This document shows positions 1-64,000 of a stretch of DNA of 64,000 nucleotides, in pieces; position 1 is the stretch's first letter, and each line of letters opens with the position of its first letter. The notes below the pieces were generated by a model. That model made no database searches. It was not told the origin of the DNA and was given only the letters and a program-made list of their open reading frames with translations. The stretch comes from an uncultured Bacilli bacterium (GTDB lineage Bacteria > Bacillota_I > Bacilli_A > RFN20 > CAG-449), in the NCBI GenBank assembly GCA_944332075.1, contig CALVJL010000004.1, positions 62,001 to 126,000 of the forward strand, in the 5' to 3' direction. A program made the translations under genes and the position numbers.

Positions 1-258
1 TTGCTCATCGACATCTAAAGTAACATTAGAAGCATATATAACATCTTTAGGAAAGATTTTTAAAGAAGCAATATGATCTGTATGGGAATGCGTTACTAAA
101 ACCGTTTTGATTTGATCTAGCATCACGCCGGTTTCATCAAAATATTGTTTAGCTTGTTTTAATGATTTTATTCCGCAATCGATAACCAAATAATGATGAT
201 TAGCTTCTATTAATGTGCAATTTCCTTTACTTCCAGATTCAAAAACATAGTAACGCAT
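1..258 (-). CDS. walJ: WalJ/YycJ-type MBL-fold hydrolase (3' end cut by window)
   Basis: Only the first 86 codons lie in the window; the gene runs off the left edge. The translated N-terminus carries the family's SGSKGNCT motif (residues 8-15) and the metallo-beta-lactamase metal motif THSHTDH (56-62), which binds two metals at the active site. The ATG at 258 follows AAGGAGAATAAAC, a good ribosome binding site that lies inside the end of dnaB, and the dnaB stop is only 2 nt upstream, so the two are co-transcribed. In Bacilli this protein (YycJ/WalJ) is a predicted 5' exonuclease-like hydrolase linked to coordination of replication and cell division, and it often sits in the walRK locus. WalRK is not in view here, so the assignment rests on the motifs and the replication-gene neighbourhood. 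Confidence 0.85.
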   Translation of the reverse strand, partial: MRYYVFESGSKGNCTLIEANHHYLVIDCGIKSLKQAKQYFDETGVMLDQIKTVLVTHSHTDHIASLKIFPKDVIYASNVTLDVDEQ

Positions 259-260
259 GT

Positions 261-1655
261 TTATTCTCCTTGTTTAAAAGAATTCGTAGTTAGTTCGACG
301 AATTTAGAAATATTCATTAAGAATGATAATAAGAATTCACCTGTCGGACCTTGTCTATTTTTTGCGACATTAACGTGAATTGTATCATTATTGGAAAAAT
401 CATTAGCGTCATTAGCTTCAATGGTATTTTGATCCACTTGATTGGTTTTTTGATAAGCGTCGCGGTGCAAGAGCATAACCACATCGGCATCTTGCTCAAT
501 AGAACCAGAATCTCTTAAGTCGGAAAGCATAGGCTGTCTTTTACCTTTTTCGTTATCACGAGATAACTGCGAAAGTACGAGAATTGGTAAATCTAAATCT
601 CTAGCAATCGACTTTAATGTTCTCATGATTTCATCGATATTATCTTTGTTGCTAGGTAAAGGATTATTTAATCTAACCAAACCTAAATAGTCGATAACAA
701 CAAATCCGAGATTAGGGTCGCGAGATTTTAATTTACTTAATTTTGTTCTAATATCTCCAACTTTAATTCCAGATGTATCATCAATAAGAATTTTTGTTGT
801 ATTAATCCGCGTTTCAGCCTCACTTAAAGCGATAAGATCGCTGTCGGTAACATTACCTTTGCGGAACTTTCTAGAAGATACAGAAGAAACCGAAGAAAGA
901 ATTCTTTCAACGATTTGCTCAGCATTCATTTCAACCGAAAATAAGACTACCGTCTTTTTAGTCAAATAGGCAACCTGCCATAAAAAATTAAGAGCTAACG
1001 CGGTTTTACCTACGGAAGGACGCGCGGCTAAAATATAAATTGAACCATTTTGCCAACCATTAATAAGCGAGTTAAGAATCTTATATCCCGTATCTAAACC
1101 TGTGACATCGTTTTTATCTCTTTGACGATATTTAGCTTCAATCTTCCGGTTAAGGTTTGTGACAACATCAGACAAGTCCACAAAGTCGCCAGTCGCTCGA
1201 TTACGAGTTATTGAAACAACTTTATTCGTATACTCTTCCAAAAAATCACCGATATCGCTGGTAGTCGGCTTATTAAAATAAGCTTCTTTTAAATCATCGG
1301 TAGTTTTAAATAACGTCCGAATAATTGAATAATCTCTAACAATTTTAAGGTGATATGAGGCATCACTTGAGGATAAAGAGATATCCGAAATATTAAGAAG
1401 ATAATCAATTCCTCCAATCTTATCGAGAGCCTTCATCGCATTAAGTTCATTAACCAAAGCGACATTATCAACTTCAATATTTTTCTTATAAAGACTAATC
1501 AAAGCTTTAAAAATAACTGCATTTTGTTTTTGATCATAAAAATCAGTTGGAGATAACGTATCAATTGCTTCAATTAAAAAGTTTCGCGAAGCAATCATCG
1601 CTCCGAGAACAGCCTTTTCTGAATCAATTGACGCAGGAACAGGTAAAGTGGCCAT
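261..1655 (-). CDS. dnaB: Replicative DNA helicase DnaB (DnaC in Bacillus)
   Basis: A 464-aa hexameric 5'-3' helicase that unwinds DNA at the replication fork. The N-terminal helical domain (about 1-150) is followed by a RecA-like core with Walker A AARPSVGKT at 210-218, an SVEMNAEQ segment, the Walker B-type VVIDYLGLV, and the family signature LSQLSRDNEKGKRQPMLSDLRDSGSIEQDADVV split over two adjacent motifs. The length is normal for bacterial DnaB. It starts 2 nt after the rplI stop and is followed after 2 nt by walJ, so rplI-dnaB-walJ is one tightly packed operon. This rplI-dnaB pairing is a standard arrangement in Bacilli. No intein or insertion is seen. Confidence 0.97.
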   Translation of the reverse strand: MATLPVPASIDSEKAVLGAMIASRNFLIEAIDTLSPTDFYDQKQNAVIFKALISLYKKNIEVDNVALVNELNAMKALDKIGGIDYLLNISDISLSSSDASYHLKIVRDYSIIRTLFKTTDDLKEAYFNKPTTSDIGDFLEEYTNKVVSITRNRATGDFVDLSDVVTNLNRKIEAKYRQRDKNDVTGLDTGYKILNSLINGWQNGSIYILAARPSVGKTALALNFLWQVAYLTKKTVVLFSVEMNAEQIVERILSSVSSVSSRKFRKGNVTDSDLIALSEAETRINTTKILIDDTSGIKVGDIRTKLSKLKSRDPNLGFVVIDYLGLVRLNNPLPSNKDNIDEIMRTLKSIARDLDLPILVLSQLSRDNEKGKRQPMLSDLRDSGSIEQDADVVMLLHRDAYQKTNQVDQNTIEANDANDFSNNDTIHVNVAKNRQGPTGEFLLSFLMNISKFVELTTNSFKQGE

Positions 1656-1657
1656 AA

Positions 1658-2107
1658 TTATTTTTTCTCGGAAACATGGACATTAACCGTTCCGATAACT
1701 CCTTTATACAATTCAATTCTAAGACGAGTAAATCCAAAAGCATTAACTGGATATTTATCAACAAATTTTCTCTTATCAAGAACGATTGAATACTTTTTCT
1801 CCATTTCCTCACAGATTTGTTTAGGAGAAATATTACCAAACATTCTGCCATCTTTACTAGTTGAAGCGGTAAATTCCAAAGTAATAGTTTTTAATTTTTC
1901 AGCGATTTCTTGGGCTTCTTGTTTCTTTTGTTCGTTTTCTTCTTCGCGTTTAACGATTTCATTATGTAAGAAGGTTGCCGAACCTTGAGTATATTTAATA
2001 GCTAAGCCGTTTTTAACTAAATAATTAGCTCCGTATCCATCACTAACTTCACAGATTTGATCTTTTTTACCGACGTTTTTCACATCTTTTAATAAAATAA
2101 CTTTCAT
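1658..2107 (-). CDS. rplI: Ribosomal protein L9
   Basis: A 149-aa large-subunit protein. It begins with the L9 N-domain MKVILLKDVKNVGKKD, which binds 23S rRNA, followed by a long charged connecting helix (about residues 45-80, rich in K and E) and the C-terminal domain. Length and domain order match bacterial L9. It lies 1 nt after the gdpP stop and 2 nt before dnaB, so translation is probably coupled across the operon gdpP-rplI-dnaB-walJ. This order is the same as in Bacillus and relatives. Confidence 0.97.
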   Translation of the reverse strand: MKVILLKDVKNVGKKDQICEVSDGYGANYLVKNGLAIKYTQGSATFLHNEIVKREEENEQKKQEAQEIAEKLKTITLEFTASTSKDGRMFGNISPKQICEEMEKKYSIVLDKRKFVDKYPVNAFGFTRLRIELYKGVIGTVNVHVSEKK

Positions 2108-2108
2108 T

Positions 2109-4121
2109 TTAATCTCCTCCGATAATCTTCTTTTGTCTCAAGCCATTAACGTATTGCTTTATGACTTCTTCAACTCTTTTTCTAACAATATCAACATTTG
2201 TTGAATCTTTAAATTTTGCAGCCGCGGCTGTGTAAGATCCGCCGCCTTCAAAAGTTTCACATATTAACTGGCAAGAAATCGATCCATCGCTACGCGAAGA
2301 TAAACCGATAACTCTATCACTAATTCTGCCGATAACAAACGAAGCATTAATGCCGGAAATTTGCAAAGCTTCAGTTGCAACTCGAGCCAGCATTGCTTGT
2401 TCAACAATCTCATCATTACTTGCATATGTTAATAAAACACCCGCGCAAGGATATGTCGCTCTCGACATAATCGAGTTCTTTAATGCGTATTCTTCTAATT
2501 CGACTTTTAAGAACGAATCAGCTAAATTGTTATCCGCGCCGAAGGTCTTAAGAATATATGAAGCATCATATGTTTTCGCTCCAATATGATTTCGATAATA
2601 GTTAGTATCCAAAATAATACCGGCAAGCATAAACGTTGCGATATCTTCTGGAACATCGATTTGACATGACGCATATCTAATCATCTCAACAACTAATTCT
2701 GAAGCAGATGAAGCACTAGGTTCAATATATGAAAATTCTGGATTATCAATTGACGTCATACTTCTTCTATGATGATCGATAATTGCGATATGTTCAGCTT
2801 TCTTAATCAAATTTGGATACATCGCTGTTTCTAAGGAATGGAAATCAGTGACGATTAATAAATCTTTTGGTTCAATTTTATCGAGGGCTTCACTAGGTGC
2901 GATACACATTTCATTAATTTGTTCTTTAGTGAATGTAGCTTTAAAGGCTTTCTTTGTTTTATTTTCTAATTTGAACTCATCATAGATAATTTTAACTGGA
3001 GTATTTTTTGCTACACCTTTTACAAAGCAATATAAACCTAAGGCAGATCCAATCGCGTCGAGGTCAGCGATATTATGACCCATGATATAAACGTTTTTAG
3101 CTTCTTCGACAAGAGCTTTTAATGAGTTAGACATAACCCGGGATTGAACAGAGTTTTTCTTTTCTTTTGTCTCGGTTTGTCCGCCGAAAAATTGTAAATT
3201 ATCTTCATAAGTGGACGCAACCGCCTGGTCACCACCTCTTGATAAAGCGACATCAAGGGCCTTTGAAGCCATTTCAAACAAGCGATTATAATTATCTATG
3301 CCTGAAGCGATACCAATTGATAAAGTAAAATCATTATCCTCTTTTTCTTCTTTTAAATCATCAAGCAAAGAGAACCGGTCTTTTAAAATTTCATCATAAT
3401 CTTCGCGATTACATAAGAAGATATATGAATCGTTTTTATATTTTTTAAGAAGCATATGATGCTTTTTTGCATAATCGACGATAACTTTTTGAATTACCGC
3501 TAAATTATCGTTAATTGACAAATCATCGAGCATATTAGCCATATCTTGATAGTTATCAATAGTTATGATACCGACGCTTGGACGATGTTTAAAAGTCTCA
3601 TCATAAACATTTCTTAATTCAGTTACATCTTTAAAAATATATAGATTTGCTTCTTTAAGATATCTAACCAAATAATAACAGCCGTTAAACTCGATACTAG
3701 TCTCATCAGTGTTACCGTCTTTAAAACGCGTAAGTCCGTTAAAATAAGAATATATTTCACTATCGACTAATGATTTTTCGACATCCCTAAAAAGATTATT
3801 AACCCATATAACATTATCGTTATCATCGGTGATAATCAAACCGATCTTACCAAAATCATATGCGGCTTGAATATCATTACCTAAAACCTTTAAAGTTGAT
3901 ATATCTGATTTATTTTTAGCATTTGAAAGCTTTGTAAAAGAAATCAAAGCGATCATCAAATTAACCAAAATAATGATTGCTGTAAAAGCGAAAATCAATT
4001 CTGTCTGAAAAGTTTCAATATAATTGCCATCGACCACGAAAAAGAGGACAAGGCAGATAATTAACTCAAAAAAGAAGATTAAACCGTTAGCAACCAAATA
4101 GCGATGAATTAATTTTTGCAT
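2109..4121 (-). CDS. gdpP: Cyclic-di-AMP phosphodiesterase GdpP (YybT family)
   Basis: A 670-aa membrane enzyme that hydrolyses c-di-AMP and so affects osmotic and cell-wall homeostasis. Two N-terminal membrane helices (about 10-30 and 42-62) are followed by a PAS-like domain (about 85-170), a degenerate GGDEF-like domain (about 170-310) and a DHH/DHHA1 phosphodiesterase. The catalytic metal motifs ADLDAIGSA (about 350) and DHHRR (about 450) are intact. The C-terminus has the GGGS/T loop of DHHA1 (EGGGSYTAAAA). The start is preceded by AGAGGTTAGAGAAT, and a TATAAT hexamer sits at 4146-4151 on this strand. It is first in the operon gdpP-rplI-dnaB-walJ. Confidence 0.96.
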   Translation of the reverse strand: MQKLIHRYLVANGLIFFFELIICLVLFFVVDGNYIETFQTELIFAFTAIIILVNLMIALISFTKLSNAKNKSDISTLKVLGNDIQAAYDFGKIGLIITDDNDNVIWVNNLFRDVEKSLVDSEIYSYFNGLTRFKDGNTDETSIEFNGCYYLVRYLKEANLYIFKDVTELRNVYDETFKHRPSVGIITIDNYQDMANMLDDLSINDNLAVIQKVIVDYAKKHHMLLKKYKNDSYIFLCNREDYDEILKDRFSLLDDLKEEKEDNDFTLSIGIASGIDNYNRLFEMASKALDVALSRGGDQAVASTYEDNLQFFGGQTETKEKKNSVQSRVMSNSLKALVEEAKNVYIMGHNIADLDAIGSALGLYCFVKGVAKNTPVKIIYDEFKLENKTKKAFKATFTKEQINEMCIAPSEALDKIEPKDLLIVTDFHSLETAMYPNLIKKAEHIAIIDHHRRSMTSIDNPEFSYIEPSASSASELVVEMIRYASCQIDVPEDIATFMLAGIILDTNYYRNHIGAKTYDASYILKTFGADNNLADSFLKVELEEYALKNSIMSRATYPCAGVLLTYASNDEIVEQAMLARVATEALQISGINASFVIGRISDRVIGLSSRSDGSISCQLICETFEGGGSYTAAAAKFKDSTNVDIVRKRVEEVIKQYVNGLRQKKIIGGD

Positions 4122-4171
4122 ATTCTCTAACCTCTACTATGTTTTATTATACAATAATATATATTCTTATA

Positions 4172-4211
4172 CACTTAAAAAGCAAAATAAAATAGCCCTT
4201 ATTGGGCTATT
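4172..4211 (-). terminator. Intrinsic terminator after the 16-aa ORF
   Basis: An 8-bp perfect stem (arms 4191-4198 and 4204-4211, AATAGCCC/GGGCTATT) has a 5-nt loop. On the minus strand it is followed by a U-rich stretch (TTTTATTTTGCTTTTT). It would end a short transcript that begins near 4342 and contains the candidate peptide gene. It lies upstream of the gdpP promoter and so insulates gdpP. Confidence 0.75.
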
Positions 4212-4243
4212 ATTGTTTTTAAATTTAATCCTTTTCAGAATTC

Positions 4244-4294
4244 TTAGCGTTTAAAGAACTTCATAAGGACTGCAATAGATCTGATTAAGCACAT
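4244..4294 (-). CDS. Candidate 16-aa cationic hydrophobic peptide
   Basis: ATG at 4294 reads a 16-residue peptide, MCLIRSIAVLMKFFKR, ending in TAA at 4244. An AGGTGA ribosome binding site (4303-4308) lies 8 nt upstream, which is ideal spacing. A -10 hexamer TATAAT (4349-4354, minus) lies about 55 nt upstream and an intrinsic terminator closes the unit downstream, so this looks like a free-standing gene of about 150 nt. The peptide is hydrophobic with three basic residues and would form an amphipathic or membrane-binding helix. I do not recognise a family. At this length an ORF alone is weak evidence; the ribosome binding site, promoter, terminator and operators together are what support it. 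The unit could instead be a regulatory RNA. Confidence 0.5.
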   Translation of the reverse strand: MCLIRSIAVLMKFFKR

Positions 4295-4348
4295 AAATAT
4301 ATTCACCTAATCCTTTCTAGTTAAAGCCTTTATCCTTTAACTGAGCCC

Positions 4349-4377
4349 ATTATATATAGACATATATCTGAAAAAAA
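4349..4377 (-). promoter_or_regulatory. Promoter of the 16-aa ORF with weak -35
   Basis: On the minus strand TATAAT (4349-4354) is a consensus -10. The hexamer 17 bp upstream (4372-4377) is TTTTTT, a poor -35. A good -10 with a poor -35 suggests that an activator bound upstream is needed, which fits the two cre-like sites found there. Confidence 0.5.
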
Positions 4378-4381
4378 GATG

Positions 4382-4416
4382 TTGAAAACGTTTTCTTTCT
4401 ATGAAAACGTTATCAT
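4382..4416. promoter_or_regulatory. Two tandem cre-like (CcpA/LacI-type) operators
   Basis: TGAAAACGTTATCA at 4402-4415, with flanks ATG...CAT, fits the Bacillus catabolite-response element WTGNAANCGNWNNCAW at every defined position. TGAAAACGTTTTCT at 4383-4396 fits with one mismatch. Their centres are 19 bp apart, about two helical turns. They lie about 47 and 66 bp upstream of the predicted start of the minus-strand transcript near 4342, the location used by activating cre sites in Bacilli. A LacI-family sugar repressor other than CcpA could also bind them. Confidence 0.65.
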
Positions 4417-4423
4417 TTGTGAC

Positions 4424-4458
4424 AAAAATGAAAAACAGCTGCATTTTACAGCTGTTTT
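4424..4458 (-). terminator. Terminator of the rpsF-ssb-rpsR operon
   Basis: A 10-bp perfect stem AAAACAGCTG/CAGCTGTTTT (4432-4441 and 4449-4458) with a 7-nt loop begins 10 nt after the rpsR stop. It is followed on the minus strand by TTTTTCATTTTTG. Confidence 0.85.
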
Positions 4459-4468
4459 GCTTTTCAAA

Positions 4469-4696
4469 TTAGTCAGCAATATATGGTAATAAAGCCATAT
4501 AACGTGCGCGTTTGATTGCTTGAGCGACTTCTCTTTGATGTTTTGCACAAGCTCCAGTTGCTCTACGTGGAGAAATTTTGCCATTTGGAGCAATGAACTT
4601 CTTTAATGTTTCAACATCTTTATAATCAATCACCGCATTCTTGTTTTTGCAAAAAATACAGAATTTCTTTTTTGCTCTAACTTTCTTAAAAGCCAT
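4469..4696 (-). CDS. rpsR: Ribosomal protein S18
   Basis: A 75-aa small-subunit protein that forms a heterodimer with S6 on the 30S platform. The core [28 protein letters not shown] is split between the conserved S18 RNA-binding segment and the C-terminal helix. Three cysteines are visible (CIFC at 12-15 and GAC in the core), reminiscent of the zinc-binding form of S18. It is the third gene of rpsF-ssb-rpsR, 26 nt after ssb, and is followed at once by a terminator. Confidence 0.97.
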
Positions 4697-4722
4697 GGTA
4701 ATACCTATTCCTTTCTAAGCGA

Positions 4723-5157
4723 TTAGAATGGTAAATCGTCTTCTACAATATCAATGCTATCAACATTTGTGTCTTCGCGGTCGTTAGCAGGTGCATCTTC
4801 ACTATAGCCGGAATTGTTATCATTACGGCCTTGAGATGAACTCTTGCTTTCTAAGAACTGAACTGAATCAGCGACGACTTCGATGACTGATACCTTACGG
4901 CCATCCTTGCTTTCGTAGCTTCTTTGGACTAATCTACCATCTACACCGATAAGCGAGCCCTTCTTTGTAAACTTATAAAGGTTCTCAGCTGCTTGATTCC
5001 AAACAGTGCATGGAATAAAGCTGGTGCTCTTTTCACTATTTTGACCTCTCCAGTTATCAATAGCTACTGTGAAGGATGCTACCGAAGTACCTGAATTGGT
5101 TTTTCTTAATTCTGGGTCGCGGACTAAACGTCCGACTAACACTACTCGATTAATCAT
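4723..5157 (-). CDS. ssb: Single-stranded DNA-binding protein
   Basis: A 144-aa SSB. The OB-fold occupies about residues 1-105 (start MINRVVLVGRLVRDPELR; FIPCTVWNQAAENL; KGSLIGVDGRLVQRSYE). A disordered Ser/Asn/Asp linker leads to the acidic tip DDLPF that recruits replication and repair partners. It lies between rpsF and rpsR, the classic Bacilli arrangement, and would be co-transcribed from the promoter upstream of rpsF. Confidence 0.97.
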   Translation of the reverse strand: MINRVVLVGRLVRDPELRKTNSGTSVASFTVAIDNWRGQNSEKSTSFIPCTVWNQAAENLYKFTKKGSLIGVDGRLVQRSYESKDGRKVSVIEVVADSVQFLESKSSSQGRNDNNSGYSEDAPANDREDTNVDSIDIVEDDLPF

Positions 5158-5185
5158 TTATTTCCTCCTATTTAAGGATGAATAA

Positions 5186-5467
5186 TTATTTTGCAATAAC
5201 TAAGCTACGAACAACGCTAGGATTGATTTTGCAAATACGATCGAATTCGTTAATATTTGCGACATCAGTAGTAACGTTGATTACGACATAATAACCCTTT
5301 TTATCGCCATCAATCTCGTAAGCGTAATCTCTTAAGCCCCATTCGTCAACGTTATCGACAGTTCCGCCATTAACTTGGAGAATTTCGTGTAACTTTCCGA
5401 TTAAGACATTGCGATCTGCATCTTCAAGATTTGGTTTAAGGATATACATAATCTCGTACTTTTTCAT
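5186..5467 (-). CDS. rpsF: Ribosomal protein S6
   Basis: A 93-aa small-subunit protein, partner of S18. The sequence MKKYEIMYILKPNLE, the WGLRDYAYEIDGDKKGYY segment and the C-terminal RSLVIAK are typical. The start has a strong ribosome binding site (TAGGAGGTGTACAC). The 80 nt before it fold into a hairpin next to this site and probably form the S6:S18 autoregulatory leader listed separately. Confidence 0.97.
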   Translation of the reverse strand: MKKYEIMYILKPNLEDADRNVLIGKLHEILQVNGGTVDNVDEWGLRDYAYEIDGDKKGYYVVINVTTDVANINEFDRICKINPSVVRSLVIAK

Positions 5468-5543
5468 GTGTACACCTCCTATGGTCTTCTGGTTGATCTA
5501 CTTCATCAACAGAAGGTGCCGCGGCTCCTTCACTGGCCGTGCA
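5468..5543 (-). promoter_or_regulatory. Candidate S6:S18-binding leader of the rpsF operon
   Basis: The transcript leader folds into CTTCTG-TTGAT ... ATCAA-C-CAGAAG just upstream of the AGGAGG ribosome binding site. It is flanked by GCCGCGGCACC on the 5' side and GACC on the 3' side. Many bacteria autoregulate rpsF-rpsR through an S6:S18 complex that binds a hairpin in this position. Position and general shape fit; I could not align it to the family model, so the exact S6:S18 determinant is not confirmed. Confidence 0.55.
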
Positions 5544-5549
5544 ACAATT

Positions 5550-5578
5550 ATTCTACTAGACCAAACGGAAATTGTAAA
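5550..5578 (-). promoter_or_regulatory. Promoter of rpsF-ssb-rpsR
   Basis: On the minus strand TTTACA (5573-5578), a 17-bp spacer and TAGAAT (5550-5555) form a near-consensus sigma-A promoter. Transcription would start near 5543 and give a leader of about 75 nt. Confidence 0.75.
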
Positions 5579-5654
5579 CGAAAATTGCAAAGTTTATCTC
5601 CTTATATTTATTATATAAGGTTATAAATTTATTTTTAATTAATCTTCTTTGTTT

Positions 5655-5683
5655 TGTAAAAGAAAAACTGCCTTATGGCAGTT
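5655..5683 (-). terminator. Terminator of lysS
   Basis: A 7-bp stem AACTGCC/GGCAGTT with an ATAA loop overlaps the lysS stop codon and is followed by TTTCTTTT on the minus strand. Confidence 0.8.
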
Positions 5684-7166
5684 AATCGCGATCTTTCATT
5701 GTTGGGAAGAGTAAGACTTCACGGATGTTGGTTGAATTGGTCATCAACATAACAAATCTATCAATACCAATTCCGATTCCGCCCGTAGGAGGCATACCGT
5801 ATTCCAAAGCTTCAACGAAGTCTTCATCATAATCATTAGCTTCTTCATTACCTAATGATTTTTCTTTTAATTGTTCAATAAATCTTTCTCTTTGATCAAT
5901 TGGATCATTTAATTCTGAATAAGCATTCGCGTATTCTGTTGTTCCGATATAAAGTTCAAATCTTTCGGTGAAACGCGGATCTTTGCTCTTCTTTGTTAAA
6001 GGCGAAATTTCAATAGGATGTCCGTAAACAATTGTCGGTTGAATTAATTTCTCTTCGCAGAATGTTTCAAAGAAAGCATTCATGATATGTCCAACTCCAG
6101 TAAAGTGTTTTTCAACTTGGACATGGAATTTTTCGGCTAAGGCTTTTGCTTCTTCAAAAGTATAGTGGTTAGAAACAAAATCAACTCCAGTTGCCTCTTT
6201 AATTAACTCAGCCATGGAGACTCTCTTAAATGGTTTCTCCATATCGATAGTGTATTCGCCATACGGAATAACTGCTGTTCCGTTCATCTTAGTTGCCACT
6301 AAACGGAAAGTATTTTCGACTAAATCCATCATATCGGATAAATCGCCATAAGCTTGATAGAGTTCAACTGTTGTGAATTCTGGATTATGTTTAGTATCCA
6401 TTCCTTCGTTACGGAATAATCTACCGATTTCATAGACTCTTTCCATGCCGCCAACGATTAATCTCTTAAGATTTAACTCAGTAGCAATTCTTAAGGCAAA
6501 GTCTTTATTTAATGCGTTATGGTGGGTCATAAATGGACGAGCTGACGCACCGCCGACAACAGAAATTAAAACAGGTGTTTCAACTTCAACAAACCCTAAT
6601 GAATCGAAATAGTTTTGTAAAATACGAATGATTTTTGGACGGGCAAAAGCAATTCTCTTAGCATCATCATTCATAATTAAATCAACATATCTTCTTCTAA
6701 ATCTCTCTTCGACATCAGTTAAACCATGATATTTTTCTGGTAATGGTCTTAGAGCTTTAGTAAGATGGGTATATTCATGAACTTTGATGGTTAATTCACC
6801 GGTGTTGGTCTTCATAACTGTGCCTTTAACACCGACAATATCACCGATATCAGCAATTTTAAAAATCGCGTATTGTTGTTCACCGACGCTATCTTTAGAA
6901 ATAAAGCATTGGAAGTAACCAAAGCGATCTTGAGCATGGAAGAAAGAAGCTTTTCCCATTCTTCTAATGGTCATCAATCTACCCGCCATTGTCACTTCAA
7001 TATTTTTTTCTTCTAATTCTTCTTTAGTGAATTCTTTATACTTTTGAATTGTTTCACTGGTATCGCTTCTAACAAATTTTTGTCCGAAAGGATCGACACC
7101 TAAATCTCTTAATTTTTGTAACTTGTCTCTTCTGATTTGTTCTTGTTCAGAAATTTTTTCTGCCAT
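5682..7166 (-). CDS. lysS: Lysyl-tRNA synthetase, class II
   Basis: A 494-aa enzyme that charges tRNA-Lys. The N-terminal OB-fold anticodon-binding domain (about 55-150) is followed by the class II core: motif 1 region around FRRRYVDLIMN, motif 2 with FRNEGMDTKHNPEFT and motif 3 with GIGIGIDRFVMLM near the C-terminus. Length is normal. It lies 86 nt downstream of dusB on the same strand. The dusB-lysS order is that of Bacillus, where both sit downstream of tilS and ftsH. Confidence 0.97.
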   Translation of the reverse strand: MAEKISEQEQIRRDKLQKLRDLGVDPFGQKFVRSDTSETIQKYKEFTKEELEEKNIEVTMAGRLMTIRRMGKASFFHAQDRFGYFQCFISKDSVGEQQYAIFKIADIGDIVGVKGTVMKTNTGELTIKVHEYTHLTKALRPLPEKYHGLTDVEERFRRRYVDLIMNDDAKRIAFARPKIIRILQNYFDSLGFVEVETPVLISVVGGASARPFMTHHNALNKDFALRIATELNLKRLIVGGMERVYEIGRLFRNEGMDTKHNPEFTTVELYQAYGDLSDMMDLVENTFRLVATKMNGTAVIPYGEYTIDMEKPFKRVSMAELIKEATGVDFVSNHYTFEEAKALAEKFHVQVEKHFTGVGHIMNAFFETFCEEKLIQPTIVYGHPIEISPLTKKSKDPRFTERFELYIGTTEYANAYSELNDPIDQRERFIEQLKEKSLGNEEANDYDEDFVEALEYGMPPTGGIGIGIDRFVMLMTNSTNIREVLLFPTMKDRD

Positions 7167-7252
7167 ATTTTCCTCCCTATAAATAAAAGAAAACCTTTCA
7201 AGGCCCGTTTATTATTTTATAAAAAAGCCAGTTTCTTTTAAAGTTAATTTAA

Positions 7253-8227
7253 TTAAACGCGTTGGATTATTTCATCTTTGAGAATTAAAGAGCAAAGCTT
7301 GAAGAATTCTTTGGCTTCTTTGATAGTTGAAAACCTTACTTTATAATCTCGAACATTTGAAAATCCTTTTAAATAATGAGTCGATATTCCTCTAATTTCC
7401 TGCACGGCATGAAATTCACCTTTGAGCTCCATCAATAAATTAAAATGCTCTTTTAAATATTCAATTTGCATTTCAATTGTCGGAAGGGGCAATCTTTCCC
7501 CTGTTTCATAATACTTTTTAATCTGCGTTATCAAAAACGGATTTCCCAAAATTCCTCTTCCCAGAGCTACACCGTCGCATCCGGTATAATTAAGGACTTC
7601 GATAGCTTTATCTAAAGTATTTATATCGCCATTAGCGATTACTTTAATTTTAACGCTTTCTTTGGCTTTTTTAATATAATCGTAATCGCTCGTGCCTTCA
7701 TACATCTGCGTTCTTGTCCTGCCATGGACAGTAATCATTTCCACGCCAGCTTTTTCTAATATTTTGCAGGTCTGTTCGACATTAATCGTATCCTTGCTGA
7801 TACCTAATCTAATTTTCGCGGTAACTGGATGTTTAGATGCTTTAACTAATTCAGTCATCATATCAAGTAATTCATCTTTTCGGGAATTATCGAGCCAAGC
7901 TGACCCCGCATTATTTTTAATAACTTTATGAACGGGGCACCCGAGATTGATATCGAGATAATCATAATCAGCTATCTCTTGTAATTCCTGTAACCCACCT
8001 AATAAAGACTCTTTGCTGCCACCGAATAGCTGTAAGGCTACCGGTCTTTCATCTTGACTTGTTTCAGTCATCTTTTTTGTCTCTTGATTATGATAAATTA
8101 ACGCAAAATCTGATATCATTTCTGATACCACTAAATCACAGCCAAACTTTTTTAAAAAGCGGCGATAAGCTAAATTTGTATAACCGGCTAATGGCGCGGC
8201 AATAATCAAAGGAGATTTCTTTTCCAT
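7253..8227 (-). CDS. dusB: tRNA-dihydrouridine synthase (DusB-like)
   Basis: A 324-aa flavoenzyme of the Dus family that reduces uridines in tRNA using NAD(P)H. The TIM-barrel signatures are present: the N-terminal APLAGYTN, LQLFGG, DINLGCPVHKVIKNNAGSAW with the catalytic Cys, VHGRTR and DGVALGRGILGNP. It sits between ftsH and lysS as in Bacilli. The closest subgroup is DusB/YacF; other Dus paralogues cannot be ruled out from motifs alone. Confidence 0.92.
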   Translation of the reverse strand: MEKKSPLIIAAPLAGYTNLAYRRFLKKFGCDLVVSEMISDFALIYHNQETKKMTETSQDERPVALQLFGGSKESLLGGLQELQEIADYDYLDINLGCPVHKVIKNNAGSAWLDNSRKDELLDMMTELVKASKHPVTAKIRLGISKDTINVEQTCKILEKAGVEMITVHGRTRTQMYEGTSDYDYIKKAKESVKIKVIANGDINTLDKAIEVLNYTGCDGVALGRGILGNPFLITQIKKYYETGERLPLPTIEMQIEYLKEHFNLLMELKGEFHAVQEIRGISTHYLKGFSNVRDYKVRFSTIKEAKEFFKLCSLILKDEIIQRV

Positions 8228-8312
8228 AAATGAAATTATAAAGGTTAGTGATTAAAAATTTCTAGCAATAAATTCTAAAAACATTTTTCTAAAAACTTTT
8301 TTTAATCATGTC

Positions 8313-8339
8313 ACAAAAATAGCTCCGTTTCCGGAGCCT
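8313..8339 (-). terminator. Terminator of ftsH
   Basis: A GC-rich 7-bp stem (GGCTCCG GAAA CGGAGCT, one wobble) lies right after the ftsH stop and is followed by ATTTTTG on the minus strand. The tetraloop is of the stable GNRA type. Confidence 0.85.
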
Positions 8340-8342
8340 TAA

Positions 8343-10484
8343 TTATTTTGTTTCACTATCTTGAGGTTTATTTTCAGCATCATCTTTCTTTTCAGTATCA
8401 GCTGGTTTTGCCTCAGGCTTAGTTTCATCATTTAATTCGGTTTTTGGAGCAACTTTTGCTGGATTAACCGTATTAGATGATGGAGGTAATTCACCATGTT
8501 CAACTAAGTAGTGAATCTCTTCTGCAGTAATTGTTTCTTTTTCAATTAATGTATTAGCAATCAATGTAACTTTATCAGCATATTTTGTAATAGTATCAAT
8601 CGCTACTTGATGTGCATGTTCAATAATTTTTCTAACCTCTGCATCAATTTCATTTGCAACTTGTGAAGAGAAATTCTTTTGGACGTTATTGTAATCTCTT
8701 CCGAGAAAGACTGAGCTTTGATCAGATTCATATTGGATTGGTCCAAGGCTCGACATACCATATTGAGTAACCATTGCTCTAGCAATTCTTGTAGCGACTT
8801 CAATATCGTTGCTTGCACCGGTAGAAATATCTTTAAAGAATACTTCCTCACTAGCGCGGCCACCTAAATAACCAATAATTCTTGCTTCTAATTCGTTTTT
8901 AGTCATTGTGAAGCGGTCATCTTCTGGTGTCATCAGAACATGTCCACCCGTCCGTCCACGAGGAATAATTGTAACCTTTTGAACTTTATCAGAATATGGA
9001 ATCATTAAACCGATAATCGCGTGACCAGATTCATGGTAAGCAATCATCTTCTTTTCTTCTGCTGACAATGACTTATTTGATTTAGCCGGTCCAGCAATTC
9101 TTCTATCAATTGCTTCATCGATATCACGAATTGTGATTTCGTTTTCATTAGTACGAACCGCTAAGATAGCAGCATCATTAAGAATTGTTGCTAAGTCTGC
9201 ACCGGAGAAACCAACAGTTCTCTTAGCAATATTTGCAAAATCGACATCTGGAGAAATCTTTTTATTTCTCGCGTGAACTTTTAATATTGCCTCTCTGCCC
9301 TCTTTATCAGGAAGATCAACGGTAATCTTTCTATCAAAACGTCCCGCTCTAAGTAAAGCTGGATCAAGGACATCATCACGGTTTGTCGCAGCGATAACAA
9401 TAATTCCTGAATTATCACCGAAACCATCCATTTCAACTAATAATTGGTTAAGGGTTTGTTCTCTTTCATCGTTTCCGCCTCCGAGACCAGCGCCTCTTTG
9501 ACGACCGACAGCATCAATTTCATCAATGAAGATTAAGCAAGGTGCAGTTTGTTTCGCTTTCTTGAACATGTCTCTAACACGTCCAGCGCCGACACCGACG
9601 AACATTTCGACGAAATCAGAACCTGAAATAGAATAGAATGGAACTTTTGCTTCACCAGCAACGGCTTTTGCAAGTAAAGTCTTACCAGTTCCTGGTGGCC
9701 CAACAAGTAAGACACCTTTTGGTAATTTAGCACCAAATTTCGAATACTTATCCGGATTGCGGAGATAATCAACTAATTCAACCATCTCAGCTTTGCATTC
9801 ATCGCAGCCAGCAACATCATCAAATCTAACCGGTGAGGCATCTTCTCTTCTAGCGCGTGAACGATTGAAATCTAAAGCTGAATTATTAGATTTATTAATC
9901 GATGAAGACATTCTTGAGAACAAGAAGATGACTAAGGCGATTCCACCGACCATTAAGATAATTGTCGGAAGATAGTCTGTCCAGCTCGATGCGTAGGGAT
10001 CTGAATAAGATAAATTTTGTCCAACTACGTAGTATGCATTACCAGTAGAAGTTTTTCTTAAACGAATAATTTCACTGACGCAAGTAATGGAACCAGAATA
10101 ATCCATATCGACACTAAATTGATAGGTAATCTCTTTGCCGCTCTCATTAATATCAGTATATGTTCCAGAAACATTCATCAGTTCTGAACTAGGTTTAGAA
10201 ACAACGTTTAACTGTTGAACGTTTGCTGAATACAAGAACGATTCTGAAAGTAATGCCATGTATTCATCACTCGCAGTTTGTCTTTCTTCATCAGTTTTTG
10301 CGCCGCTTGCTAATATATAATCATCTTCACTAACAGTTACTGTAACAATATCCTGTTTAGATAATTTAGCAGTAGGTGTTGTCCTAAAATTACCGAACAA
10401 AACGATAATTATGATTATGACAGCAGCTACGAGCAAATATGGGACAAAATACGAGAGAAAATTATTTTTTTTCTTGTTATTCAT
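8343..10484 (-). CDS. ftsH: ATP-dependent zinc metalloprotease FtsH
   Basis: A 713-aa membrane AAA+ protease that degrades membrane and short-lived proteins. Membrane helices are at about 12-31 and 170-190, with an extracellular domain between them. The AAA module has Walker A GPPGTGKT (262-269), Walker [13 protein letters not shown] and the second region of homology. The zinc protease has the HESGHA (HExxH) motif. The C-terminal tail is long and rich in Lys, Glu and Asp (last 50 residues, low complexity). The ribosome binding site is AGGAGGATATAG. The gene follows tilS; the hpt gene that usually lies between them in Bacilli is absent here. Confidence 0.97.
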
Positions 10485-10558
10485 CTATATCCTCCTAAAT
10501 ATTTTGATATATTCACCATCATAGACGATCGTTAAATCATAGATTTACGATTATCTTA

Positions 10559-11761
10559 TTATAGCATATCATCAATTTTTTTTACAATATATCGACCTTG
10601 CTTATCGACAATGCTTCGCGGTACAAAGATAATTTTTCCATATCTATCGATAACCTTTGGATAGTATCTTCTCATCAATAATGGAACATGGCTTTCTGAC
10701 AATATATCTTTTACCTTTTTATTTATTTTTCCAATTCTTACTTTGTCAGATGGTAAGGCGTTTGTAATAGTTAAAGGAAAACTATCATCTTTTAAATAAA
10801 AGTATTTCGGATCAACGATAAAGTCGAAACAGACATATTCGTTTTCAACTTTAGAAAGCGAAGACACCTGCAATACATAATTATAATTTCTTTTTTTAAC
10901 TAATTTTAAACAATCAATATCTTTGATTAATTCATAATCGCCTTCATCATGAGAAAAAGGTCCTTCTTTTTTTGAAATTTTTTCAATTAAGTCACGCGCC
11001 TTACCGCTTTTTAAAATATATCCAGGTATGCATTGATATATTTGAAACAACGCTCTTATTTGATTTTCTTCATCCAGATTTTGAAAATCCGCTAAATTAA
11101 TAGCATTGTTTTTGATTATTCTATTTAATTTTTCATCTTCTAAAAGTAAGCGAGAGTTTTCCCCATCAATTGATAAAACCATTTTCTTTAAATCATCATC
11201 GCTATAATCTTTCATTTGCTGACGAATTTTATTACGGCTATACCTAGTATCAAAATTACTTTTATCTACATAAAATTGATAATTGTTTTCCAAACAATAT
11301 TCTTCAAGTTTTCTTTTAGAAACATTAAGAAGCGGTCTTAAAACTTTTATACCTTTAATAATCGTTTCTCTTTTTAATCCGTAATAAGACACCAATCCGC
11401 GCCTTTTCTGCAAATAATAAGTTTCAATTAAATCATTTAAATTATGAGCGACAACTAAATAGTCAAGTTTTTCTGAATTGATAATTTCTGCAAAAAATTC
11501 ATAACGGACATTTCTTGCAAAATCTTCAAAATTGCCTTTATCATAATATGAGTGTTTTATAAAATATTTTATATTATTTTGTTTACACAATTTAATTAAT
11601 GCTTCTGTTTCTTCATCTGCTTCTTTACGGTGATGATAATTAACATGGGCAACGCAAAAATCATATCCTTGCTTTTTTAGCAAATAAAAAAGAGCCAAAG
11701 AATCACTGCCCATAGAAAGGCCGAGAAGATATTTTTTATTTAAATCTAAATCAAGTTTCAT
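10559..11761 (-). CDS. tilS: tRNA(Ile)-lysidine synthetase TilS
   Basis: A 400-aa enzyme that converts C34 of the AUA-reading tRNA-Ile to lysidine. The PP-loop is at residues 16-21 and reads SMGSDS rather than the usual SGGxDS. The family motifs HVNYHHRKEAD and VVAHNLNDLIET follow. The C-terminal domain around residues 320-400 resembles the tRNA-binding TilS_C domain (MRRYYPKVIDRYGKIIFVPRS). Its ATG overlaps the divIC stop by one base (TAATG), so translation is probably coupled. The changed PP-loop glycine is worth noting but the serines and aspartate are kept. Confidence 0.93.
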   Translation of the reverse strand: MKLDLDLNKKYLLGLSMGSDSLALFYLLKKQGYDFCVAHVNYHHRKEADEETEALIKLCKQNNIKYFIKHSYYDKGNFEDFARNVRYEFFAEIINSEKLDYLVVAHNLNDLIETYYLQKRRGLVSYYGLKRETIIKGIKVLRPLLNVSKRKLEEYCLENNYQFYVDKSNFDTRYSRNKIRQQMKDYSDDDLKKMVLSIDGENSRLLLEDEKLNRIIKNNAINLADFQNLDEENQIRALFQIYQCIPGYILKSGKARDLIEKISKKEGPFSHDEGDYELIKDIDCLKLVKKRNYNYVLQVSSLSKVENEYVCFDFIVDPKYFYLKDDSFPLTITNALPSDKVRIGKINKKVKDILSESHVPLLMRRYYPKVIDRYGKIIFVPRSIVDKQGRYIVKKIDDML

Positions 11762-12042
11762 TAACGGACTATAACGATATCGTCGCCTTCACCATAAATA
11801 ATTAATTCGCCATCTGAATAAACGTTATAATAACCATCCTCATCAATATTCCCAACAATATCCTTAATATGTTCATATTCTTCTACGCGGTCTTGGTAAG
11901 CTTGCTGAAGTGAAATATTTTCTTTGTATTGCTGATAATAAAACACAAGAAAAATAACCAATAAAATAATACTGGCGATAAAAATAGATAAACTGACAAT
12001 TGAGATGACTCTATTTGTTTGGCTAGATAATCTTTTTTTCAT
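11761..12042 (-). CDS. divIC: DivIC/FtsB-family septum protein
   Basis: A 93-aa bitopic membrane protein. A basic N-terminus is followed by one membrane helix (about 12-34), a short coiled coil (about 35-62) and a C-terminal segment GYYNVYSDGELIIYGEGDDIVIVR-like in two parts, which resembles the DivIC tail. Proteins of this type bridge FtsL and DivIB in the divisome. Identification is helped by context: divIC lies just upstream of tilS in Bacilli, and here the two overlap by one base. Sequence conservation in this family is low, so context carries much of the weight. Confidence 0.75.
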   Translation of the reverse strand: MKKRLSSQTNRVISIVSLSIFIASIILLVIFLVFYYQQYKENISLQQAYQDRVEEYEHIKDIVGNIDEDGYYNVYSDGELIIYGEGDDIVIVR

Positions 12043-12080
12043 AACTATATTATAATTTATGAATTTAATGATGGTTAGTT

Positions 12081-12764
12081 TTATTTTTCAATATCAAAAT
12101 TCTGATCTATGGCCAGTATTTCTTTTTTGTTGAGCCTCGAATAATTAACAAGCATATATATGCTCATCATCAGAGATATAACTCCTACAGCAAAGCATAT
12201 TGCCATTGTTGAATAAATAATGACATCATAACTAGCATCTTCAATTATTAACACCGAATGCGTTAATGCAATTGCTGCAAGGGCTGATGAAAAATTTACA
12301 AATTTCAATCCTGAGAAAAGAATATTGTTCACTTTAAACATCTTTCTTAATCCATAGATTGATAAACCGAGTTCTAAAAAGCTAACAGCCGCTATAGATA
12401 TTCTTATTATTAAATGATATGTCGGCAATGATTCATTAAACAATAAGCGAAATGCGTATCCGATATATATTATTGAAGAGAAAGCAAGCGACAAAGCCAT
12501 TCCCAAATAATAAATTAGTTCTTCATTAATTGCTCCCTTGCTCTTAATAAATCCGCGAAAATAAAACTGTCTAGCTATTCCCATGCCAAATGAATAAAAA
12601 CCCGAAACAACAAAAAATATCGACAGTGAAAAAAATCCTATTAAAATTTTAAAAAAGGAAACAATAAAATTCACTATCATCGAAAGCAAAGCACGAAAAT
12701 GAATTCTTTTCAAATAATCGCTTTGTTTATATTTTCTGATAAAAGATTTAATTCTTCTGAACAT
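12081..12764 (-). CDS. Polytopic membrane protein, unrecognised
   Basis: A 227-aa protein with a basic N-terminal stretch (about 1-24) and about six predicted membrane helices (roughly 27-55, 85-106, 115-135, 150-170, 175-190, 190-207). The C-terminus is charged and cytoplasmic (SRLNKKEILAID). I see no catalytic or binding motif. It is followed by divIC at 38 nt and preceded by the 149-aa membrane protein at 7 nt, so the two unknown membrane genes are co-transcribed. The location next to cell-division and tRNA genes does not by itself suggest a job. Confidence 0.75.
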   Translation of the reverse strand: MFRRIKSFIRKYKQSDYLKRIHFRALLSMIVNFIVSFFKILIGFFSLSIFFVVSGFYSFGMGIARQFYFRGFIKSKGAINEELIYYLGMALSLAFSSIIYIGYAFRLLFNESLPTYHLIIRISIAAVSFLELGLSIYGLRKMFKVNNILFSGLKFVNFSSALAAIALTHSVLIIEDASYDVIIYSTMAICFAVGVISLMMSIYMLVNYSRLNKKEILAIDQNFDIEK

Positions 12765-12771
12765 AGTTATC

Positions 12772-13221
12772 TCATACCATCTTATCTAAACAAACATCTA
12801 TTTCTCGAATCTTTCGGTCATTTTTAATTAATTTATTAAATAAAATGCGATAAATAAATACATTAAAAATCAAGATTATAAACGCAATTAAAGTAATAAC
12901 TACCCCTATAATATTCATTATTTTATTTTTTGTTAAAAGGAATAATCCGCTGCCGACAAAAAAGATTAATAGCGACATCACACCTATAATCCATGCTAAA
13001 AGTTTGCTTCTTTTTACTTTTTTCTCTTTAAGAGGCAAAACGCTTTGATACAGGTTCATATATTCATCAACTTTTACACTTTTAATTTCAGATTCAAAAA
13101 ATATTTTTATAAATTCTTTTTTATAAAAAGAAATTTTTACTGGTTGATAATTTTCATTATAAAAAAAGGTCAAAACATCATTTTTATCATTAACAAGTAT
13201 AACGAATTCTGTTTTGACCAT
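12772..13221 (-). CDS. Small membrane protein, unrecognised
   Basis: A 149-aa protein. The N-terminal 70 residues are soluble and look like a small alpha/beta domain (start MVKTEFVILVNDKNDVLTFFYN). Two membrane helices follow (about 75-97 and 104-127), then a basic tail. No known motif was found. It sits 7 nt from the 227-aa membrane gene and 6 nt from the cytidylate-kinase-like gene, so the three form one minus-strand unit. Confidence 0.7.
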   Translation of the reverse strand: MVKTEFVILVNDKNDVLTFFYNENYQPVKISFYKKEFIKIFFESEIKSVKVDEYMNLYQSVLPLKEKKVKRSKLLAWIIGVMSLLIFFVGSGLFLLTKNKIMNIIGVVITLIAFIILIFNVFIYRILFNKLIKNDRKIREIDVCLDKMV

Positions 13222-13227
13222 AAAAAA

Positions 13228-13824
13228 TTAGAAATCTAAATGGAATTTTTTCCGAGCAGCTTCAATTATGACATCAACGCATTCTTCAATTCCAAGAGAT
13301 GAATTGAGACAAAGATCATAATTAGTTGCATCTCCCCATTTTTCATCAGTGAAATAGTTATGATAGCTTTCTCTCTTGCGGTCCATTTTCTTAATCGCTT
13401 CTTTAGCGTTCTTTTCTGGAAGATTATAATAAGTTACTGCACGTTTAATTCTATCTTCAATTGGAGCATGAATAAAAACATTAAGAACGTTTTGGTGATC
13501 TTTTAAAACGTAATTAGCGCATCTACCAACAATAACGCAAGATTCTGTATCTGCTAAATTGCGGATAATTGCAAATTGAGCATTAGAAACTTTCTGTACC
13601 GCAGTTAAAGTATTATCAATATCATTTAATCCCATAAAAGCAAAAATGGAATCTTTTTTTTCTTCGTTTGCTTTAATATAATCAACTGAAAATCCTGTTC
13701 TTTCAGCTGCTTTTATTAATAATTCATTATCATAGAAATTAATTTTTAATTTTTTTGCTAATTCCCGCGCAATATAACGTCCTCCTGATCCATATTGTCT
13801 TCCAATTGTAATTACATATGACAT
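13228..13824 (-). CDS. Cytidylate kinase-like family protein
   Basis: A 198-aa P-loop kinase of the Cytidylate_kin2 type. It begins MSYVITIGRQYGSGGRYIARELAKKL, where the GRQYGSGG segment is the family's nucleotide-binding loop, and carries VIVGRCANYVL and a lid region RIKRAVTYYNL. I start at 13824 because GAGGAGGCAATATTT lies directly upstream; an upstream in-frame extension of 26 codons has no ribosome binding site and is unlike the family. These proteins are common in anaerobic Firmicutes. They resemble CMP kinase, but their substrate is generally not proven. Confidence 0.85.
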   Translation of the reverse strand: MSYVITIGRQYGSGGRYIARELAKKLKINFYDNELLIKAAERTGFSVDYIKANEEKKDSIFAFMGLNDIDNTLTAVQKVSNAQFAIIRNLADTESCVIVGRCANYVLKDHQNVLNVFIHAPIEDRIKRAVTYYNLPEKNAKEAIKKMDRKRESYHNYFTDEKWGDATNYDLCLNSSLGIEECVDVIIEAARKKFHLDF

Positions 13825-13967
13825 AAATATTGCCTCCTCGTTATTAATATTATATATCAAAATACATTTCTTTGTAAGATGATAAATTTTTAGATATTCC
13901 AATCAATATAAATTTATAGAATGATTAATAAGTTAAAAAAAGGTATCAATTAAAGTTCCAGTCTGTA

Positions 13968-13973
13968 TATAAT
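13968..13973 (+). promoter_or_regulatory. -10 element of the superoxide reductase gene
   Basis: TATAAT at 13968-13973 lies 28 nt upstream of the start, with no strong -35 at 17 bp. A ribosome binding site AAAGGAGA follows. Confidence 0.5.
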
Positions 13974-14001
13974 TAAAGTATCAAAGGAGAACAATATAAT
14001 T

Positions 14002-14379
14002 ATGAAATTCTATTTATGTGAAAAATGCAAAAACTTAGTCTATATGGTTGAAAAAGCATCATGCTGCACACCTTCTTGCTGCGGACAAACCATGACCGAA
14101 TTAACACCTAATACAGTTGATGCCGCTTTAGAAAAACACGTTCCAGTTGTTACTATGGAAGGCAACACTGTTCACGTAGTTGTCGGCAGCACTCTCCATC
14201 CAATGACCGAAGCTCACCTCATTTCATTTATCGCAATTGAAACAACAAATGGTGTCAGAATCAAAAAACTCACACCTGCTGATGAACCAAAAGCTTGCTT
14301 TGTTCTCGCAGAAGGCGAAAAACTTCTTGAAGTTTATGAATACTGCAATCTCCACGGTCTTTGGAAGGCAACTCTTTAA
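14002..14379 (+). CDS. dfx: Superoxide reductase (desulfoferrodoxin)
   Basis: A 125-aa iron protein that reduces superoxide to hydrogen peroxide without making oxygen. The N-terminal desulforedoxin-like part has CEKC (6-9) and a CC pair at 26-27, with an extra CC at 21-22. The catalytic domain has the His4Cys iron site: H46 (EKHVP), H66 and H72 (LHPMTEAH), C115 and H118 (YCNLHG). Both iron centres of a class I desulfoferrodoxin therefore appear to be present. It is monocistronic with its own terminator and is part of the oxidative-stress set with rubrerythrin, ferritin and perR elsewhere in the window. Confidence 0.93.
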   Translation: MKFYLCEKCKNLVYMVEKASCCTPSCCGQTMTELTPNTVDAALEKHVPVVTMEGNTVHVVVGSTLHPMTEAHLISFIAIETTNGVRIKKLTPADEPKACFVLAEGEKLLEVYEYCNLHGLWKATL

Positions 14380-14418
14380 TTAAATAGCTATAGTTTAAAA
14401 TTCACTTGATAAATATTT

Positions 14419-14450
14419 AGCCTAATTCTTTATAGGATTAGGCTTTTTTA
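14419..14450 (+). terminator. Terminator of superoxide reductase
   Basis: An 8-bp stem AGCCTAAT/ATTAGGCT with a 10-nt loop is followed by TTTTTTA on the plus strand. Confidence 0.85.
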
Positions 14451-14495
14451 ATAAAAAAGTATTTATAGATGCATATCCATAAACACTTTAATTCT

Positions 14496-16826
14496 TCATC
14501 TTTTTACTTTTCTTAATTCATCAATAGCAATCATATCGATTTTTTCTTTTTTGATAGCCTTAGTAATATCGTTTACTAGAGGAAGATATTTTTTTAACTT
14601 TTTATGATTGCTCATTTGATAACGAGAAATAATATTAATTGCTTCTTCGCGATAAGGAAGATTTTCTAAAACTTGATACTCCTTTAAAACAACCTTAACA
14701 TCTTGTCCATGATAGTTGATAATTAAAGAATTTAAATCATATTCTTTACCTTCGTATTGCATTTTTCCTTTTACCACATCTTCAAAGGTAATTTTAATTT
14801 TTCTTTCTAGAGACAATAATTCTTTGTTTCCCTCGGCCGTCATCGAAAAAAGAATCTGACCTTCACTTTCAATTTGTTCCATTTTAATAATTACAAATTT
14901 TCTATCAATATCTGGCAAATTATCGCCTTCATCATCATAAAAAAGAAAACTGCCATTACCATGAAAGAGTTTAATTTCTAGGCCTTTTTGATAATTAAGA
15001 GAATTGTCATCATCTAAATAAAGAGGGATAATACTGCCGCTTCTAGCTAAAACTATTATATTATCTAAATCTCTCGCCAACGTATAAAGGCCGCCTTGAT
15101 AAATTCTTTTATTAAAAATATCTGTATAAGTTCCATCAGGGATATAAACATCTTCATAAGCTAAACCAGTTTTTTTATCAATTCGATGAGTAATCGGCAT
15201 AACTAATAAATTACCGAAAAAATATTCGTTTCGATATTTCATAACATCTTCATATTTTTCGTGATAATATAATGGCTCGATTAATGGTCTGCCATATTTA
15301 TGTGTTAGATAATTATAAGAATAAATATAAGGAATTAATCTTTGCCGTAAGCGCAGATATTTTTCCATAATTCTTTCAATATAACTTTGATATTTCCATG
15401 GCTCTTTTCCCATGAATTCATTTGAAGTAGAATGCAGCCGATTAATCGGTGAAAATACACCTAACTGTAGCCACCTCAAAGCTAATTCATCATCTTTGAT
15501 CCCTCTTTGATGACCTCCAATATCATGGCTCCACCAAGTATAACCCGCATTAGAACTCGTGCTAGTAAAATAAGGCTGAAAGTTAAGTGAAGCCCAAGAA
15601 ATAATCGAATCGCCAGAAAAACCAATTGGGTAACGATGTGATCCTAATCCGGCATATCGAGATAAAATTAATGGTCTTTTCTTTTCACTTAACATATCAA
15701 CAGTGTGATAATGGTTTAAAGCCCAAAGGGGATCTAAGCCTTCAACATCAGATTTTTTACCTTGCTGCCAATCAATCCACCAAAAAGATACACCATCTTT
15801 TTCGTAAGGGTGGTGCAATAAATCAAAATAATTTGCCCAGAATTTTTGATTTCCAACTTGAAATTTAATTTCTTGCTTACTCTCAGGATTAATGCCCATA
15901 TTTTCTGCAAAATCAGCGTATTGTCGTTCAAAAAATCTAATTCCTTGTGATGGATGAATATTTAAAGTTATATGATAATTCATCGCTTTTAATTCTTTGA
16001 GTAATTTTTGATAATCAGGAAAAAGTTCCTCATTCCAAGTATATCCCGTCCATCCAGGCAATCTCAAAGAATAGTAAAATTTATCAACTATATTATCCGT
16101 ACCTTGAGGTTTAGCTTCTTTACCAAATTTAGATATAACATCAACATAATGCCAATCCATATCAATCGTAGCAATAGTAAACGGTATTCTTTTTTGCTTA
16201 AATGTTTTCATCAAAGTCAAATATTCATCTTGAGTATAAGCTTTATATCTGCTCCACCAATTGCCTAAAGCATACTTAGGAATAAGCGGAGTAAAACCGG
16301 TAAGTGAATAAAACATATATAAAACTTTTTCAAAAGAATCTTCACAAGCAAAATAATAATAGTCTTGACACTTTTGACGCGGCAGCACCTTCTCATCTTT
16401 TAGCAATAAGGACTTTGAATCATCAACCATGCTCAATCCATCAATAGATAAAATTCCTTTATCTAAATGCGTATCTCCGTTAACCATGTCTAATGTTCTA
16501 GTTGTTCCTAATAAATTATTTTTTGGGTTATATTTAACAACTTTCCCGCTTTTTAAAAATTTTACTTTTAAAACAACACCTTTTTTTAAATCTATATAAA
16601 ATATTACTTCTTCTGTCGTAAGAAAGAGTGTATTTTTAGTTTGTTTAATTGAAAATTTATTAACAGCTAAATCGCGGTTAATAACTATTTGAGTAGCATT
16701 ATCCGTAAATTGTTGTTTTTCAATTCTTAGTAAGTTTGGCAATAAAACCGAAATCCGGACATCATTAAAAATTATTATATTTTCTTTTTTTGTTTCCGGC
16801 GTCATTTCATAAAAAAATCTTCCCAT
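14496..16826 (-). CDS. Glycoside hydrolase family 31 (alpha-glucosidase type)
   Basis: A 776-aa cytoplasmic-type enzyme with no signal peptide. An N-terminal beta domain (about 1-190) precedes the catalytic barrel. The nucleophile region is WWIDWQQG around residue 350, with Asp as the expected nucleophile. The acid/base aspartate is probably in GFSGDS near 405, and HDIGGH follows around 430. Many GH31 enzymes have WxDMNE at the nucleophile; the DWQQG form marks a different subgroup, so the substrate (alpha-glucoside, xyloside or another sugar) is open. It is divergent from an AraC-type regulator 209 bp away, which probably controls it. The start has TAGGAGTCAGTT upstream. Confidence 0.92.
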   Translation of the reverse strand: MGRFFYEMTPETKKENIIIFNDVRISVLLPNLLRIEKQQFTDNATQIVINRDLAVNKFSIKQTKNTLFLTTEEVIFYIDLKKGVVLKVKFLKSGKVVKYNPKNNLLGTTRTLDMVNGDTHLDKGILSIDGLSMVDDSKSLLLKDEKVLPRQKCQDYYYFACEDSFEKVLYMFYSLTGFTPLIPKYALGNWWSRYKAYTQDEYLTLMKTFKQKRIPFTIATIDMDWHYVDVISKFGKEAKPQGTDNIVDKFYYSLRLPGWTGYTWNEELFPDYQKLLKELKAMNYHITLNIHPSQGIRFFERQYADFAENMGINPESKQEIKFQVGNQKFWANYFDLLHHPYEKDGVSFWWIDWQQGKKSDVEGLDPLWALNHYHTVDMLSEKKRPLILSRYAGLGSHRYPIGFSGDSIISWASLNFQPYFTSTSSNAGYTWWSHDIGGHQRGIKDDELALRWLQLGVFSPINRLHSTSNEFMGKEPWKYQSYIERIMEKYLRLRQRLIPYIYSYNYLTHKYGRPLIEPLYYHEKYEDVMKYRNEYFFGNLLVMPITHRIDKKTGLAYEDVYIPDGTYTDIFNKRIYQGGLYTLARDLDNIIVLARSGSIIPLYLDDDNSLNYQKGLEIKLFHGNGSFLFYDDEGDNLPDIDRKFVIIKMEQIESEGQILFSMTAEGNKELLSLERKIKITFEDVVKGKMQYEGKEYDLNSLIINYHGQDVKVVLKEYQVLENLPYREEAINIISRYQMSNHKKLKKYLPLVNDITKAIKKEKIDMIAIDELRKVKR

Positions 16827-17035
16827 AACTGACTCCTATTATCTTTAATTTCATTATATAAAAATAAAAAACCAATTTTAATTATTTTAAACCCTTTAGC
16901 AAAAGATTTAGATTTTTTTAAATTTTATTTGTGTCATAAATATTTTTTTAATATTAAAATTATTTTTCTTAATATCACAATTGTAAAATTAAAAGTAGTA
17001 TAATAAAATTATCCAAAGGACGTGAATAAATTATT
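16827..17035. promoter_or_regulatory. Divergent promoter region GH31 / AraC regulator
   Basis: A 209-bp, very AT-rich spacer. Toward GH31 a TATAAT lies at about 16855-16860 (minus). Toward the regulator a TATAAT lies about 37 nt upstream of its start, after TTGTAA, with ribosome binding site AAAGGACG. A TTAATATTAA-type palindrome lies in the middle and could be an operator; no clear direct repeats of AraC type were seen. Confidence 0.5.
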
Positions 17036-18226
17036 ATGACAGTAAACTTAGACTATCTCTTATCTAATTTAGCTAAAACTATAAAGCTGCCAGTTCGGCT
17101 TTATGAAGACAAAAGATTAACTACTATTTTCTTCAATGCTCATAAATTAGATAAAGATCCAATCGAGCCGTTTCTCGATAAAATTTTATCCTTATTCAAT
17201 GAAGTTACTTATTTTTTTACCCCATCATTTTATTACTATGCAATCATAAATTTTGATGGTAAGAAAATAGCGATTGGTCCGACAAGCGAAGTCCCTCAAA
17301 AAAGAGAAGAAGTTATCCATCTTCTTAAAATGATGAACTTAAATCCCGAAGACAATGATTCTTTAATCACCACATTATTGTCATTACCTTCTTATAAAAC
17401 TCAGGATTTGAACAACGCTATCAGCATGCTGATGTATATGCTTAAAGGAGAAGAGTTTAATCCAAGCGAAATCATCATTGATGATAGCAATATTCTTGAC
17501 GGAACATCACTTTCTTCACCAAACACTTTTCAAATTGACGGAGATTTAAATAATTTTGAATACGAGAATCTCATGCTAAGCCTTGTTTCTTCAGGCGAAG
17601 AAGAAAAACTCAAATCAATTTTTACCTCTTTCTTCAATCTGATACCTGCGCAATTCTCAAAAGATCACTTACGTCACTTAAAAGATGTCTTCATCATCGC
17701 AACAACATTAGTATCAAGAGCAGCTATCCGCGGAGGAATGAACTCTGAAGAAGCACATCACATCGCTACCCAATACATACAACACGTTGAAATGCTCAGC
17801 GATGAAACAAGTATCAATACTTTGCAATATCAAATGGTCTTTAATTTTGCTCACAAAGTTTATTTATTAAAGAACTCTGAAGACTTATCTAGATTGATTA
17901 TTGAAGTTAAAAATTATATTCAGCTTCATATCTATGAAGATTTGCGCGTTGAAAAAATTGCTGAAAACTTTAAGATTAATCGCAGCTACCTTTCAACAAA
18001 ATTTAAATCTGAAACTAATCAAACTTTAATTGATTACATGTTAAGCGAAAAGATTAATAAAGCTAAATACCTTTTAAGATATTCTAAACGCTCACTTGCA
18101 TCTATCGCTTCATATCTTTGCTTCTCAAGTCAAAGCCATTTCCAAAACACCTTTAAAAAGTATGTTGGCATGACACCAAAGCAATTTAGAAACGCTCCTT
18201 ACAGCGAGCAAAACAAAGATAAATAA
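17036..18226 (+). CDS. AraC-family transcriptional regulator
   Basis: A 396-aa protein. The N-terminal 280 residues hold a ligand-sensing region that I do not recognise (no cupin HxH motif seen). The C-terminal 100 residues are a clear double-HTH AraC domain: RVEKIAENFKINRSYLSTKF for helix-turn-helix 1 and SIASYLCFSSQSHFQNTFKK with YVGMTPKQFR for the second. It lies head to head with the GH31 gene and is the likely regulator of that gene in response to a sugar. A terminator follows. Confidence 0.93.
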   Translation: MTVNLDYLLSNLAKTIKLPVRLYEDKRLTTIFFNAHKLDKDPIEPFLDKILSLFNEVTYFFTPSFYYYAIINFDGKKIAIGPTSEVPQKREEVIHLLKMMNLNPEDNDSLITTLLSLPSYKTQDLNNAISMLMYMLKGEEFNPSEIIIDDSNILDGTSLSSPNTFQIDGDLNNFEYENLMLSLVSSGEEEKLKSIFTSFFNLIPAQFSKDHLRHLKDVFIIATTLVSRAAIRGGMNSEEAHHIATQYIQHVEMLSDETSINTLQYQMVFNFAHKVYLLKNSEDLSRLIIEVKNYIQLHIYEDLRVEKIAENFKINRSYLSTKFKSETNQTLIDYMLSEKINKAKYLLRYSKRSLASIASYLCFSSQSHFQNTFKKYVGMTPKQFRNAPYSEQNKDK

Positions 18227-18228
18227 AG

Positions 18229-18259
18229 AGCTATTACCAAATTCGGTAATAGCTTTTTT
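18229..18259. terminator. Bidirectional terminator between AraC regulator and ferritin
   Basis: A 10-bp perfect stem AGCTATTACC/GGTAATAGCT with a 6-nt loop is followed by TTTTTTA on the plus strand and CTTTATTT on the minus strand, so it can serve both convergent genes. Confidence 0.85.
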
Positions 18260-18260
18260 A

Positions 18261-18776
18261 TTAATCAAGAGTGAGGCTAGGTGCTTGATAAGTTCTGCTC
18301 TTAAGTTCGCTATCAAGGAGATAAAGCGATCTTGGATCGGTTCCGAAGAGTTCATATTTTCTAATCATATCTTCAGAATTCTTTTCTTCTTCCCCTTGTT
18401 CTTTAACAAACCAATCTAAGAACTGCATTGTCCGATAATCCTTATCTTCATGCGCAGCATCATAAATATTGTGAATTAACGATGTGACATATTGTTCATG
18501 TTCAAGTCCAAAAACTAATGGATCTTTTAAAGATTTCATAACTTTATCTGGTTTTTCAATTGCTTCAAGAGTAATGTGGCAAGAATTATTTTGCAAATAT
18601 TTGAGCATTAGCATCGCATGGTCTCTTTCTTCTTGAGCTTGGACATAATACCAATTAGCAAAACCTTCTAATCCTTCTTCTTGATAGTAATTTGAAAACT
18701 CTAAATAGAGATATGCGGAATAGAGCTCTTTATTAATTTGCTCATTGAGTAGTGTTTTAACTTTTTCACTTAACAT
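18261..18776 (-). CDS. ftnA: Ferritin, non-haem
   Basis: A 171-aa iron-storage protein. The four-helix ferritin fold shows ferroxidase-site residues in NKELYSAYLYLEF (E17), EERDHAML (E and H near 50) and the glutamates of the second pair (EQ-containing segment, QGEEEK). Length and start MLSEKVKTLLNEQINKE match the bacterial Ftn group. The ribosome binding site is AGGAGGAACAATTTC. It is one of four iron or oxygen-stress genes in the window. Confidence 0.95.
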   Translation of the reverse strand: MLSEKVKTLLNEQINKELYSAYLYLEFSNYYQEEGLEGFANWYYVQAQEERDHAMLMLKYLQNNSCHITLEAIEKPDKVMKSLKDPLVFGLEHEQYVTSLIHNIYDAAHEDKDYRTMQFLDWFVKEQGEEEKNSEDMIRKYELFGTDPRSLYLLDSELKSRTYQAPSLTLD

Positions 18777-18925
18777 GAAATTGTTCCTCCTATGTTTCTT
18801 TTATTATAAACTATTTTCTATAAAATAGCAGATGGTTATTTTTTTATATACTATAATAAAAATTTATTACTACATTTTGCTTAAATTTAGTCCATATAAT
18901 TTATAATTACATAAGAGGTAAATTT

Positions 18926-20407
18926 ATGATTCCAGTTGCTCCTTTAGAAGATTTAAGAAAATGTGATCAAGAAACATCCGCGGTAAAAGGTGAAATCAAT
19001 TTAATTAAAGAAGCAGCGAATTTGCTTTTTAACAATAATTCATTTACCGGGAAAATTCTTGTCGTGGCCGGAAACGGAAATAATGGAGCCGACGGCTTAG
19101 CTCTTGCTTTATTATTAAAAGAAAATAATTATGACGTTGATATCTACCGAACAAGAGGAAATAAAAGCCAAGCAAACGAATATTTTTTTAAATTAATTGA
19201 AGAAAATAATATAAAGCAAATTTCTCTTAATGATGACTTTAACGGATATGATGTGATTGTTGATGGATTATTAGGGATTGGTTTTCATCCACCTTTAAAA
19301 GAAGAAGTATTTAATGTTATTAATAAAATAAATGCTTCATCAGCAAAAGTTATTTCTATTGATATCAACTCTGGCTTAAACGGCGCAAACGGATTAGGGG
19401 ACATTGTTGTAAAATCAGATTTAACCTGCTCTTTATCTTATTATAAACCTGGTCATTTTTTAAATATGGCCGATGATGTAATGAAGCAAAAAATTAATCT
19501 AGAAACTTCAATAAAACTTAATTCAAATCCATATTACTTACTAGCCGATGATGATATAAAACAATTTATTGGAAAACGTCCTCATTTTTCTAATAAAGGA
19601 AATTATGGATATTTATCTTTAATCGGTGGTTCTGATAATTATCAAGGAGCAATTAAACTTTGCAATATGGCTGCTTCAGCATTAAGAAGTGGGGCTGGAG
19701 TTATTAAATTGGCTGCTCCAAAAGATTTGAAAGAAGCAATTTTACCGCATCTACTAGAAGCGACTTTTTTTCCTTTAAGCGAGATAGATGGTCATCTTTT
19801 ATTTAATCAACAAGAAATAACCTCTTTATTAACAAATTCGCCTGTTTGCGTCTGCGGAATGGGACTAACAAATAATCATGAAACTCAAAAATTAGTTTCT
19901 TTTCTTTTAAAAAATTATACTGGAACATTATTGTTAGACGCTGATGCTTTAAATGCCTTAGCCAATCTTAACAAATCGATTATTTTAAATAAAAAATGTC
20001 AGTTAATTATTACCCCTCATATCAAAGAATTTAGTAGATTATCCTCATTAACAATAGATGAAATATTATCTTCTCCTTGTGAAGTTGCTAAAGAATTCGC
20101 TAAAAAATATCAAATCATTTTAGTCCTAAAAAGTAATACAACCATCATCACCGATGGTGAAAATTTATATCTTTCTAATAAAGGCTGTCCAGGAATGGCC
20201 GTTGGAGGATCAGGTGATGTTTTATCCGGTATAATTGGAGCTTTAGTAAGTCAAAAAAGAAATAACATATTAATGGCTGCGGCTGCTGGCTGTTATATTA
20301 ATGGCTTAGCCGGTGAATTAGCAGAAAAAGATATTAATGAATTATCCCATTTACCAAGCGATACAATAAATTATCTAATAGCTGCTTTGAACAAACTATT
20401 ATTCTAA
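18926..20407 (+). CDS. nnr: Bifunctional NAD(P)HX epimerase / ADP-dependent dehydratase
   Basis: A 493-aa repair enzyme that restores damaged hydrated NAD(P)H. The N-terminal YjeF_N epimerase (about 1-205) has VVAGNGNNGADGL and IDINSGLNG. The C-terminal ribokinase-like dehydratase (about 210-493) has the ITPHIKEF segment and the GGSGDVLSGIIGAL ATP/ADP site. Both halves look intact. The epimerase half starts with MIPVAPLEDLRKCDQE, somewhat short relative to many homologues. An AGAGG ribosome binding site precedes the ATG. It is a single gene. Confidence 0.93.
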   Translation: MIPVAPLEDLRKCDQETSAVKGEINLIKEAANLLFNNNSFTGKILVVAGNGNNGADGLALALLLKENNYDVDIYRTRGNKSQANEYFFKLIEENNIKQISLNDDFNGYDVIVDGLLGIGFHPPLKEEVFNVINKINASSAKVISIDINSGLNGANGLGDIVVKSDLTCSLSYYKPGHFLNMADDVMKQKINLETSIKLNSNPYYLLADDDIKQFIGKRPHFSNKGNYGYLSLIGGSDNYQGAIKLCNMAASALRSGAGVIKLAAPKDLKEAILPHLLEATFFPLSEIDGHLLFNQQEITSLLTNSPVCVCGMGLTNNHETQKLVSFLLKNYTGTLLLDADALNALANLNKSIILNKKCQLIITPHIKEFSRLSSLTIDEILSSPCEVAKEFAKKYQIILVLKSNTTIITDGENLYLSNKGCPGMAVGGSGDVLSGIIGALVSQKRNNILMAAAAGCYINGLAGELAEKDINELSHLPSDTINYLIAALNKLLF

Positions 20408-20450
20408 CCATTAAAAAACCCGTTAACTGAATTATTAACTGGTTTATTTT

Positions 20451-20878
20451 TTACTTTTTAAATTTTTTGAAAGCACTTATCACAAATAAAATCATAGACA
20501 ATGTTGTGAGTACTAAAATTGTGATTGTAAATACCGAAATAATTGCATAATTTATCAAAATAATAGTACAAACGATTGATACTAATAAAATTCCCGCGGC
20601 GACAAATGATAATATTTTTGATTTAACTATCAAAGACGCTATTCCTAAAATCAAAGCTACAATAGTCGCAATAGCTGTAATTATCGGATAAACTATTCCT
20701 GAATCATAAACGTTTAAAGAAAATATCCATAATATCTAGTAATTGTTTCATTTGCTGTAACATAATCAACAATACCGACAGAAACAGGAATACATTCCAA
20801 AATTAAAGATACAAATAGAAAAGAAATACCAACAATTAGCAATAAATTCGTTTTAATACTATTTAATAATTTATCCAT
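20451..20878 (-). pseudogene. Frameshifted four-helix membrane protein
   Basis: Two adjacent minus-strand frames each encode two membrane helices. The first reads MDKLLNSIKTNLLLIVGISF and ends RYYGYFL at a TAA (20714-20716). The second reads through NVYDSGIVYPIITAIA into MILGIASLIVKSKI and ends at 20451. Adding one base to the TTTT run at the junction (about 20718-20725) joins them into one protein of about 142 aa with four membrane helices. The ATG at 20878 has a GGTGGGG ribosome binding site. Either a recent single-base mutation broke the gene or the assembly has a homopolymer error. No family was recognised. Confidence 0.65.
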
Positions 20879-20999
20879 ATGATTGACCCCACCCATTTAT
20901 AATATAAGTATATTGTATTATCTGTGTTATAACAAGTTTTGTTTTTTTCATAAGTATGACTATTAAAATTAAATAAATATAATTATTTTTCTTTTTCTC

Positions 21000-21029
21000 T
21001 TGTTAAATAAACAAAAGGTACTTTACAAT
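21000..21029 (+). promoter_or_regulatory. Promoter of the guaB leader
   Basis: TTGTTA (21000-21005), 18-bp spacer, TACAAT (21024-21029). The transcript would begin near 21036, about 140 nt before guaB. Confidence 0.6.
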
Positions 21030-21035
21030 AGTAAC

Positions 21036-21152
21036 AATAAAGGGGAGTCATGAAAAAAAGTTTTTGGCTATTAAAATTGGTCTAGAATTTAACAGGCAAA
21101 ACATTTTTTATGACTAATAAGAGACATCGCGTTTTGAATGCGATGTCTTTTA
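21036..21152 (+). promoter_or_regulatory. Structured leader with terminator upstream of guaB
   Basis: From the predicted start the RNA folds into one long hairpin: AGTCAT/ATGACT (21046-21051 with 21110-21115), an A-run/U-run helix, GTTTT/AAAAC (21060-21064 with 21098-21102) and an inner AAATT/AATTT stem. A strong intrinsic terminator follows (AGACATCGC/GCGATGTCT at 21122-21130 and 21140-21148, then TTTTATTA). guaB starts 25 nt later. This is the layout of an attenuator. It does not match the purine riboswitch core or other classes I can recall. The alternative is a small free-standing RNA with read-through into guaB. Confidence 0.6.
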
Positions 21153-21176
21153 TTATACCCATTTTTAGGAGGAACC

Positions 21177-22646
21177 ATGGAAAATCTCATTAATTTAGTG
21201 GAAGGTTTAACCTTCGATGACATCTTACTTATCCCTCAACGGAGCGAAGTCTTACCTCGTGAAATTTCTCTGAAAACTAAACTTACAAAAGACATTGAAC
21301 TCAATGTGCCTATCGTTTCAGCAGCTATGGATACAGTTACTGAATCAAAAATGGCAATCGCTTTAGCAAGAGAAGGTGGCATCGGATTTATCCATAAAAA
21401 TATGTCCATTGAAAAACAAGCTTATGAAGTCGAATTAGTCAAAAGAAACGAATCAGGTATGATTTCTGATCCAATCACGCTGAACCCTAATCAAACTATT
21501 GCGGAAGCTGAACATATTTTGGCAACTTATAAAATTTCTGGATTACCTGTTGTTGATGAAAATAAAAAATTGGTTGGAATTATCACTAACCGCGATATTA
21601 AATATTTATCAAAAGACTCATCATTACCTGTATCAGATATCATGACAAAAGAAGGATTAGTAACTGCGAAAGTCGGAGTAACCCTTGATCAAGCAAAACG
21701 CATCCTTTGGGAACATAGAATTGAAAAATTACCAATCGTCGATGATAATTTCATTCTTAAAGGTTTAATTACTTCTAAAGATATTGATAATGCGAAAAAC
21801 TTTCCAAACGCTTGCAAAGATAAAGACGGAAGATTGCGCTGCGGAGCGGCGATCGGTGTTAACGATGAAGCTCTTGACCGCGTTGCTGCTTTAGTCAAAG
21901 CTAATGTCGATGTTATCACTATTGATTCCGCACATGGACATAGTAAAAACGTTATTGAATTAGTTAAAAAGATAAAAAAAGCTTATCCATCTTTACCGGT
22001 TATCGTCGGCAATATTGTTACTAAAGAAGCCGCGAAAGATTTAATCGCGGCTGGAGCTGATTGTTTAAAAGTCGGAATTGGTCCAGGATCAATTTGCACG
22101 ACTAGAATTGTCGCCGGTGTTGGAGTTCCGCAAATTTCAGCTATTCTCGATGTTGTAAGCTATGCAAAAACCAAAGATATTCCGGTTATTGCTGATGGCG
22201 GAATTAAATATTCTGGTGATATTGTTAAAGCCTTAGCCTGCGGTGCTAATTTAGTTATGCTCGGTTCTCTTTTAGCCGGCACTAAAGAAGCCCCTGATGA
22301 AGAAATCGTCTACCAAGGCAGAAGATTTAAAACCTATGTTGGCATGGGTTCCTTAGTCGCAATGAAGAGAGGCTCAGCTGATCGTTATTTCCAAAACAAA
22401 AATGTTGAAACAAAGAAACTAGTTCCAGAAGGAATTGAAGGTAGAGTAGCGTATAAAGGCGAATTAGCTGATACGATTTATCAACTTTGCGGAGGTATCC
22501 GTTCAGGCATGGGTTACTGCGGAGCTAAAGATATCAAAGCTCTTCAAGCAAACCCTCACTTTGTTAAAATTACTAATGCCGGCCTTAAAGAAAGCCATCC
22601 TCACGATGTTGAAATCACCGTTGAAGCACCTAATTACACAAAATAG
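21177..22646 (+). CDS. guaB: IMP dehydrogenase
   Basis: A 489-aa enzyme that oxidises IMP to XMP, the first step to GMP. The barrel starts [20 protein letters not shown]; two CBS domains lie at about 95-210; the catalytic Cys is in GPGSICTT near 307; the flap region follows [11 protein letters not shown] start at the ATG at 21177 because it is preceded by TAGGAGGAACC; 13 upstream in-frame codons overlap the terminator region. guaA follows 2 nt after the stop, so guaB-guaA is an operon. Confidence 0.97.
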
Positions 22647-22648
22647 TT

Positions 22649-24184
22649 ATGAAATCCGATTTAATTATTGTCCTTGACTTCGGCAGTCAATATAACCAAT
22701 TAATATGCCGACGCATCCGCGATCAACATGTTTATTCTTTATTATTACCTTACTCTACGACCGCGGAAGAAATCAAAAAATACCCTGCATTAAAAGGTAT
22801 CATTCTTTCAGGTGGGCCTAATTCTGTCTATGATAAGAATTCTTTTATGGTCGATAAAGATATCTTTTCTTTAGGTGTACCAGTTTTAGGAATTTGCTAC
22901 GGAATGCAGTTAATATCTTATCTAAATAAAGCAGAAATTATTCCTTCTCAAGAAAGAGAATATGGAGGAAGAGAAATAAAAGTTGTTAAAGAATCCAAGT
23001 TTTTTATCGACACTCCAAAAAAGCAAATCGTTTGGATGTCACATGGAGATAAAGTTAATTCTCTTCCTGAAGGTTTTACCTTATTAGCCTCTTCAGAAAC
23101 GACAAAATATGCCGCGATTGCTGATGAGAAAAGAAATATTTATGGAGTGCAATTCCATCCAGAAGTAAGAAATAGTCAATACGGTTTACAAATCATTCAT
23201 AATTTTATTTTCAATATTTGCCAATGCAATCCTAATTACACGATGGATACTTTTATTGAAGAAAAGATCAAGGAACTCAAAGAAAAAGTTGGTTCAGAAA
23301 AAGTCTTGCTCGGTATCTCTGGAGGTGTTGATTCAACAGTTGCCGCGGTTCTTATTAACAAGGCAATAGGTGATAATCTCACATGTATGTTTATCGACCA
23401 TGGTTTATTAAGAGAAAATGAAGCTAACGAAGTAATGAAACGCTTTGATCAAAAGTTTAATATTAAAGTTATTAAAATTGATGCTTCTAAACGTTTTCTC
23501 AATGCGCTTAAAGGTATCACCGAACCAGAAAAAAAGAGAAAAATCATCGGCAATGAATTTATTAAAGTCTTCGATGAAGAATCTGCTAAATTAGGTGATT
23601 TTGCTTTTTTAGGTCAAGGCACTCTCTATACCGATGTAATTGAATCCGGGACTAAAACCGCGCAGACAATTAAATCACATCACAATGTCGGGGGATTACC
23701 AAAAGACATGAAATTTAAGTTAGTCGAACCATTAAATACTTTATTTAAAGATGAAGTTCGTCAGTTAGGTTTGAAATTAGGAATCGATGAAGATTTTATC
23801 TATCGCCAACCTTTCCCAGGTCCAGGTATTGGAATTAGAATCATCGGAGAAATTACTCCTGAAAAACTAGAAATTGTTAGAAAATCCGATTTGATTCTTC
23901 GTGAAGAAATAAAAAATGCTCATTTAGAAAGAGATATTTGGCAGTATTTCACCGCCTTACCGGACTTCCGTACTGTCGGTGTTATGGGTGACCAAAGGTC
24001 TTATTTCTATGCTGTTATCATTCGCGCGGTTACTTCAATTGACGGAATGACTGCAGACTACGCAAAGATTCCTTATTCCGTTCTCGATACAGTATCAAGA
24101 AGAATTGTTAACGAAGTTAATAATGTTAACCGCGTTCTTTACGATGTGACAAGCAAACCACCTGCCACGATTGAATTAGAATAA
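22649..24184 (+). CDS. guaA: GMP synthase (glutamine-hydrolysing)
   Basis: A 511-aa two-domain enzyme that aminates XMP to GMP. The glutamine amidotransferase domain (1-190) has the catalytic Cys in GICYGMQ (about 83) and the His-Glu pair in VQFHPE. The ATP pyrophosphatase domain has the PP-loop [11 protein letters not shown] (about 220-229) and [13 protein letters not shown]. It has no separate ribosome binding site and begins 2 nt after the guaB stop, so its translation is probably coupled. Confidence 0.97.
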
Positions 24185-24204
24185 TCATTAAGAAATTAAT
24201 AATT

Positions 24205-24234
24205 AAAAAGCAGCAAGCCATTTGCTGTTTTTTG
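24205..24234 (+). terminator. Terminator of guaBA
   Basis: CAGCAA/TTGCTG stem (24211-24216, 24222-24227), loop GCCAT, extended by A/T pairs, followed by TTTTTTG. Confidence 0.8.
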
Positions 24235-24273
24235 TTTAGTAAAAGATATTAAATTATGTTATATAATTTTAAT

Positions 24274-25161
24274 ATGCCTATACTACTTGATCATCAATTA
24301 TTAGAGAAAGATACTCGTAAGAATTCCGATTTCCCCGTTGCTTATTATCAAAACGAACTAGAAGCGTTACCAAACTGGGAAGGTCCTTTTCATTGGCATC
24401 CCGACTTTGAAATAGCCACCGCTTTAAATAATTCTTTAGAATATCAAATCGATCAACAACAGATTATATTGAACGCTGGCGATAGTATTTTTGTTAATGG
24501 CAATATTTTGCATAAAATTAAACAAATATCCGGAAATAATCCTGATTCCGTTCCTATCATCGTTTTTTCTGGAACATCTATCGCACCTGAACATAGTCTG
24601 ATTTATAAAAAATATATTCTTCCAATCTTAAACTGCGACAATTTGCCGTTTATCATATTTTATAAAGACGATAGTTCTTTTGCCAAAATTAATGCATTGA
24701 TTCAGAAAACTTATAATTGTTTTATTAATAATAACAATAGTTATGAAATGGAAGTCCAACGCAATCTCAGCAATATTATGGAATACATCTTTTTAAATTT
24801 AGATCATTTTCCAAGAATCAAATTACCGCGCATGGAAATTAAGCATCAAATAAGGATTCAAAAGATGCTTTCATATATTTACGAAAATTATATGAAAAAA
24901 ATTACATTAGAAGAAATTGCAAAGGCTGCTAATATCAGCCGTAGTGAAGCTGGTCGCTGTTTTAAGACATACTTAGGTTCACCTATTGAAGTGCTTATTC
25001 AATATCGATTACAAGTCGCACATAAAATGCTCAGCGAAAAAACTCATACTCTTCAAGAAATCAGTCTCGCTTGCGGATTTAATTCAGTAAATTATTTTAG
25101 TCGTCAATTTAAAAAATTTTACAAAACCACACCTGGTAAAATCAGCAAATTGGGTAAATAG
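24274..25161 (+). CDS. AraC-family regulator with cupin-type sensor, possibly leaderless
   Basis: A 295-aa regulator. The N-terminal part has a cupin-like sensor (FHWHPDFEIATALNNSLEYQI, and LNAGDSIFVNGNILH), typical of sugar-responsive AraC proteins. The C-terminal 100 residues are a double-HTH domain (ITLEEIAKAANISRSEAGRCF; LQEISLACGFNSVNYFSRQF). The ATG at 24274 lies 6 nt after a TATAAT hexamer (24262-24267), and no ribosome binding site is visible, so the mRNA may be leaderless. An upstream ATG at 24256 would overlap the -10 and lacks a ribosome binding site as well. The DUF1349 gene follows after 81 nt and may be its target. Confidence 0.9.
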   Translation: MPILLDHQLLEKDTRKNSDFPVAYYQNELEALPNWEGPFHWHPDFEIATALNNSLEYQIDQQQIILNAGDSIFVNGNILHKIKQISGNNPDSVPIIVFSGTSIAPEHSLIYKKYILPILNCDNLPFIIFYKDDSSFAKINALIQKTYNCFINNNNSYEMEVQRNLSNIMEYIFLNLDHFPRIKLPRMEIKHQIRIQKMLSYIYENYMKKITLEEIAKAANISRSEAGRCFKTYLGSPIEVLIQYRLQVAHKMLSEKTHTLQEISLACGFNSVNYFSRQFKKFYKTTPGKISKLGK

Positions 25162-25242
25162 TGCAATTTTTAGGCATAATTATGCCTTTGTAAAAAAAAT
25201 TGTGAATGTTATAATTTTTTAAACATCGGAGGGTATTTTATC

Positions 25243-25830
25243 ATGGATTTCAAATGGCTAAATAAAAGCTCAATAAGCCAGCATGGCGAGCGTATTGAAA
25301 TTATGGCGCCAGCTAAAACAGATTTTTTCTGTGGGAGTATTGATGAATGTCAAGAAGGTATTTTACCAGAATCTCTTTGTAATGCACCATATTATTATAC
25401 AGAAATAGAAGGTGACTTTGTCCTTAGAGTAAAAGTCTCGCATGCTTTTAAAGATACTTATGATTCTGCCTCAGTTATGGTTATGAAGGATTTAAAATGC
25501 TGGGCTAAATGCTGTTTTGAATTAACAGATTTTGGAACACATGCTGCAGTAAGCGTTGTTACTAAAGGTGATTCAGATGACGCTAATGGATGCAATCTTG
25601 AGGGAGATACGGCTTGGTTACAAGTTTGTCGTGTCGGCAATAATTTTGGTTTCCATTATTCTTTAGACGGAATTAATTTCTATATGATGCGTTTTTTCCA
25701 TTTGCCAGCAGATCCAGTTATTAAAGTTGGTCTTCTAGCGCAAGCACCAGTAGGTGAAGGTGGTATTCGCGTCTATGAAAATCTTACAATTGAGAAAAAA
25801 ACAGTAAAAAATATTCGTGCAGGTAAATAA
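25243..25830 (+). CDS. DUF1349 family protein
   Basis: A 195-aa cytoplasmic protein of the DUF1349 family, a concanavalin-like beta-sandwich related to the C-terminal domain of some beta-xylosidases. Family signatures are FFCGSIDE, the LRVKVSHAFKDTYDSASVMV strand pair, SVVTKGDSDDANG and HYSLDGINFYMMRFFHL. No catalytic residues are known for this fold on its own; a carbohydrate-binding or lyase-like role has been proposed for relatives. Ribosome binding site CGGAGGG. It follows an AraC regulator on the same strand. Confidence 0.88.
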   Translation: MDFKWLNKSSISQHGERIEIMAPAKTDFFCGSIDECQEGILPESLCNAPYYYTEIEGDFVLRVKVSHAFKDTYDSASVMVMKDLKCWAKCCFELTDFGTHAAVSVVTKGDSDDANGCNLEGDTAWLQVCRVGNNFGFHYSLDGINFYMMRFFHLPADPVIKVGLLAQAPVGEGGIRVYENLTIEKKTVKNIRAGK

Positions 25831-25993
25831 TTTTATATTCCTTACCATCTATTTTTAACGAAAAAAAATAACCATCAGAAAACGCAAATTAAATTTTTAC
25901 GATAAATTTTCATCAAAATTTATAAGATTTGTGTAGTTATTTCCTTTTTTTATAAAAAGTATCAATATATTTCTTAAAAATTATTGACATTTG

Positions 25994-26022
25994 TTGATAA
26001 AATATATAGTTACATTTAAGAT
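25994..26022 (+). promoter_or_regulatory. Promoter of the 26.03-kb plus-strand RNA
   Basis: TTGATA (25994-25999), a 17-bp spacer and TAAGAT (26017-26022). A TTGACA (25984-25989) with a weaker -10 is also present. Confidence 0.6.
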
Positions 26023-26028
26023 ATAGTT

Positions 26029-26168
26029 GAAAGAGGACAGGATTTATAATCACAATAAAACTCCATAGTTATCCCTGTCTTCATTTCATACCTAATTAAC
26101 TTTCAAGATTAATCCCCTCTTGGAAGCTAGAAAGAGAGCCCTTACCCTTTGAGCTCTCTTTTTTTTGC
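26029..26168 (+). ncRNA. Candidate structured small RNA (about 140 nt)
   Basis: A promoter and a strong terminator bound a segment with no credible ORF. The fold includes GACAGG/CCTGTC (26035-26040 with about 26074-26079), and two alternative partners for the 5' end: TTGAAAG pairs with CTTTCAA (about 26100-26105), and AAGAGG pairs with CCTCTT (about 26116-26121). The 3' end is a terminator, AGAGAGC/GCTCTCT (26132-26159) followed by eight T. The competing 5' pairings suggest a switch-like RNA, but no gene follows on this strand, so a trans-acting RNA is more likely. It has no feature of tmRNA, SRP RNA or RNase P RNA. Confidence 0.6.
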
Positions 26169-26191
26169 TTTATTTTAATAAATTATCCCAT

Positions 26192-26404
26192 AAAAAAACT
26201 CCTAGTTCATAACCTCTTCACTTCTTGCTAATTGAACTAGGAGCCCTATTCGACATCACATCAAGATTCAATAATTTTATTCTCTAAGCAAATCTTGTTA
26301 CTTTTTATTTGATTACCAATCTCTCAATAATCTGCCAATTCTTTTTACTAACCATTGCTAAGATAAGAACCTTATTGATGTGAAGTTTGATAGCTTGTCC
26401 TTAC
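26192..26404 (-). ncRNA. Candidate 6S-like regulatory RNA (about 210 nt)
   Basis: A minus-strand promoter (TTGCCT 26434-26439, 17-bp spacer, TAATAT 26411-26416) and a strong terminator (11-bp stem at 26199-26209 and 26233-26243, then seven U) bound a non-coding transcript. Its two ends pair over a long distance: TTCACATCAA (26375-26384) with TTGATGTGA (26256-26264), then 12 of 15 positions between 26355-26369 and 26277-26291, then GTTA/TAAC and an apical GATTA/TAATC hairpin around a large internal loop. A long rod with a central bubble, about 200 nt long, is the architecture of 6S RNA, the inhibitor of the housekeeping RNA polymerase. Sequence identity to known 6S RNAs could not be tested. 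Confidence 0.6.
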
Positions 26405-26410
26405 ACTTGC

Positions 26411-26439
26411 ATATTAATTGATTTTATAAGTAAAGGCAA
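26411..26439 (-). promoter_or_regulatory. Promoter of the minus-strand 6S-like RNA
   Basis: TTGCCT (26434-26439), exactly 17 bp, TAATAT (26411-26416), read on the minus strand. Start predicted near 26404. Confidence 0.65.
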
Positions 26440-26548
26440 TACCCTAAGTTAAATTTATAGGTACATGTCAATAACTTTTTTAATTTTTTTGCTATTTTTT
26501 GCTTTTTCAGGATAAATTCTACCTATTTTTGCTCTAAATTTTGAAAAT

Positions 26549-27712
26549 TTAACGATTAAGGCTAAAACAATAAAGAAGATTTGTTGTCTCTTTATAGCAA
26601 AGCACATAGCTTTCCCCCTCAATTGATTCATTATAAAGTCGATTATCAGCATCATAAATTAAATAATAATCATAATCTTTAATTGTCAATTGATAAGATA
26701 CCGGCAAATTCATATAGATAGTAGGTTCAAGCTGTTTAGTAAATGAGGAGGAATTAATAACTTTCATCACTTCGCTTTGATCAGAAAATCTAACCATCAT
26801 TTGAAAATTACCTTTTCCGTCAACGACTAAATAATCGCAGTATCCTTCATCTGGAAAATCTAAATGGACTATCTCGGAAACTTCATCAACATATTTAAAA
26901 TCCGTTTTAATTGCCGCCTCTGGAGAGAAACTCATCGATGCAAAAATGAAGGTTATTATAAACATTATAATTCCTCCAATTATATTCTTTTTGCAGCGAT
27001 ATCTTTTTCTAAGAGCAACCCCTAAGATAATCGACAAAGCAGGTATAATTAATAAAAAGAAGAAAACATAAATAAATTTTAATGTTAGATACGGAAATTC
27101 TGGAATAGGGGAAGCCGCCACCATTAAACTTATCAAAATAATACCGATAAAAGGTGTAAGTAACGATAAAGTAAACAATGCAATTAGCGAATAATAAATT
27201 CCATCTTTTGTGATTGATATTTTATTGGTTTTAATTAATGTTTTTAAAATAGCTTCTTGATGAGAAGAAATATTCTTTTTTTCTAAAGCTATAACAACAT
27301 CGTAAAAAAAGATATAGATATTATCTTTATCAGTAAGCATTTTTTTGATTTCATCATATTTTTTTTCAAAAGAGAACTTTGAAGTATCAGAAATAAGTTC
27401 TCCAGAAAAATCGCTATATGAAAAACGATATATTAGTTTGCTATTCGGTTTAGTAATAAGTGATTCCTTAACCGCTGTTTTAATTCTTACAAAATAACTT
27501 ACTACTAAAATTATCAAAAATATAATCAAGAAAATAGGTATTAGTACAAACAATTTATTAACATTACTTACCGAAATAAATACAATGGCTAACAAACAAA
27601 TAACCGCGCTTATAACAAATGGTAATAGGGCTTGTTTCATCAGCGAAGTATTCGTTTTTAAAAGATATTTCTCATCGTATGAGACTTCACCTTCTAAAAA
27701 AATATTATCCAT
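26549..27712 (-). CDS. Membrane protein of unknown function
   Basis: A 387-aa protein with about five membrane helices: a pair at about 28-48 and 52-72, a central group at about 175-198, 208-230 and 245-265. The N-terminal loop (about 80-165) and the C-terminal domain (about 270-387) are soluble. The C-terminal domain is rich in aromatic residues (DYDYYLIYDADNRLY). The start MDNIFLEGEVSYDEKYLL has ribosome binding site GAGGTAAAGGGT. I recognise no family. It is monocistronic and lies behind a 195-nt leader that ends in an intrinsic terminator, so its expression is probably attenuated. Confidence 0.8.
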   Translation of the reverse strand: MDNIFLEGEVSYDEKYLLKTNTSLMKQALLPFVISAVICLLAIVFISVSNVNKLFVLIPIFLIIFLIILVVSYFVRIKTAVKESLITKPNSKLIYRFSYSDFSGELISDTSKFSFEKKYDEIKKMLTDKDNIYIFFYDVVIALEKKNISSHQEAILKTLIKTNKISITKDGIYYSLIALFTLSLLTPFIGIILISLMVAASPIPEFPYLTLKFIYVFFFLLIIPALSIILGVALRKRYRCKKNIIGGIIMFIITFIFASMSFSPEAAIKTDFKYVDEVSEIVHLDFPDEGYCDYLVVDGKGNFQMMVRFSDQSEVMKVINSSSFTKQLEPTIYMNLPVSYQLTIKDYDYYLIYDADNRLYNESIEGESYVLCYKETTNLLYCFSLNR

Positions 27713-27742
27713 ACCCTTTACCTCTTCTATATATTTAAAGTA

Positions 27743-27907
27743 TAAAAAAACTCCTCGTTCCTTTCAAGACAATATTTTTTCTCTACGAGGAGTCTTTTTC
27801 TAAAACACCTAGTCCTTTTTTCAGAAGATTATTACTTCACGTAACATCGGTTATCTCCGCCTTTTCTTCAGCTTTCAGAACTCGTGTAATATACTTCTCT
27901 TTTCTAA
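27743..27907 (-). promoter_or_regulatory. Attenuator-like leader of the 387-aa membrane gene
   Basis: Promoter TTGACT (27936-27941), 16 bp, TATATC (27914-27919). The transcript forms a closed domain of about 75 nt: AGAAG..ATTAC-ACG (27883-27898) pairs with CGT..GTAAT..CTTCT (27823-27841). Inside is a CGG-AGATAA-CCG hairpin and the purine-rich GCTGAAGAAAAGGCGGAG segment. Then AAAAAAGGACTAGG and a terminator follow (9-bp stem ACTCCTCGT/ACGAGGAGT, 27750-27758 and 27785-27793, seven U). The gene starts 31 nt after the U-run. This is a riboswitch-like or attenuator layout. I could not assign it to a known class. Confidence 0.6.
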
Positions 27908-28017
27908 CTTCATGATATAAAGCATTTTTGAAAAAAGTCAACATGCTTTTTAATATTTATAGTCATGTGTTTATATTTTTTAGCAAATTTAACCTGTTTT
28001 TCAAAAAATTTACTTAT

Positions 28018-28050
28018 TTTTTTATAAAAAAGCATGGCCGAAGCCATGCT
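28018..28050 (-). terminator. Terminator of rubrerythrin
   Basis: 8-bp stem AGCATGGC/GCCATGCT with a 4-nt loop, followed by TTTTTTATAAAAAA on the minus strand. Confidence 0.85.
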
Positions 28051-28070
28051 GATTATCTACAAAGAGAATA

Positions 28071-28724
28071 TTAATAGTTATTTGCGTCTGCAAGTTCAAA
28101 GTATGCTTGTGGATGTAAGCAAACTGGGCAAATCTTTGGTGCTTCGCTTGCGATAACGAGGCAGCCGCAGTTACGGCATTTCCAAGTATGGATACCTGTC
28201 TTCTTAGCAAAGACTTCAAGGTTTTCAACATTCTTTAATAAAGCGAGATATCTTTCTTCGTGATGTTTTTCAATTGCAGCGACACCGCGGAATTGTTCTG
28301 CTAATTCATGGAAACCTTCTTTATCTGCTGTTTCAGCAAATTCTTTATACATTTCGGTCCATTCATAGTTTTCACCAGCTGCTGCAGCTTTTAAGTTTTC
28401 AGCTGTTGAGCCTAATTCACCTAAAGCCTTGAACCATAATTTAGCATGTTCTTTTTCGTTGTCAGCTGTTTCTAAGAATAAAGCTGCGATTTGTTCATAG
28501 CCTTCTTTTTTAGCAACTGAAGCAAAATAAGTATATTTGTTTCTAGCTTGTGATTCACCAGCAAAAGCTGTTTGAAGATTCTTTTCTGTTTGAGTACCTT
28601 TTAATGATGGTTTTTCATCAATTACTTCGAGAGCGTCTCCGCCTTTTTTGCAAACTGGGCAAATTGGATTAGCTTCATCTGATTGGAAAACGTGTCCACA
28701 GACTTTGCATCTAAATGTTTTCAT
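28071..28724 (-). CDS. rbr: Rubrerythrin with rubredoxin domains at both ends
   Basis: A 217-aa peroxide-reducing iron protein. An N-terminal rubredoxin-like domain has C6-x2-C9 and C22-x2-C25. The central diiron ferritin-like domain has the expected EEs in [34 protein letters not shown] and [13 protein letters not shown] second rubredoxin-like domain closes the protein (CRNCG ... CPVCLHP). Most rubrerythrins have one rubredoxin domain; two are less common. The perR gene lies 45 nt upstream, and a Fur/PerR-type palindrome in that gap (28758-28773) suggests PerR control. Ribosome binding site AGGAGGAGAATTTAAG. Confidence 0.94.
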
Positions 28725-28757
28725 AAACTTAAATTCTCCTCCTATGTTACCTTAAGT

Positions 28758-28773
28758 TTCTGAACTGTTCTAA
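28758..28773. promoter_or_regulatory. PerR-box-like site upstream of rubrerythrin
   Basis: TTCTGAACTGTTCTAA is an imperfect palindrome. It matches the site at perR's own promoter at 12 of 16 positions, sharing the GAAC--TTCTAA core. It overlaps the perR stop codon and lies 34 nt before the rubrerythrin start. Confidence 0.6.
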
Positions 28774-29135
28774 AGTTTCTTTTGGCAAAGATAACATATT
28801 CCATAGTATAGAACTTGTTTTTTATGGTAATAATTACCATTTGCATCGAAGAAGTTTAATTTTTCCTCTTGGCTTGGAACATCAATCAAATTTCCACATT
28901 CTTCACATAGTAAATGATCATGCGGTTGAAGATTTCTGTCAAAATGATCAGGTAAGCCAGGAATTCTAATTCTTCTGATGTATCCATTCTCTACTAAATA
29001 GTTCAAACTGTTATAGACGGTTGCAAATACCATCGTTGAATTATTTTTTTTGACTTCGCTAAAAATTTCTTCCACTTTTAAGTGGTCCGGAGTCGAATTA
29101 ACAATGTTATAGATCAACTGTCTTTGCTTTGTCAT
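28770..29135 (-). CDS. perR: Fur-family peroxide regulator (PerR type)
   Basis: A 121-aa metalloregulator. The winged-helix DNA-binding domain contains TMVFATVYNSLNYLVENGYIRRI. The C-terminal domain has the HDHLLCEECGNLIDV metal and zinc segment and a second CYLCQ zinc pair. Neighbouring rubrerythrin and a matching operator favour PerR over Fur. The N-terminus is short, beginning directly at TKQRQLIY; an in-frame TAA lies just upstream of the ATG, so no longer form is possible. There is no obvious ribosome binding site. The operator overlaps the promoter start, so it probably represses itself. Confidence 0.88.
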   Translation of the reverse strand: MTKQRQLIYNIVNSTPDHLKVEEIFSEVKKNNSTMVFATVYNSLNYLVENGYIRRIRIPGLPDHFDRNLQPHDHLLCEECGNLIDVPSQEEKLNFFDANGNYYHKKQVLYYGICYLCQKKL

Positions 29136-29137
29136 TT

Positions 29138-29186
29138 TTTAGAACCATTCTAAATTTATTTTACTCTCATAACCTAATTAAGTCAA
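29138..29186 (-). promoter_or_regulatory. perR promoter with PerR-box-like operator
   Basis: TTGACT (29181-29186), 17 bp, TAAAAT (29158-29163) on the minus strand. A palindrome TTAGAACCATTCTAA (29139-29153) covers the predicted start site. Its spacing (two 6-bp arms and 3 bp between) resembles the Fur/PerR box, although the half-sites TTAGAA/TTCTAA differ from the Bacillus consensus TTATAAT. Confidence 0.65.
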
Positions 29187-29297
29187 CTTAAATCAATAAT
29201 AAAAATGGTAATAAAAAATTTAAGATATAGTTTTTGTAATCTGTTTATATTTTATTAAAGATTTTAATTATAATTAAAGTAATTGAGGGATTATTCT

Positions 29298-30245
29298 ATG
29301 AAATTAAAAAACATTTTTCTTCTCAGCTTAACGTCAATAATACTTGTTAGCTGCCAGCAACCACGTATCGACTCTAATGTTATTTCAGTGGATATGCCTT
29401 TTTATCAAATGGCGGAATTACCGGAATTTCAAGGAGTTTTTGATGACTTATTAGTTGGTAACGACTGGTTATATAACGAAACGCCTAAAACCGCGCAGAT
29501 ATCGCAAAAGGCTTGGAATCCCGATGACTGCGTATATGGTTTGACAGCTTTATCAAATCAAGCAAAAAGCGGTGAAACAATTCATTATGAAATCTATAGC
29601 GAAGAAGAAAGACAAGCTAACAAAGATTTAGACATGGCTTCTCTTTACTGCCTTCATAGCGATGAAAAGAAACCATTCGTCTTACTCCTAGCCGGAGGAG
29701 GTTTTTCTTCTGTTTGTACACCGTTTGAATCGCTTCCTGCCGCGGCTTACTTTAACGAATTAGGTTATACAGCCTTCTGTTTAACTTATCGCGTCGCGAA
29801 TAATTTTGGAAAACCAGTTCCTACTTTAATGGAAGATGTCGCTGCTGGTGTCAAATTTATTGTTGATAATGCCGAAAAATTAAATGTAGAAGTAGACAAT
29901 TACATAATCGGTGGTTTTTCCGCTGGAGGAATGACAGCAAATATGTGGTCAAAAAAAGATAATGGATATGGAAAATATAACTTGCCAAAGCCTGGCATGT
30001 CGATGATGATTTATGGCTATGATGAAAATTATCTTGATGAAGATTTTCCTAAAGCTTTTATCCGTCAATGCAATAATGACCAATACTTTTCACATGATGC
30101 ATATTATAGTTATTTAGATAAATTAAAAACTTTAAATATCTCATATGAAGCAAAAATGGTAAATTGTATCCACGGATTTGGCTTAGGAACTGGAACAGAT
30201 GCTGAAGGATGGATAGACGAAGCGTTAGCTTTTTATAATAATTAA
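29298..30245 (+). CDS. Lipoprotein alpha/beta-hydrolase (esterase)
   Basis: A 315-aa secreted lipoprotein. It starts MKLKNIFLLSLTSIILVSC, where LVSC is a lipobox and Cys19 the lipidation site. The mature part is an alpha/beta-hydrolase: AGGGFSS is the oxyanion segment, IGGFSAGG (about 205-212) the nucleophile elbow and HGFG the catalytic His. This resembles small carbohydrate-deacetylating or xylan esterases (BD-FAE/acetyl esterase group). The start at 29298 has GAGGGATTATTCT upstream. A GH5 enzyme follows 58 nt later with a nearly identical ribosome binding region, so the pair probably acts on an acetylated polysaccharide at the cell surface. Confidence 0.88.
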   Translation: MKLKNIFLLSLTSIILVSCQQPRIDSNVISVDMPFYQMAELPEFQGVFDDLLVGNDWLYNETPKTAQISQKAWNPDDCVYGLTALSNQAKSGETIHYEIYSEEERQANKDLDMASLYCLHSDEKKPFVLLLAGGGFSSVCTPFESLPAAAYFNELGYTAFCLTYRVANNFGKPVPTLMEDVAAGVKFIVDNAEKLNVEVDNYIIGGFSAGGMTANMWSKKDNGYGKYNLPKPGMSMMIYGYDENYLDEDFPKAFIRQCNNDQYFSHDAYYSYLDKLKTLNISYEAKMVNCIHGFGLGTGTDAEGWIDEALAFYNN

Positions 30246-30303
30246 TGTAAAGTTTAAATGTTTATGATTAAATTATAATTAGAGATATAAGAGGGATTAA
30301 CTT

Positions 30304-31605
30304 ATGGTAAAAAAGAGCAAAGTAAAACTTGTATTAAAAATAATTTTATGGATTTTGATTGTAATAATCTTAATTCCAGTCATCGGATTTTTTATTCTCT
30401 GCTTCATTGATCCAAATCCATATCGCCCTAATAAAATAGATAACCCTAATGGATATGTTCAGGCAGTAGGCACCAATCTCTATGATGGCGAAGGCAATAT
30501 TTTAAGACTTGAAGGTGTCAATTTAGGTGACTGGTTTGTCCAAGAAGCATGGATGGCTTCTGCGACAGTCGGTGATTATGATACAAGTTTATATACTCAA
30601 AAAAGAGCTTTAGAAGCTATGGCGGATAATCCAAATTTAACCGCGGAACAAATCGATGCTGTTGAAAAACTCTATATTGATAATTTCATTACAGAAGATG
30701 ATTTTAAAACTATCGCCGATTTAGGAATGAATACAGTTAGAATTAATTTTAGCTATCTCAATATCACAACCGATGGAGAAACAATTAAAGAAAATGGTTT
30801 TGAAAAATTAGATTGGGCAATTGAGATGTGTAATAAATATAATCTCTACTGCGTTGTCGATCTCCATGGAGCGATTGGTTCACAAAACCAAGATATCCAT
30901 TCCGGGGATGATTCACAATGGGCTCTATACACCACGCCGGAATACCGCGAAAAAACTATTAATCTTTGGAAAACAATTGCAACGCATTTTAAAGACGAAA
31001 AAATTATCGCTGGTTACGATTTACTTAATGAACCACGCCGCGCTCCAGGTAAATACGCTGGAAAAATCAATTTTGATTATTATGACGAACTCTATGAAGC
31101 TGTAAGATCAGTTGATCCTAACCATATGATTTTTATGGAATGCTTCACCTTCCCAATTCACGGAGTAAACCCAAGAACTTATGGCTGGGAAAATGTTTGC
31201 TACGAATACCATATCTATAACCAAACAACTCTATCACAAGAAACAACACTTTATTTCTATAAGGCTCTACATAATTTAATGGATTATGATGTCCCTGTTT
31301 ACATCGGAGAATTTAATGCTTGGGATGATTTAGGTGATTGGCAAGCTACCTTAGATTTTTTTGAAAAGCTTGGATGGTCATACTCTTCTTGGACATATAA
31401 AACCAATAAATATATGTACAATATTATTCCTGCTAATAAAACAAGAGGTTCATGGGGTATCTTTGAATTAAACTTAGAGCCCGTTGATTTATCAACAGCA
31501 ACCTATGAAGAAATCGTAAATACCTATAGCCAAGTCGGAACAGAAAACGCTGAACCAAGTTATTTATACTCATTCTATAAAAATTACTTTGCTAATAGAA
31601 AATAA
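30304..31605 (+). CDS. Membrane-anchored glycoside hydrolase family 5
   Basis: A 433-aa enzyme with an N-terminal membrane helix (about 10-34) and the catalytic domain outside. GH5 signatures are LEGVNLGDWFVQEAWM, NTVRINFSY, VVDLHGAIGSQN, LLNEP with the acid/base Glu near 242 and YIGEFNAW with the nucleophile Glu near 336. This resembles the exo-beta-glucanase type of GH5 (LEGVNLG and DLHGAPGSQN pattern). It lies downstream of the lipoprotein esterase and is followed by a bidirectional terminator. Ribosome binding site GAGGGATTAACTT. Confidence 0.93.
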   Translation: MVKKSKVKLVLKIILWILIVIILIPVIGFFILCFIDPNPYRPNKIDNPNGYVQAVGTNLYDGEGNILRLEGVNLGDWFVQEAWMASATVGDYDTSLYTQKRALEAMADNPNLTAEQIDAVEKLYIDNFITEDDFKTIADLGMNTVRINFSYLNITTDGETIKENGFEKLDWAIEMCNKYNLYCVVDLHGAIGSQNQDIHSGDDSQWALYTTPEYREKTINLWKTIATHFKDEKIIAGYDLLNEPRRAPGKYAGKINFDYYDELYEAVRSVDPNHMIFMECFTFPIHGVNPRTYGWENVCYEYHIYNQTTLSQETTLYFYKALHNLMDYDVPVYIGEFNAWDDLGDWQATLDFFEKLGWSYSSWTYKTNKYMYNIIPANKTRGSWGIFELNLEPVDLSTATYEEIVNTYSQVGTENAEPSYLYSFYKNYFANRK

Positions 31606-31611
31606 AAAAAG

Positions 31612-31645
31612 AAACATCAAGGTTAATCCCTTGATGTTTTTATTT
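31612..31645. terminator. Bidirectional terminator GH5 / TetR
   Basis: 11-bp stem AAACATCAAGG/CCTTGATGTTT. The plus strand continues TTTATTTC and the minus strand TCTTTTTTTATT. The TetR stop codon lies inside the loop. Confidence 0.85.
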
Positions 31646-32162
31646 CTTCTATTGTTTTTTTGGGGTCACCAATTAATAAGCTTTCTAATTTCTTTTCCGC
31701 TTCTTCGATTGGAACTTCATAATCACCAATGATTACCCCAATAATAAATCCAGAACTAGCGCCTCCATAATAATATGCTTCTAATTCATTTATTTGAGAG
31801 TTTCTACCTAGATTCTTAATTCCTTCGTAGCAGACATTAAATAAAAATCTTTGGACTCTCTCTATTAACCCTCTTCGCACGAGCAACCGAAAGAATTCAC
31901 GATAATCATAAAAAATTTCTAAAAATCCTCTTATGGTTGATTGAATATTAAAATTAAACGATTTTTCTTTACGCATTTTTGCGAAAATACTCAAAATATA
32001 ATCATCAATAACTTCATCTAGCGATGAATAATAACGGTAAAACGTCGATCTAGCTATCCCGGCTTTTTCTGTTAAATCAGTAATACTAATCTCTTTTATT
32101 ATCTTTTTATTTAATAATTCAATCAAAGCTTCTTGGATATACTCTTTATATCTTTTTATCAT
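31623..32162 (-). CDS. TetR-family regulator
   Basis: A 179-aa repressor. The N-terminal HTH reads EISITDLTEKAGIARSTFYRYYSSLDEVI (residues about 22-50), typical TetR with the FYRYY pattern. The C-terminal domain is helical and resembles the TetR_C group of DhaS-like regulators. It lies after nrdDG on the same strand with 68 nt between, and converges with GH5. The target is not evident from position. Confidence 0.9.
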   Translation of the reverse strand: MIKRYKEYIQEALIELLNKKIIKEISITDLTEKAGIARSTFYRYYSSLDEVIDDYILSIFAKMRKEKSFNFNIQSTIRGFLEIFYDYREFFRLLVRRGLIERVQRFLFNVCYEGIKNLGRNSQINELEAYYYGGASSGFIIGVIIGDYEVPIEEAEKKLESLLIGDPKKTIEEIKTSRD

Positions 32163-32230
32163 AAAATCTCATTTCTTGATTTTATCTTAGCAAATGTAAA
32201 TCAAAAAGAAAAGAGAGCATAAACGCTCCC

Positions 32231-32773
32231 TTAATCCATAGAAGTTTGTTTAACAATATAAGGAATAATTCTTTTTTCTTTTAAAGTTGACGGTAAATCA
32301 ATTAATCTTTGATTTTCCGATCCGCGATACTCAAGCATTAAATTTTTTTTACTTTCAATAAATGGTCCATCGACTAATACATCTATATAAGACAATATCT
32401 CATCGGTAAACTTTGTATGCTTTCTGCCGTCTTTTGGAAGAATATCTTGATCCAAAATATAGCCGGTATAGCACCAAACGCTTTTAGCTGGATATGTTTT
32501 CTTTATTCTTTTTAATAAATTGCAAACTGTTTCTTGGTTTTCTTCTTCAAAAGGTTCGCCGCCTAATAAAGTAAATCCATCGATATAATCAGGTTTAAGT
32601 AAATCTATTATGTAGTCTTCAACTTCTTTAGTATAAAGATCACCATAACGAAAATCCCATGTCTGTTCATTAAAGCAACCTTTGCAGTGATTGCGGCATC
32701 CTGAGACAAACAGAGATACTCTAACTCCTAATCCGTCTGCAACATCACAGTTTTTAATATTTCCGTAATACAT
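32231..32773 (-). CDS. nrdG: Anaerobic ribonucleotide reductase activating enzyme
   Basis: A 180-aa radical-SAM enzyme that installs the glycyl radical on NrdD. The SAM/4Fe-4S motif is in SGCRNHCKGCFNEQTWD (CxxxCxxC with aromatic neighbour). GFTLLGGEPF is the SAM-binding GGE motif. It overlaps the nrdD stop by one base, so the two genes are translationally coupled. Confidence 0.96.
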   Translation of the reverse strand: MYYGNIKNCDVADGLGVRVSLFVSGCRNHCKGCFNEQTWDFRYGDLYTKEVEDYIIDLLKPDYIDGFTLLGGEPFEEENQETVCNLLKRIKKTYPAKSVWCYTGYILDQDILPKDGRKHTKFTDEILSYIDVLVDGPFIESKKNLMLEYRGSENQRLIDLPSTLKEKRIIPYIVKQTSMD

Positions 32774-34929
32774 TATAAATGCAATACTCTATCTCTAATT
32801 TCCTGAGTACGTCCTTGGTTCCAGAATTGCGAACCGATATATCCGCATGTTCTTCTAGCGACGTTCATCTTGCTTTGATCTCTGTTTCCGCATTGAGGGC
32901 ATTCCCAGAATAATTTTCCATCTTTATCTTCTTTAATTTGAATTTCACCATTGTATCCGCAGACTTGGCAGTAATCGGATTTAGTATTAAGTTCTGCATA
33001 CATGATGTGATCATAGATATAGCGGATAACTTTTAATACTGCTGGAATATTGTTTTCCATATTTGGAACTTCAATATAAGAAATTGCTCCGCCTGGTGAT
33101 AATCTTTGGAACTGCGATTCAAATTCAAGTTTCTTAAAGGCGTCAATATGTTCAGAAACAACGATATGATAAGAGTTAGTAATATAGTTCTTATCAGTGA
33201 TACCTTTAATAATACCAAATCTCTTCTGCAAGCATTTTGCAAACTTATAAGTAGTTGATTCAAGCGGTGTTCCGTAAAGTGAGAAATCAATATGTTCCTT
33301 AGCTTTCCAATTCGCACAGGCATCATTCATATGCTGCATGACTTCTAAGGCAAATGGTGTTGCTTCTGGATCGGTATGTGATTTTCCTGTCATATACTTT
33401 ACACATTCGTATAATCCAGCATAACCTAAAGAAATAGTTGAATATCCGTTATAGAGGAGTTTATCGATAGTTTCGCCTTTCTTCAATCTAGCTAAGGCAC
33501 CATATTGCCAAAGGATTGGAGCGACATCTGATTTAGTTCCTTTTAAGCGGTTATGACGGCACATAAGCGCCCGGTAGCAGAGATCAAGTCTCTCATCAAA
33601 AATCTTCCAGAATGAATTAAAATCACCTTTACTAGATAAAGCTACATCAACGAGGTTAATCGTTACTACGCCTTGGTTAAAGCGTCCATAGAATTGATAT
33701 TGACCTTTTTCATTCTTATAAGGTGTTAAGAAAGAACGGCAACCCATGCAGGTGTAGCAATTACCTTGTTTTAATTCGAGCATGATCTTTTCAGAAATAT
33801 AATCTGGGACCATTCTTCTCGCTGTGCACTTTGCAGCTAATTCAGTGAGGTAGTAATAAGGTGTGCCTGGATCGATATTGTCTGGTTCCAAAACATAGAT
33901 TAGTTTAGGGAATGCCGGAGTAATCCAAACGCCTTTTTCGTTTTTAACGCCTTGAATTCTTTGTCTTAAAATCTCTTCAGTTATTAAAGCGATATCTTTC
34001 TTTTCTTGCTCTGATCTCGCTTCATTGAGATACATAAAGATTGTGACAAACGGGGCTTGTCCATTTGTTGTTAATAAGGTGACTATTTGATATTGGATAG
34101 TTTGGACACCTCTTTTAATTTCTTCATTTAATCTCTTAGCGATGACTTCTTCGATGTGTTCTCTTGTAACATCGACACCTGCGAATTCTTCTTCGACAGC
34201 TTTTCTAATCTTTTGACGAGAAACTTCGACAAATGGCGCTAAGTGAGTGATAGAAATCGATTGTCCACCATATTGGTTAGATGCGACTTGAGCAATAATC
34301 TGTGTTGCAATGTTACAAGCCGTGGAGAATGACTTTGGTTTTTCAATCATTGTTCCCGAGATAACTGTTCCGTTTTGTAACATATCTTCAAGGTTAACTA
34401 AATCGCAGTTATGCATATGTTGAGCAAAGTAGTCAGCATCATGGAAGTGGATAATACCTTGTTCATGCGCTTCGACGATATCTTTAGGAAGTAAAATTCT
34501 CTTTGTGATATCTTTACTTACTTCACCAGCCATATAGTCTCTTTGAACAGAGTTAACTGTTGGATTCTTATTTGAGTTCTCTTCTTTAACATCCTCGTTA
34601 TTGCATTCGAGTAATGTTAAAATTTGTTGGTCAGTCGTATTAGCTTTTCTAGCTAACGCGCGTTGATAACGATATGTAATATATTTACGAGCGACTTCAA
34701 ATGCTTTATGGTCCATTATCTGATTTTCGACAAGATCTTGAACTTCTTCAACTGTCAGAATTCTTCCTTTTTCTAAGCAGAGCTTTTCAACGTTTTCTGC
34801 ACATTTTAAAACATCTTCATCAGATAATCTCTTTGTTGGGGTAACCTCGTGGTTTGCTCCTTGAATAGCGTTGATGATTTTTTGGATATCGAATTGAACT
34901 TCGGCTCCGCTGCGCTTAATGATTTTCAT
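32773..34929 (-). CDS. nrdD: Anaerobic ribonucleoside-triphosphate reductase
   Basis: A 718-aa class III reductase that makes dNTPs without oxygen. The N-terminal ATP-cone (about 1-90, KIIKRSGAEVQFDIQKI) is the allosteric site. The C-terminal zinc site has CQVCG and CPQCG. The glycyl radical loop is RRTCGYIGSQFWNQGR. All key elements look intact. A structured leader and a 30-bp palindrome lie upstream. Ribosome binding site AAGGGTTCATT. No aerobic class I or II reductase is seen in the window. Confidence 0.97.
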   Translation of the reverse strand: MKIIKRSGAEVQFDIQKIINAIQGANHEVTPTKRLSDEDVLKCAENVEKLCLEKGRILTVEEVQDLVENQIMDHKAFEVARKYITYRYQRALARKANTTDQQILTLLECNNEDVKEENSNKNPTVNSVQRDYMAGEVSKDITKRILLPKDIVEAHEQGIIHFHDADYFAQHMHNCDLVNLEDMLQNGTVISGTMIEKPKSFSTACNIATQIIAQVASNQYGGQSISITHLAPFVEVSRQKIRKAVEEEFAGVDVTREHIEEVIAKRLNEEIKRGVQTIQYQIVTLLTTNGQAPFVTIFMYLNEARSEQEKKDIALITEEILRQRIQGVKNEKGVWITPAFPKLIYVLEPDNIDPGTPYYYLTELAAKCTARRMVPDYISEKIMLELKQGNCYTCMGCRSFLTPYKNEKGQYQFYGRFNQGVVTINLVDVALSSKGDFNSFWKIFDERLDLCYRALMCRHNRLKGTKSDVAPILWQYGALARLKKGETIDKLLYNGYSTISLGYAGLYECVKYMTGKSHTDPEATPFALEVMQHMNDACANWKAKEHIDFSLYGTPLESTTYKFAKCLQKRFGIIKGITDKNYITNSYHIVVSEHIDAFKKLEFESQFQRLSPGGAISYIEVPNMENNIPAVLKVIRYIYDHIMYAELNTKSDYCQVCGYNGEIQIKEDKDGKLFWECPQCGNRDQSKMNVARRTCGYIGSQFWNQGRTQEIRDRVLHL

Positions 34930-35092
34930 AATGAACCCTTCTTTCTCGAAACGTAAAGGTCATAAAAAGAATAGAAAAATATAATCCCTTCCATCTTTTT
35001 CGGGTTATTCCCTTCCGTTTCAGTAAGGCTATCTTATCACAAGGGAATAACAATGGGAAGAATAAAACGTTTTTTATTATTTTTAAAAAATA
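34930..35092 (-). promoter_or_regulatory. Structured 5' leader of nrdD
   Basis: The leader holds an 11-bp perfect stem GTTATTCCCTT/AAGGGAATAAC (35004-35014 with 35041-35051) capping a 26-nt loop. An outer helix pairs CTTCCAT (34988-34994) with ATGGGAAG (35053-35060) with one bulge. The loop contains a TAAG/CTTA mini-stem. No terminator U-run follows directly, so any control would act on translation or through a protein. It matches no riboswitch I can name. Confidence 0.5.
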
Positions 35093-35122
35093 TTAATACT
35101 TTATATTAATATAAAGTATTAA
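35093..35122. promoter_or_regulatory. 30-bp perfect palindrome in the nrdD promoter region
   Basis: The 30 bp from 35093 to 35122 are a perfect inverted repeat with no spacer; each arm is TTAATACTTTATATT. It lies about 165 bp upstream of nrdD, in an AT-rich stretch where the promoter must be. It is a candidate operator, for example for an NrdR-like or redox regulator. The NrdR-box consensus (ACACTATATATAGTGT type) is not matched exactly. The remaining 35123-35240 is AT-rich with no gene. Confidence 0.6.
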
Positions 35123-35239
35123 CTTTATTTATACTAAATAAATACTAATAATTTTTAACCAATTATTTTTTATCCACAAAAAAGTCTATTTTGATACGAA
35201 ACACCTATACTTTACCTAACTATTTTTATAAAAACGAAA

Positions 35240-35273
35240 CAAATTAAAAAGACCTGCTTTTTTTACAGGTCTT
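35240..35273 (-). terminator. Terminator of the gyrA-serS unit
   Basis: 8-bp stem AAGACCTG/CAGGTCTT (35249-35256, 35266-35273) followed by TTTAATTTG on the minus strand. Confidence 0.8.
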
Positions 35274-35300
35274 CTTTAGTTTTCACAATTAATGAAACTT

Positions 35301-36587
35301 TTATTTTTTAACTTCAATTTTGCTCTTGCCGCCCATATAAGGTCTTAAGACTTCTGGGATATTAACTGAACCATCTTCGTTAAGGTGATTTTCAACAAAA
35401 GCGATTAACATTCTTGGAGGAGCGATAACCGTATTATTTAAAGTATGCGCGAAATAATTTCCTTTATCGCCTTTAACTCTAATTTTTAATCTTCTCGCTT
35501 GAGCATCGCCTAAATTTGAGCAAGAACCGACTTCAAAGTATTTCTTTTGACGTGGAGACCAAGCTTCAACGTCAATTGACTTAACCTTTAAATCTGCTAA
35601 ATCGCCGGAGCAGCATTCAATTGTTCTAACTGGAATATCTAAGCTTCTAAATAATTCAACAGTATATGACCAAAGTTTATTGAACCATTCCATGCTATCT
35701 TCTGGTTCGCAGATGACGATCATTTCTTGTTTTTCGAATTGGTGAATCCGGTAAATACCTCTTTCTTCAATGCCGTGAGCACCTTTTTCTTTTCTAAAGC
35801 AAGGTGAGTAGCTAGTTAAAGTTAAAGGTAATTTATTCTTGTCGATGATGGTATCAATAAATCTACCGATCATTGAGTGTTCACTAGTACCGATTAAATA
35901 GAGATCTTCACCTTCGATTTTGTACATCATTTGATCCATTTCATCAAAGGACATAACGCCGTTAACAACATTACCATGAATCATGAATGGAGGAATAACA
36001 TAAGTAAATCCTTTATTAATCATGAAATCGCGAGCGTATGTTAAGACAGCTGAATGGAGTCTTGCGATATCGCCGGTAAGATAATAGAAACCATTTCCGG
36101 CTACCTTACGCGCAGATTCAAGATCAATTCCGTCGAGTTTTTCTAAGATATCGACGTGATAAGGAACTTCAAAAGGCTTTTCTTTTGGTTCACCAAATTT
36201 TTGTAATTCAACGTTTTCAGAATCATCTTTTCCGATAGGTACGCTCTTATCGATGATGTTTGGAATCACCATCATCTTCTTAGTTAACTCTTCGGTTAAA
36301 ACGCCTTCTTCTTTTTCGATATCGACTAATTGATTATTGATTTCGACAACTCTCTTTTTAATTTCTTCAACTTCGGCAAGTTTCTTTTCTCTCATCAAAG
36401 AACCGATTTTAGTTGAAAGAGAATTTCTTTCTGCTCTTAAGTCTCCGCCATTATTTTTTAAATCGCGGATTTTCTTATCAAGGTCAATAACTTCATCGAC
36501 TAAAGGCAATTTGTGATCTTCGAATTTCTTTTTGATATTTTCTTTTACAATATCCGGATGTTCTCTTACAAATTTAATGTCTAACAT
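35301..36587 (-). CDS. serS: Seryl-tRNA synthetase
   Basis: A 428-aa class II synthetase. The N-terminal long antiparallel coiled coil that grips tRNA-Ser is at about 25-105. The catalytic domain has motif 2 (CFRKEKGAHGIEERGIYRIHQFEK) in two adjacent conserved blocks and motif 3 near TLNNTVIAPPRMLIAFVE. It lies 3 nt after gyrA. The gyrA-serS order is seen in several Bacilli. Confidence 0.97.
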   Translation of the reverse strand: MLDIKFVREHPDIVKENIKKKFEDHKLPLVDEVIDLDKKIRDLKNNGGDLRAERNSLSTKIGSLMREKKLAEVEEIKKRVVEINNQLVDIEKEEGVLTEELTKKMMVIPNIIDKSVPIGKDDSENVELQKFGEPKEKPFEVPYHVDILEKLDGIDLESARKVAGNGFYYLTGDIARLHSAVLTYARDFMINKGFTYVIPPFMIHGNVVNGVMSFDEMDQMMYKIEGEDLYLIGTSEHSMIGRFIDTIIDKNKLPLTLTSYSPCFRKEKGAHGIEERGIYRIHQFEKQEMIVICEPEDSMEWFNKLWSYTVELFRSLDIPVRTIECCSGDLADLKVKSIDVEAWSPRQKKYFEVGSCSNLGDAQARRLKIRVKGDKGNYFAHTLNNTVIAPPRMLIAFVENHLNEDGSVNIPEVLRPYMGGKSKIEVKK

Positions 36588-36590
36588 TTT

Positions 36591-39173
36591 TTATTCCTCT
36601 TTCTGAGTAGTTTCCTGATTTGCTTGATTTGCTTCATCTAAGACTTCTTCGTCTTCATGTTCAATAGTTGTTAATGAAGAGACGCTTTCATCATCTCTGA
36701 GACGGATAATCTTAACGCCTAAAGTATTTCTTCCAGAAATAGCAACTTGCGATAATGACGTTCTAATAACCACGCCTAATTTAGTAATGATTATGATATC
36801 CTCATCACCATTAACCGCGCGGGTTGCGACTAATTTACCATTTCTTTCGCTGATATTCATCGTCAAGACGCCTTTTGATCCTCTTGAGGTTAAACGGTAA
36901 TCTTCAAGAGGTGACATCTTTCCGTATCCTTTTTCAGATAAAGCTAAGATATATTTTCCTTCTAATGAGGTGGTAATAGAGATGACGTTATCATTTTCGC
37001 CGATATCCATACCTTTGACGCCGGCAGCCATTCTGCCCATTTCTCTAACGTCTTCTTCATGGAAGGTAACCATCTTATTGTTATCGCTAGCTAAGGAGAT
37101 TAAAGCATGACCATCAGTTAACTTAACACCGATTAATTCATCGCCCTCTCTCATTGAGATAGCAATCTTACCATTTTGACGAATTGATTCAAATTCCATC
37201 AAAGAAGTCTTTTTAACTACACCTTTTCTCGTAGCGAAGAAGAGGTAAGCATTCTCATTGTAATCATCGACATTGATAATGGCTAAAACTTTTTCATTAT
37301 CTTCTAAAGCTAAGAGATTTTGAACTGGAATACCTTTGCTAGTTCTAGAGAATTCAGGAACTTTATAACCTCTTAAACGATAAACCTTACCAACTGAGGT
37401 AAAGAAGAGTAAATCGGTATGAGTCTTAGAATAAGTAATGATGGATGTAACATCTTCTTTATTCATCTTACCGCCGGAAACACCAACACCTCCGCGGTTT
37501 TGAACCTTGAAAGTATCGACGTTCATTCTCTTAATATAACCAGATTCGGTTAATGAGATAACAATATCTTCCTTCGGAATCAAATCTTCATCATCGATAT
37601 CGCTGTTTTCATTAGAGATTTCAGTTTTTCTTTCATCGCCGTATTTCTCTTTGATTTCTTTTAATTCATCAATGACAGTTGCCAAAATATGTTCATGGGA
37701 AGAAAGGATATATTGAAGGCGATCAATTTCTGTATGTAAGGCTTGAATATTGCTTTCAATATTGTCTTTTTCTAATCCGACAAGTCTAGCTAATCTCATA
37801 TCGAGAATAGCTTTTGTTTGCGCTTCGGATAAAGAGAATCTCTCCATTAATTTGCTCTTAGCTTCATCGGTTGTTCTCGCATTACGGATAATTGAAACAA
37901 CTTCATCAATATTATCAATAGCGATTAATAAACCTTCGAGGATATGTAATTGATCGAGAGCTTTCTTTAAATCATAACGAGTTCTTCTTTCGATAACTTC
38001 GCATTGGAAATCGAGATAGTGTTTTAAGATTTTATTAATTGGCAAAATCTTAGGTTCGCCTCCGACGAGGCAGAGCATAATAATGCCAAAGGAAGTTTGT
38101 AATTGAGAATTTTTAAATAATTGGTTAAGAACGACTTCTGGAACGACATCTTTTCTTAATTCGATGACGACGCGGATGCCTTCTTTATTTGATTCATCGC
38201 GGATATCGGTAATGCCTTCGATAACCTTGTTATGGACTAAGTGACCGATTGCTTCAAGCATCGCGGATTTATTGACTTGATAAGGAATTTCCGTAACGAT
38301 AATTCTCTTCTTACCATTTGCCATCTCTTCAATTTCCGCTCTTGAACGGATAGTAATCGATCCTTGACCGGTTTCATAAGCTTTTCTGATCCCGGAACGG
38401 CCTAAAATAATGCCGCCAGTTGGGAAATCTGGACCATAGAGATAATTAGTCATTATTTCTAATGGTGTGAGATTTTCATTTTCCGAAATCGCGATTAAAG
38501 CATTAATAACTTCTGTTAAATTGTGAGGAGGAATATTCGTCGCCATACCGACAGCGATACCATTTGACCCATTAATCAAGAGGTTAGGAATTCTTGACGG
38601 AAGGACAGTTGGTTCTTCTTCTTCACCATCATAGTTAGGAATAAAGTCGACGGTATCCTTTTTAATATCGCGGACCATCTCCAAACAAATTTTGCTCATT
38701 CTCGCTTCAGTGTAACGCATAGCCGCGGCTTCATCACCATCGACGCTACCGAAGTTACCATGGCCATCAACAAGCGTATATCTGATAGAAAACGGTTGAG
38801 CCAATCTGACTAAAGCTGAATAGATAGCTGCATCGCCATGCGGGTGATATTTACCCATAACATCACCGACGATACGCGCACATTTTTTATATGGTTTATC
38901 AGGCTGCATGCCTTGTTCGTTCATACCGAAGATAATTCTTCTATGAACAGGTTTTAATCCATCACGGACATCTGGTATTGCTCTAGAAACGATAACGCTC
39001 ATCGCATAATCGAGGAATGATTGCTTAACTTCGTGAACGAGTTCTCTTTCACTAAGTCCTGGGACAATACCTTCTTCTAATTCTTCAATCTCTTGATCAG
39101 AAACTTCATTTTCAGAATTTTCTTCATTTGAAGTTTCATCAAGATTGAGATTATCTCTTTCTTCGTCTGCCAT
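36591..39173 (-). CDS. gyrA: DNA gyrase subunit A
   Basis: An 860-aa topoisomerase subunit that cuts and rejoins DNA. The catalytic Tyr lies in [10 protein letters not shown]. The breakage-reunion domain starts [29 protein letters not shown]. The C-terminal domain is a beta-pinwheel of repeats; its gyrase box reads QNRGGVG (consensus QRRGGKG), slightly altered. The tail is acidic and rich in Glu, Asn and Gln. The short spacing to gyrB (8 nt) makes it the second gyrase gene of an operon, so it is GyrA rather than ParC. Confidence 0.96.
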
Positions 39174-39181
39174 GTGACCTC

Positions 39182-41164
39182 CTAAATATCCAAGTTATTA
39201 ACAAACTTAGCGTTTTCCCTAATGAATTCTTTACGGCAAAGAACATCTTCACCCATTAATTCATCAAATACTTTATCTGCTTCCATTGCATCATCAATGG
39301 TAACTCTTAACATCTTTCGCTTATCTGGATCCATTGTGGTTTCCCATAATTGTTGAGGATTCATTTCACCAAGACCTTTATAACGTTGAATCTTTAATTG
39401 CTTGCTAGCGGTTGGACCGAGTTTAGCTCTTAACTGATTAAGCTGTTCATCGTTATAGCAATAATAATCTTTGTTGCCGCGGCTAGCTTTGTATAGAGGT
39501 GGTTGAGCGATATAGATATATCCTTGTTCTACCAATGGTTTCATAAAGCGGTAGAAGAAAGTTAAAAGTAAAATTCTAATATGTGATCCATCGACATCAG
39601 CATCGGTCATAATGATAATCTTGTGGTATCTAATCTTGCTAACATCAAATTCGTTACCATATCCTCCACCGATAGCGATAATCATATTACCGATTTCCGC
39701 ATTAGCGAAGATTCTCTTTGTTTGAGCTTTTTCGACGTTAAGGATTTTACCTCTTAAAGGAAGAATCGCTTGATATTCTCTGTTTCTACCAGACTTAGCA
39801 GATCCACCTGCGGAATTACCCTCAACGATATATAACTCGCATTGTGAGACATCTTTTGATGAGCAGTCAGCTAATTTACCAGGTAAAGAAGTAACTTCAA
39901 TTCCGTTCTTTCTCGTCGTCTCACGAGCTTTTCTAGCGGCGATACGCGCATTCGCGGCTAATGTTACCTTAGCCATAATCATCTTCGCTGAGCGAGGGTT
40001 TTCGTTAAGATATCTTTCGAGTTGTTCGCCGAAGATATTTGAGACGACCGCTCTAACTTCAGAGTTACCTAATTTGCCTTTAGTTTGACCTTCATATTGC
40101 GGATTAGGATGCTTAATTGAAATAATCGCGGTTAATCCTTCTTTGCAGTCATCTTGAGTTAATGATTCGTCGTTATCTTTCAAGAATTTATTCGCGCGGG
40201 CGTATTTATTAATAACTCTTGTTAACGCTAGACGGAAACCTTCTTCATGCGTTCCGCCATCCGCGGTATTGATGTTATTACAGAAAGAATAAATCATTGA
40301 TGTATAAGAATCGTTATATTGCATAGCGATTTCGACTTTGATATTGTCTTGTTTATCTTCGCAATAGATAACATCATAAGGATTTTCTGTAGATTCTTTA
40401 TTGCGGTTAAGATATGTAACATATTCTTTTAAGCCGCCTTCATAGCAGAATTCTTCGTGGACATGGTCTTCTTCTGGTCCTCGTTCATCATTAACGAAGA
40501 ATCTAACACCTTTGTTAAGAAAGGCCATTTGACGAATTCTATCGCGGATAACTGAATAATCATAAACGACGGTATCTGTAAAGATTGTCGCATCTGGTTT
40601 AAAAGTGACAATTGTTCCGCTATCGGTACAATCACCAATTCTCTTAAGCGGTTCGACTGTATGTCCGCCATTGACGAATTTAATGTAATAAATTCCTCCG
40701 TCTTTATGAACGGTAACCTCTAACCATTCCGATAAAGCATTAACAACAGATGCACCAACGCCGTGCAATCCACCAGAGACCTTATAAGCATTTTCTGAGA
40801 ATTTTCCACCGGCATGAAGAATGGTATAAACTGTTTCAACTGCAGATTTTCCAGATTTAGAAACGATATCAACCGGGATTCCACGTCCGTTATCTTTAAC
40901 GGTAATAGTATTGCCATCATTGATTGTTACATGGATAGTATCACAATATCCGGCGAGCGCTTCATCGATAGCGTTATCGACAATTTCCCAAACGCAGTGG
41001 TGAAGTCCGGTAGAAGAGGTTGTACCAATATACATACCTGGACGTTTTCTAACGGCTTCAAGCCCTTCGAGAACTTGAATATCATTAGCGGTGTAATCCG
41101 CTTTTGATTTCTCCTCATCAGGGATCAAATTGCGCGTTTCTTTTTCTAGTTCTTCATTTTCCAT
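39182..41164 (-). CDS. gyrB: DNA gyrase subunit B
   Basis: A 660-aa ATPase subunit. The GHKL ATP site has [13 protein letters not shown] and [10 protein letters not shown] and [12 protein letters not shown]. The TOPRIM domain has [10 protein letters not shown] and [13 protein letters not shown]. Length is normal. Its ATG overlaps the recF stop by one base. The usual EGDSAGG is EGNSAGG here, a common variant. Confidence 0.97.
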
Positions 41165-42210
41165 TAAATAATCCTCCTAACTTGATTATCCTGAACTTGG
41201 TAACGAGCCACATCGCTTTCTTTGCAAGTGACTCCGGTAATAAATACTTGTTCGTAGTTTTTAAGTATTGTTAATAAGCGTTTTTTATGTTCGGAATCGA
41301 GTTCTGATAAGACGTCATCGAATATCAATAACGGATCTTGACCATAACTCTTCTTAATCAATTGGGCCATCGCTAGTTTTAAAGCGATCACTCCGAGTCG
41401 ATTTTGCCCTTGCGAAGCATACTTTCCCGCATCTCTTCCTTCATAAGTTAGCTGCATATCATCAAGGTGAATCCCGCGTACTGCTAGCTTATCGTCTTTA
41501 TACACCAAACTATCCTTTAATTTTTTTTGATAATCATCAACATTTTCAGAATTAATATTTGCTAAGTAACTTAATTGTAGTTTGGCATCACCTAGTAAGA
41601 TTTGAGCAATCTCTTGAAGTTCTTGATTTAACCGATTAATTATTTTCCTTCTCTTTTGAGAGACGCTATTTCCATATTCTGCTAATTTAGAGATAACGAT
41701 ATTTTGATAATCTTCATCATGAAACTTATAGTTATCTTTTAAAGCTTTCAGATAATAACGATATTTTCCAATCTCTTCGATATAGCTATGGCTAAGCGTA
41801 GATAAGGATAAATCGAGAAATCTTCTTCTCTTATCTGGTGTCATGTGGAAGAGCTCACTCTCTTTAGGTAAGAAGTAAACCAATCGGCAAGCGGAGATGA
41901 TATCGCTAATCTTTTTTACTTTTTGATTATTGAGAGTAATATTTTTACCTTGTTTAGATATCGAGATTAAATATTCTCCAACATTTTCAACATTTGCTTT
42001 AATAACAGCATAATCATCGCCTTCACGGATTAATTCTTCATCATCGCTGCCGCGAAAAGATTTACCGAGAGATAGAAGCGATAATGATTCTACCAAACTC
42101 GTCTTACCTGCTCCATTCTCACCGAAGACGAAATTGATTCCACTAACGAATTCAGCTTCCGCCATCAAATAGTTTCGGAAAGAATTAAGCTTAAGATAAT
42201 TAACCTTCAT
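41164..42210 (-). CDS. recF: DNA replication and repair protein RecF
   Basis: A 348-aa SMC-like ATPase that loads RecA at gaps. Walker [16 protein letters not shown] is at about 29-43. [14 protein letters not shown] is the signature region and [12 protein letters not shown] is Walker B. It overlaps yaaA and gyrB by one base each, so yaaA-recF-gyrB is tightly coupled. Confidence 0.96.
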
Positions 42211-42419
42211 TATTTAGTGAGCAAGAATTCCTGCTTATCTACTTCGACTTTATCGCCGGCATAAAGTTTTCTGCCCCGGCGCGTTTCCTTTTCTTCATTG
42301 ACTTTGACTTCGTGTTCGGCTAAGAAATATTTTGCTTGTCCACCAGTTGAAGTAAAATCTAGAAGTTTAAGGAAGTTTTGTAAGAGCAATGGCTCTGTAG
42401 TGATTTTGAATTCTTTCAT
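42210..42419 (-). CDS. yaaA: S4-domain RNA-binding protein YaaA (RlbA)
   Basis: A 69-aa S4-domain protein of the dnaN-recF interval: MKEFKITTEPLLLQNFLKLL, TGGQAKYFLAEHEVKVNEEKETRRGRKL and GDKVEV. Family members begin at this point. I take ATG 42419; an in-frame ATG at 42449 would add 10 residues and lies nearer to the -10 region, but has no clear ribosome binding site. The gene overlaps recF by one base. Confidence 0.9.
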   Translation of the reverse strand: MKEFKITTEPLLLQNFLKLLDFTSTGGQAKYFLAEHEVKVNEEKETRRGRKLYAGDKVEVDKQEFLLTK

Positions 42420-42449
42420 AATCTTCTTATTAACCTCTAGGGCAATCAT

Positions 42450-42596
42450 ACCACATTTATTTATTTTAATAAATAAATATCGCCTTTAAGGCAAAAATAA
42501 CCCCGATTTTAGCCCGCTAGAGCGATGTTTTTCTTAAGTAAGTATATTTTGTCTATTTGTTTCTATTTTTTTAATTTGGCTATTAAATGACCGACA
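42450..42596 (-). promoter_or_regulatory. Intergenic region carrying the yaaA-recF-gyrBA-serS promoter
   Basis: About 150 nt between the dnaN terminator and yaaA. It includes the self-complementary GCCTTAAAGGC and a CCCCGATTTTAGCCCG segment. No clean -35/-10 pair was found. The terminator before it implies that the downstream operon has its own promoter here. Confidence 0.4.
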
Positions 42597-42625
42597 ACAA
42601 AAAAGAGGAGAAATACTCCTCTTAA
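42597..42625 (-). terminator. Terminator of dnaN
   Basis: 8-bp stem AAGAGGAG/CTCCTCTT (42603-42610, 42616-42623) followed by TTTTTTGTTG on the minus strand. Confidence 0.85.
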
Positions 42626-42644
42626 AATTCTTTTATTTTATTTT

Positions 42645-43772
42645 TTAGTAAGAATAGGTTTGAACCGGTGTTACTAATAATAAAAGATCTTCATCATTTG
42701 GATTGCTGACTTTAAATAACCCAGCTTCTCCGGCGAAGGTTAAAACGACATCTTCGCTTTGGCAAGCTTTAATAGCATCGAGAACAAATGAGCTATTGAA
42801 ATGGATTTCGAAATAGTTTCCTTTGTAACGGTATTCGCTTAATGAGATATCAGCTGATCCAACTTGGACAGTTGATGAAGAAAGATGGCATTCATCTTCA
42901 GAAACAGCTAAAGTAACAACATTGATTTTTTCAATTGCAAATAATGTTGCTTTTTGAATAGCTGAAATCAATAAATCGGACTTAGCTTGTAAAACATAGT
43001 TAGGAGCAATATTTCCGTATTTCTTAGTGAATTCATATTTACCTTCAATTAAACGAGAATAAATTTTAGTGTCGCCGTAGCTGAAGATAATTTTATTTTC
43101 TTCAATTGATAAAGTGATTTTTCCTCCATCGATAAGCTTTGCAACCTCAGTAATGGTCTTGCTAGGCACAGTAACAGAAAAATCGTATTCTTTATCAGCG
43201 TGATAAGTTTTACGGGCGAGACGGCTATTATCCGCGGCTGTGAAGTCGATTTCATTTCCATGGCTAGTCATATTAATGCCGAGCAATGTTTGACGAGCAT
43301 TTTCTTTAGTAGCTGCTGCGAAGGATGTTTGATTAATAATATTTTTAAAAGTTTCTCCCTCCATCTCGACGATTTGACCTTTTAATTCAAAGTCGACTTG
43401 AGGATAATCTTCAGCTTTTAAAGCATTGAGTCTAAATTTAGAATAGTTATCACTGATATCAACGATGACTTCATCGATAATATCGACTGTGACTGTATCA
43501 CTTTCTAATCTCTTAACAATTTCTAATAAGAACTTAGCTTGGATTAAGGTAACACCTTCTTCGTAATCGCTAATATAGATGTTATCGCCATCTTGATAAG
43601 GAAGGAATGTTTGAATAGTGAGATTACCATTAGTGCTAATTACTGTTAAACCTTTTTCATCAAGATCTAATTTATAGTTTAAATAAATAGGTGATGGTGA
43701 CTTTTGCTCAATAGCGATTGAGACAGTGTTTAACATTTTGAGAAATTTGTTACGGTCGATTGTGAATTTCAT
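42645..43772 (-). CDS. dnaN: DNA polymerase III beta subunit (sliding clamp)
   Basis: A 375-aa processivity clamp of three similar domains. The N-terminal MKFTIDRNKFLKMLNTVSIAIEQKSPSPI, the central GINMTSHGNEIDFTAADNSRLAR and the C-terminal VTPVQTYSY (the usual tail is PVR(T/S)Y) identify it. It is the second gene after dnaA, with a 156-bp spacer containing a DnaA box. Confidence 0.97.
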   Translation of the reverse strand: MKFTIDRNKFLKMLNTVSIAIEQKSPSPIYLNYKLDLDEKGLTVISTNGNLTIQTFLPYQDGDNIYISDYEEGVTLIQAKFLLEIVKRLESDTVTVDIIDEVIVDISDNYSKFRLNALKAEDYPQVDFELKGQIVEMEGETFKNIINQTSFAAATKENARQTLLGINMTSHGNEIDFTAADNSRLARKTYHADKEYDFSVTVPSKTITEVAKLIDGGKITLSIEENKIIFSYGDTKIYSRLIEGKYEFTKKYGNIAPNYVLQAKSDLLISAIQKATLFAIEKINVVTLAVSEDECHLSSSTVQVGSADISLSEYRYKGNYFEIHFNSSFVLDAIKACQSEDVVLTFAGEAGLFKVSNPNDEDLLLLVTPVQTYSY

Positions 43773-43928
43773 AATTGCTCCTTTTAATTTAATTTATTTT
43801 TTTATTTTTTATTAACAATAATAATAATAAGGCCTGTGGAAAGTGTGGATAAGCGTGTTTTATTTAAGGATTTCCTTGCTTTTTCAGACAAGTATATTAT
43901 ACCAGAAAATCCCATCTTTATCAGCATT
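43773..43928. promoter_or_regulatory. dnaA-dnaN spacer with a DnaA box
   Basis: A perfect DnaA box (TTATCCACA on the minus strand) lies at 43844-43852. AT-rich sequence with TAATAATAATAA repeats lies next to it. In Bacillus the dnaA-dnaN spacer is the second half of a bipartite oriC. Here only one good box is present, so a minor role or dnaN control is likely. Confidence 0.65.
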
Positions 43929-45323
43929 TTACGCTGCTTTTAAGCTCTTTTTTATGTCGCTTACAGCTTTCAACATTAAGGTGTTAGTTTTCAACTCTTT
44001 TTCCACTTTTGAGACAGCAGTTATCACAGTTGAATGGTCTCTAGAGAAGACCTTGCCGATGGTTTTTAACGATGACTGCAATAAATAACGGCAGAGATAC
44101 ATCGCAATACGTCTAGCTAAAGCTACTTGAGCTTTTCTGTTCTTAGATTTAATAATTTCACTATTGAGATGGTAATAACGGGCCACTTCATCAATAACAT
44201 CATCTTCACTAAGGTTCTTTTTATCGTTGCTTTCAATTCCTTGAAGATATGAGAAGGTGGCTTTGACTTCATCAAGAGAAACATATTTATTCTCATTTGA
44301 TGAAAGAGAGAATAATAAGCGGTTTAGCGCGCCTTCAAGTTCTCTAACGTTATGTGAAAACTTTTCAGCGATAAAAATTAAGCCTTCTGGATCAAATTTC
44401 TTTAAGTCTAATCCGCGAGAAACAATCTTTCTTTTTAGGATTTCAAGTAATGTATCGGTATCAGGTGACTGCATATTGACTGATAAGCCCATATAAAAAC
44501 GAGAAACAAGTCTCTCTTCTAGACCTTTTAAGTCTTTAGGATGACGGTCACTGGTTAAGACGATTTGATGTCCGTTATTAAATAACTGCGAGAAAATGTA
44601 GAAAAACATTTCAGCAGTCTTGGTTTTATCTGATAAGAACTGGATATCATCGACTAATAATAAATCGACATCGCTAAAGTAATCCTTTAAAGATTGGCTT
44701 TCTTGCGATCCTTTAACATATTTGACGAATTCATCGATAAAAGCATCGCTGGTGATATATAAAACTTTAGCTTTTGGATGCTTTTCGAGATAAAAATTAG
44801 CGATTGAATGCAATAAATGGGTCTTGCCTAAGCCAGATTTTGAATAGATAAAAAGAGGATTATAAGCAACACCTGGGCTATTAGCGATTAATAAAGAAGC
44901 TCTAACGGCATCGCGGTTACAATCACCGACAACAAAGTTGTCGAAAGTATAATTTGGATTAATTTTGCAGTTAGAGAAGAAGTGTGAATTTGTTTGCGGT
45001 TCACCATAGCTAGTAACTTTCTTTAACTCGGAATGATTTCTTAAAAGTTTGGCTTCATCAGGAGTCAAATAAGAAATATTTTGATAATCATGTCCATAGA
45101 CATTGCTAATAGCATCTTTCAAAGTATTAGATGCATCTACAGAATGAGAAAAAAACTGTTTGGCTAAAGATGATGGCACGACTAAAGTTACTTGATTATC
45201 GGTTACTTCATCAAGTTCAATTCCTTCAAAAAAACATTCAAAAGTATGTTTATCGACTTTATTTGAAACCATCTTCAAAATTTGATTCCAAGCAGTAGCT
45301 TGTTTTGTTTTCATAGATACCAT
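43929..45323 (-). CDS. dnaA: Chromosomal replication initiator DnaA
   Basis: A 464-aa initiator. Domain I (about 1-90) is followed by the AAA+ domain with Walker A SKSGLGKT at 161-168 (usual GGVGLGKT; the first Gly is Ser), Walker B LLLVDDIQFL and arginine-finger region LEERLVSRF. The C-terminal domain IV has the DnaA signature FSRDHSTVITAVSKVE that reads DnaA boxes. The ATG at 45323 has GAGGGAAAGACT upstream; a second ATG three codons later is possible. The altered Walker A serine is also seen in some Mollicutes-type DnaA proteins, as I recall. Confidence 0.97.
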   Translation of the reverse strand: MVSMKTKQATAWNQILKMVSNKVDKHTFECFFEGIELDEVTDNQVTLVVPSSLAKQFFSHSVDASNTLKDAISNVYGHDYQNISYLTPDEAKLLRNHSELKKVTSYGEPQTNSHFFSNCKINPNYTFDNFVVGDCNRDAVRASLLIANSPGVAYNPLFIYSKSGLGKTHLLHSIANFYLEKHPKAKVLYITSDAFIDEFVKYVKGSQESQSLKDYFSDVDLLLVDDIQFLSDKTKTAEMFFYIFSQLFNNGHQIVLTSDRHPKDLKGLEERLVSRFYMGLSVNMQSPDTDTLLEILKRKIVSRGLDLKKFDPEGLIFIAEKFSHNVRELEGALNRLLFSLSSNENKYVSLDEVKATFSYLQGIESNDKKNLSEDDVIDEVARYYHLNSEIIKSKNRKAQVALARRIAMYLCRYLLQSSLKTIGKVFSRDHSTVITAVSKVEKELKTNTLMLKAVSDIKKSLKAA

Positions 45324-45856
45324 AGTCTTTCCCTCTTAGTAATTAAGATAATAACATAACTAAATCTAAAAAAAACAAATAAAAAATCGCGTTTTTTACT
45401 TATCAACATCAAAAAGTAAAAAAAAGCCCATGGAGGTTATATATTTTTAGTTATCCACATTTTTCCACGTGGATAACTTGTTGATAAATATGTGGATAAT
45501 TATCAACGTTGATAATGTTTATACTTTTCAACAATCATCTTTTCGATGTGGAGAAAAAACTCCCATGGAGATATAGTTTTTTTAATTTTATCAACACCAA
45601 AAATAACGTTATTAACATCGATGTTATAAAGTTTATAAACATAAATTATTTTCTGAATAAAAAAATCTTTGCTGAATAAAATAAAATAATTTATTCATTT
45701 TCGCTTATGTGTTGATAACTAGTATTTAATAGCTTATGAAAACCGCGTAAAGACGACTTTGATAAAATTTATTAATTGATACATTTTTATTTGACTTAAT
45801 ATATATATAAAATTATAATAACAAGCGTATGTTAGTATAAATTCGGAGGTGTATCA
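45324..45856. other. oriC: Replication origin oriC
   Basis: A 533-bp spacer between divergent dnaA and rpmH. DnaA boxes: TTATCCACA at 45451-45459; the same on the minus strand at 45491-45499; TTATCCACG (minus) at 45468-45476; TTATCAACA-type boxes at 45400-45408, 45479-45487 (minus), 45588-45596 and 45710-45718 (minus); TTATCAACG at 45500-45508 and 45507-45515 (minus). The last two form a 16-bp perfect palindrome, TTATCAACGTTGATAA. A very AT-rich stretch at about 45600-45840 is the likely unwinding element. Two similar blocks (CCCATGGAG followed by TATA) stand at 45428 and 45572, each ahead of a run of boxes. Confidence 0.93.
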
Positions 45857-45991
45857 ATGAAAAGAACGTATCAACCAAGTAAAAGAAAACACCAAAACAC
45901 CGCTGGTTTCCGTGCTAGAATGGCAACCCCAAACGGTCGTAAAGTGTTAGCTAGGAGAAGACTTAAAGGTAGAAAAGTCCTTTCTGCTTAA
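45857..45991 (+). CDS. rpmH: Ribosomal protein L34
   Basis: A 44-aa basic protein, [20 protein letters not shown], then [19 protein letters not shown]. The family sequence is nearly invariant, so identification is certain. Ribosome binding site CGGAGGTGTATCA. It is the first gene on the right side of oriC, with rnpA next, as in almost all Bacillota. Confidence 0.97.
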
Positions 45992-46010
45992 GCTAAATGT
46001 TACTTGTTAA

Positions 46011-46040
46011 AACCACTAGGGTTAGCCTTAGTGGTTTTTC
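46011..46040 (+). terminator. Hairpin between rpmH and rnpA
   Basis: 8-bp stem AACCACTA/TAGTGGTT (46011-46018, 46029-46036), extended by AGG/CCT with a bulge, followed by TTTCT. A partial terminator here would give more rpmH than rnpA mRNA, which is common at this locus. Confidence 0.7.
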
Positions 46041-46058
46041 TACAATGGAGGAAAAACG

Positions 46059-46412
46059 ATGGAAAAAAAGTTGAGAGTTAAATCAAAACAAGATTTCCAA
46101 AAAGTTATTTCATCCAAAAAGAGTTTAGCTAATGACTCATTTGTAATCTACTATCTTAAAAACGAGTATCCCGATCCTCGATTTGGAATATCGGCATCGA
46201 AAAAAGTTGGAGGAGCTGTTATTAGAGTTAAAGTTAGAAGACAGATCCGCGCGATGATTTGGGATTTATTAAAACAAGGGATAATCGAGAAACTTGATTA
46301 TGTGGTGATTGTCCGTAAAGGGTTCCTCAAAAAGAACTATCACCAAAATGAAGAAGAATTAAGTAAGTTATTTAAAAAAATTGGAGGAATAACTAATGCA
46401 AAAAAAGACTAA
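46059..46412 (+). CDS. rnpA: Ribonuclease P protein component
   Basis: A 117-aa basic protein that binds RNase P RNA and tRNA leaders. Signature segments are RVKSKQDFQKVISSKKS, RFGISASKKVGGAVIRVKVRRQIR (the RNR-type motif) and DYVVIVRKGF. Its 3' end overlaps yidC by 17 nt. Ribosome binding site GGAGGAAAAACG. Confidence 0.96.
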   Translation: MEKKLRVKSKQDFQKVISSKKSLANDSFVIYYLKNEYPDPRFGISASKKVGGAVIRVKVRRQIRAMIWDLLKQGIIEKLDYVVIVRKGFLKKNYHQNEEELSKLFKKIGGITNAKKD

Positions 46413-47820
46413 ATGGAAGATAGCCGCCCTGTTTATCGGATTAGTCGCTTTAACAGGATGTACTAAATCTTTCTGTACTGTCCAAGATAAGGCCAATATG
46501 ATGGTTACTTATGAAAGGGCAGATGCCGGCAATGATAAAACAAATCTCCAGGTGATAATTGAAGACGTTAATAAAACAGATCTTTATTTTGCACCAAGTG
46601 AGACATTCTTCGTCTATATCGAAGAAAAAGTTGCTGAAACCGTCAAATCTTATTATTCAAGCACAGAACTTACCTATACCGTTGAAGGTGAGGAAGTCAC
46701 TAAAAAATACTCTGATATTCAAGTGACAGAATTAACTTCAGAAGGAGCAGTTCGTTCAGCATTCATCGAAAGTAATGAATATGCATTAACTAAGTATGCA
46801 AAAGAAGGAACAACTTCTCTTAATGATATTTGGTCAAATTATCGTCTTTGGAGAAATGAAGCTCTTAATAACGGTTTAACTATCGATGATTTAGGAACTA
46901 ACTATTTCTTTACTTCCTTAGAAAGTAAGTTTAATACCTATACAAATTCAATAACTGCTTGTATTACACCAGTTGATGGAGTATTCGATGGGTTGAAATT
47001 AGAAGGCAAGTCTTGGGGTGATGCTTTCCATTACGGAATCCTTGAAGGCTTATTAGTCTGGCCAATCTCAGCGATGTTATATTACTTCGCGACAGGAATG
47101 CATTCATTAGGTGTCGGAGGAATTATCTTATCTATTTTCTTCGTTACCTTAATTATCAGAGGTGTCTTGATGCTTTTAACATTAAAGCAAACAATGAGCC
47201 AAACAAGAATGCAGGAATTACAGCCAGAGCTTGAAGCTTTACAAGCTAAATATCCACACGCACAAGATAATCAATACGAGAAACAAGCTCTTGCTCAAGA
47301 ACAGATGAAATTATATAAGAAATATAAGATTAATCCGTTCGGAATGATTATTACCTTAGTTTTACAGTTTATTATCTTTATCCCTGTTTGGGGAGCTATG
47401 CAAGGATCAGCAATCCTTAGAGACGGCGATTTATTCGGCTTGAGTTTATCCGCTCAAACCGGTAACTCTATTCTCAACTGGTCAGGTTGGGCAAGCGGAG
47501 TAGCTTTAATTCTCTTTATCGTAATGGCTTTAGCCCAAGCAGTCGGTATGTTCCTTCCGCAGTTCTTACAAAAGAGAAGAGCTAAGAAGAATGGTAAAAC
47601 CCCTAAAACAGCAATGATGTCTCAACAAGCTAAAACGATGAAAATCACACAAATTGTTATGTTCTGTATGATTTTATTCACCGGCTTTATGTTACCAGTT
47701 GCTATGGCAATTTATTGGACTATCGCTGCTATCATTACTTTATGTCAATCTCTTATTGTTCAACTTATCGTAGCAAAGCACTCCGATAAGAAAAAATTTG
47801 CAAAATATAAAACCAAATAA
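46396..47820 (+). CDS. yidC: Membrane protein insertase YidC (SpoIIIJ type, lipoprotein)
   Basis: A 474-aa insertase. It has a lipoprotein signal (VALTGC, Cys22), an unusually long extracellular domain (about 25-210) compared with the short one of Bacillus SpoIIIJ, and five core membrane helices starting at about 225. The conserved hydrophilic groove region is RGVLMLLTLKQTMSQTRMQELQPE and FIPVWGAMQGS. It is followed after 11 nt by jag. The long N-terminal domain without the fold typical of Gram-negative YidC is notable. Confidence 0.93.
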   Translation: MQKKTKWKIAALFIGLVALTGCTKSFCTVQDKANMMVTYERADAGNDKTNLQVIIEDVNKTDLYFAPSETFFVYIEEKVAETVKSYYSSTELTYTVEGEEVTKKYSDIQVTELTSEGAVRSAFIESNEYALTKYAKEGTTSLNDIWSNYRLWRNEALNNGLTIDDLGTNYFFTSLESKFNTYTNSITACITPVDGVFDGLKLEGKSWGDAFHYGILEGLLVWPISAMLYYFATGMHSLGVGGIILSIFFVTLIIRGVLMLLTLKQTMSQTRMQELQPELEALQAKYPHAQDNQYEKQALAQEQMKLYKKYKINPFGMIITLVLQFIIFIPVWGAMQGSAILRDGDLFGLSLSAQTGNSILNWSGWASGVALILFIVMALAQAVGMFLPQFLQKRRAKKNGKTPKTAMMSQQAKTMKITQIVMFCMILFTGFMLPVAMAIYWTIAAIITLCQSLIVQLIVAKHSDKKKFAKYKTK

Positions 47821-47831
47821 GGAGTGAAACA

Positions 47832-48416
47832 ATGATTTACGAAGGAAAAACATTAAACGAAGCAATTAAAAATGCTGCAGAAGCTGAATATTGCTCAGAA
47901 GAAGAAATCGAATATCTCTTACTTGAAGAAGATGATGAACACGCAAAGATCGAAGTTTTCACAATTATGGATGTTATCGCTTTTGCTCAAAAATATGTCC
48001 ATGATGGAATTGAAACTTTAGGTTTTGATAACAAAGTAACACCATCTTTAAATGACGGAGTTATTAAATTAAGAATTGAATCAGACCGTAATGCAATTTT
48101 AATCGGCAAAGAAGGTAAATCATTACAATCTCTTAATGAGTTAACAAAAATTGCAGTGAACAACCGTTATAAAAAGAGATATCGGATCTTACTCGATATC
48201 GGTAATTATAAAGTTGAAAAGTATGAAAGAACTATCCGTTTAGCAAAAAGACTTGCTCACGAAGTTCAAAATACTAAAAATGATGTAACGCTTGATTATT
48301 TAACTCCAGATGAAAGAAGAGCGGTTCATAATGCTTTAGCAGGTATGCCGCATATCAAAACCGAGTCTGACGGGGTTGGTAAAGAAAGAAGACTTTCAAT
48401 TAAATATATCGATTAA
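47832..48416 (+). CDS. jag: RNA-binding protein Jag/KhpB
   Basis: A 194-aa protein with Jag_N (1-55), KH (about 70-135, IESDRNAILIGKEGKSLQSLNEL) and R3H (about 140-194, with the LTPDERRAVHNAL segment). It binds RNA and affects cell shape and division genes in Firmicutes. Last gene of rpmH-rnpA-yidC-jag, ended by a strong terminator. Confidence 0.95.
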   Translation: MIYEGKTLNEAIKNAAEAEYCSEEEIEYLLLEEDDEHAKIEVFTIMDVIAFAQKYVHDGIETLGFDNKVTPSLNDGVIKLRIESDRNAILIGKEGKSLQSLNELTKIAVNNRYKKRYRILLDIGNYKVEKYERTIRLAKRLAHEVQNTKNDVTLDYLTPDERRAVHNALAGMPHIKTESDGVGKERRLSIKYID

Positions 48417-48421
48417 TTATT

Positions 48422-48450
48422 AAGGATTGCAAAAAGGCAATCCTTTTTTC
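48422..48450 (+). terminator. Terminator of the rpmH-rnpA-yidC-jag operon
   Basis: 9-bp stem AAGGATTGC/GCAATCCTT with a 6-nt loop, then TTTTC. Confidence 0.9.
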
Positions 48451-48501
48451 TTGAAATTATAGTTTTTCAAAGTTATTTTACTTAATATAGATGTTAGATT
48501 T

Positions 48502-49032
48502 ATGAGTAAAAGATACGCTGAATTAATCAATCAGATTAGAAATGAAAACAATATGTCGCGTGAACAATTCTCAGAAGAGTTGTCGGTTAGTCAGGCGACT
48601 GTTATCCGTTGGGAAAAAGGTGTTAGTATACCTAGTTATGAGAGTTTGATTAAAATCGGTAAGATGAGTAAGAATAAGAATTTTAATTTGTTTAAAGAAA
48701 TTAAAATTAATTATCTTAAAGATATGTCTGCTGTTATGAATGCTCAGATAATGAATATTACAAGCATTGTTATAAGTGGTGTCTGTCTAGCTATAGTAAT
48801 ATTTTTCAATATATTTGCTTGGATTGTATCTGGGGTACTTTTTGATAACTCTGGTCATACAAAAAGTTACGATTTTTCTTCGGTAGAAATAATAATTTTT
48901 GTTATAATATTGATTTTTAATATTGCTTGGCTAATTTTATCAATAAGAAAACTTCTTTATACTTTAGAATCAAAAAGAAACTTAAAGGCTTTGATGGAGA
49001 AAATTAAAGATGAAAACGCAAGAAATATCTGA
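48502..49032 (+). CDS. XRE-type HTH protein with two membrane helices
   Basis: A 176-aa protein. An XRE/Cro-type HTH is at about 8-60 (MSREQFSEELSVSQATVIRWEKG). Two membrane helices follow at about 85-112 and 128-150, with a short basic C-terminus. Such HTH-TM proteins are thought to be membrane-tethered regulators or sensors. No clear ribosome binding site lies before the ATG. The end overlaps the next HTH-TM gene by 23 nt. Confidence 0.85.
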   Translation: MSKRYAELINQIRNENNMSREQFSEELSVSQATVIRWEKGVSIPSYESLIKIGKMSKNKNFNLFKEIKINYLKDMSAVMNAQIMNITSIVISGVCLAIVIFFNIFAWIVSGVLFDNSGHTKSYDFSSVEIIIFVIILIFNIAWLILSIRKLLYTLESKRNLKALMEKIKDENARNI

Positions 49033-49516
49033 GTATATCCATAAATTAAGAAAAGGCAAGGGTATAAAACAGGAAAAACTTGCAGAAATTCTAAAGGTAT
49101 CTAGACAAACTATCTCAAATTGGGAAACTGGTAAAACTATTCCAACAACAGAAAATGTTGAAGCAATGTCAAAGTATTTTAATGTTCCGTTTTCTTCTTT
49201 TGGCTTGGTTGAAGAAGAGGAAGAAAAGATATCAGAATTAGAAATCATTAGAATATTTAAGCGAAATTATAAATTACTTTTAGTAATATTAATTATCATA
49301 AGTATTATTGAATTTATTCTAATGTTTATTGGTGGAATAACATTAGGCTCATCTTATCATTCTGATTATATTGAAGATGGGATTGTTAATGACATTCCAT
49401 ATTATAGTACTTTTTATATAATTCTAATATTCATTATTCTTGATTTGATTGCTTTTATAGTAGTTACTATACTTATTTTAAGGCTACATAAAAAAATTAC
49501 TAAAAAGGAAATTTGA
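49010..49516 (+). CDS. Second XRE-type HTH protein with two membrane helices
   Basis: A 168-aa protein. The HTH is at about 4-58 (KLRKGKGIKQEKLAEILKVSRQTISNWETGK) and two membrane helices at about 92-115 and 135-160. The architecture equals that of its upstream neighbour but the sequences are quite different, so this is not a recent duplication. It starts inside the previous gene and ends TGA. The next gene follows after 10 nt. Confidence 0.85.
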   Translation: MKTQEISEYIHKLRKGKGIKQEKLAEILKVSRQTISNWETGKTIPTTENVEAMSKYFNVPFSSFGLVEEEEEKISELEIIRIFKRNYKLLLVILIIISIIEFILMFIGGITLGSSYHSDYIEDGIVNDIPYYSTFYIILIFIILDLIAFIVVTILILRLHKKITKKEI

Positions 49517-49526
49517 GGAAGGTTAT

Positions 49527-49991
49527 ATGGTTAATTTTTTATTGTTAGGTTTGTTTGTCGGGGGAATGACAACAGGATGCATTACTCCTTTAACTATTGA
49601 TAAACCTATAATGGTAACAAAACAAGAAAGTGTTGATATAGAAGAACGAGCGTTCACTAATTTAGATATTTCACTTGATTGTATTGATAAAACTACTGTA
49701 AGAGCTACGATAAAAAATACATTCACAATTTTTCCATCACTAGTTCCGGTTGATGCATATCTTTATTTTACGTATTATTGGCCGGATTCGTATGAAGATA
49801 TGGATTTAGTTGATGAAGTTCATGTTGATGATTTAAATATGGGTGAAAGTCTATATCTTGAATATCCTGCAATTAAAATGACATACTATATGTGCAGATG
49901 CGTATATATGGAGAGTGGTTATTATAAAGAATTGATAACCCCTCTACACTATATGAATTCAAATATGGTTATTGGCGAAATTGTTCAATAG
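49527..49991 (+). CDS. Small exported-type protein, unrecognised
   Basis: A 154-aa protein. The N-terminus MVNFLLLGLFVGGMTTGCITPL is hydrophobic and ends in a cysteine (18) like a lipobox, although the -3 position is not a good match and the basic n-region is missing. The remaining part is beta-rich with a DVDDL-type acidic patch and several Tyr residues. Ribosome binding site GAGGAAGGTTAT. It is third in the HTH-TM operon and could be the effector that the two HTH proteins control. I recognise no family. Confidence 0.7.
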   Translation: MVNFLLLGLFVGGMTTGCITPLTIDKPIMVTKQESVDIEERAFTNLDISLDCIDKTTVRATIKNTFTIFPSLVPVDAYLYFTYYWPDSYEDMDLVDEVHVDDLNMGESLYLEYPAIKMTYYMCRCVYMESGYYKELITPLHYMNSNMVIGEIVQ

Positions 49992-50070
49992 TAAATGTAA
50001 AACGCATGACAACAAATGTCAAATGTATGATATTGTCAAACAATGTCAAATAATGCACTATTTATTTGGA

Positions 50071-50090
50071 TATAGTATCTAGGTACTATA
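50071..50090. promoter_or_regulatory. Inverted repeat overlapping a -10 element
   Basis: TATAGTA (50071-50077), 6-bp spacer, TACTATA (50084-50090), 7-bp perfect arms. TACTAT (50084-50089) can serve as -10 with TTTATT 17 bp upstream (50061-50066). It is a good candidate operator for one of the neighbouring XRE-type proteins. Three TGTCAAA copies stand just upstream (50008-50050). Confidence 0.55.
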
Positions 50091-50095
50091 GTGGG

Positions 50096-50313
50096 GTTAT
50101 GATTATTTCGGTTGTTAGAACTGATATCAAATAAAGTTATTGAGTAACTTTAGGTTGGTGAAGCTTTATCAATTACGCAACAGTTGATAATGTTTGAGAT
50201 CAATAAGTAAAATATTGCTTTTGATATTACAATAAATCAATTGGTAGCCTTGTTGAGTAAAACGAAGTTATTATAAAAGAAACTTCTGTGAGTTGATCAC
50301 GGAAGTTTTTTTT
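50096..50313 (+). ncRNA. Candidate structured RNA beside the HTH-TM cluster
   Basis: About 218 nt with no credible ORF. Stem-loops in order: AAAGTTA/TAACTTT (50133-50139, 50145-50151), TTATCAA/TTGATAA (50166-50172, 50184-50190), a third from ATCAATAAG/CTTTTGAT (about 50199-50225), and an 11-bp terminator with one wobble, AACTTCTGTGA/TCACGGAAGTT (50281-50291, 50297-50307), followed by eight T. The promoter is controlled by the inverted repeat at 50071-50090. An 11-codon ORF begins at 50099 but has poor support. No gene follows on this strand. Confidence 0.5.
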
Positions 50314-50315
50314 GT

Positions 50316-50346
50316 TAGAAAAAAGTTCTAGCATTTAACTAGAACT
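50316..50346 (-). terminator. Terminator of the 278-aa HTH-membrane gene
   Basis: 8-bp stem AGTTCTAG/CTAGAACT (50324-50331, 50339-50346) followed by TTTTTTCT on the minus strand. Confidence 0.85.
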
Positions 50347-50347
50347 G

Positions 50348-51184
50348 TTATTTCTTAATTTGAGAACTTTGCAAAATATAGACTTTTTCTTCTCCGTTAT
50401 AGGAAATAGCTACGCGGTCGTAATTCTTAACGATAATCGACATAACTTTGATTAAAGCGATACCTAAGATTAAAGAAACAACCGCTAAAGTGATAACAAC
50501 GTAAATTAATTGATTTCCTTTCGTTGTTTCTTGAGTGAATAAACTAAATAAATCAGTTACTGAGAATAAAAGGTTTAAGATAACAATTACGTTGAAACGG
50601 AAGGATACTTTCCTCGATGAAACTTGCAATTTATCATCGAGATGGATTAGATGGGCAATCATCGTTTTATTGAATGTATTGAGTTTAACTCTAGGTTTTA
50701 AGAATAGTAATGAGACGATGGTTGAAAGGAAAATCAAAGCTGTTAATAAGTTAAAGATAGATGGAACTGACCAGAAATGGTCAAGGTAGATAGTAATTGA
50801 TGATTGAGCGATAATTACTCCGGCAATTATTAACGAAAGAATAATTCCAAAGAGTTTATGGCTTAAGAAATGAGAATTATTATAAACATAATATTTATCG
50901 CCTTTATCAATTAATTCCTTCTCTTTTTGCTTATTTTCCGCGGCAGTCGGTTTTACTTCTTTTTTTATTAATGATTCTTCATCAATATTATATTTTTCGC
51001 AGAAGCGGTAGAGTTCTTCTTTGCTAGGCATTACTTTTGCCTGATTTAATGTCCATTTTTCTAAATTCTTTTCGTTTACAGAAATAGAATCCGCTAATTC
51101 TTTAATTGATAAATGCTGATCTTTTAAGACTTTTTGTAAAGCTAATGATAAAGCTTTTCTATCGATTATTAAATCTTTACTCAT
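50348..51184 (-). CDS. HTH protein with four membrane helices
   Basis: A 278-aa protein. The N-terminal XRE-like HTH is at about 8-70 (LSIKELADSISVNEKNLEKW). A charged linker (about 73-100) is followed by about four membrane helices (about 112-132, 143-163, 200-220, 232-252) and a short tail. Same architecture as the two HTH-TM genes across the RNA on the other strand. Its start overlaps the chorismate mutase stop by 8 nt, so it is the last gene of the operon ArsP_2-like permease, chorismate mutase, HTH protein. Confidence 0.8.
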   Translation of the reverse strand: MSKDLIIDRKALSLALQKVLKDQHLSIKELADSISVNEKNLEKWTLNQAKVMPSKEELYRFCEKYNIDEESLIKKEVKPTAAENKQKEKELIDKGDKYYVYNNSHFLSHKLFGIILSLIIAGVIIAQSSITIYLDHFWSVPSIFNLLTALIFLSTIVSLLFLKPRVKLNTFNKTMIAHLIHLDDKLQVSSRKVSFRFNVIVILNLLFSVTDLFSLFTQETTKGNQLIYVVITLAVVSLILGIALIKVMSIIVKNYDRVAISYNGEEKVYILQSSQIKK

Positions 51185-51455
51185 GCTTATCCCCTCCTAA
51201 TAGTTTTATTTGATAATTCTTTGATAATTCGAGAATATTCAATAAAAATAGTCTATAAAAAGGCAATATGTCTTCATTTATTGAATAAGATAAAGAATTA
51301 ATCATTTCTTTTTCTCGTGATTTTTGAAAAATAGGTAATGATTTTGATTTTTTTATTAAAGCTATTTGCTTAACGATTTCCATCCTTTTTAGAAATAAGG
51401 ATTTCATTTCTTTATCAATATCATCAATCTCTTTTCTTAAATCATCTAACTCCAT
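51177..51455 (-). CDS. Stand-alone chorismate mutase (AroQ type)
   Basis: A 92-aa all-helical protein, LDDLRKEIDDIDKEMKSLFLKRMEIVKQIALIKK, matching the AroQ fold; the R in LRKEID, R in KRMEIV, K in IKK and Q in PIFQKSREKEM segments are the usual ligand contacts. The enzyme turns chorismate to prephenate for Phe/Tyr. A free domain is unusual in a genome with no other aromatic-pathway gene in view. Ribosome binding site GAAGAGG. Confidence 0.85.
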   Translation of the reverse strand: MELDDLRKEIDDIDKEMKSLFLKRMEIVKQIALIKKSKSLPIFQKSREKEMINSLSYSINEDILPFYRLFLLNILELSKNYQIKLLGGDKHE

Positions 51456-51472
51456 AGGTTATTGCCTCTTCT

Positions 51473-52345
51473 TTAATTATAGATGAAAGTTGTTAAGTAA
51501 GAAGCGATTAATGCAGCAAAAATTAAAATACCTAAAATTAATAAGATATGTTTACGTCCGTCTTTGCTTTTTAAAATATATAAAATACCTAAGCCGGCAT
51601 TAACCATTAATCCGCCTAACAAAGCTCCAAAACCTAAGCCGTCGAGCAGATATAATTTAGTTAAAACAACTGATGAGGCACAGTTAGGGATTAATCCAAC
51701 GATAATTGATAATAAAGGCGCTAAATATTTTGCAGATGATAAGAATGATAATAATCTTTCTTCTGTAACAAAATAGATAATCGTTCCAAAAATTATATTG
51801 ATGATAAGAACATAAAGGAAGATTTTTAAAGAATGGATTAATGGATGGAAAAGATGTTCTTTCCAAGATGATTCTTTTTCTTCTTCAATTTCATGATGGC
51901 AGCAACCGATATGATGAGCGTCTATTTCTTGATCGTTAGCTTCAACATATTGCTTTTTTAAACCTTCAACGAGGATAAAGTCGGTTAAATACCCAACAGC
52001 AAAGCCTAATACGAGTTTTATCAATAACAAAGGTAAGATTGTCATTAAGCCTTTTTGAGAAGTAAAGAGTAAAGGTAAAGCTTCATCGCTGCAGGCGATA
52101 AAAACTGCGACAATCGTGCCAACAGAGATATGTCTTTTGATAAACATATCCGCGGCAATAATAGAAATCCCGCATTGAGGAATTAAGCCTAATGAAGCAC
52201 CTAAAAGAGGCGAGACAGCTTGATGCTTAGTTAAAAGGTGAACAACTTTATTCTCGCAGAAAGATAATATCAGATGGAAGATGAAGACGACCGCGAAGAC
52301 CTTTAATGAGTCTAGTAATGGGTCGATTAATATAGCGTCTAACAT
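51473..52345 (-). CDS. ArsP_2-type metal permease (putative Mn/arsenic exporter)
   Basis: A 290-aa protein with about eight to ten membrane helices. Two related halves each carry a conserved signature: GLIPQCGISIIAA (about 53-65) and GLIPNCASSVVLT (about 215-227). A cytoplasmic loop at about 140-160 is rich in His and Cys (HHIGCCHHE) and may bind metal. The family is annotated as putative manganese transporter or heavy-metal exporter. There is no ribosome binding site; a TATAAA hexamer lies 5 nt before the ATG, so a leaderless mRNA is possible. Confidence 0.85.
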   Translation of the reverse strand: MLDAILIDPLLDSLKVFAVVFIFHLILSFCENKVVHLLTKHQAVSPLLGASLGLIPQCGISIIAADMFIKRHISVGTIVAVFIACSDEALPLLFTSQKGLMTILPLLLIKLVLGFAVGYLTDFILVEGLKKQYVEANDQEIDAHHIGCCHHEIEEEKESSWKEHLFHPLIHSLKIFLYVLIINIIFGTIIYFVTEERLLSFLSSAKYLAPLLSIIVGLIPNCASSVVLTKLYLLDGLGFGALLGGLMVNAGLGILYILKSKDGRKHILLILGILIFAALIASYLTTFIYN

Positions 52346-52438
52346 AAAAATTTATACAACGTAAATAATATCGGAAAGAGAGGCTTCATTCTAGTATTTT
52401 TCTTCTTTTGTAATAAAATAAATGTATTGGAGAAGAAT

Positions 52439-53248
52439 ATGAATTTTATTAAATATAAGTTTTCTGATACATATAAATATGGTGAAACATATTTTGCAGA
52501 TTTAAATTTTGAATATCAACATAAAAGAATCTATCGGAGAATTCGAGTCTTTTTGCCAGAAAATTACAATCAAGAAGAAAGATATCCGGTTTTATATATG
52601 TTAGACGGACAAAATCTTTTTGGTGATAATGACTGCCAGTTTTCTTCTTGGTACATTGAAAAAGAAATGCATAAATGGATTTCTTCTGGTCATAAAGGCT
52701 TTATCGTTGTCGGTATTGATTCACCGAAATCAGCGCTTAGAGAAGATGAATTATGCCCATATAAGGTCAATAAAAAAATTAATGACGGAATGAATCATCC
52801 TTATGGAGAAGTTCTTGGAGAATTTATCGCTTATAAAGTAAAAAAGGTTATCGATGAAAATTTTTCAACGTTAAAAGATAGAAAAAATACTGCGATTGGA
52901 GGTTCTTCTATGGGAGGATTGATGGCTTTCTATATTAAGAATTATTATCCTCAGATATTCTCTTATTCGCTTTGTTTTTCTCCGGCTTTCTTCCTTTATA
53001 CGCGTAATAGATTAAATAAAACCTATTTAGGTGAAAGAGAAAGAAAAGATCAAGGCTGCTATTTCTTCTATGTTGGAGGAACTGGTTTTGAAAAAGATTT
53101 CGTGGATGATACAATCTATGTTTATCAAGAGATAGTAAAAAGAGACAATATCGCCGCAAGATTATTTATTAAATCCGATGCTGAACATAATGAAGAAGCT
53201 TGGGAAAAAGTATTTTTAATTTCAATAGAGGATTGGTTAGAGAAGTGA
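52439..53248 (+). CDS. Alpha/beta-hydrolase, esterase D-like
   Basis: A 269-aa cytoplasmic esterase-like protein (no signal). The RRIRVFLPENYNQEERYPVLYMLDGQNLFGD pattern is typical of predicted alpha/beta-superfamily hydrolases (COG2819 type, as in IroE and related CE1 esterases). Nucleophile elbow GGSSMGG (about 158-164); catalytic His in DAEHNEEAW. I start at 52439 because TTGGAGAAGAAT is the ribosome binding site; a TTG start four codons earlier lies inside it. Its 3' end overlaps the convergent HD-domain gene by 12 nt. Confidence 0.87.
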   Translation: MNFIKYKFSDTYKYGETYFADLNFEYQHKRIYRRIRVFLPENYNQEERYPVLYMLDGQNLFGDNDCQFSSWYIEKEMHKWISSGHKGFIVVGIDSPKSALREDELCPYKVNKKINDGMNHPYGEVLGEFIAYKVKKVIDENFSTLKDRKNTAIGGSSMGGLMAFYIKNYYPQIFSYSLCFSPAFFLYTRNRLNKTYLGERERKDQGCYFFYVGGTGFEKDFVDDTIYVYQEIVKRDNIAARLFIKSDAEHNEEAWEKVFLISIEDWLEK

Positions 53249-53890
53249 TTGCTTATTAATGCAGAGATGGAAGGTTAAATTAAAATAGGCCGCGGCTTTT
53301 TTGCAGAGCATCATCCGCGATAAAAAGATTTCGAAATAATCCATGATTGAACAAATCGTATTATCAATTGTTAAATTTAATGTGAAAGTTTTCTTCTCTG
53401 CATCGAGAACGACTTTTGATTCCATAACGGCATAGTTAACTCTGTCATGGATACCAAATTCGCTGATATTCTTTCTTACCCGAGAACGACGGACATCGGT
53501 TTTATCTGCTAAAATAAGCGCGGAAGAAACGACGTTGACCGGATAAGCTGATGATTCATCGTGATTGCCAATTGCCATAATAATTGAAGCGATATCTTCT
53601 GTTGGCATACCCATTTTATCAAGTAACCGGAAAGCCATAATGGCTCCGGTTTTTGCATGGTCTTCTCTATTGATAATATTGCCAATATCATGCATATACG
53701 CGGCTATTTTGGCTAATTCAATCGTATGCTGATCATAGGAAAGATTTTTCAAAATGTATTCAACGACATCGACGCAGTGGCCGACATGCGCGAATGAATG
53801 TTCAGTATAACCAATTGCCTGCAAATAACGGTCAGCAGAGCTAATATAGGTAGCGATTTCTTTGTTTTGTCTTACTTCTTCAAATGTCAT
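53237..53890 (-). CDS. HD-domain phosphohydrolase
   Basis: A 217-aa metal-dependent phosphohydrolase. HD motif residues are H in SFAHVGHC, HD in YMHDIGNI, the H in INREDHAKTG, and H/D in IGNHDESS and LADKTDVRRSRVRKN. The substrate could be a nucleotide or cyclic nucleotide and is unknown. The start at 53890 is preceded by TAAGGAGTAAGAGT; 16 upstream in-frame codons overlap the neighbouring gene and have no such site. Next to a YfcE-type phosphoesterase in the same direction, 4 nt apart. Confidence 0.87.
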   Translation of the reverse strand: MTFEEVRQNKEIATYISSADRYLQAIGYTEHSFAHVGHCVDVVEYILKNLSYDQHTIELAKIAAYMHDIGNIINREDHAKTGAIMAFRLLDKMGMPTEDIASIIMAIGNHDESSAYPVNVVSSALILADKTDVRRSRVRKNISEFGIHDRVNYAVMESKVVLDAEKKTFTLNLTIDNTICSIMDYFEIFLSRMMLCKKAAAYFNLTFHLCINKQSLL

Positions 53891-53894
53891 ACTC

Positions 53895-54344
53895 TTACTC
53901 CTTAAATTCTTTAAATGAAAAATTAACATCGTTTTCATCGATGGTTATAACTAGATAAGTACCATAGTTATTATCTCTTGGCCGAGATAAAGAGCCAGGA
54001 TTAGCTACATAATGCTTGTCATCTATTTGGTAAAAATATCTTTTATGGGTATGCCCGGATAAAAAGATTAAAGCATTTTTGCTTAAAATGTATTCTTCAT
54101 CGATATAGTGATTGCCGTGTTCTAGATAAATATCGCCGTATTTGGTGTGAATAATCCGTGAAGGCGGATAATTATAGCCATAGTCGTTATTCCCTTTGAC
54201 AGAAACAAAAGGAGCGATTTCATACGGCATTAAACAGGAATCGCCTAAGTCTAAATAATAATCAAAGTCTTGATTATATAAATAAAGGAGATTCAAAGAA
54301 CTTGAATCTCCATGTACATCTGAAACAACCAGTAACTTAATCAT
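53895..54344 (-). CDS. YfcE-type metallophosphoesterase
   Basis: A 149-aa calcineurin-like phosphoesterase: MIKLLVVSDVHGD (metal motif DxH), YYLDLGDSC (GD), VKGNNDYG (GNxD), LEHGNH and GHTHKRYF (GHxH), ending in NPGSLSRPR. These are small phosphodiesterases on which the active site is complete. Start at 54344 (AAGAAAG upstream); it overlaps the end of the upstream SHOCT-like gene by 8 nt, so it is coupled. Confidence 0.92.
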   Translation of the reverse strand: MIKLLVVSDVHGDSSSLNLLYLYNQDFDYYLDLGDSCLMPYEIAPFVSVKGNNDYGYNYPPSRIIHTKYGDIYLEHGNHYIDEEYILSKNALIFLSGHTHKRYFYQIDDKHYVANPGSLSRPRDNNYGTYLVITIDENDVNFSFKEFKE

Positions 54345-54768
54345 CTTTCTTCTTATCAACAATTCTGGATTCGATTTTTGCTTTAATTAATTCAAAATCC
54401 TGTAATGAGAATCCATCGTTTTCATGAAGAGAATAAAGTTGCTTAATAGTTTTATCGGCTTCTTCTTGTGTGTACTTGTCTTTGACCAGATATTCGGTAC
54501 TGATCTGAATGGTGCAAGTCGGTGACATTGTTTGGCGTTTTCTAGCTTTGATAATGTGGATAGAATTTTTATCCATCTTATCTTGACGGCAAACCAAAAC
54601 AATTACCATAATCAAGGCGATTAAGGCAATGACAGTTATTATTGTAAAAACAATACCTAATGTAGTGCCTAAACTCTCAATAGTAAAAGAGAGAATCGCT
54701 GTGACAAGCGAAACGAGTAATATGCCCGCGGCAATCGCACCTAAAATTAATAAGTTATTCTTTTTCAT
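54337..54768 (-). CDS. Small membrane protein with SHOCT-like tail
   Basis: A 143-aa protein with two membrane helices (about 8-30 and 38-62), a basic central stretch and a C-terminal segment resembling a SHOCT domain (ADKTIKQLYSLHENDGFSLQDFELIKAKI). The start is taken as ATG 54768; a TTG six codons upstream is possible. It begins the unit with the YfcE-type phosphoesterase and the HD protein. Function unknown. Confidence 0.75.
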   Translation of the reverse strand: MKKNNLLILGAIAAGILLVSLVTAILSFTIESLGTTLGIVFTIITVIALIALIMVIVLVCRQDKMDKNSIHIIKARKRQTMSPTCTIQISTEYLVKDKYTQEEADKTIKQLYSLHENDGFSLQDFELIKAKIESRIVDKKKDD

Positions 54769-54850
54769 ACCTTTATAATACAACAAAATTTGTAATTATC
54801 AAGTTTTATGAGGCTATAGATGGTATGATAACAGCGAAAGGAAAGAAAAA

Positions 54851-56080
54851 ATGAAGTTATCACAATTAAAAGAAATTGCTAAATTAGCAGTCAATATCGG
54901 TATCAATCTCCAAAAAGGACAAGAGGTTTGGGTTTATTCGTCCGTTAACCAAGCTAAGTTCTGCGAGATTTTAACAAAAGAATGTTATGATAAAGGAGCA
55001 GCTAAAGTAATCGTTGAATTTCATGATGAAAAAATTGAAAGAATGAAATATCAATATCAGGATTTAAAAACGTTATTAGATATTCGTCTTTCTGAAAAAA
55101 ATAAAATGAAAGAGAGAAGTGAAATTTTACCTTGTCTAATCTATATCGACGATGATGATCCTAATCTTTTTGATGGATTAGATACATCAAAAATTGATAA
55201 AAGCAATCAAAAAAAGAGAAAGGTCTTTAAAAAATACAGAGATCAAGAATCAATGAAAAACCAATGGTTAATCATCTCTTTACCTAGTAAGTCATGGGCT
55301 AAACAAGTTTTCCCAGGCGATAAACCAAATGTCGCTTTTAAAAAGCTAGAAGACGCAATTTTATTAACGATGCGGGTAAAAGAAGGAGAAGATACCATTA
55401 GCAAATGGAAAGAACATATCTCTCTTTTAAAAAAACGCGCGGATTATCTAAATTCTTTAAATCTTGATTATTTAAGATATCAATCAGCAAATGGCACAGA
55501 TTTAATTCTTCATCTTCAAGAAGGACATCAATGGTTATCCGCGGAAAGCGTTAATTTAAAAGGTATTGCTTTCACCGCGAATATGCCGACAGAGGAAGTC
55601 TTTACTATGCCGAAAAGAGAAGGTGTTGATGGAATCGTTTACGCGGTTAAACCTCTTTCTTTAAACGGTAAAATCATCAAAGATTTTTCTTTAAGATTTG
55701 AAAAGGGCAGAATTATTGAAGTCCATGCTAAAGAAAATGAAGAGACATTGAAAAAAGCTATTGATACTGATGAAGGATCGCATTATTTAGGTGAAGTAGC
55801 TTTAGTTCCGTTTTCTTCCCCGGTTAACCAAACAAATATTCTTTTCTTTAATACTTTATTTGATGAAAATGCTTGCTGCCATTTAGCTTTTGGACAAGCC
55901 TTTGAAGATAATTTTAAAGACTATGAAAAGATGACCCGTGAAGAAATGATAAAAAAAGGATTTAACGATTCGTTAATCCATGTTGATTTTATGATTGGTT
56001 CCCGCGATTTAAAAATCACCGGTTATGATTTTAAAGGAAATGAATATCCAATCTTTGTAAACGGTGATTATGCGTTTTGA
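54851..56080 (+). CDS. Aminopeptidase, M29 family (AmpS/PepS type)
   Basis: A 409-aa metallo-aminopeptidase. The family's C-terminal metal-binding part is visible: FTANMPTEEVFTMPKREGVDGIV, the ALVPFSSPVNQTN segment, NTLFDENACCHLAFGQAF and HVDFMIGSRDLKITGYDFKG. Cytoplasmic, no signal. Ribosome binding site GAAAGGAAAGAAAA. A single gene; its end overlaps the end of the convergent TetR gene by 13 nt. Confidence 0.93.
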   Translation: MKLSQLKEIAKLAVNIGINLQKGQEVWVYSSVNQAKFCEILTKECYDKGAAKVIVEFHDEKIERMKYQYQDLKTLLDIRLSEKNKMKERSEILPCLIYIDDDDPNLFDGLDTSKIDKSNQKKRKVFKKYRDQESMKNQWLIISLPSKSWAKQVFPGDKPNVAFKKLEDAILLTMRVKEGEDTISKWKEHISLLKKRADYLNSLNLDYLRYQSANGTDLILHLQEGHQWLSAESVNLKGIAFTANMPTEEVFTMPKREGVDGIVYAVKPLSLNGKIIKDFSLRFEKGRIIEVHAKENEETLKKAIDTDEGSHYLGEVALVPFSSPVNQTNILFFNTLFDENACCHLAFGQAFEDNFKDYEKMTREEMIKKGFNDSLIHVDFMIGSRDLKITGYDFKGNEYPIFVNGDYAF

Positions 56081-56649
56081 GACATTAAAGAAGAAATAGC
56101 TACGACATAACGGCGCTTTAATGTTTCCATATTGATATGTGATGGACGATATTTTGTATCATGATTATAAGATTTAATTAAGTTGATAATGACGTGGATT
56201 GATTCGTAACTGTTTTTTATAAAAACGTTCGCGTCATTGCAAGCTTTAATAAAAATCTTACCAGCTTTATCGTAAAAATTATTTAATGTTTTAATGATAT
56301 AAGGCGATGTTTCTTTAACAAGCGGAGAAGAGAAAAAAGTATCGGATAATTTTTCTAAAATATTTCCGACAATTAAAGATAGCTCAACTGAAAAAGATTT
56401 TAATTTGAACTGATTATAAAAATAATTATCGCATCTCTTTAATAAGTCATCTAACCACATCTCAAGAAGTTCATCTTTGTTCTTGAAGTAAGAATAGACA
56501 ATGCCGACGGAAACGTTGGCTTTTTTTGCGATAATAATCGTATTTGTTTTTTTATAGCCGTTAGTAAAGAAAAGTGAATATGCAGCTGATACAATTTTTT
56601 GCCTAGTTTCTATGGCCCTGTTTTGTATAGGTGTTTTACTTTCATTCAT
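56068..56649 (-). CDS. TetR-family regulator
   Basis: A 193-aa repressor-like protein with a TetR HTH: RQKIVSAAYSLFFTNGYKKTNTIIIAKKANVSVGIVYSYFKNKDELLEMW in two halves of the canonical helix set. The C-terminal helices give no ligand clue. It is divergent from mgsA (86-nt gap), which is one possible target. Confidence 0.9.
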   Translation of the reverse strand: MNESKTPIQNRAIETRQKIVSAAYSLFFTNGYKKTNTIIIAKKANVSVGIVYSYFKNKDELLEMWLDDLLKRCDNYFYNQFKLKSFSVELSLIVGNILEKLSDTFFSSPLVKETSPYIIKTLNNFYDKAGKIFIKACNDANVFIKNSYESIHVIINLIKSYNHDTKYRPSHINMETLKRRYVVAISSLMSQNA

Positions 56650-56743
56650 ATCAATTTTCTCTCACTACTATAATATTATGTATAAAAAATCTAATTTTAT
56701 CAATATAGAAACTTATGATAAGATATAACAAGAGGTGAAAAAT

Positions 56744-57133
56744 ATGAAAATAGCATTAATCGCACATGATAAAAAGAAAAACGACATGATTGATTTAGCT
56801 CAAAAGTATAAAGATACTTTGAGCCAGCATACTTTATACGCGACTGGCACTACGGGAGCATTAGTTATGGGTGAGACCGGATTAAAGATTAACAGAATGA
56901 AGTCAGGTCCTTTAGGCGGTGACCAACAAATCGGTTCGATGGTCGCAAACGGGGATATCGATTTAGTGATCTTCTTAAGAGACCCATTAACCGCGCAGCC
57001 ACATGAACCGGATATTTCCGCTTTATTAAGACTTTGCGATGTCTTTTCCATTCCATTAGCGACTAATGTTGCTTCAGCAGAAATTATGTTAATCGCTTTA
57101 TCGCGCGATGAAATACCTGCCCATATTAAGTAA
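56744..57133 (+). CDS. mgsA: Methylglyoxal synthase
   Basis: A 129-aa enzyme that converts dihydroxyacetone phosphate to methylglyoxal and phosphate, a bypass of lower glycolysis under phosphate limitation or sugar excess. Signatures: [37 protein letters not shown] and [19 protein letters not shown] start at 56744 (GAGGTGAAAAAT upstream). It is followed directly by an inositol-monophosphatase-family gene. Confidence 0.96.
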
Positions 57134-57134
57134 T

Positions 57135-57914
57135 ATGCTTATCGAAGAAATAATTAAAATAGTTAAAGATGCTTCTAAATTGATGAAGGTAGATTTTTCT
57201 GTTGAGGAAAAAGGCTCATCGTCAAATTTAGTAACATCCGCGGATAAAAACGTTCAAGAATATTTACATATAGAATTAAGAAAAATTGTTCACGAGGCTA
57301 AATTCTTTGCTGAAGAAAATGCTTTAAAAGAAACCTTTGGAAAAGAAGATAAAATCTTTATTATTGATCCGATTGATGGAACGGCTAATTTTGTCCATAA
57401 ATTAGGACTTAGTGTCATTTCAGTGGCATTAATGATTGATAATGAGATAAAAATAGGTGTTATCTATAACCCATTTACCGATGAATGTTTCTATGCTGAA
57501 AAAGGTAAAGGTGCATATCTTAATGATACACGGATACATGTATCAAACAGAGAATTAAAATATTCTTTATTAGCCACCTCTTTTTCTTGCTATGAAAAGC
57601 AATATGCAAATATCTGCTTTGATGTTTTAAATAATTTATATCCGTTAATTTCTGATATGCGCAGGCTAGGATCATGCGCGTTAGAATTATGCTATATCGC
57701 CGCGGGAAGATTAGATCTTTACTATGAATACTGTTTGCAAATTTATGATTTTGCCGCGGGTTATTTAATATTAAAAGAAGCTGGAGGATACATTGAAACA
57801 ATTGGTAATTTATCCTTTACTTCAGCTAATCAATTAATCGCAGCAAATCGGCTAGATAATTTTGAAATATTAAAAAAACAAGTTATTGAAAGCAATGCGA
57901 AATATCAAAAATAA
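57135..57914 (+). CDS. Inositol-monophosphatase-family phosphatase
   Basis: A 259-aa Mg2+-dependent phosphatase of the IMPase/FBPase fold. Motifs: AEEN (about 65), IIDPIDGTANF (76-86) and YDFAAGYLILKEAGG near the C-terminus; all metal ligands are present. It could act on inositol phosphate, a sugar phosphate or 3'-phosphoadenosine-5'-phosphate. The start at 57135 follows the mgsA stop by one base (TAATATG), with no ribosome binding site, so it is coupled. An alternative ATG at 57108 would overlap mgsA. Confidence 0.9.
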   Translation: MLIEEIIKIVKDASKLMKVDFSVEEKGSSSNLVTSADKNVQEYLHIELRKIVHEAKFFAEENALKETFGKEDKIFIIDPIDGTANFVHKLGLSVISVALMIDNEIKIGVIYNPFTDECFYAEKGKGAYLNDTRIHVSNRELKYSLLATSFSCYEKQYANICFDVLNNLYPLISDMRRLGSCALELCYIAAGRLDLYYEYCLQIYDFAAGYLILKEAGGYIETIGNLSFTSANQLIAANRLDNFEILKKQVIESNAKYQK

Positions 57915-57925
57915 TAATACCTGAA

Positions 57926-57969
57926 AGCCCTTTAAAATAGTATAATTATACTGATTAAAGGACTTTTTT
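57926..57969 (+). terminator. Terminator after the IMPase-family gene
   Basis: Stem CCTTTAA/TTAAAGG with an inner 14-bp palindrome AGTATAATTATACT (57939-57952), then ACTTTTTTC. The inner palindrome contains a TATAAT that might also serve the next gene. Confidence 0.7.
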
Positions 57970-57998
57970 CTTTTAAGCAGAAAATAAGGAGGGATTTT

Positions 57999-59315
57999 AT
58001 GCTTGAAAAATTTAAAGACGGTAAACGGGTCGATTTAATATCGTTTATCGGGTTTTGCCTAGTGGTTTTACTAGGTGTAATCGATGTGACTAGATATATC
58101 GCTCTCGGTGATGATTTAGCTACTTTGACAATGTTTACCCTATATTTAATTTTTGCTTTGATTGGATTGATTGCTTTTAGAAGCAGATTACCGTATTTAT
58201 ACGCACTTAATACCGGTATTAGTATTTGGTTAACTTTTTTCCTTGTAAATGATATGTATCCATTTAACAATGCGATGATTTATTTATTGATTATAGTTAA
58301 CTTTATCATTTTCTTGGTCGGTTCATTTTTAGCAATTTTTTCTCATACCAAAATAAAAAAAGCTAATCCGATTGCTTCAATTGTTTTAGCAATTATTGTT
58401 ATTTCTTCCTTAGCTACTTGGGGCATTGCTACTTTAGTTAGCGATTCGCATCAAGATGTCATGCGGGAAATTTGGTCAGTACCTAATAAATACGATAAAG
58501 TTGAATGCCCGGAAAAGGGAAAAGTAGTTGAAGAAACATATTTAACTTACCATTATGCGACGAATAAAGAAGAATCAATTGAAAAAAGATGCTATGTCTA
58601 TTTGCCATATGATTATGATAATTCTAAACAATATAATATTATCTATCTTTTACATGGCACCGGCGATGATGAAAAATATTGGTTAATTGAGAATCCTTAT
58701 AATGTAACAATGCTCGATAATTTAATTTATTACGGCGACATTGATCCAGTTATCGTTGTAACTCCAACTTGGTATGTAGCTAATGACTGCGAAGATGATT
58801 TAGATCAATTAACTTACTCTTTCAAAGATGAGTTAAGAAATGATTTGATGCCGTATATTGAAACTAAATATTCAACGCATGCCGGAATTGTCGGAAGAGA
58901 AAATAATCAATCGTTCACTGAAGAATTTATCGCATCAAGAGATTACCGCGCTTTCTGCGGTTTATCTAGAGGCGCGGTGACAATGTATCATTCAGGATTA
59001 TGCAATAGTTTAGATTACTTCTCTTATTTCGGAGCTTTTTCCGGTTCGAGAACTGGCAGAGAGTATTTAGAAGAAACTTTAATGAGAGAAGAATATGATC
59101 AATACGACATTAAATATCTCTATGTCGCGACCGGTAATTTTGATATCGCTTTAACCGGGCAGGTTGAGGATTATAAAACGCTTCTTGATGTTGCATCTTT
59201 AAAAGTAACGGAAAATGTCAACACCAATTTTGATACATTCCCAATGCGTTATCACAGCATGGGCAACTGGCATTTAGCACTTTATAATTTCCTTCAAAAG
59301 GGTTTTAAATATTAA
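57999..59315 (+). CDS. Membrane-anchored CE1-like esterase, copy 1
   Basis: A 438-aa protein. Four membrane helices occupy about 12-32, 38-60, 65-85 and 90-115, with another at about 125-145. The rest is an extracellular alpha/beta-hydrolase of the feruloyl/acetyl-xylan esterase group: YVYLPYDYDNSKQYNIIYLLHGTGDDE, nucleophile elbow GLSRGA (about 320-325), catalytic Asp in GNFD and His in RYHSMGNWH. Ribosome binding site GGAGGGATTTT. The next gene is a paralogue 23 nt away. The pair might deacylate plant or host polymers. Confidence 0.87.
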   Translation: MLEKFKDGKRVDLISFIGFCLVVLLGVIDVTRYIALGDDLATLTMFTLYLIFALIGLIAFRSRLPYLYALNTGISIWLTFFLVNDMYPFNNAMIYLLIIVNFIIFLVGSFLAIFSHTKIKKANPIASIVLAIIVISSLATWGIATLVSDSHQDVMREIWSVPNKYDKVECPEKGKVVEETYLTYHYATNKEESIEKRCYVYLPYDYDNSKQYNIIYLLHGTGDDEKYWLIENPYNVTMLDNLIYYGDIDPVIVVTPTWYVANDCEDDLDQLTYSFKDELRNDLMPYIETKYSTHAGIVGRENNQSFTEEFIASRDYRAFCGLSRGAVTMYHSGLCNSLDYFSYFGAFSGSRTGREYLEETLMREEYDQYDIKYLYVATGNFDIALTGQVEDYKTLLDVASLKVTENVNTNFDTFPMRYHSMGNWHLALYNFLQKGFKY

Positions 59316-59338
59316 TTTTAGTTATTGGAGAAATAATT

Positions 59339-60646
59339 ATGGAAGAAAGAATTCGTAAAATAAAACCAGTAGATATTTTAAATATCTTTGGATTAATATT
59401 TGTTTCATTGTTTTGTATTATTGATGTTATTAAATACGCCTCACTAGGCGATTCGATGACGACTTGGACTTATTTTGTCATTAATACTTTATTTATTCTT
59501 GTTTCATATATGGCATATAAATTCAGAATGCCGTATTTATATTTATTAGTCGCCGGATTTAATATTTGGTTAAGATTCTTTATCGCTTTAGAAGCTAATT
59601 TTACCTTTGGCCAATTATTGTATGGAAAAGCTGCGATTGCCGCTTTTGTCGCTATCTTTGGAACGATAGCTTTAATCGCAGATAAAACCAAACTCAGAAA
59701 AGGATGCCTTATTTCACCTATTTTAACGTTAGTAATTATTGTTTCTTGCTTAGCAACATGGGGCATAGCTACAAAGGTTAGTGATTCTCATCAAGAAGTG
59801 ATGAATGAAATTTGGTCAGTCCCTGATAAATTTGATAAAGTTGAATGTAAAGAAAAAGGACAAGTGCTTGAAGGTACATATAAAAGTAAAGCTTATGCTA
59901 CCGATGAAAGAGAAGTCACTAAACCATATCTTTTGTATCTACCATATGGCTATGATGAAAGCAAACAATATAACATACTCTATTTAATGCACGGAACAGG
60001 TAACGATGAAAGATATTGGTTAGAAACCTATTCTTATAATGTTACTATGCTTGATAATTTAATTTATTACGGGATTATTGATCCGCTTATCGTAGTAACT
60101 CCGACTTGGTATGTTGAAAATGACTGCGAAGACGATTTAGATGTATTAACATATACCTTTAAAGAAGAGTTAAGAAACGATTTAATGCCGTATATTGAAA
60201 CGCGTTATTCAACATACGCGGGCATTTTAAATAAGGATGACAGCTTAGATTATTCTAAAGAATTTATCGAATCGAGAGATCAAAGAGCCTTTGCGGGATT
60301 ATCGCGCGGGGCATTTACAACAATTCATTCGGCTTTATGCGAATCACTTGATTATTTCTCGTATTTTGGAGCCTTCTCCGCCATTGATGCTGATACAGAA
60401 TATTTAAATAAAACCTTATTAAGACCAGAATTTGATCAATATAAAATTAATTATCTCTATGTGACATCGGGAACATTTGATTTCTTATTGCCGTCTCAAT
60501 TACAGCAATATAGCAATATGTTAAATGTTGCAGGGTTGAAACTAAGATTAAATTATAATACGAGTTTTGATGTTTTCCCAATGCGTTATCATAGTATGGG
60601 AAGTTGGCATTTAGCGCTTTATAATTTTTTGCAGAAGATATTCTAA
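59339..60646 (+). CDS. Membrane-anchored CE1-like esterase, copy 2
   Basis: A 435-aa paralogue of the preceding gene, with the same helices and domain order: LPYGYDESKQYNILYLMHGTGNDE, GLSRGAFTT (elbow near 320), SGTFDFLL and RYHSMGSWHLALYNFLQK. The C-terminal enzyme parts are near identical in places (RNDLMPYIET, DCEDDLD, TMLDNLIYYG), so the duplication is probably fairly recent, while the membrane parts have diverged. Ribosome binding site TTGGAGAAATAATT. Terminator follows. Confidence 0.87.
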   Translation: MEERIRKIKPVDILNIFGLIFVSLFCIIDVIKYASLGDSMTTWTYFVINTLFILVSYMAYKFRMPYLYLLVAGFNIWLRFFIALEANFTFGQLLYGKAAIAAFVAIFGTIALIADKTKLRKGCLISPILTLVIIVSCLATWGIATKVSDSHQEVMNEIWSVPDKFDKVECKEKGQVLEGTYKSKAYATDEREVTKPYLLYLPYGYDESKQYNILYLMHGTGNDERYWLETYSYNVTMLDNLIYYGIIDPLIVVTPTWYVENDCEDDLDVLTYTFKEELRNDLMPYIETRYSTYAGILNKDDSLDYSKEFIESRDQRAFAGLSRGAFTTIHSALCESLDYFSYFGAFSAIDADTEYLNKTLLRPEFDQYKINYLYVTSGTFDFLLPSQLQQYSNMLNVAGLKLRLNYNTSFDVFPMRYHSMGSWHLALYNFLQKIF

Positions 60647-60664
60647 TATCTATTAAAATAGAAA

Positions 60665-60690
60665 AAGTCCGACGAAAGTCGGCTTTTTTT
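60665..60690 (+). terminator. Terminator of the tandem esterases
   Basis: AGTCCGAC/GTCGGCT stem with GAAA loop, then TTTTTTT. Confidence 0.85.
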
Positions 60691-60740
60691 AAATTTTTAA
60701 ACATAAAATTCTTTTATAAAGGAAAAATATATTAGTTTTT

Positions 60741-60748
60741 GATATAAT
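60741..60748 (+). promoter_or_regulatory. Extended -10 promoter of the CarD-family gene
   Basis: TGATATAAT at about 60740-60748 is a perfect extended -10 (TGnTATAAT). No -35 of quality is present. Confidence 0.6.
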
Positions 60749-60776
60749 AATTGTATCTGGGGATTGAGGAGGTACA

Positions 60777-61277
60777 ATGTTTGATATTGATCAAATCGTC
60801 GTAAAAAAAGATACAGGGGTCTATTTAATTGTTGGAAAAGAGAACATTGATCTCGGTCTTGGCTTACAGGAATATCTTGTATTAAAACCATATTTCCGGA
60901 CTAATAAAGGATCAACTTATCTCCCGTCCATTAAAGCCGATGAATTCTTGCGTTATCTAATAAGTAAAGAAGAAGCTGAAGATGTTATAAAGAGCATACC
61001 TTCACTTGAAAGATTTTGGATAAACGATCCAAAGCAGAGAAAAACTGAATTTGATCGTTTAGCGAAAACCGGTGATTTAAAAAACTATTGCTTAGTTATT
61101 AAATCAATTTATTTACAAGCTGAAGATCTAAGGCAAAACAGAAAAATGTTATCAACTAATGATCGAAATATCTATGATAAATTGAAAAATGCGATAAACG
61201 AAGAATTATCTTTAGTTTTAGACATGAAACTTGAAGATGTTGAACCGCATATCATTAGCATAGTAGACAAAAAATAA
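60777..61277 (+). CDS. CarD/CdnL-family transcription regulator
   Basis: A 166-aa protein. The N-terminal RNA-polymerase-interacting domain (about 1-60, MFDIDQIVVKKDTGVYLIVG and the LKPYFRTNKGSTYLPS strand) is followed by a helical C-terminal DNA-binding domain (about 70-160). CarD proteins bind RNA polymerase and help open promoters. Ribosome binding site GAGGAGGTACA. Confidence 0.87.
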   Translation: MFDIDQIVVKKDTGVYLIVGKENIDLGLGLQEYLVLKPYFRTNKGSTYLPSIKADEFLRYLISKEEAEDVIKSIPSLERFWINDPKQRKTEFDRLAKTGDLKNYCLVIKSIYLQAEDLRQNRKMLSTNDRNIYDKLKNAINEELSLVLDMKLEDVEPHIISIVDKK

Positions 61278-61301
61278 AAGAACTCAGCATGAGTTCTTTT
61301 A
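61277..61301. terminator. Bidirectional terminator CarD / SNF2 helicase
   Basis: 11-bp stem AAAAGAACTCA/TGAGTTCTTTT with a 3-nt loop; A/T-rich arms give U-runs on both strands. Confidence 0.8.
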
Positions 61302-64000
61302 TTATGAAAGCAGATAAGATATATCTTCAAGGATAAGGGTTGAAAGTTTATCTTTAGATGAGATGAAGGTTTCTTGAAGTTCTTTTTTGAGCTTTTGTAA
61401 ATTGATGATCTTTGACTCAATTGAATCTTTTGCAATGAGTTTTATTACTGTGACGTTATTTTTCTGACCAATTCGATGCGCGCGGTCAAACGCTTGCTCT
61501 TCAATTGCATTGTTCCACCACGGATCTAATAAGATGACAATATCGCCTCCTATTAAATTAAGTCCGGTTCCTCCAGCTTTTAAAGAGACGAGCATGACAC
61601 CTACTTCGTCAGTTGGATCATTAAAGGAATTAGCCAAATTTAATCTTTCTAAACTAGTGATGCCTCCATGGATAAAATATGAAGCGATATTTTCTTCTTT
61701 TAATAATTTTCTTAAATGCTCTAAGCATGATTTAAATGAAGAAAAGATGATGACTTTATGATGATTAGATAGAGAACGGCTAACTAATTCAATCGCCCTA
61801 GTTAATTTAGATGAGATTTCATTATAATCGTCTAAGAAGATTGAAGGGTCTAGGCAGACTTCTCTTAAACGGGTTATCATTGCTAAAACGCTCATCGACA
61901 TGTTTTCGCTTAATGATTTTTTAGCTTTGGTTAAATATGCATCATACAAATCTTTTTGGGACTGCGAGAGGGTAATAATGTTGATTTCTTCGTATTTTGC
62001 CGGCAAATCCTGTAAAACATCATTTTTGGTTCTTCTAAGGATAAACGGTAATATTTTTGCAGATAACTTTTTTATTGCCTCTTCATTTCCGTTAATAATT
62101 GGCACTTCATATTCTTTTCTAAATTGTGAATAAGATAAAAGATAATCAGGTAATAAGAAATCAAATAAAGACCAGAGATCGCTTAATGAGTTTTCTATCG
62201 GTGTTCCCGTTAAAACAAATTTGCTTTCGCTTTTTAATTCTTTAACAGCTTTCGTTTTTAAAGCATCGGCATTTTTAATGTATTGACCTTCATCAAGTAT
62301 TAAAAGAGAAAATTCTTTATTTTGATAAAGAGAGATATCGTTTCTTAAAGAATCATAGGAAGTGATATAAATCTTTTTCCCTTTCATAGAAACAATCAAG
62401 GATGAACGCGAGTCTTTATCGCCATCGATTACTTTAACGTTTAGAGAATCATCCCAAATTTTAAATTCGTTTTCCCAGTTATAAATAACACTTTTAGGAG
62501 AAACAATCAAAATTGGTTTATCAAAATCTATTGAAGAGATTAAAGAAATCATCTCTAAGGTTTTACCTAATCCCATATCATCGGCTAGAATTCCATTTAA
62601 ATGATATTTCTTTAGTGTCATTAGCCAGAGAAAAGCTTCTTTTTGATAAGGTTTTAAAACGTTTTCCAAACGCGGATTTAATGGGAAAGTATTATTTTTA
62701 TAGTTCTTTATATCCATGATGATATTGCGAATTTTTTGATCCATGGCAAAAGTTAGAGGAGAGGCGTTAATTTTGAAGATTTCATAAAGAGGTAATGTAG
62801 TATTTTTATTATCTAAAGAATTGATATTGAAGTCTTTTAAAAGGGAATCAACTTCTTTTAATTCATCAAAATCAAGTAACTCCATCTGATCTTTATAAAG
62901 AATAAATTTCTTCTTTTCTCGATAAGCTTTCAATATTTTGTTTGCTTCTTCTAAGCTTAAAGGTGAAGAGGTATCATATTTTAGAGAAAGAAAATCTAAA
63001 TCAAACGATAAAGAGAATTTAATACTTTTAGCCTTGGTTATCACTTTATTACGGATATTTTCACTTAAAAATATTTGACAATACTTATTTAAATCATCTA
63101 GATCTTCTTTAAGAATTTTGATTATTTGATCTTGATTACTAATAACCATTGATTCTTGAAGTGAATACTTTTCTAAAGCTTTAATGTAATCATAGATTTT
63201 TTCTTTAAAAGCAATATCGTTAAGAGCTTCATTAAGAGAAAATTCTTGATCGTTGATAAAATAATAAGTTTTCAAAGTTAAAATATAGTTATCTAAAGTG
63301 ATATAGAGATTAATGTTATAAGTAATATTTTGATTTTGCAAAGGTGTTTGTAAAAGTGGTAAAAGCCTTGTTGTGTAAAGATCTTCAACTTTTTTTATAT
63401 CAAAATCTTTATGGTTAACAAAGAAAGAGAATACTTTTTGTTCACGTTCGTTTTTAAACTTCAAAATGGTAACAGTTCTGTTTTGATTGTTAATTTCTGC
63501 TCCGTTTAGGTGATAATAAAGCAAGGTACTTTCAGCTGAAGATAAGTATGAAAAGGAAATATTTTCGGTATTTAGATTTAAAATAATTTCAGTAGTAGCT
63601 TTTTCTACATAATAATTTGTTTCATTAATGACAACAATTTCTCCTCTTAAGGCTTTTAGAATGTTTAACGTATTATTAATGTCGAGAAGATATCCGTCAT
63701 CCGTTTCATCGCTTTTCACAAAGATACGAGAAAGCACGCTGATAAGGTTTTGAGCGCGTTCATTAAATGAAGAGATGTTATGCGAAAAAGAAAGTTCAGA
63801 ACCATAAGAATAATATCCGTTTTGCCTAATTAATTCTAAAAAATTATTAATTGATTTAATTAAGTATAATTTTTCTTTTCCGATGTATAATTCTAGATAA
63901 TAATGGTAATCATCCTTTTTAAGAAGATGCACTTCTAAGCGGATTTCATTATGATATTGCTGGGAAAAAAGTCATAGTTATATCAAGTGAGTTTAAAAGA
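61302..64000 (-). pseudogene. SNF2-family helicase, 5' part cut by window and probably frameshifted
   Basis: The main open frame (at least 876 codons, from about 63960 to 61302) is an SNF2 ATPase: ADDMGLGKT (Walker A) near 452, LLILDEGQ, the GTPIENSLSDLWSLFDFLLP motif, IFSSFKSCLEHL and DRAHRIGQ in the C-terminal lobe. The N-terminus fits the helicase-associated domain, but the SWIM zinc part expected before it is out of view. An in-frame TGA lies at about 63975, and the sequence before it continues in another frame (LLNSLDITMTF). Deleting one T from the six-T run at 63965-63970 joins them. It is therefore frameshifted or an assembly error. Confidence 0.8.

Follow-up and report, generated by a model that had tools for sequence, protein, structure and literature searches.

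A conserved, genus-specific RNA element ahead of a YcxB-like membrane protein gene in an uncultured Bacilli bacterium, tentatively read as a small RNA gene rather than a riboswitch

Riboswitches that terminate transcription adopt mutually exclusive architectures, in which the terminator stands against an alternative pairing (PMC2258182). Two purine riboswitches (RF00167) were found in the genome under study (G000:C14:23907-24008 and C6:11855-11951); ordinary riboswitches are recognisable in this lineage. In the present study, we analysed a window of 64,000 nt, the whole stretch of DNA presented here, from an uncultured Bacilli bacterium (G000), and compared it with a second species of the genus (G001), a third species (G002) and further relatives. 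The subject was a minus-strand element of about 163 nt, running from about 27906 to 27744, which we named e1. Like a terminating purine riboswitch, e1 consists of a branched domain followed by a terminator upstream of a gene. Like 6S RNA (RF00013), it falls in the range of about 160-200 nt and has a closing stem, but e1 is multibranched, whereas 6S RNA is a single interrupted hairpin. A promoter, a branched fold, a terminator and a gene in a row look riboswitch-like, and this is the trap of the locus, yet the antiterminator was absent and a related RNA stood alone in a sister species.

The features of the locus are collected in Table 1. On the minus strand, the rubrerythrin gene and its terminator are followed by a promoter, e1, the terminator of e1 and then the gene of a 387-aa protein. 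Because rubrerythrin ends in a terminator of its own, e1 is isolated as its own transcription unit; it carries its own promoter and terminator, as a small RNA gene separate from rubrerythrin would. The structured transcript that the first-pass annotation had described before a membrane protein gene was thus borne out on this strand, with promoter, multi-stem domain and terminator all found. The terminator stem comprises 10 bp (27794-27785/27758-27749) around a loop of 26 nt, its T-run covers 27750-27744, and 31 nt separate its end from the ATG. On the minus strand, 27743-27907 folded at -41.2 kcal/mol (z = -3.9, none of 200 dinucleotide shuffles as good), and the plus-strand fold had z = -2.1. 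The branched domain by itself yielded -20.7 kcal/mol (z = -1.8) and was matched or bettered by 12 of 200 shuffles, indicating that most of the excess stability of e1 comes from the terminator.

Table 1. Coordinates of e1 and of the features around it in the window.
Feature	Position	Strand	Basis or remark
Rubrerythrin gene	28724-28071	-	Upstream of e1
Rubrerythrin terminator	28050-28031	-	Separates e1 from rubrerythrin
e1 promoter, sigma-70-type, TTGACT-18-TATCAT	27941-27912	-	Consensus scan
e1 5' tail and branched domain	27801..27906	-	Fold; same fold in G001
Branched domain of e1	~27891-27801	-	Fold
e1 closing stem	27891-27877/27801-27816	-	ACAC..GUGU plus AGUUCU..AGGACU; internal loop follows
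e1 second stem	27871-27865/27828-27822	-	Beyond the internal loop
e1 two hairpins	27859-27848 and 27846-27830	-	Fold
e1 intrinsic terminator	27794-27744	-	GACTCCTCGT, 26-nt loop, ACGAGGAGTT, then T-run
Candidate separate promoter of the 387-aa gene, TTGAAA-17-TATACT	27739..27767	-	Consensus scan, 10/12; overlaps terminator
387-aa YcxB-like membrane protein gene	27712-26549	-	ORF
Gene start GGATAATATTTTTTT	27696..27710	-	15 contiguous pairs, G-U included, with GAAAAAATATTGTCT in the e1 terminator loop
e2 promoter, TTGCCT-17-TAATAT	26439-26411	-	Promoter ahead of e2
Element e2, conserved RNA of ~210 nt	26401-26187	-	Just past the 387-aa gene; same kind of terminator

In G001, an element with this fold and 94% identical in sequence precedes the orthologous gene (90% identity). 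The divergence of e1 between the two species was 3.7%, with changes at 6 of 95 domain positions and at none of the 57 terminator positions, loop included. By comparison, divergence reached 31% over the 83 nt that precede the promoter and 46% at the fourfold sites of the gene, which indicated that e1 is functional; the sequence comparison confirmed it as a real RNA under selection. Within the promoter, the -35 hexamer was invariant and the -10 region almost invariant (both hexamers identical in the alignment), and the 18-nt spacer carried 5 differences (28%). Of four changes at paired sites of the domain, two preserve the pairing and each of the remaining two leaves one species unpaired; with two sequences, these changes are uninformative for covariation. 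The unchanged 26-nt loop suggested that the loop itself has a function.

Among 58 relatives, the leader DNA had a single real match, in G001. Other short matches in relatives were discarded, since those examined fall in coding sequence; AAGCTGAAGAAA, for example, encodes KAEE-like stretches. With a covariance model of the e1 domain, no other convincing match emerged from 279 genomes of the order or from 395 of the class. The surroundings of the matches in G229, G246 and G149 were not RNA-like, and these appear to be chance matches; one match in G410 reached E 0.016. No second copy of the domain was detected in the fetched half of this genome; the other half was covered by faster searches, one of which did not list e1 itself and so can miss weak copies. 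Neither the leader in phages nor its exact core pattern in viral contigs was detected, and plasmid matches were short and due to chance only.

The 387-aa protein had no significant Pfam match of its own; the YcxB family was matched by four of five members of its protein family (best E 1.9e-7). Outside the genus, the protein has six good homologues (27-40% identity); none was preceded by an e1-like leader, and their upstream regions were different and mostly short. A profile search of the contigs with the protein alignment returned two relatives, namely what appears to be the L039 locus again and the contig of L025, and the leader was present in neither. The homologues in L026 and L040 carry an N-terminal XRE-type helix-turn-helix, recognised by eye, suggesting that the YcxB-like proteins of those species may be membrane-bound regulators. 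The candidate promoter of the 387-aa gene matches the consensus at 10 of 12 positions, which in AT-rich DNA is weak evidence alone. Sites of this quality at that distance preceded 46 of 571 genes, against 18 in shuffles (8% versus 3%). Across half of this genome, a terminator lies 15-80 nt ahead of the ATG at 16 of 573 genes, so the compact spacing at this locus is by itself no argument for attenuation.

Just past the 387-aa gene lies e2, which differs from its G001 counterpart at 3 of 214 positions and is thus more conserved than e1; no same-strand gene follows it, and it had no Rfam match. A homologue of e2 was found in G002 at 160.6 bits (e0, L074:9691-9892), directly after rubrerythrin. 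It is followed by a convergent gene and therefore is no leader; G002 has neither the 387-aa gene nor e1. All three elements end in one terminator module, consisting of CTCCTnG, a loop of more than 20 nt, CnAGGAG and a T-run. The pattern CTCCTNG-N14..34-CNAGGAGNTTTT occurred exactly twice in this genome, both times at this locus; G001 has two occurrences and G002 a single one, in the syntenic position. The search of 276 genomes gave seven matches elsewhere, mostly coding sequence or gene starts and one ordinary terminator. When e2 and e0 alone were used to build a model, it recovered e1 from each of the two species (25.5 and 28.3 bits, E 2e-4 and 4e-5), and in the fetched half of the genome e1 was its best match after e2 itself. 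A 16.9-bit match of this model at 62496 was set aside, as it falls within an apparent SNF2-like coding region. The detection of e1 works through the 3' module. Without the terminator, the homology of e2 and e0 remained clear (z 4.7), whereas the e1 domain showed no significant similarity to either of them (z below 1), so that the membership of e1 in this set rests on the 3' module. At least this module is thus common to e1 and the free-standing RNAs e0 and e2.

The neighbourhood held further RNA-like features. 6S RNA was not detected in G000, G001, G002 or G003, where it may have been lost or have diverged, and G004 and G005 of sister genera have one. Since the genus yielded none, e1 itself was considered as a 6S RNA and rejected: it is multibranched, the locus gave no RF00013 match and the 6S RNAs of the sister genera look different. 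A third RNA-like element, strongly conserved in G001, lies on the plus strand at about 26029-26168, convergent with e2, and has a promoter-like TTGATA-17-TAAGAT, a hairpin GACAGG..CCTGTC and a terminator GAGAGC..GCTCTC with a T-run. Its 31-nt terminator hairpin AAAGAGAGCTCAAAGGGTAAGGGCTCTCTTT (26131-26161) is exactly inverted in G001 relative to the flanks, a natural small inversion between hairpin arms. The genes nrdD-nrdG-perR-rubrerythrin are contiguous in G002 (L074). Here, within 28071-34929, they are separated by inserted genes, which at 29283-32162 include a TetR-like regulator and glycosidase-like and lipoprotein-like ORFs.

We read e1 as a genus-specific, free-standing small RNA gene with its own terminator, placed before a separately promoted gene, and put the probability of this reading at roughly 0.55. 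The element would be transcribed from its own promoter, fold into the branched domain and stop at the strong terminator. Together, e1, e2 and e0 would form a small genus-specific RNA set, related at least by the 3' terminator module and clustered downstream of perR-rubrerythrin. The 387-aa gene would then be transcribed probably mainly from its own candidate promoter, which overlaps the terminator. It is most likely the conserved terminator loop that would act, through base pairing; the best candidate target is the start of the neighbouring gene, whose translation would be repressed. When the e1 loop was compared with 572 gene starts, the neighbouring gene ranked first and none of 1000 loop shuffles was as good; with the whole of e1, the same gene ranked only tenth. 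Self-complementarity as strong at a similar distance was found in 5 of 569 control genes. The complementarity is A/T-rich and about 1% significant before allowing for several tests and segments, so the pairing of loop and gene start is suggestive only, a lead and not a result. No clear signal was obtained for complementarity of the e1 5' tail or the e2 loop to gene starts. That e1 lies immediately upstream of its own target and on the same strand, with the 26-nt loop as an antisense seed against the gene start (GAAAAAAUAUUGUCU with GGAUAAUAUUUUUUU), is doubtful as a specific proposal. Under it, the terminated e1 RNA would repress translation of the 387-aa gene in trans, and any transcript reading through could form a pseudoknot and so silence itself in cis.

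The main rival to the small RNA gene is a leader attenuated under another factor, a possibility that we take seriously without favouring it. Here e1 would be a true 5' leader with its terminator off by default, and an RNA-binding protein or antitermination factor would permit read-through into the YcxB-like gene. The terminator end so close to the ATG, the strong selection on the leader and a pre-terminator transcript made up of a stable domain and a free terminator arm would all suit such a leader. Since G000 and G001 have e1 as well as the 387-aa gene and G002 has neither, the joint distribution also fits a cis leader. It is harder to reconcile with gene homologues that have no leader, with the recurrence of the same module in e2 and e0, neither of which is followed by a gene on the same strand, and with a candidate separate promoter downstream of the terminator. 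The first-pass annotation had described a textbook transcription-attenuation layout, possibly a riboswitch, naming homologous genes without a similar leader and a match to an ordinary small RNA as grounds against it. The order of domain and terminator upstream of a gene stood, but the antiterminator that competes with the terminator, the key element of such a layout, was missing. The homologues outside the genus lacked the leader in six of six cases. For an ordinary small RNA the outcome was divided, with no Rfam match but with a terminator module shared with the neighbouring RNA, whose G002 homologue stands free. With no matching Rfam family, no leader at the homologues or convincing copy of the domain elsewhere, and no obvious antiterminator, the riboswitch reading was not supported.

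It is accordingly unlikely that a metabolite riboswitch of an unknown class controls the YcxB-like gene through termination of transcription. The closed branched domain, linker, terminator and gene do stand in the right order, and a known class is improbable because e1 had no Rfam match: the scan of the 64-kb window gave no match at the gathering score, and the relaxed matches at e1 were far below threshold. In the pre-terminator transcript, however, the 5' arm of the e1 terminator paired upstream with a probability of 0.05 and 0.02, and a slightly longer arm with 0.09 and 0.03, by a thermodynamic measure that does not cover pseudoknots and bound-state contacts. By the same measure, the purine riboswitches of relatives reached 0.65-0.99 in six of the seven having a terminator; the seventh gave 0.32 with a 45-nt loop and may be the wrong hairpin. 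The 26-nt terminator loop of e1 also counts against this reading, as do homologues without a leader and a domain with no second copy in half of the genome and none in the genomes of the order and class. No conserved aptamer recurring before functionally related genes was found, the e1 domain occurring in two sister species only. A leader-peptide attenuator coupled to the ribosome is hardly tenable. In this genome, ATG TTA CGT GAA GTA ATA ATC TTC TGA follows a Shine-Dalgarno-like GGCGGAG, but G001 has AAG in place of the ATG, and no frame with a start and stop inside the element is common to both species; this candidate was rejected on the lost start codon. That the fold arose by chance or is decayed sequence without function is very improbable: the domain by itself was only moderately better than shuffles and covariation was uninformative with two sequences, but the divergence of e1 was eight-fold lower than that of the flanking DNA and its terminator was invariant.

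Compared with known systems, e1 departs from riboswitches in having no competing antiterminator (0.03-0.09 versus 0.65-0.99) and no conserved gene association, and its loop of 26 nt contrasts with the loops of 4-10 nt in purine riboswitches with a clear terminator. None of the papers searched described a small RNA linked to YcxB or to rubrerythrin. If the small RNA reading is right, the locus would hold an uncatalogued, lineage-restricted small RNA set beside perR-rubrerythrin in poorly studied small-genome Bacilli. Unlike the known trans-acting or cis-encoded regulatory small RNAs of Firmicutes, e1 has an unchanged 26-nt loop, no Rfam relative and a range of two species. Like the terminator-bearing small RNAs of that group, it has its own promoter, a length of about 160 nt, a structured body and a U-run terminator, and it is intergenic and under selection.
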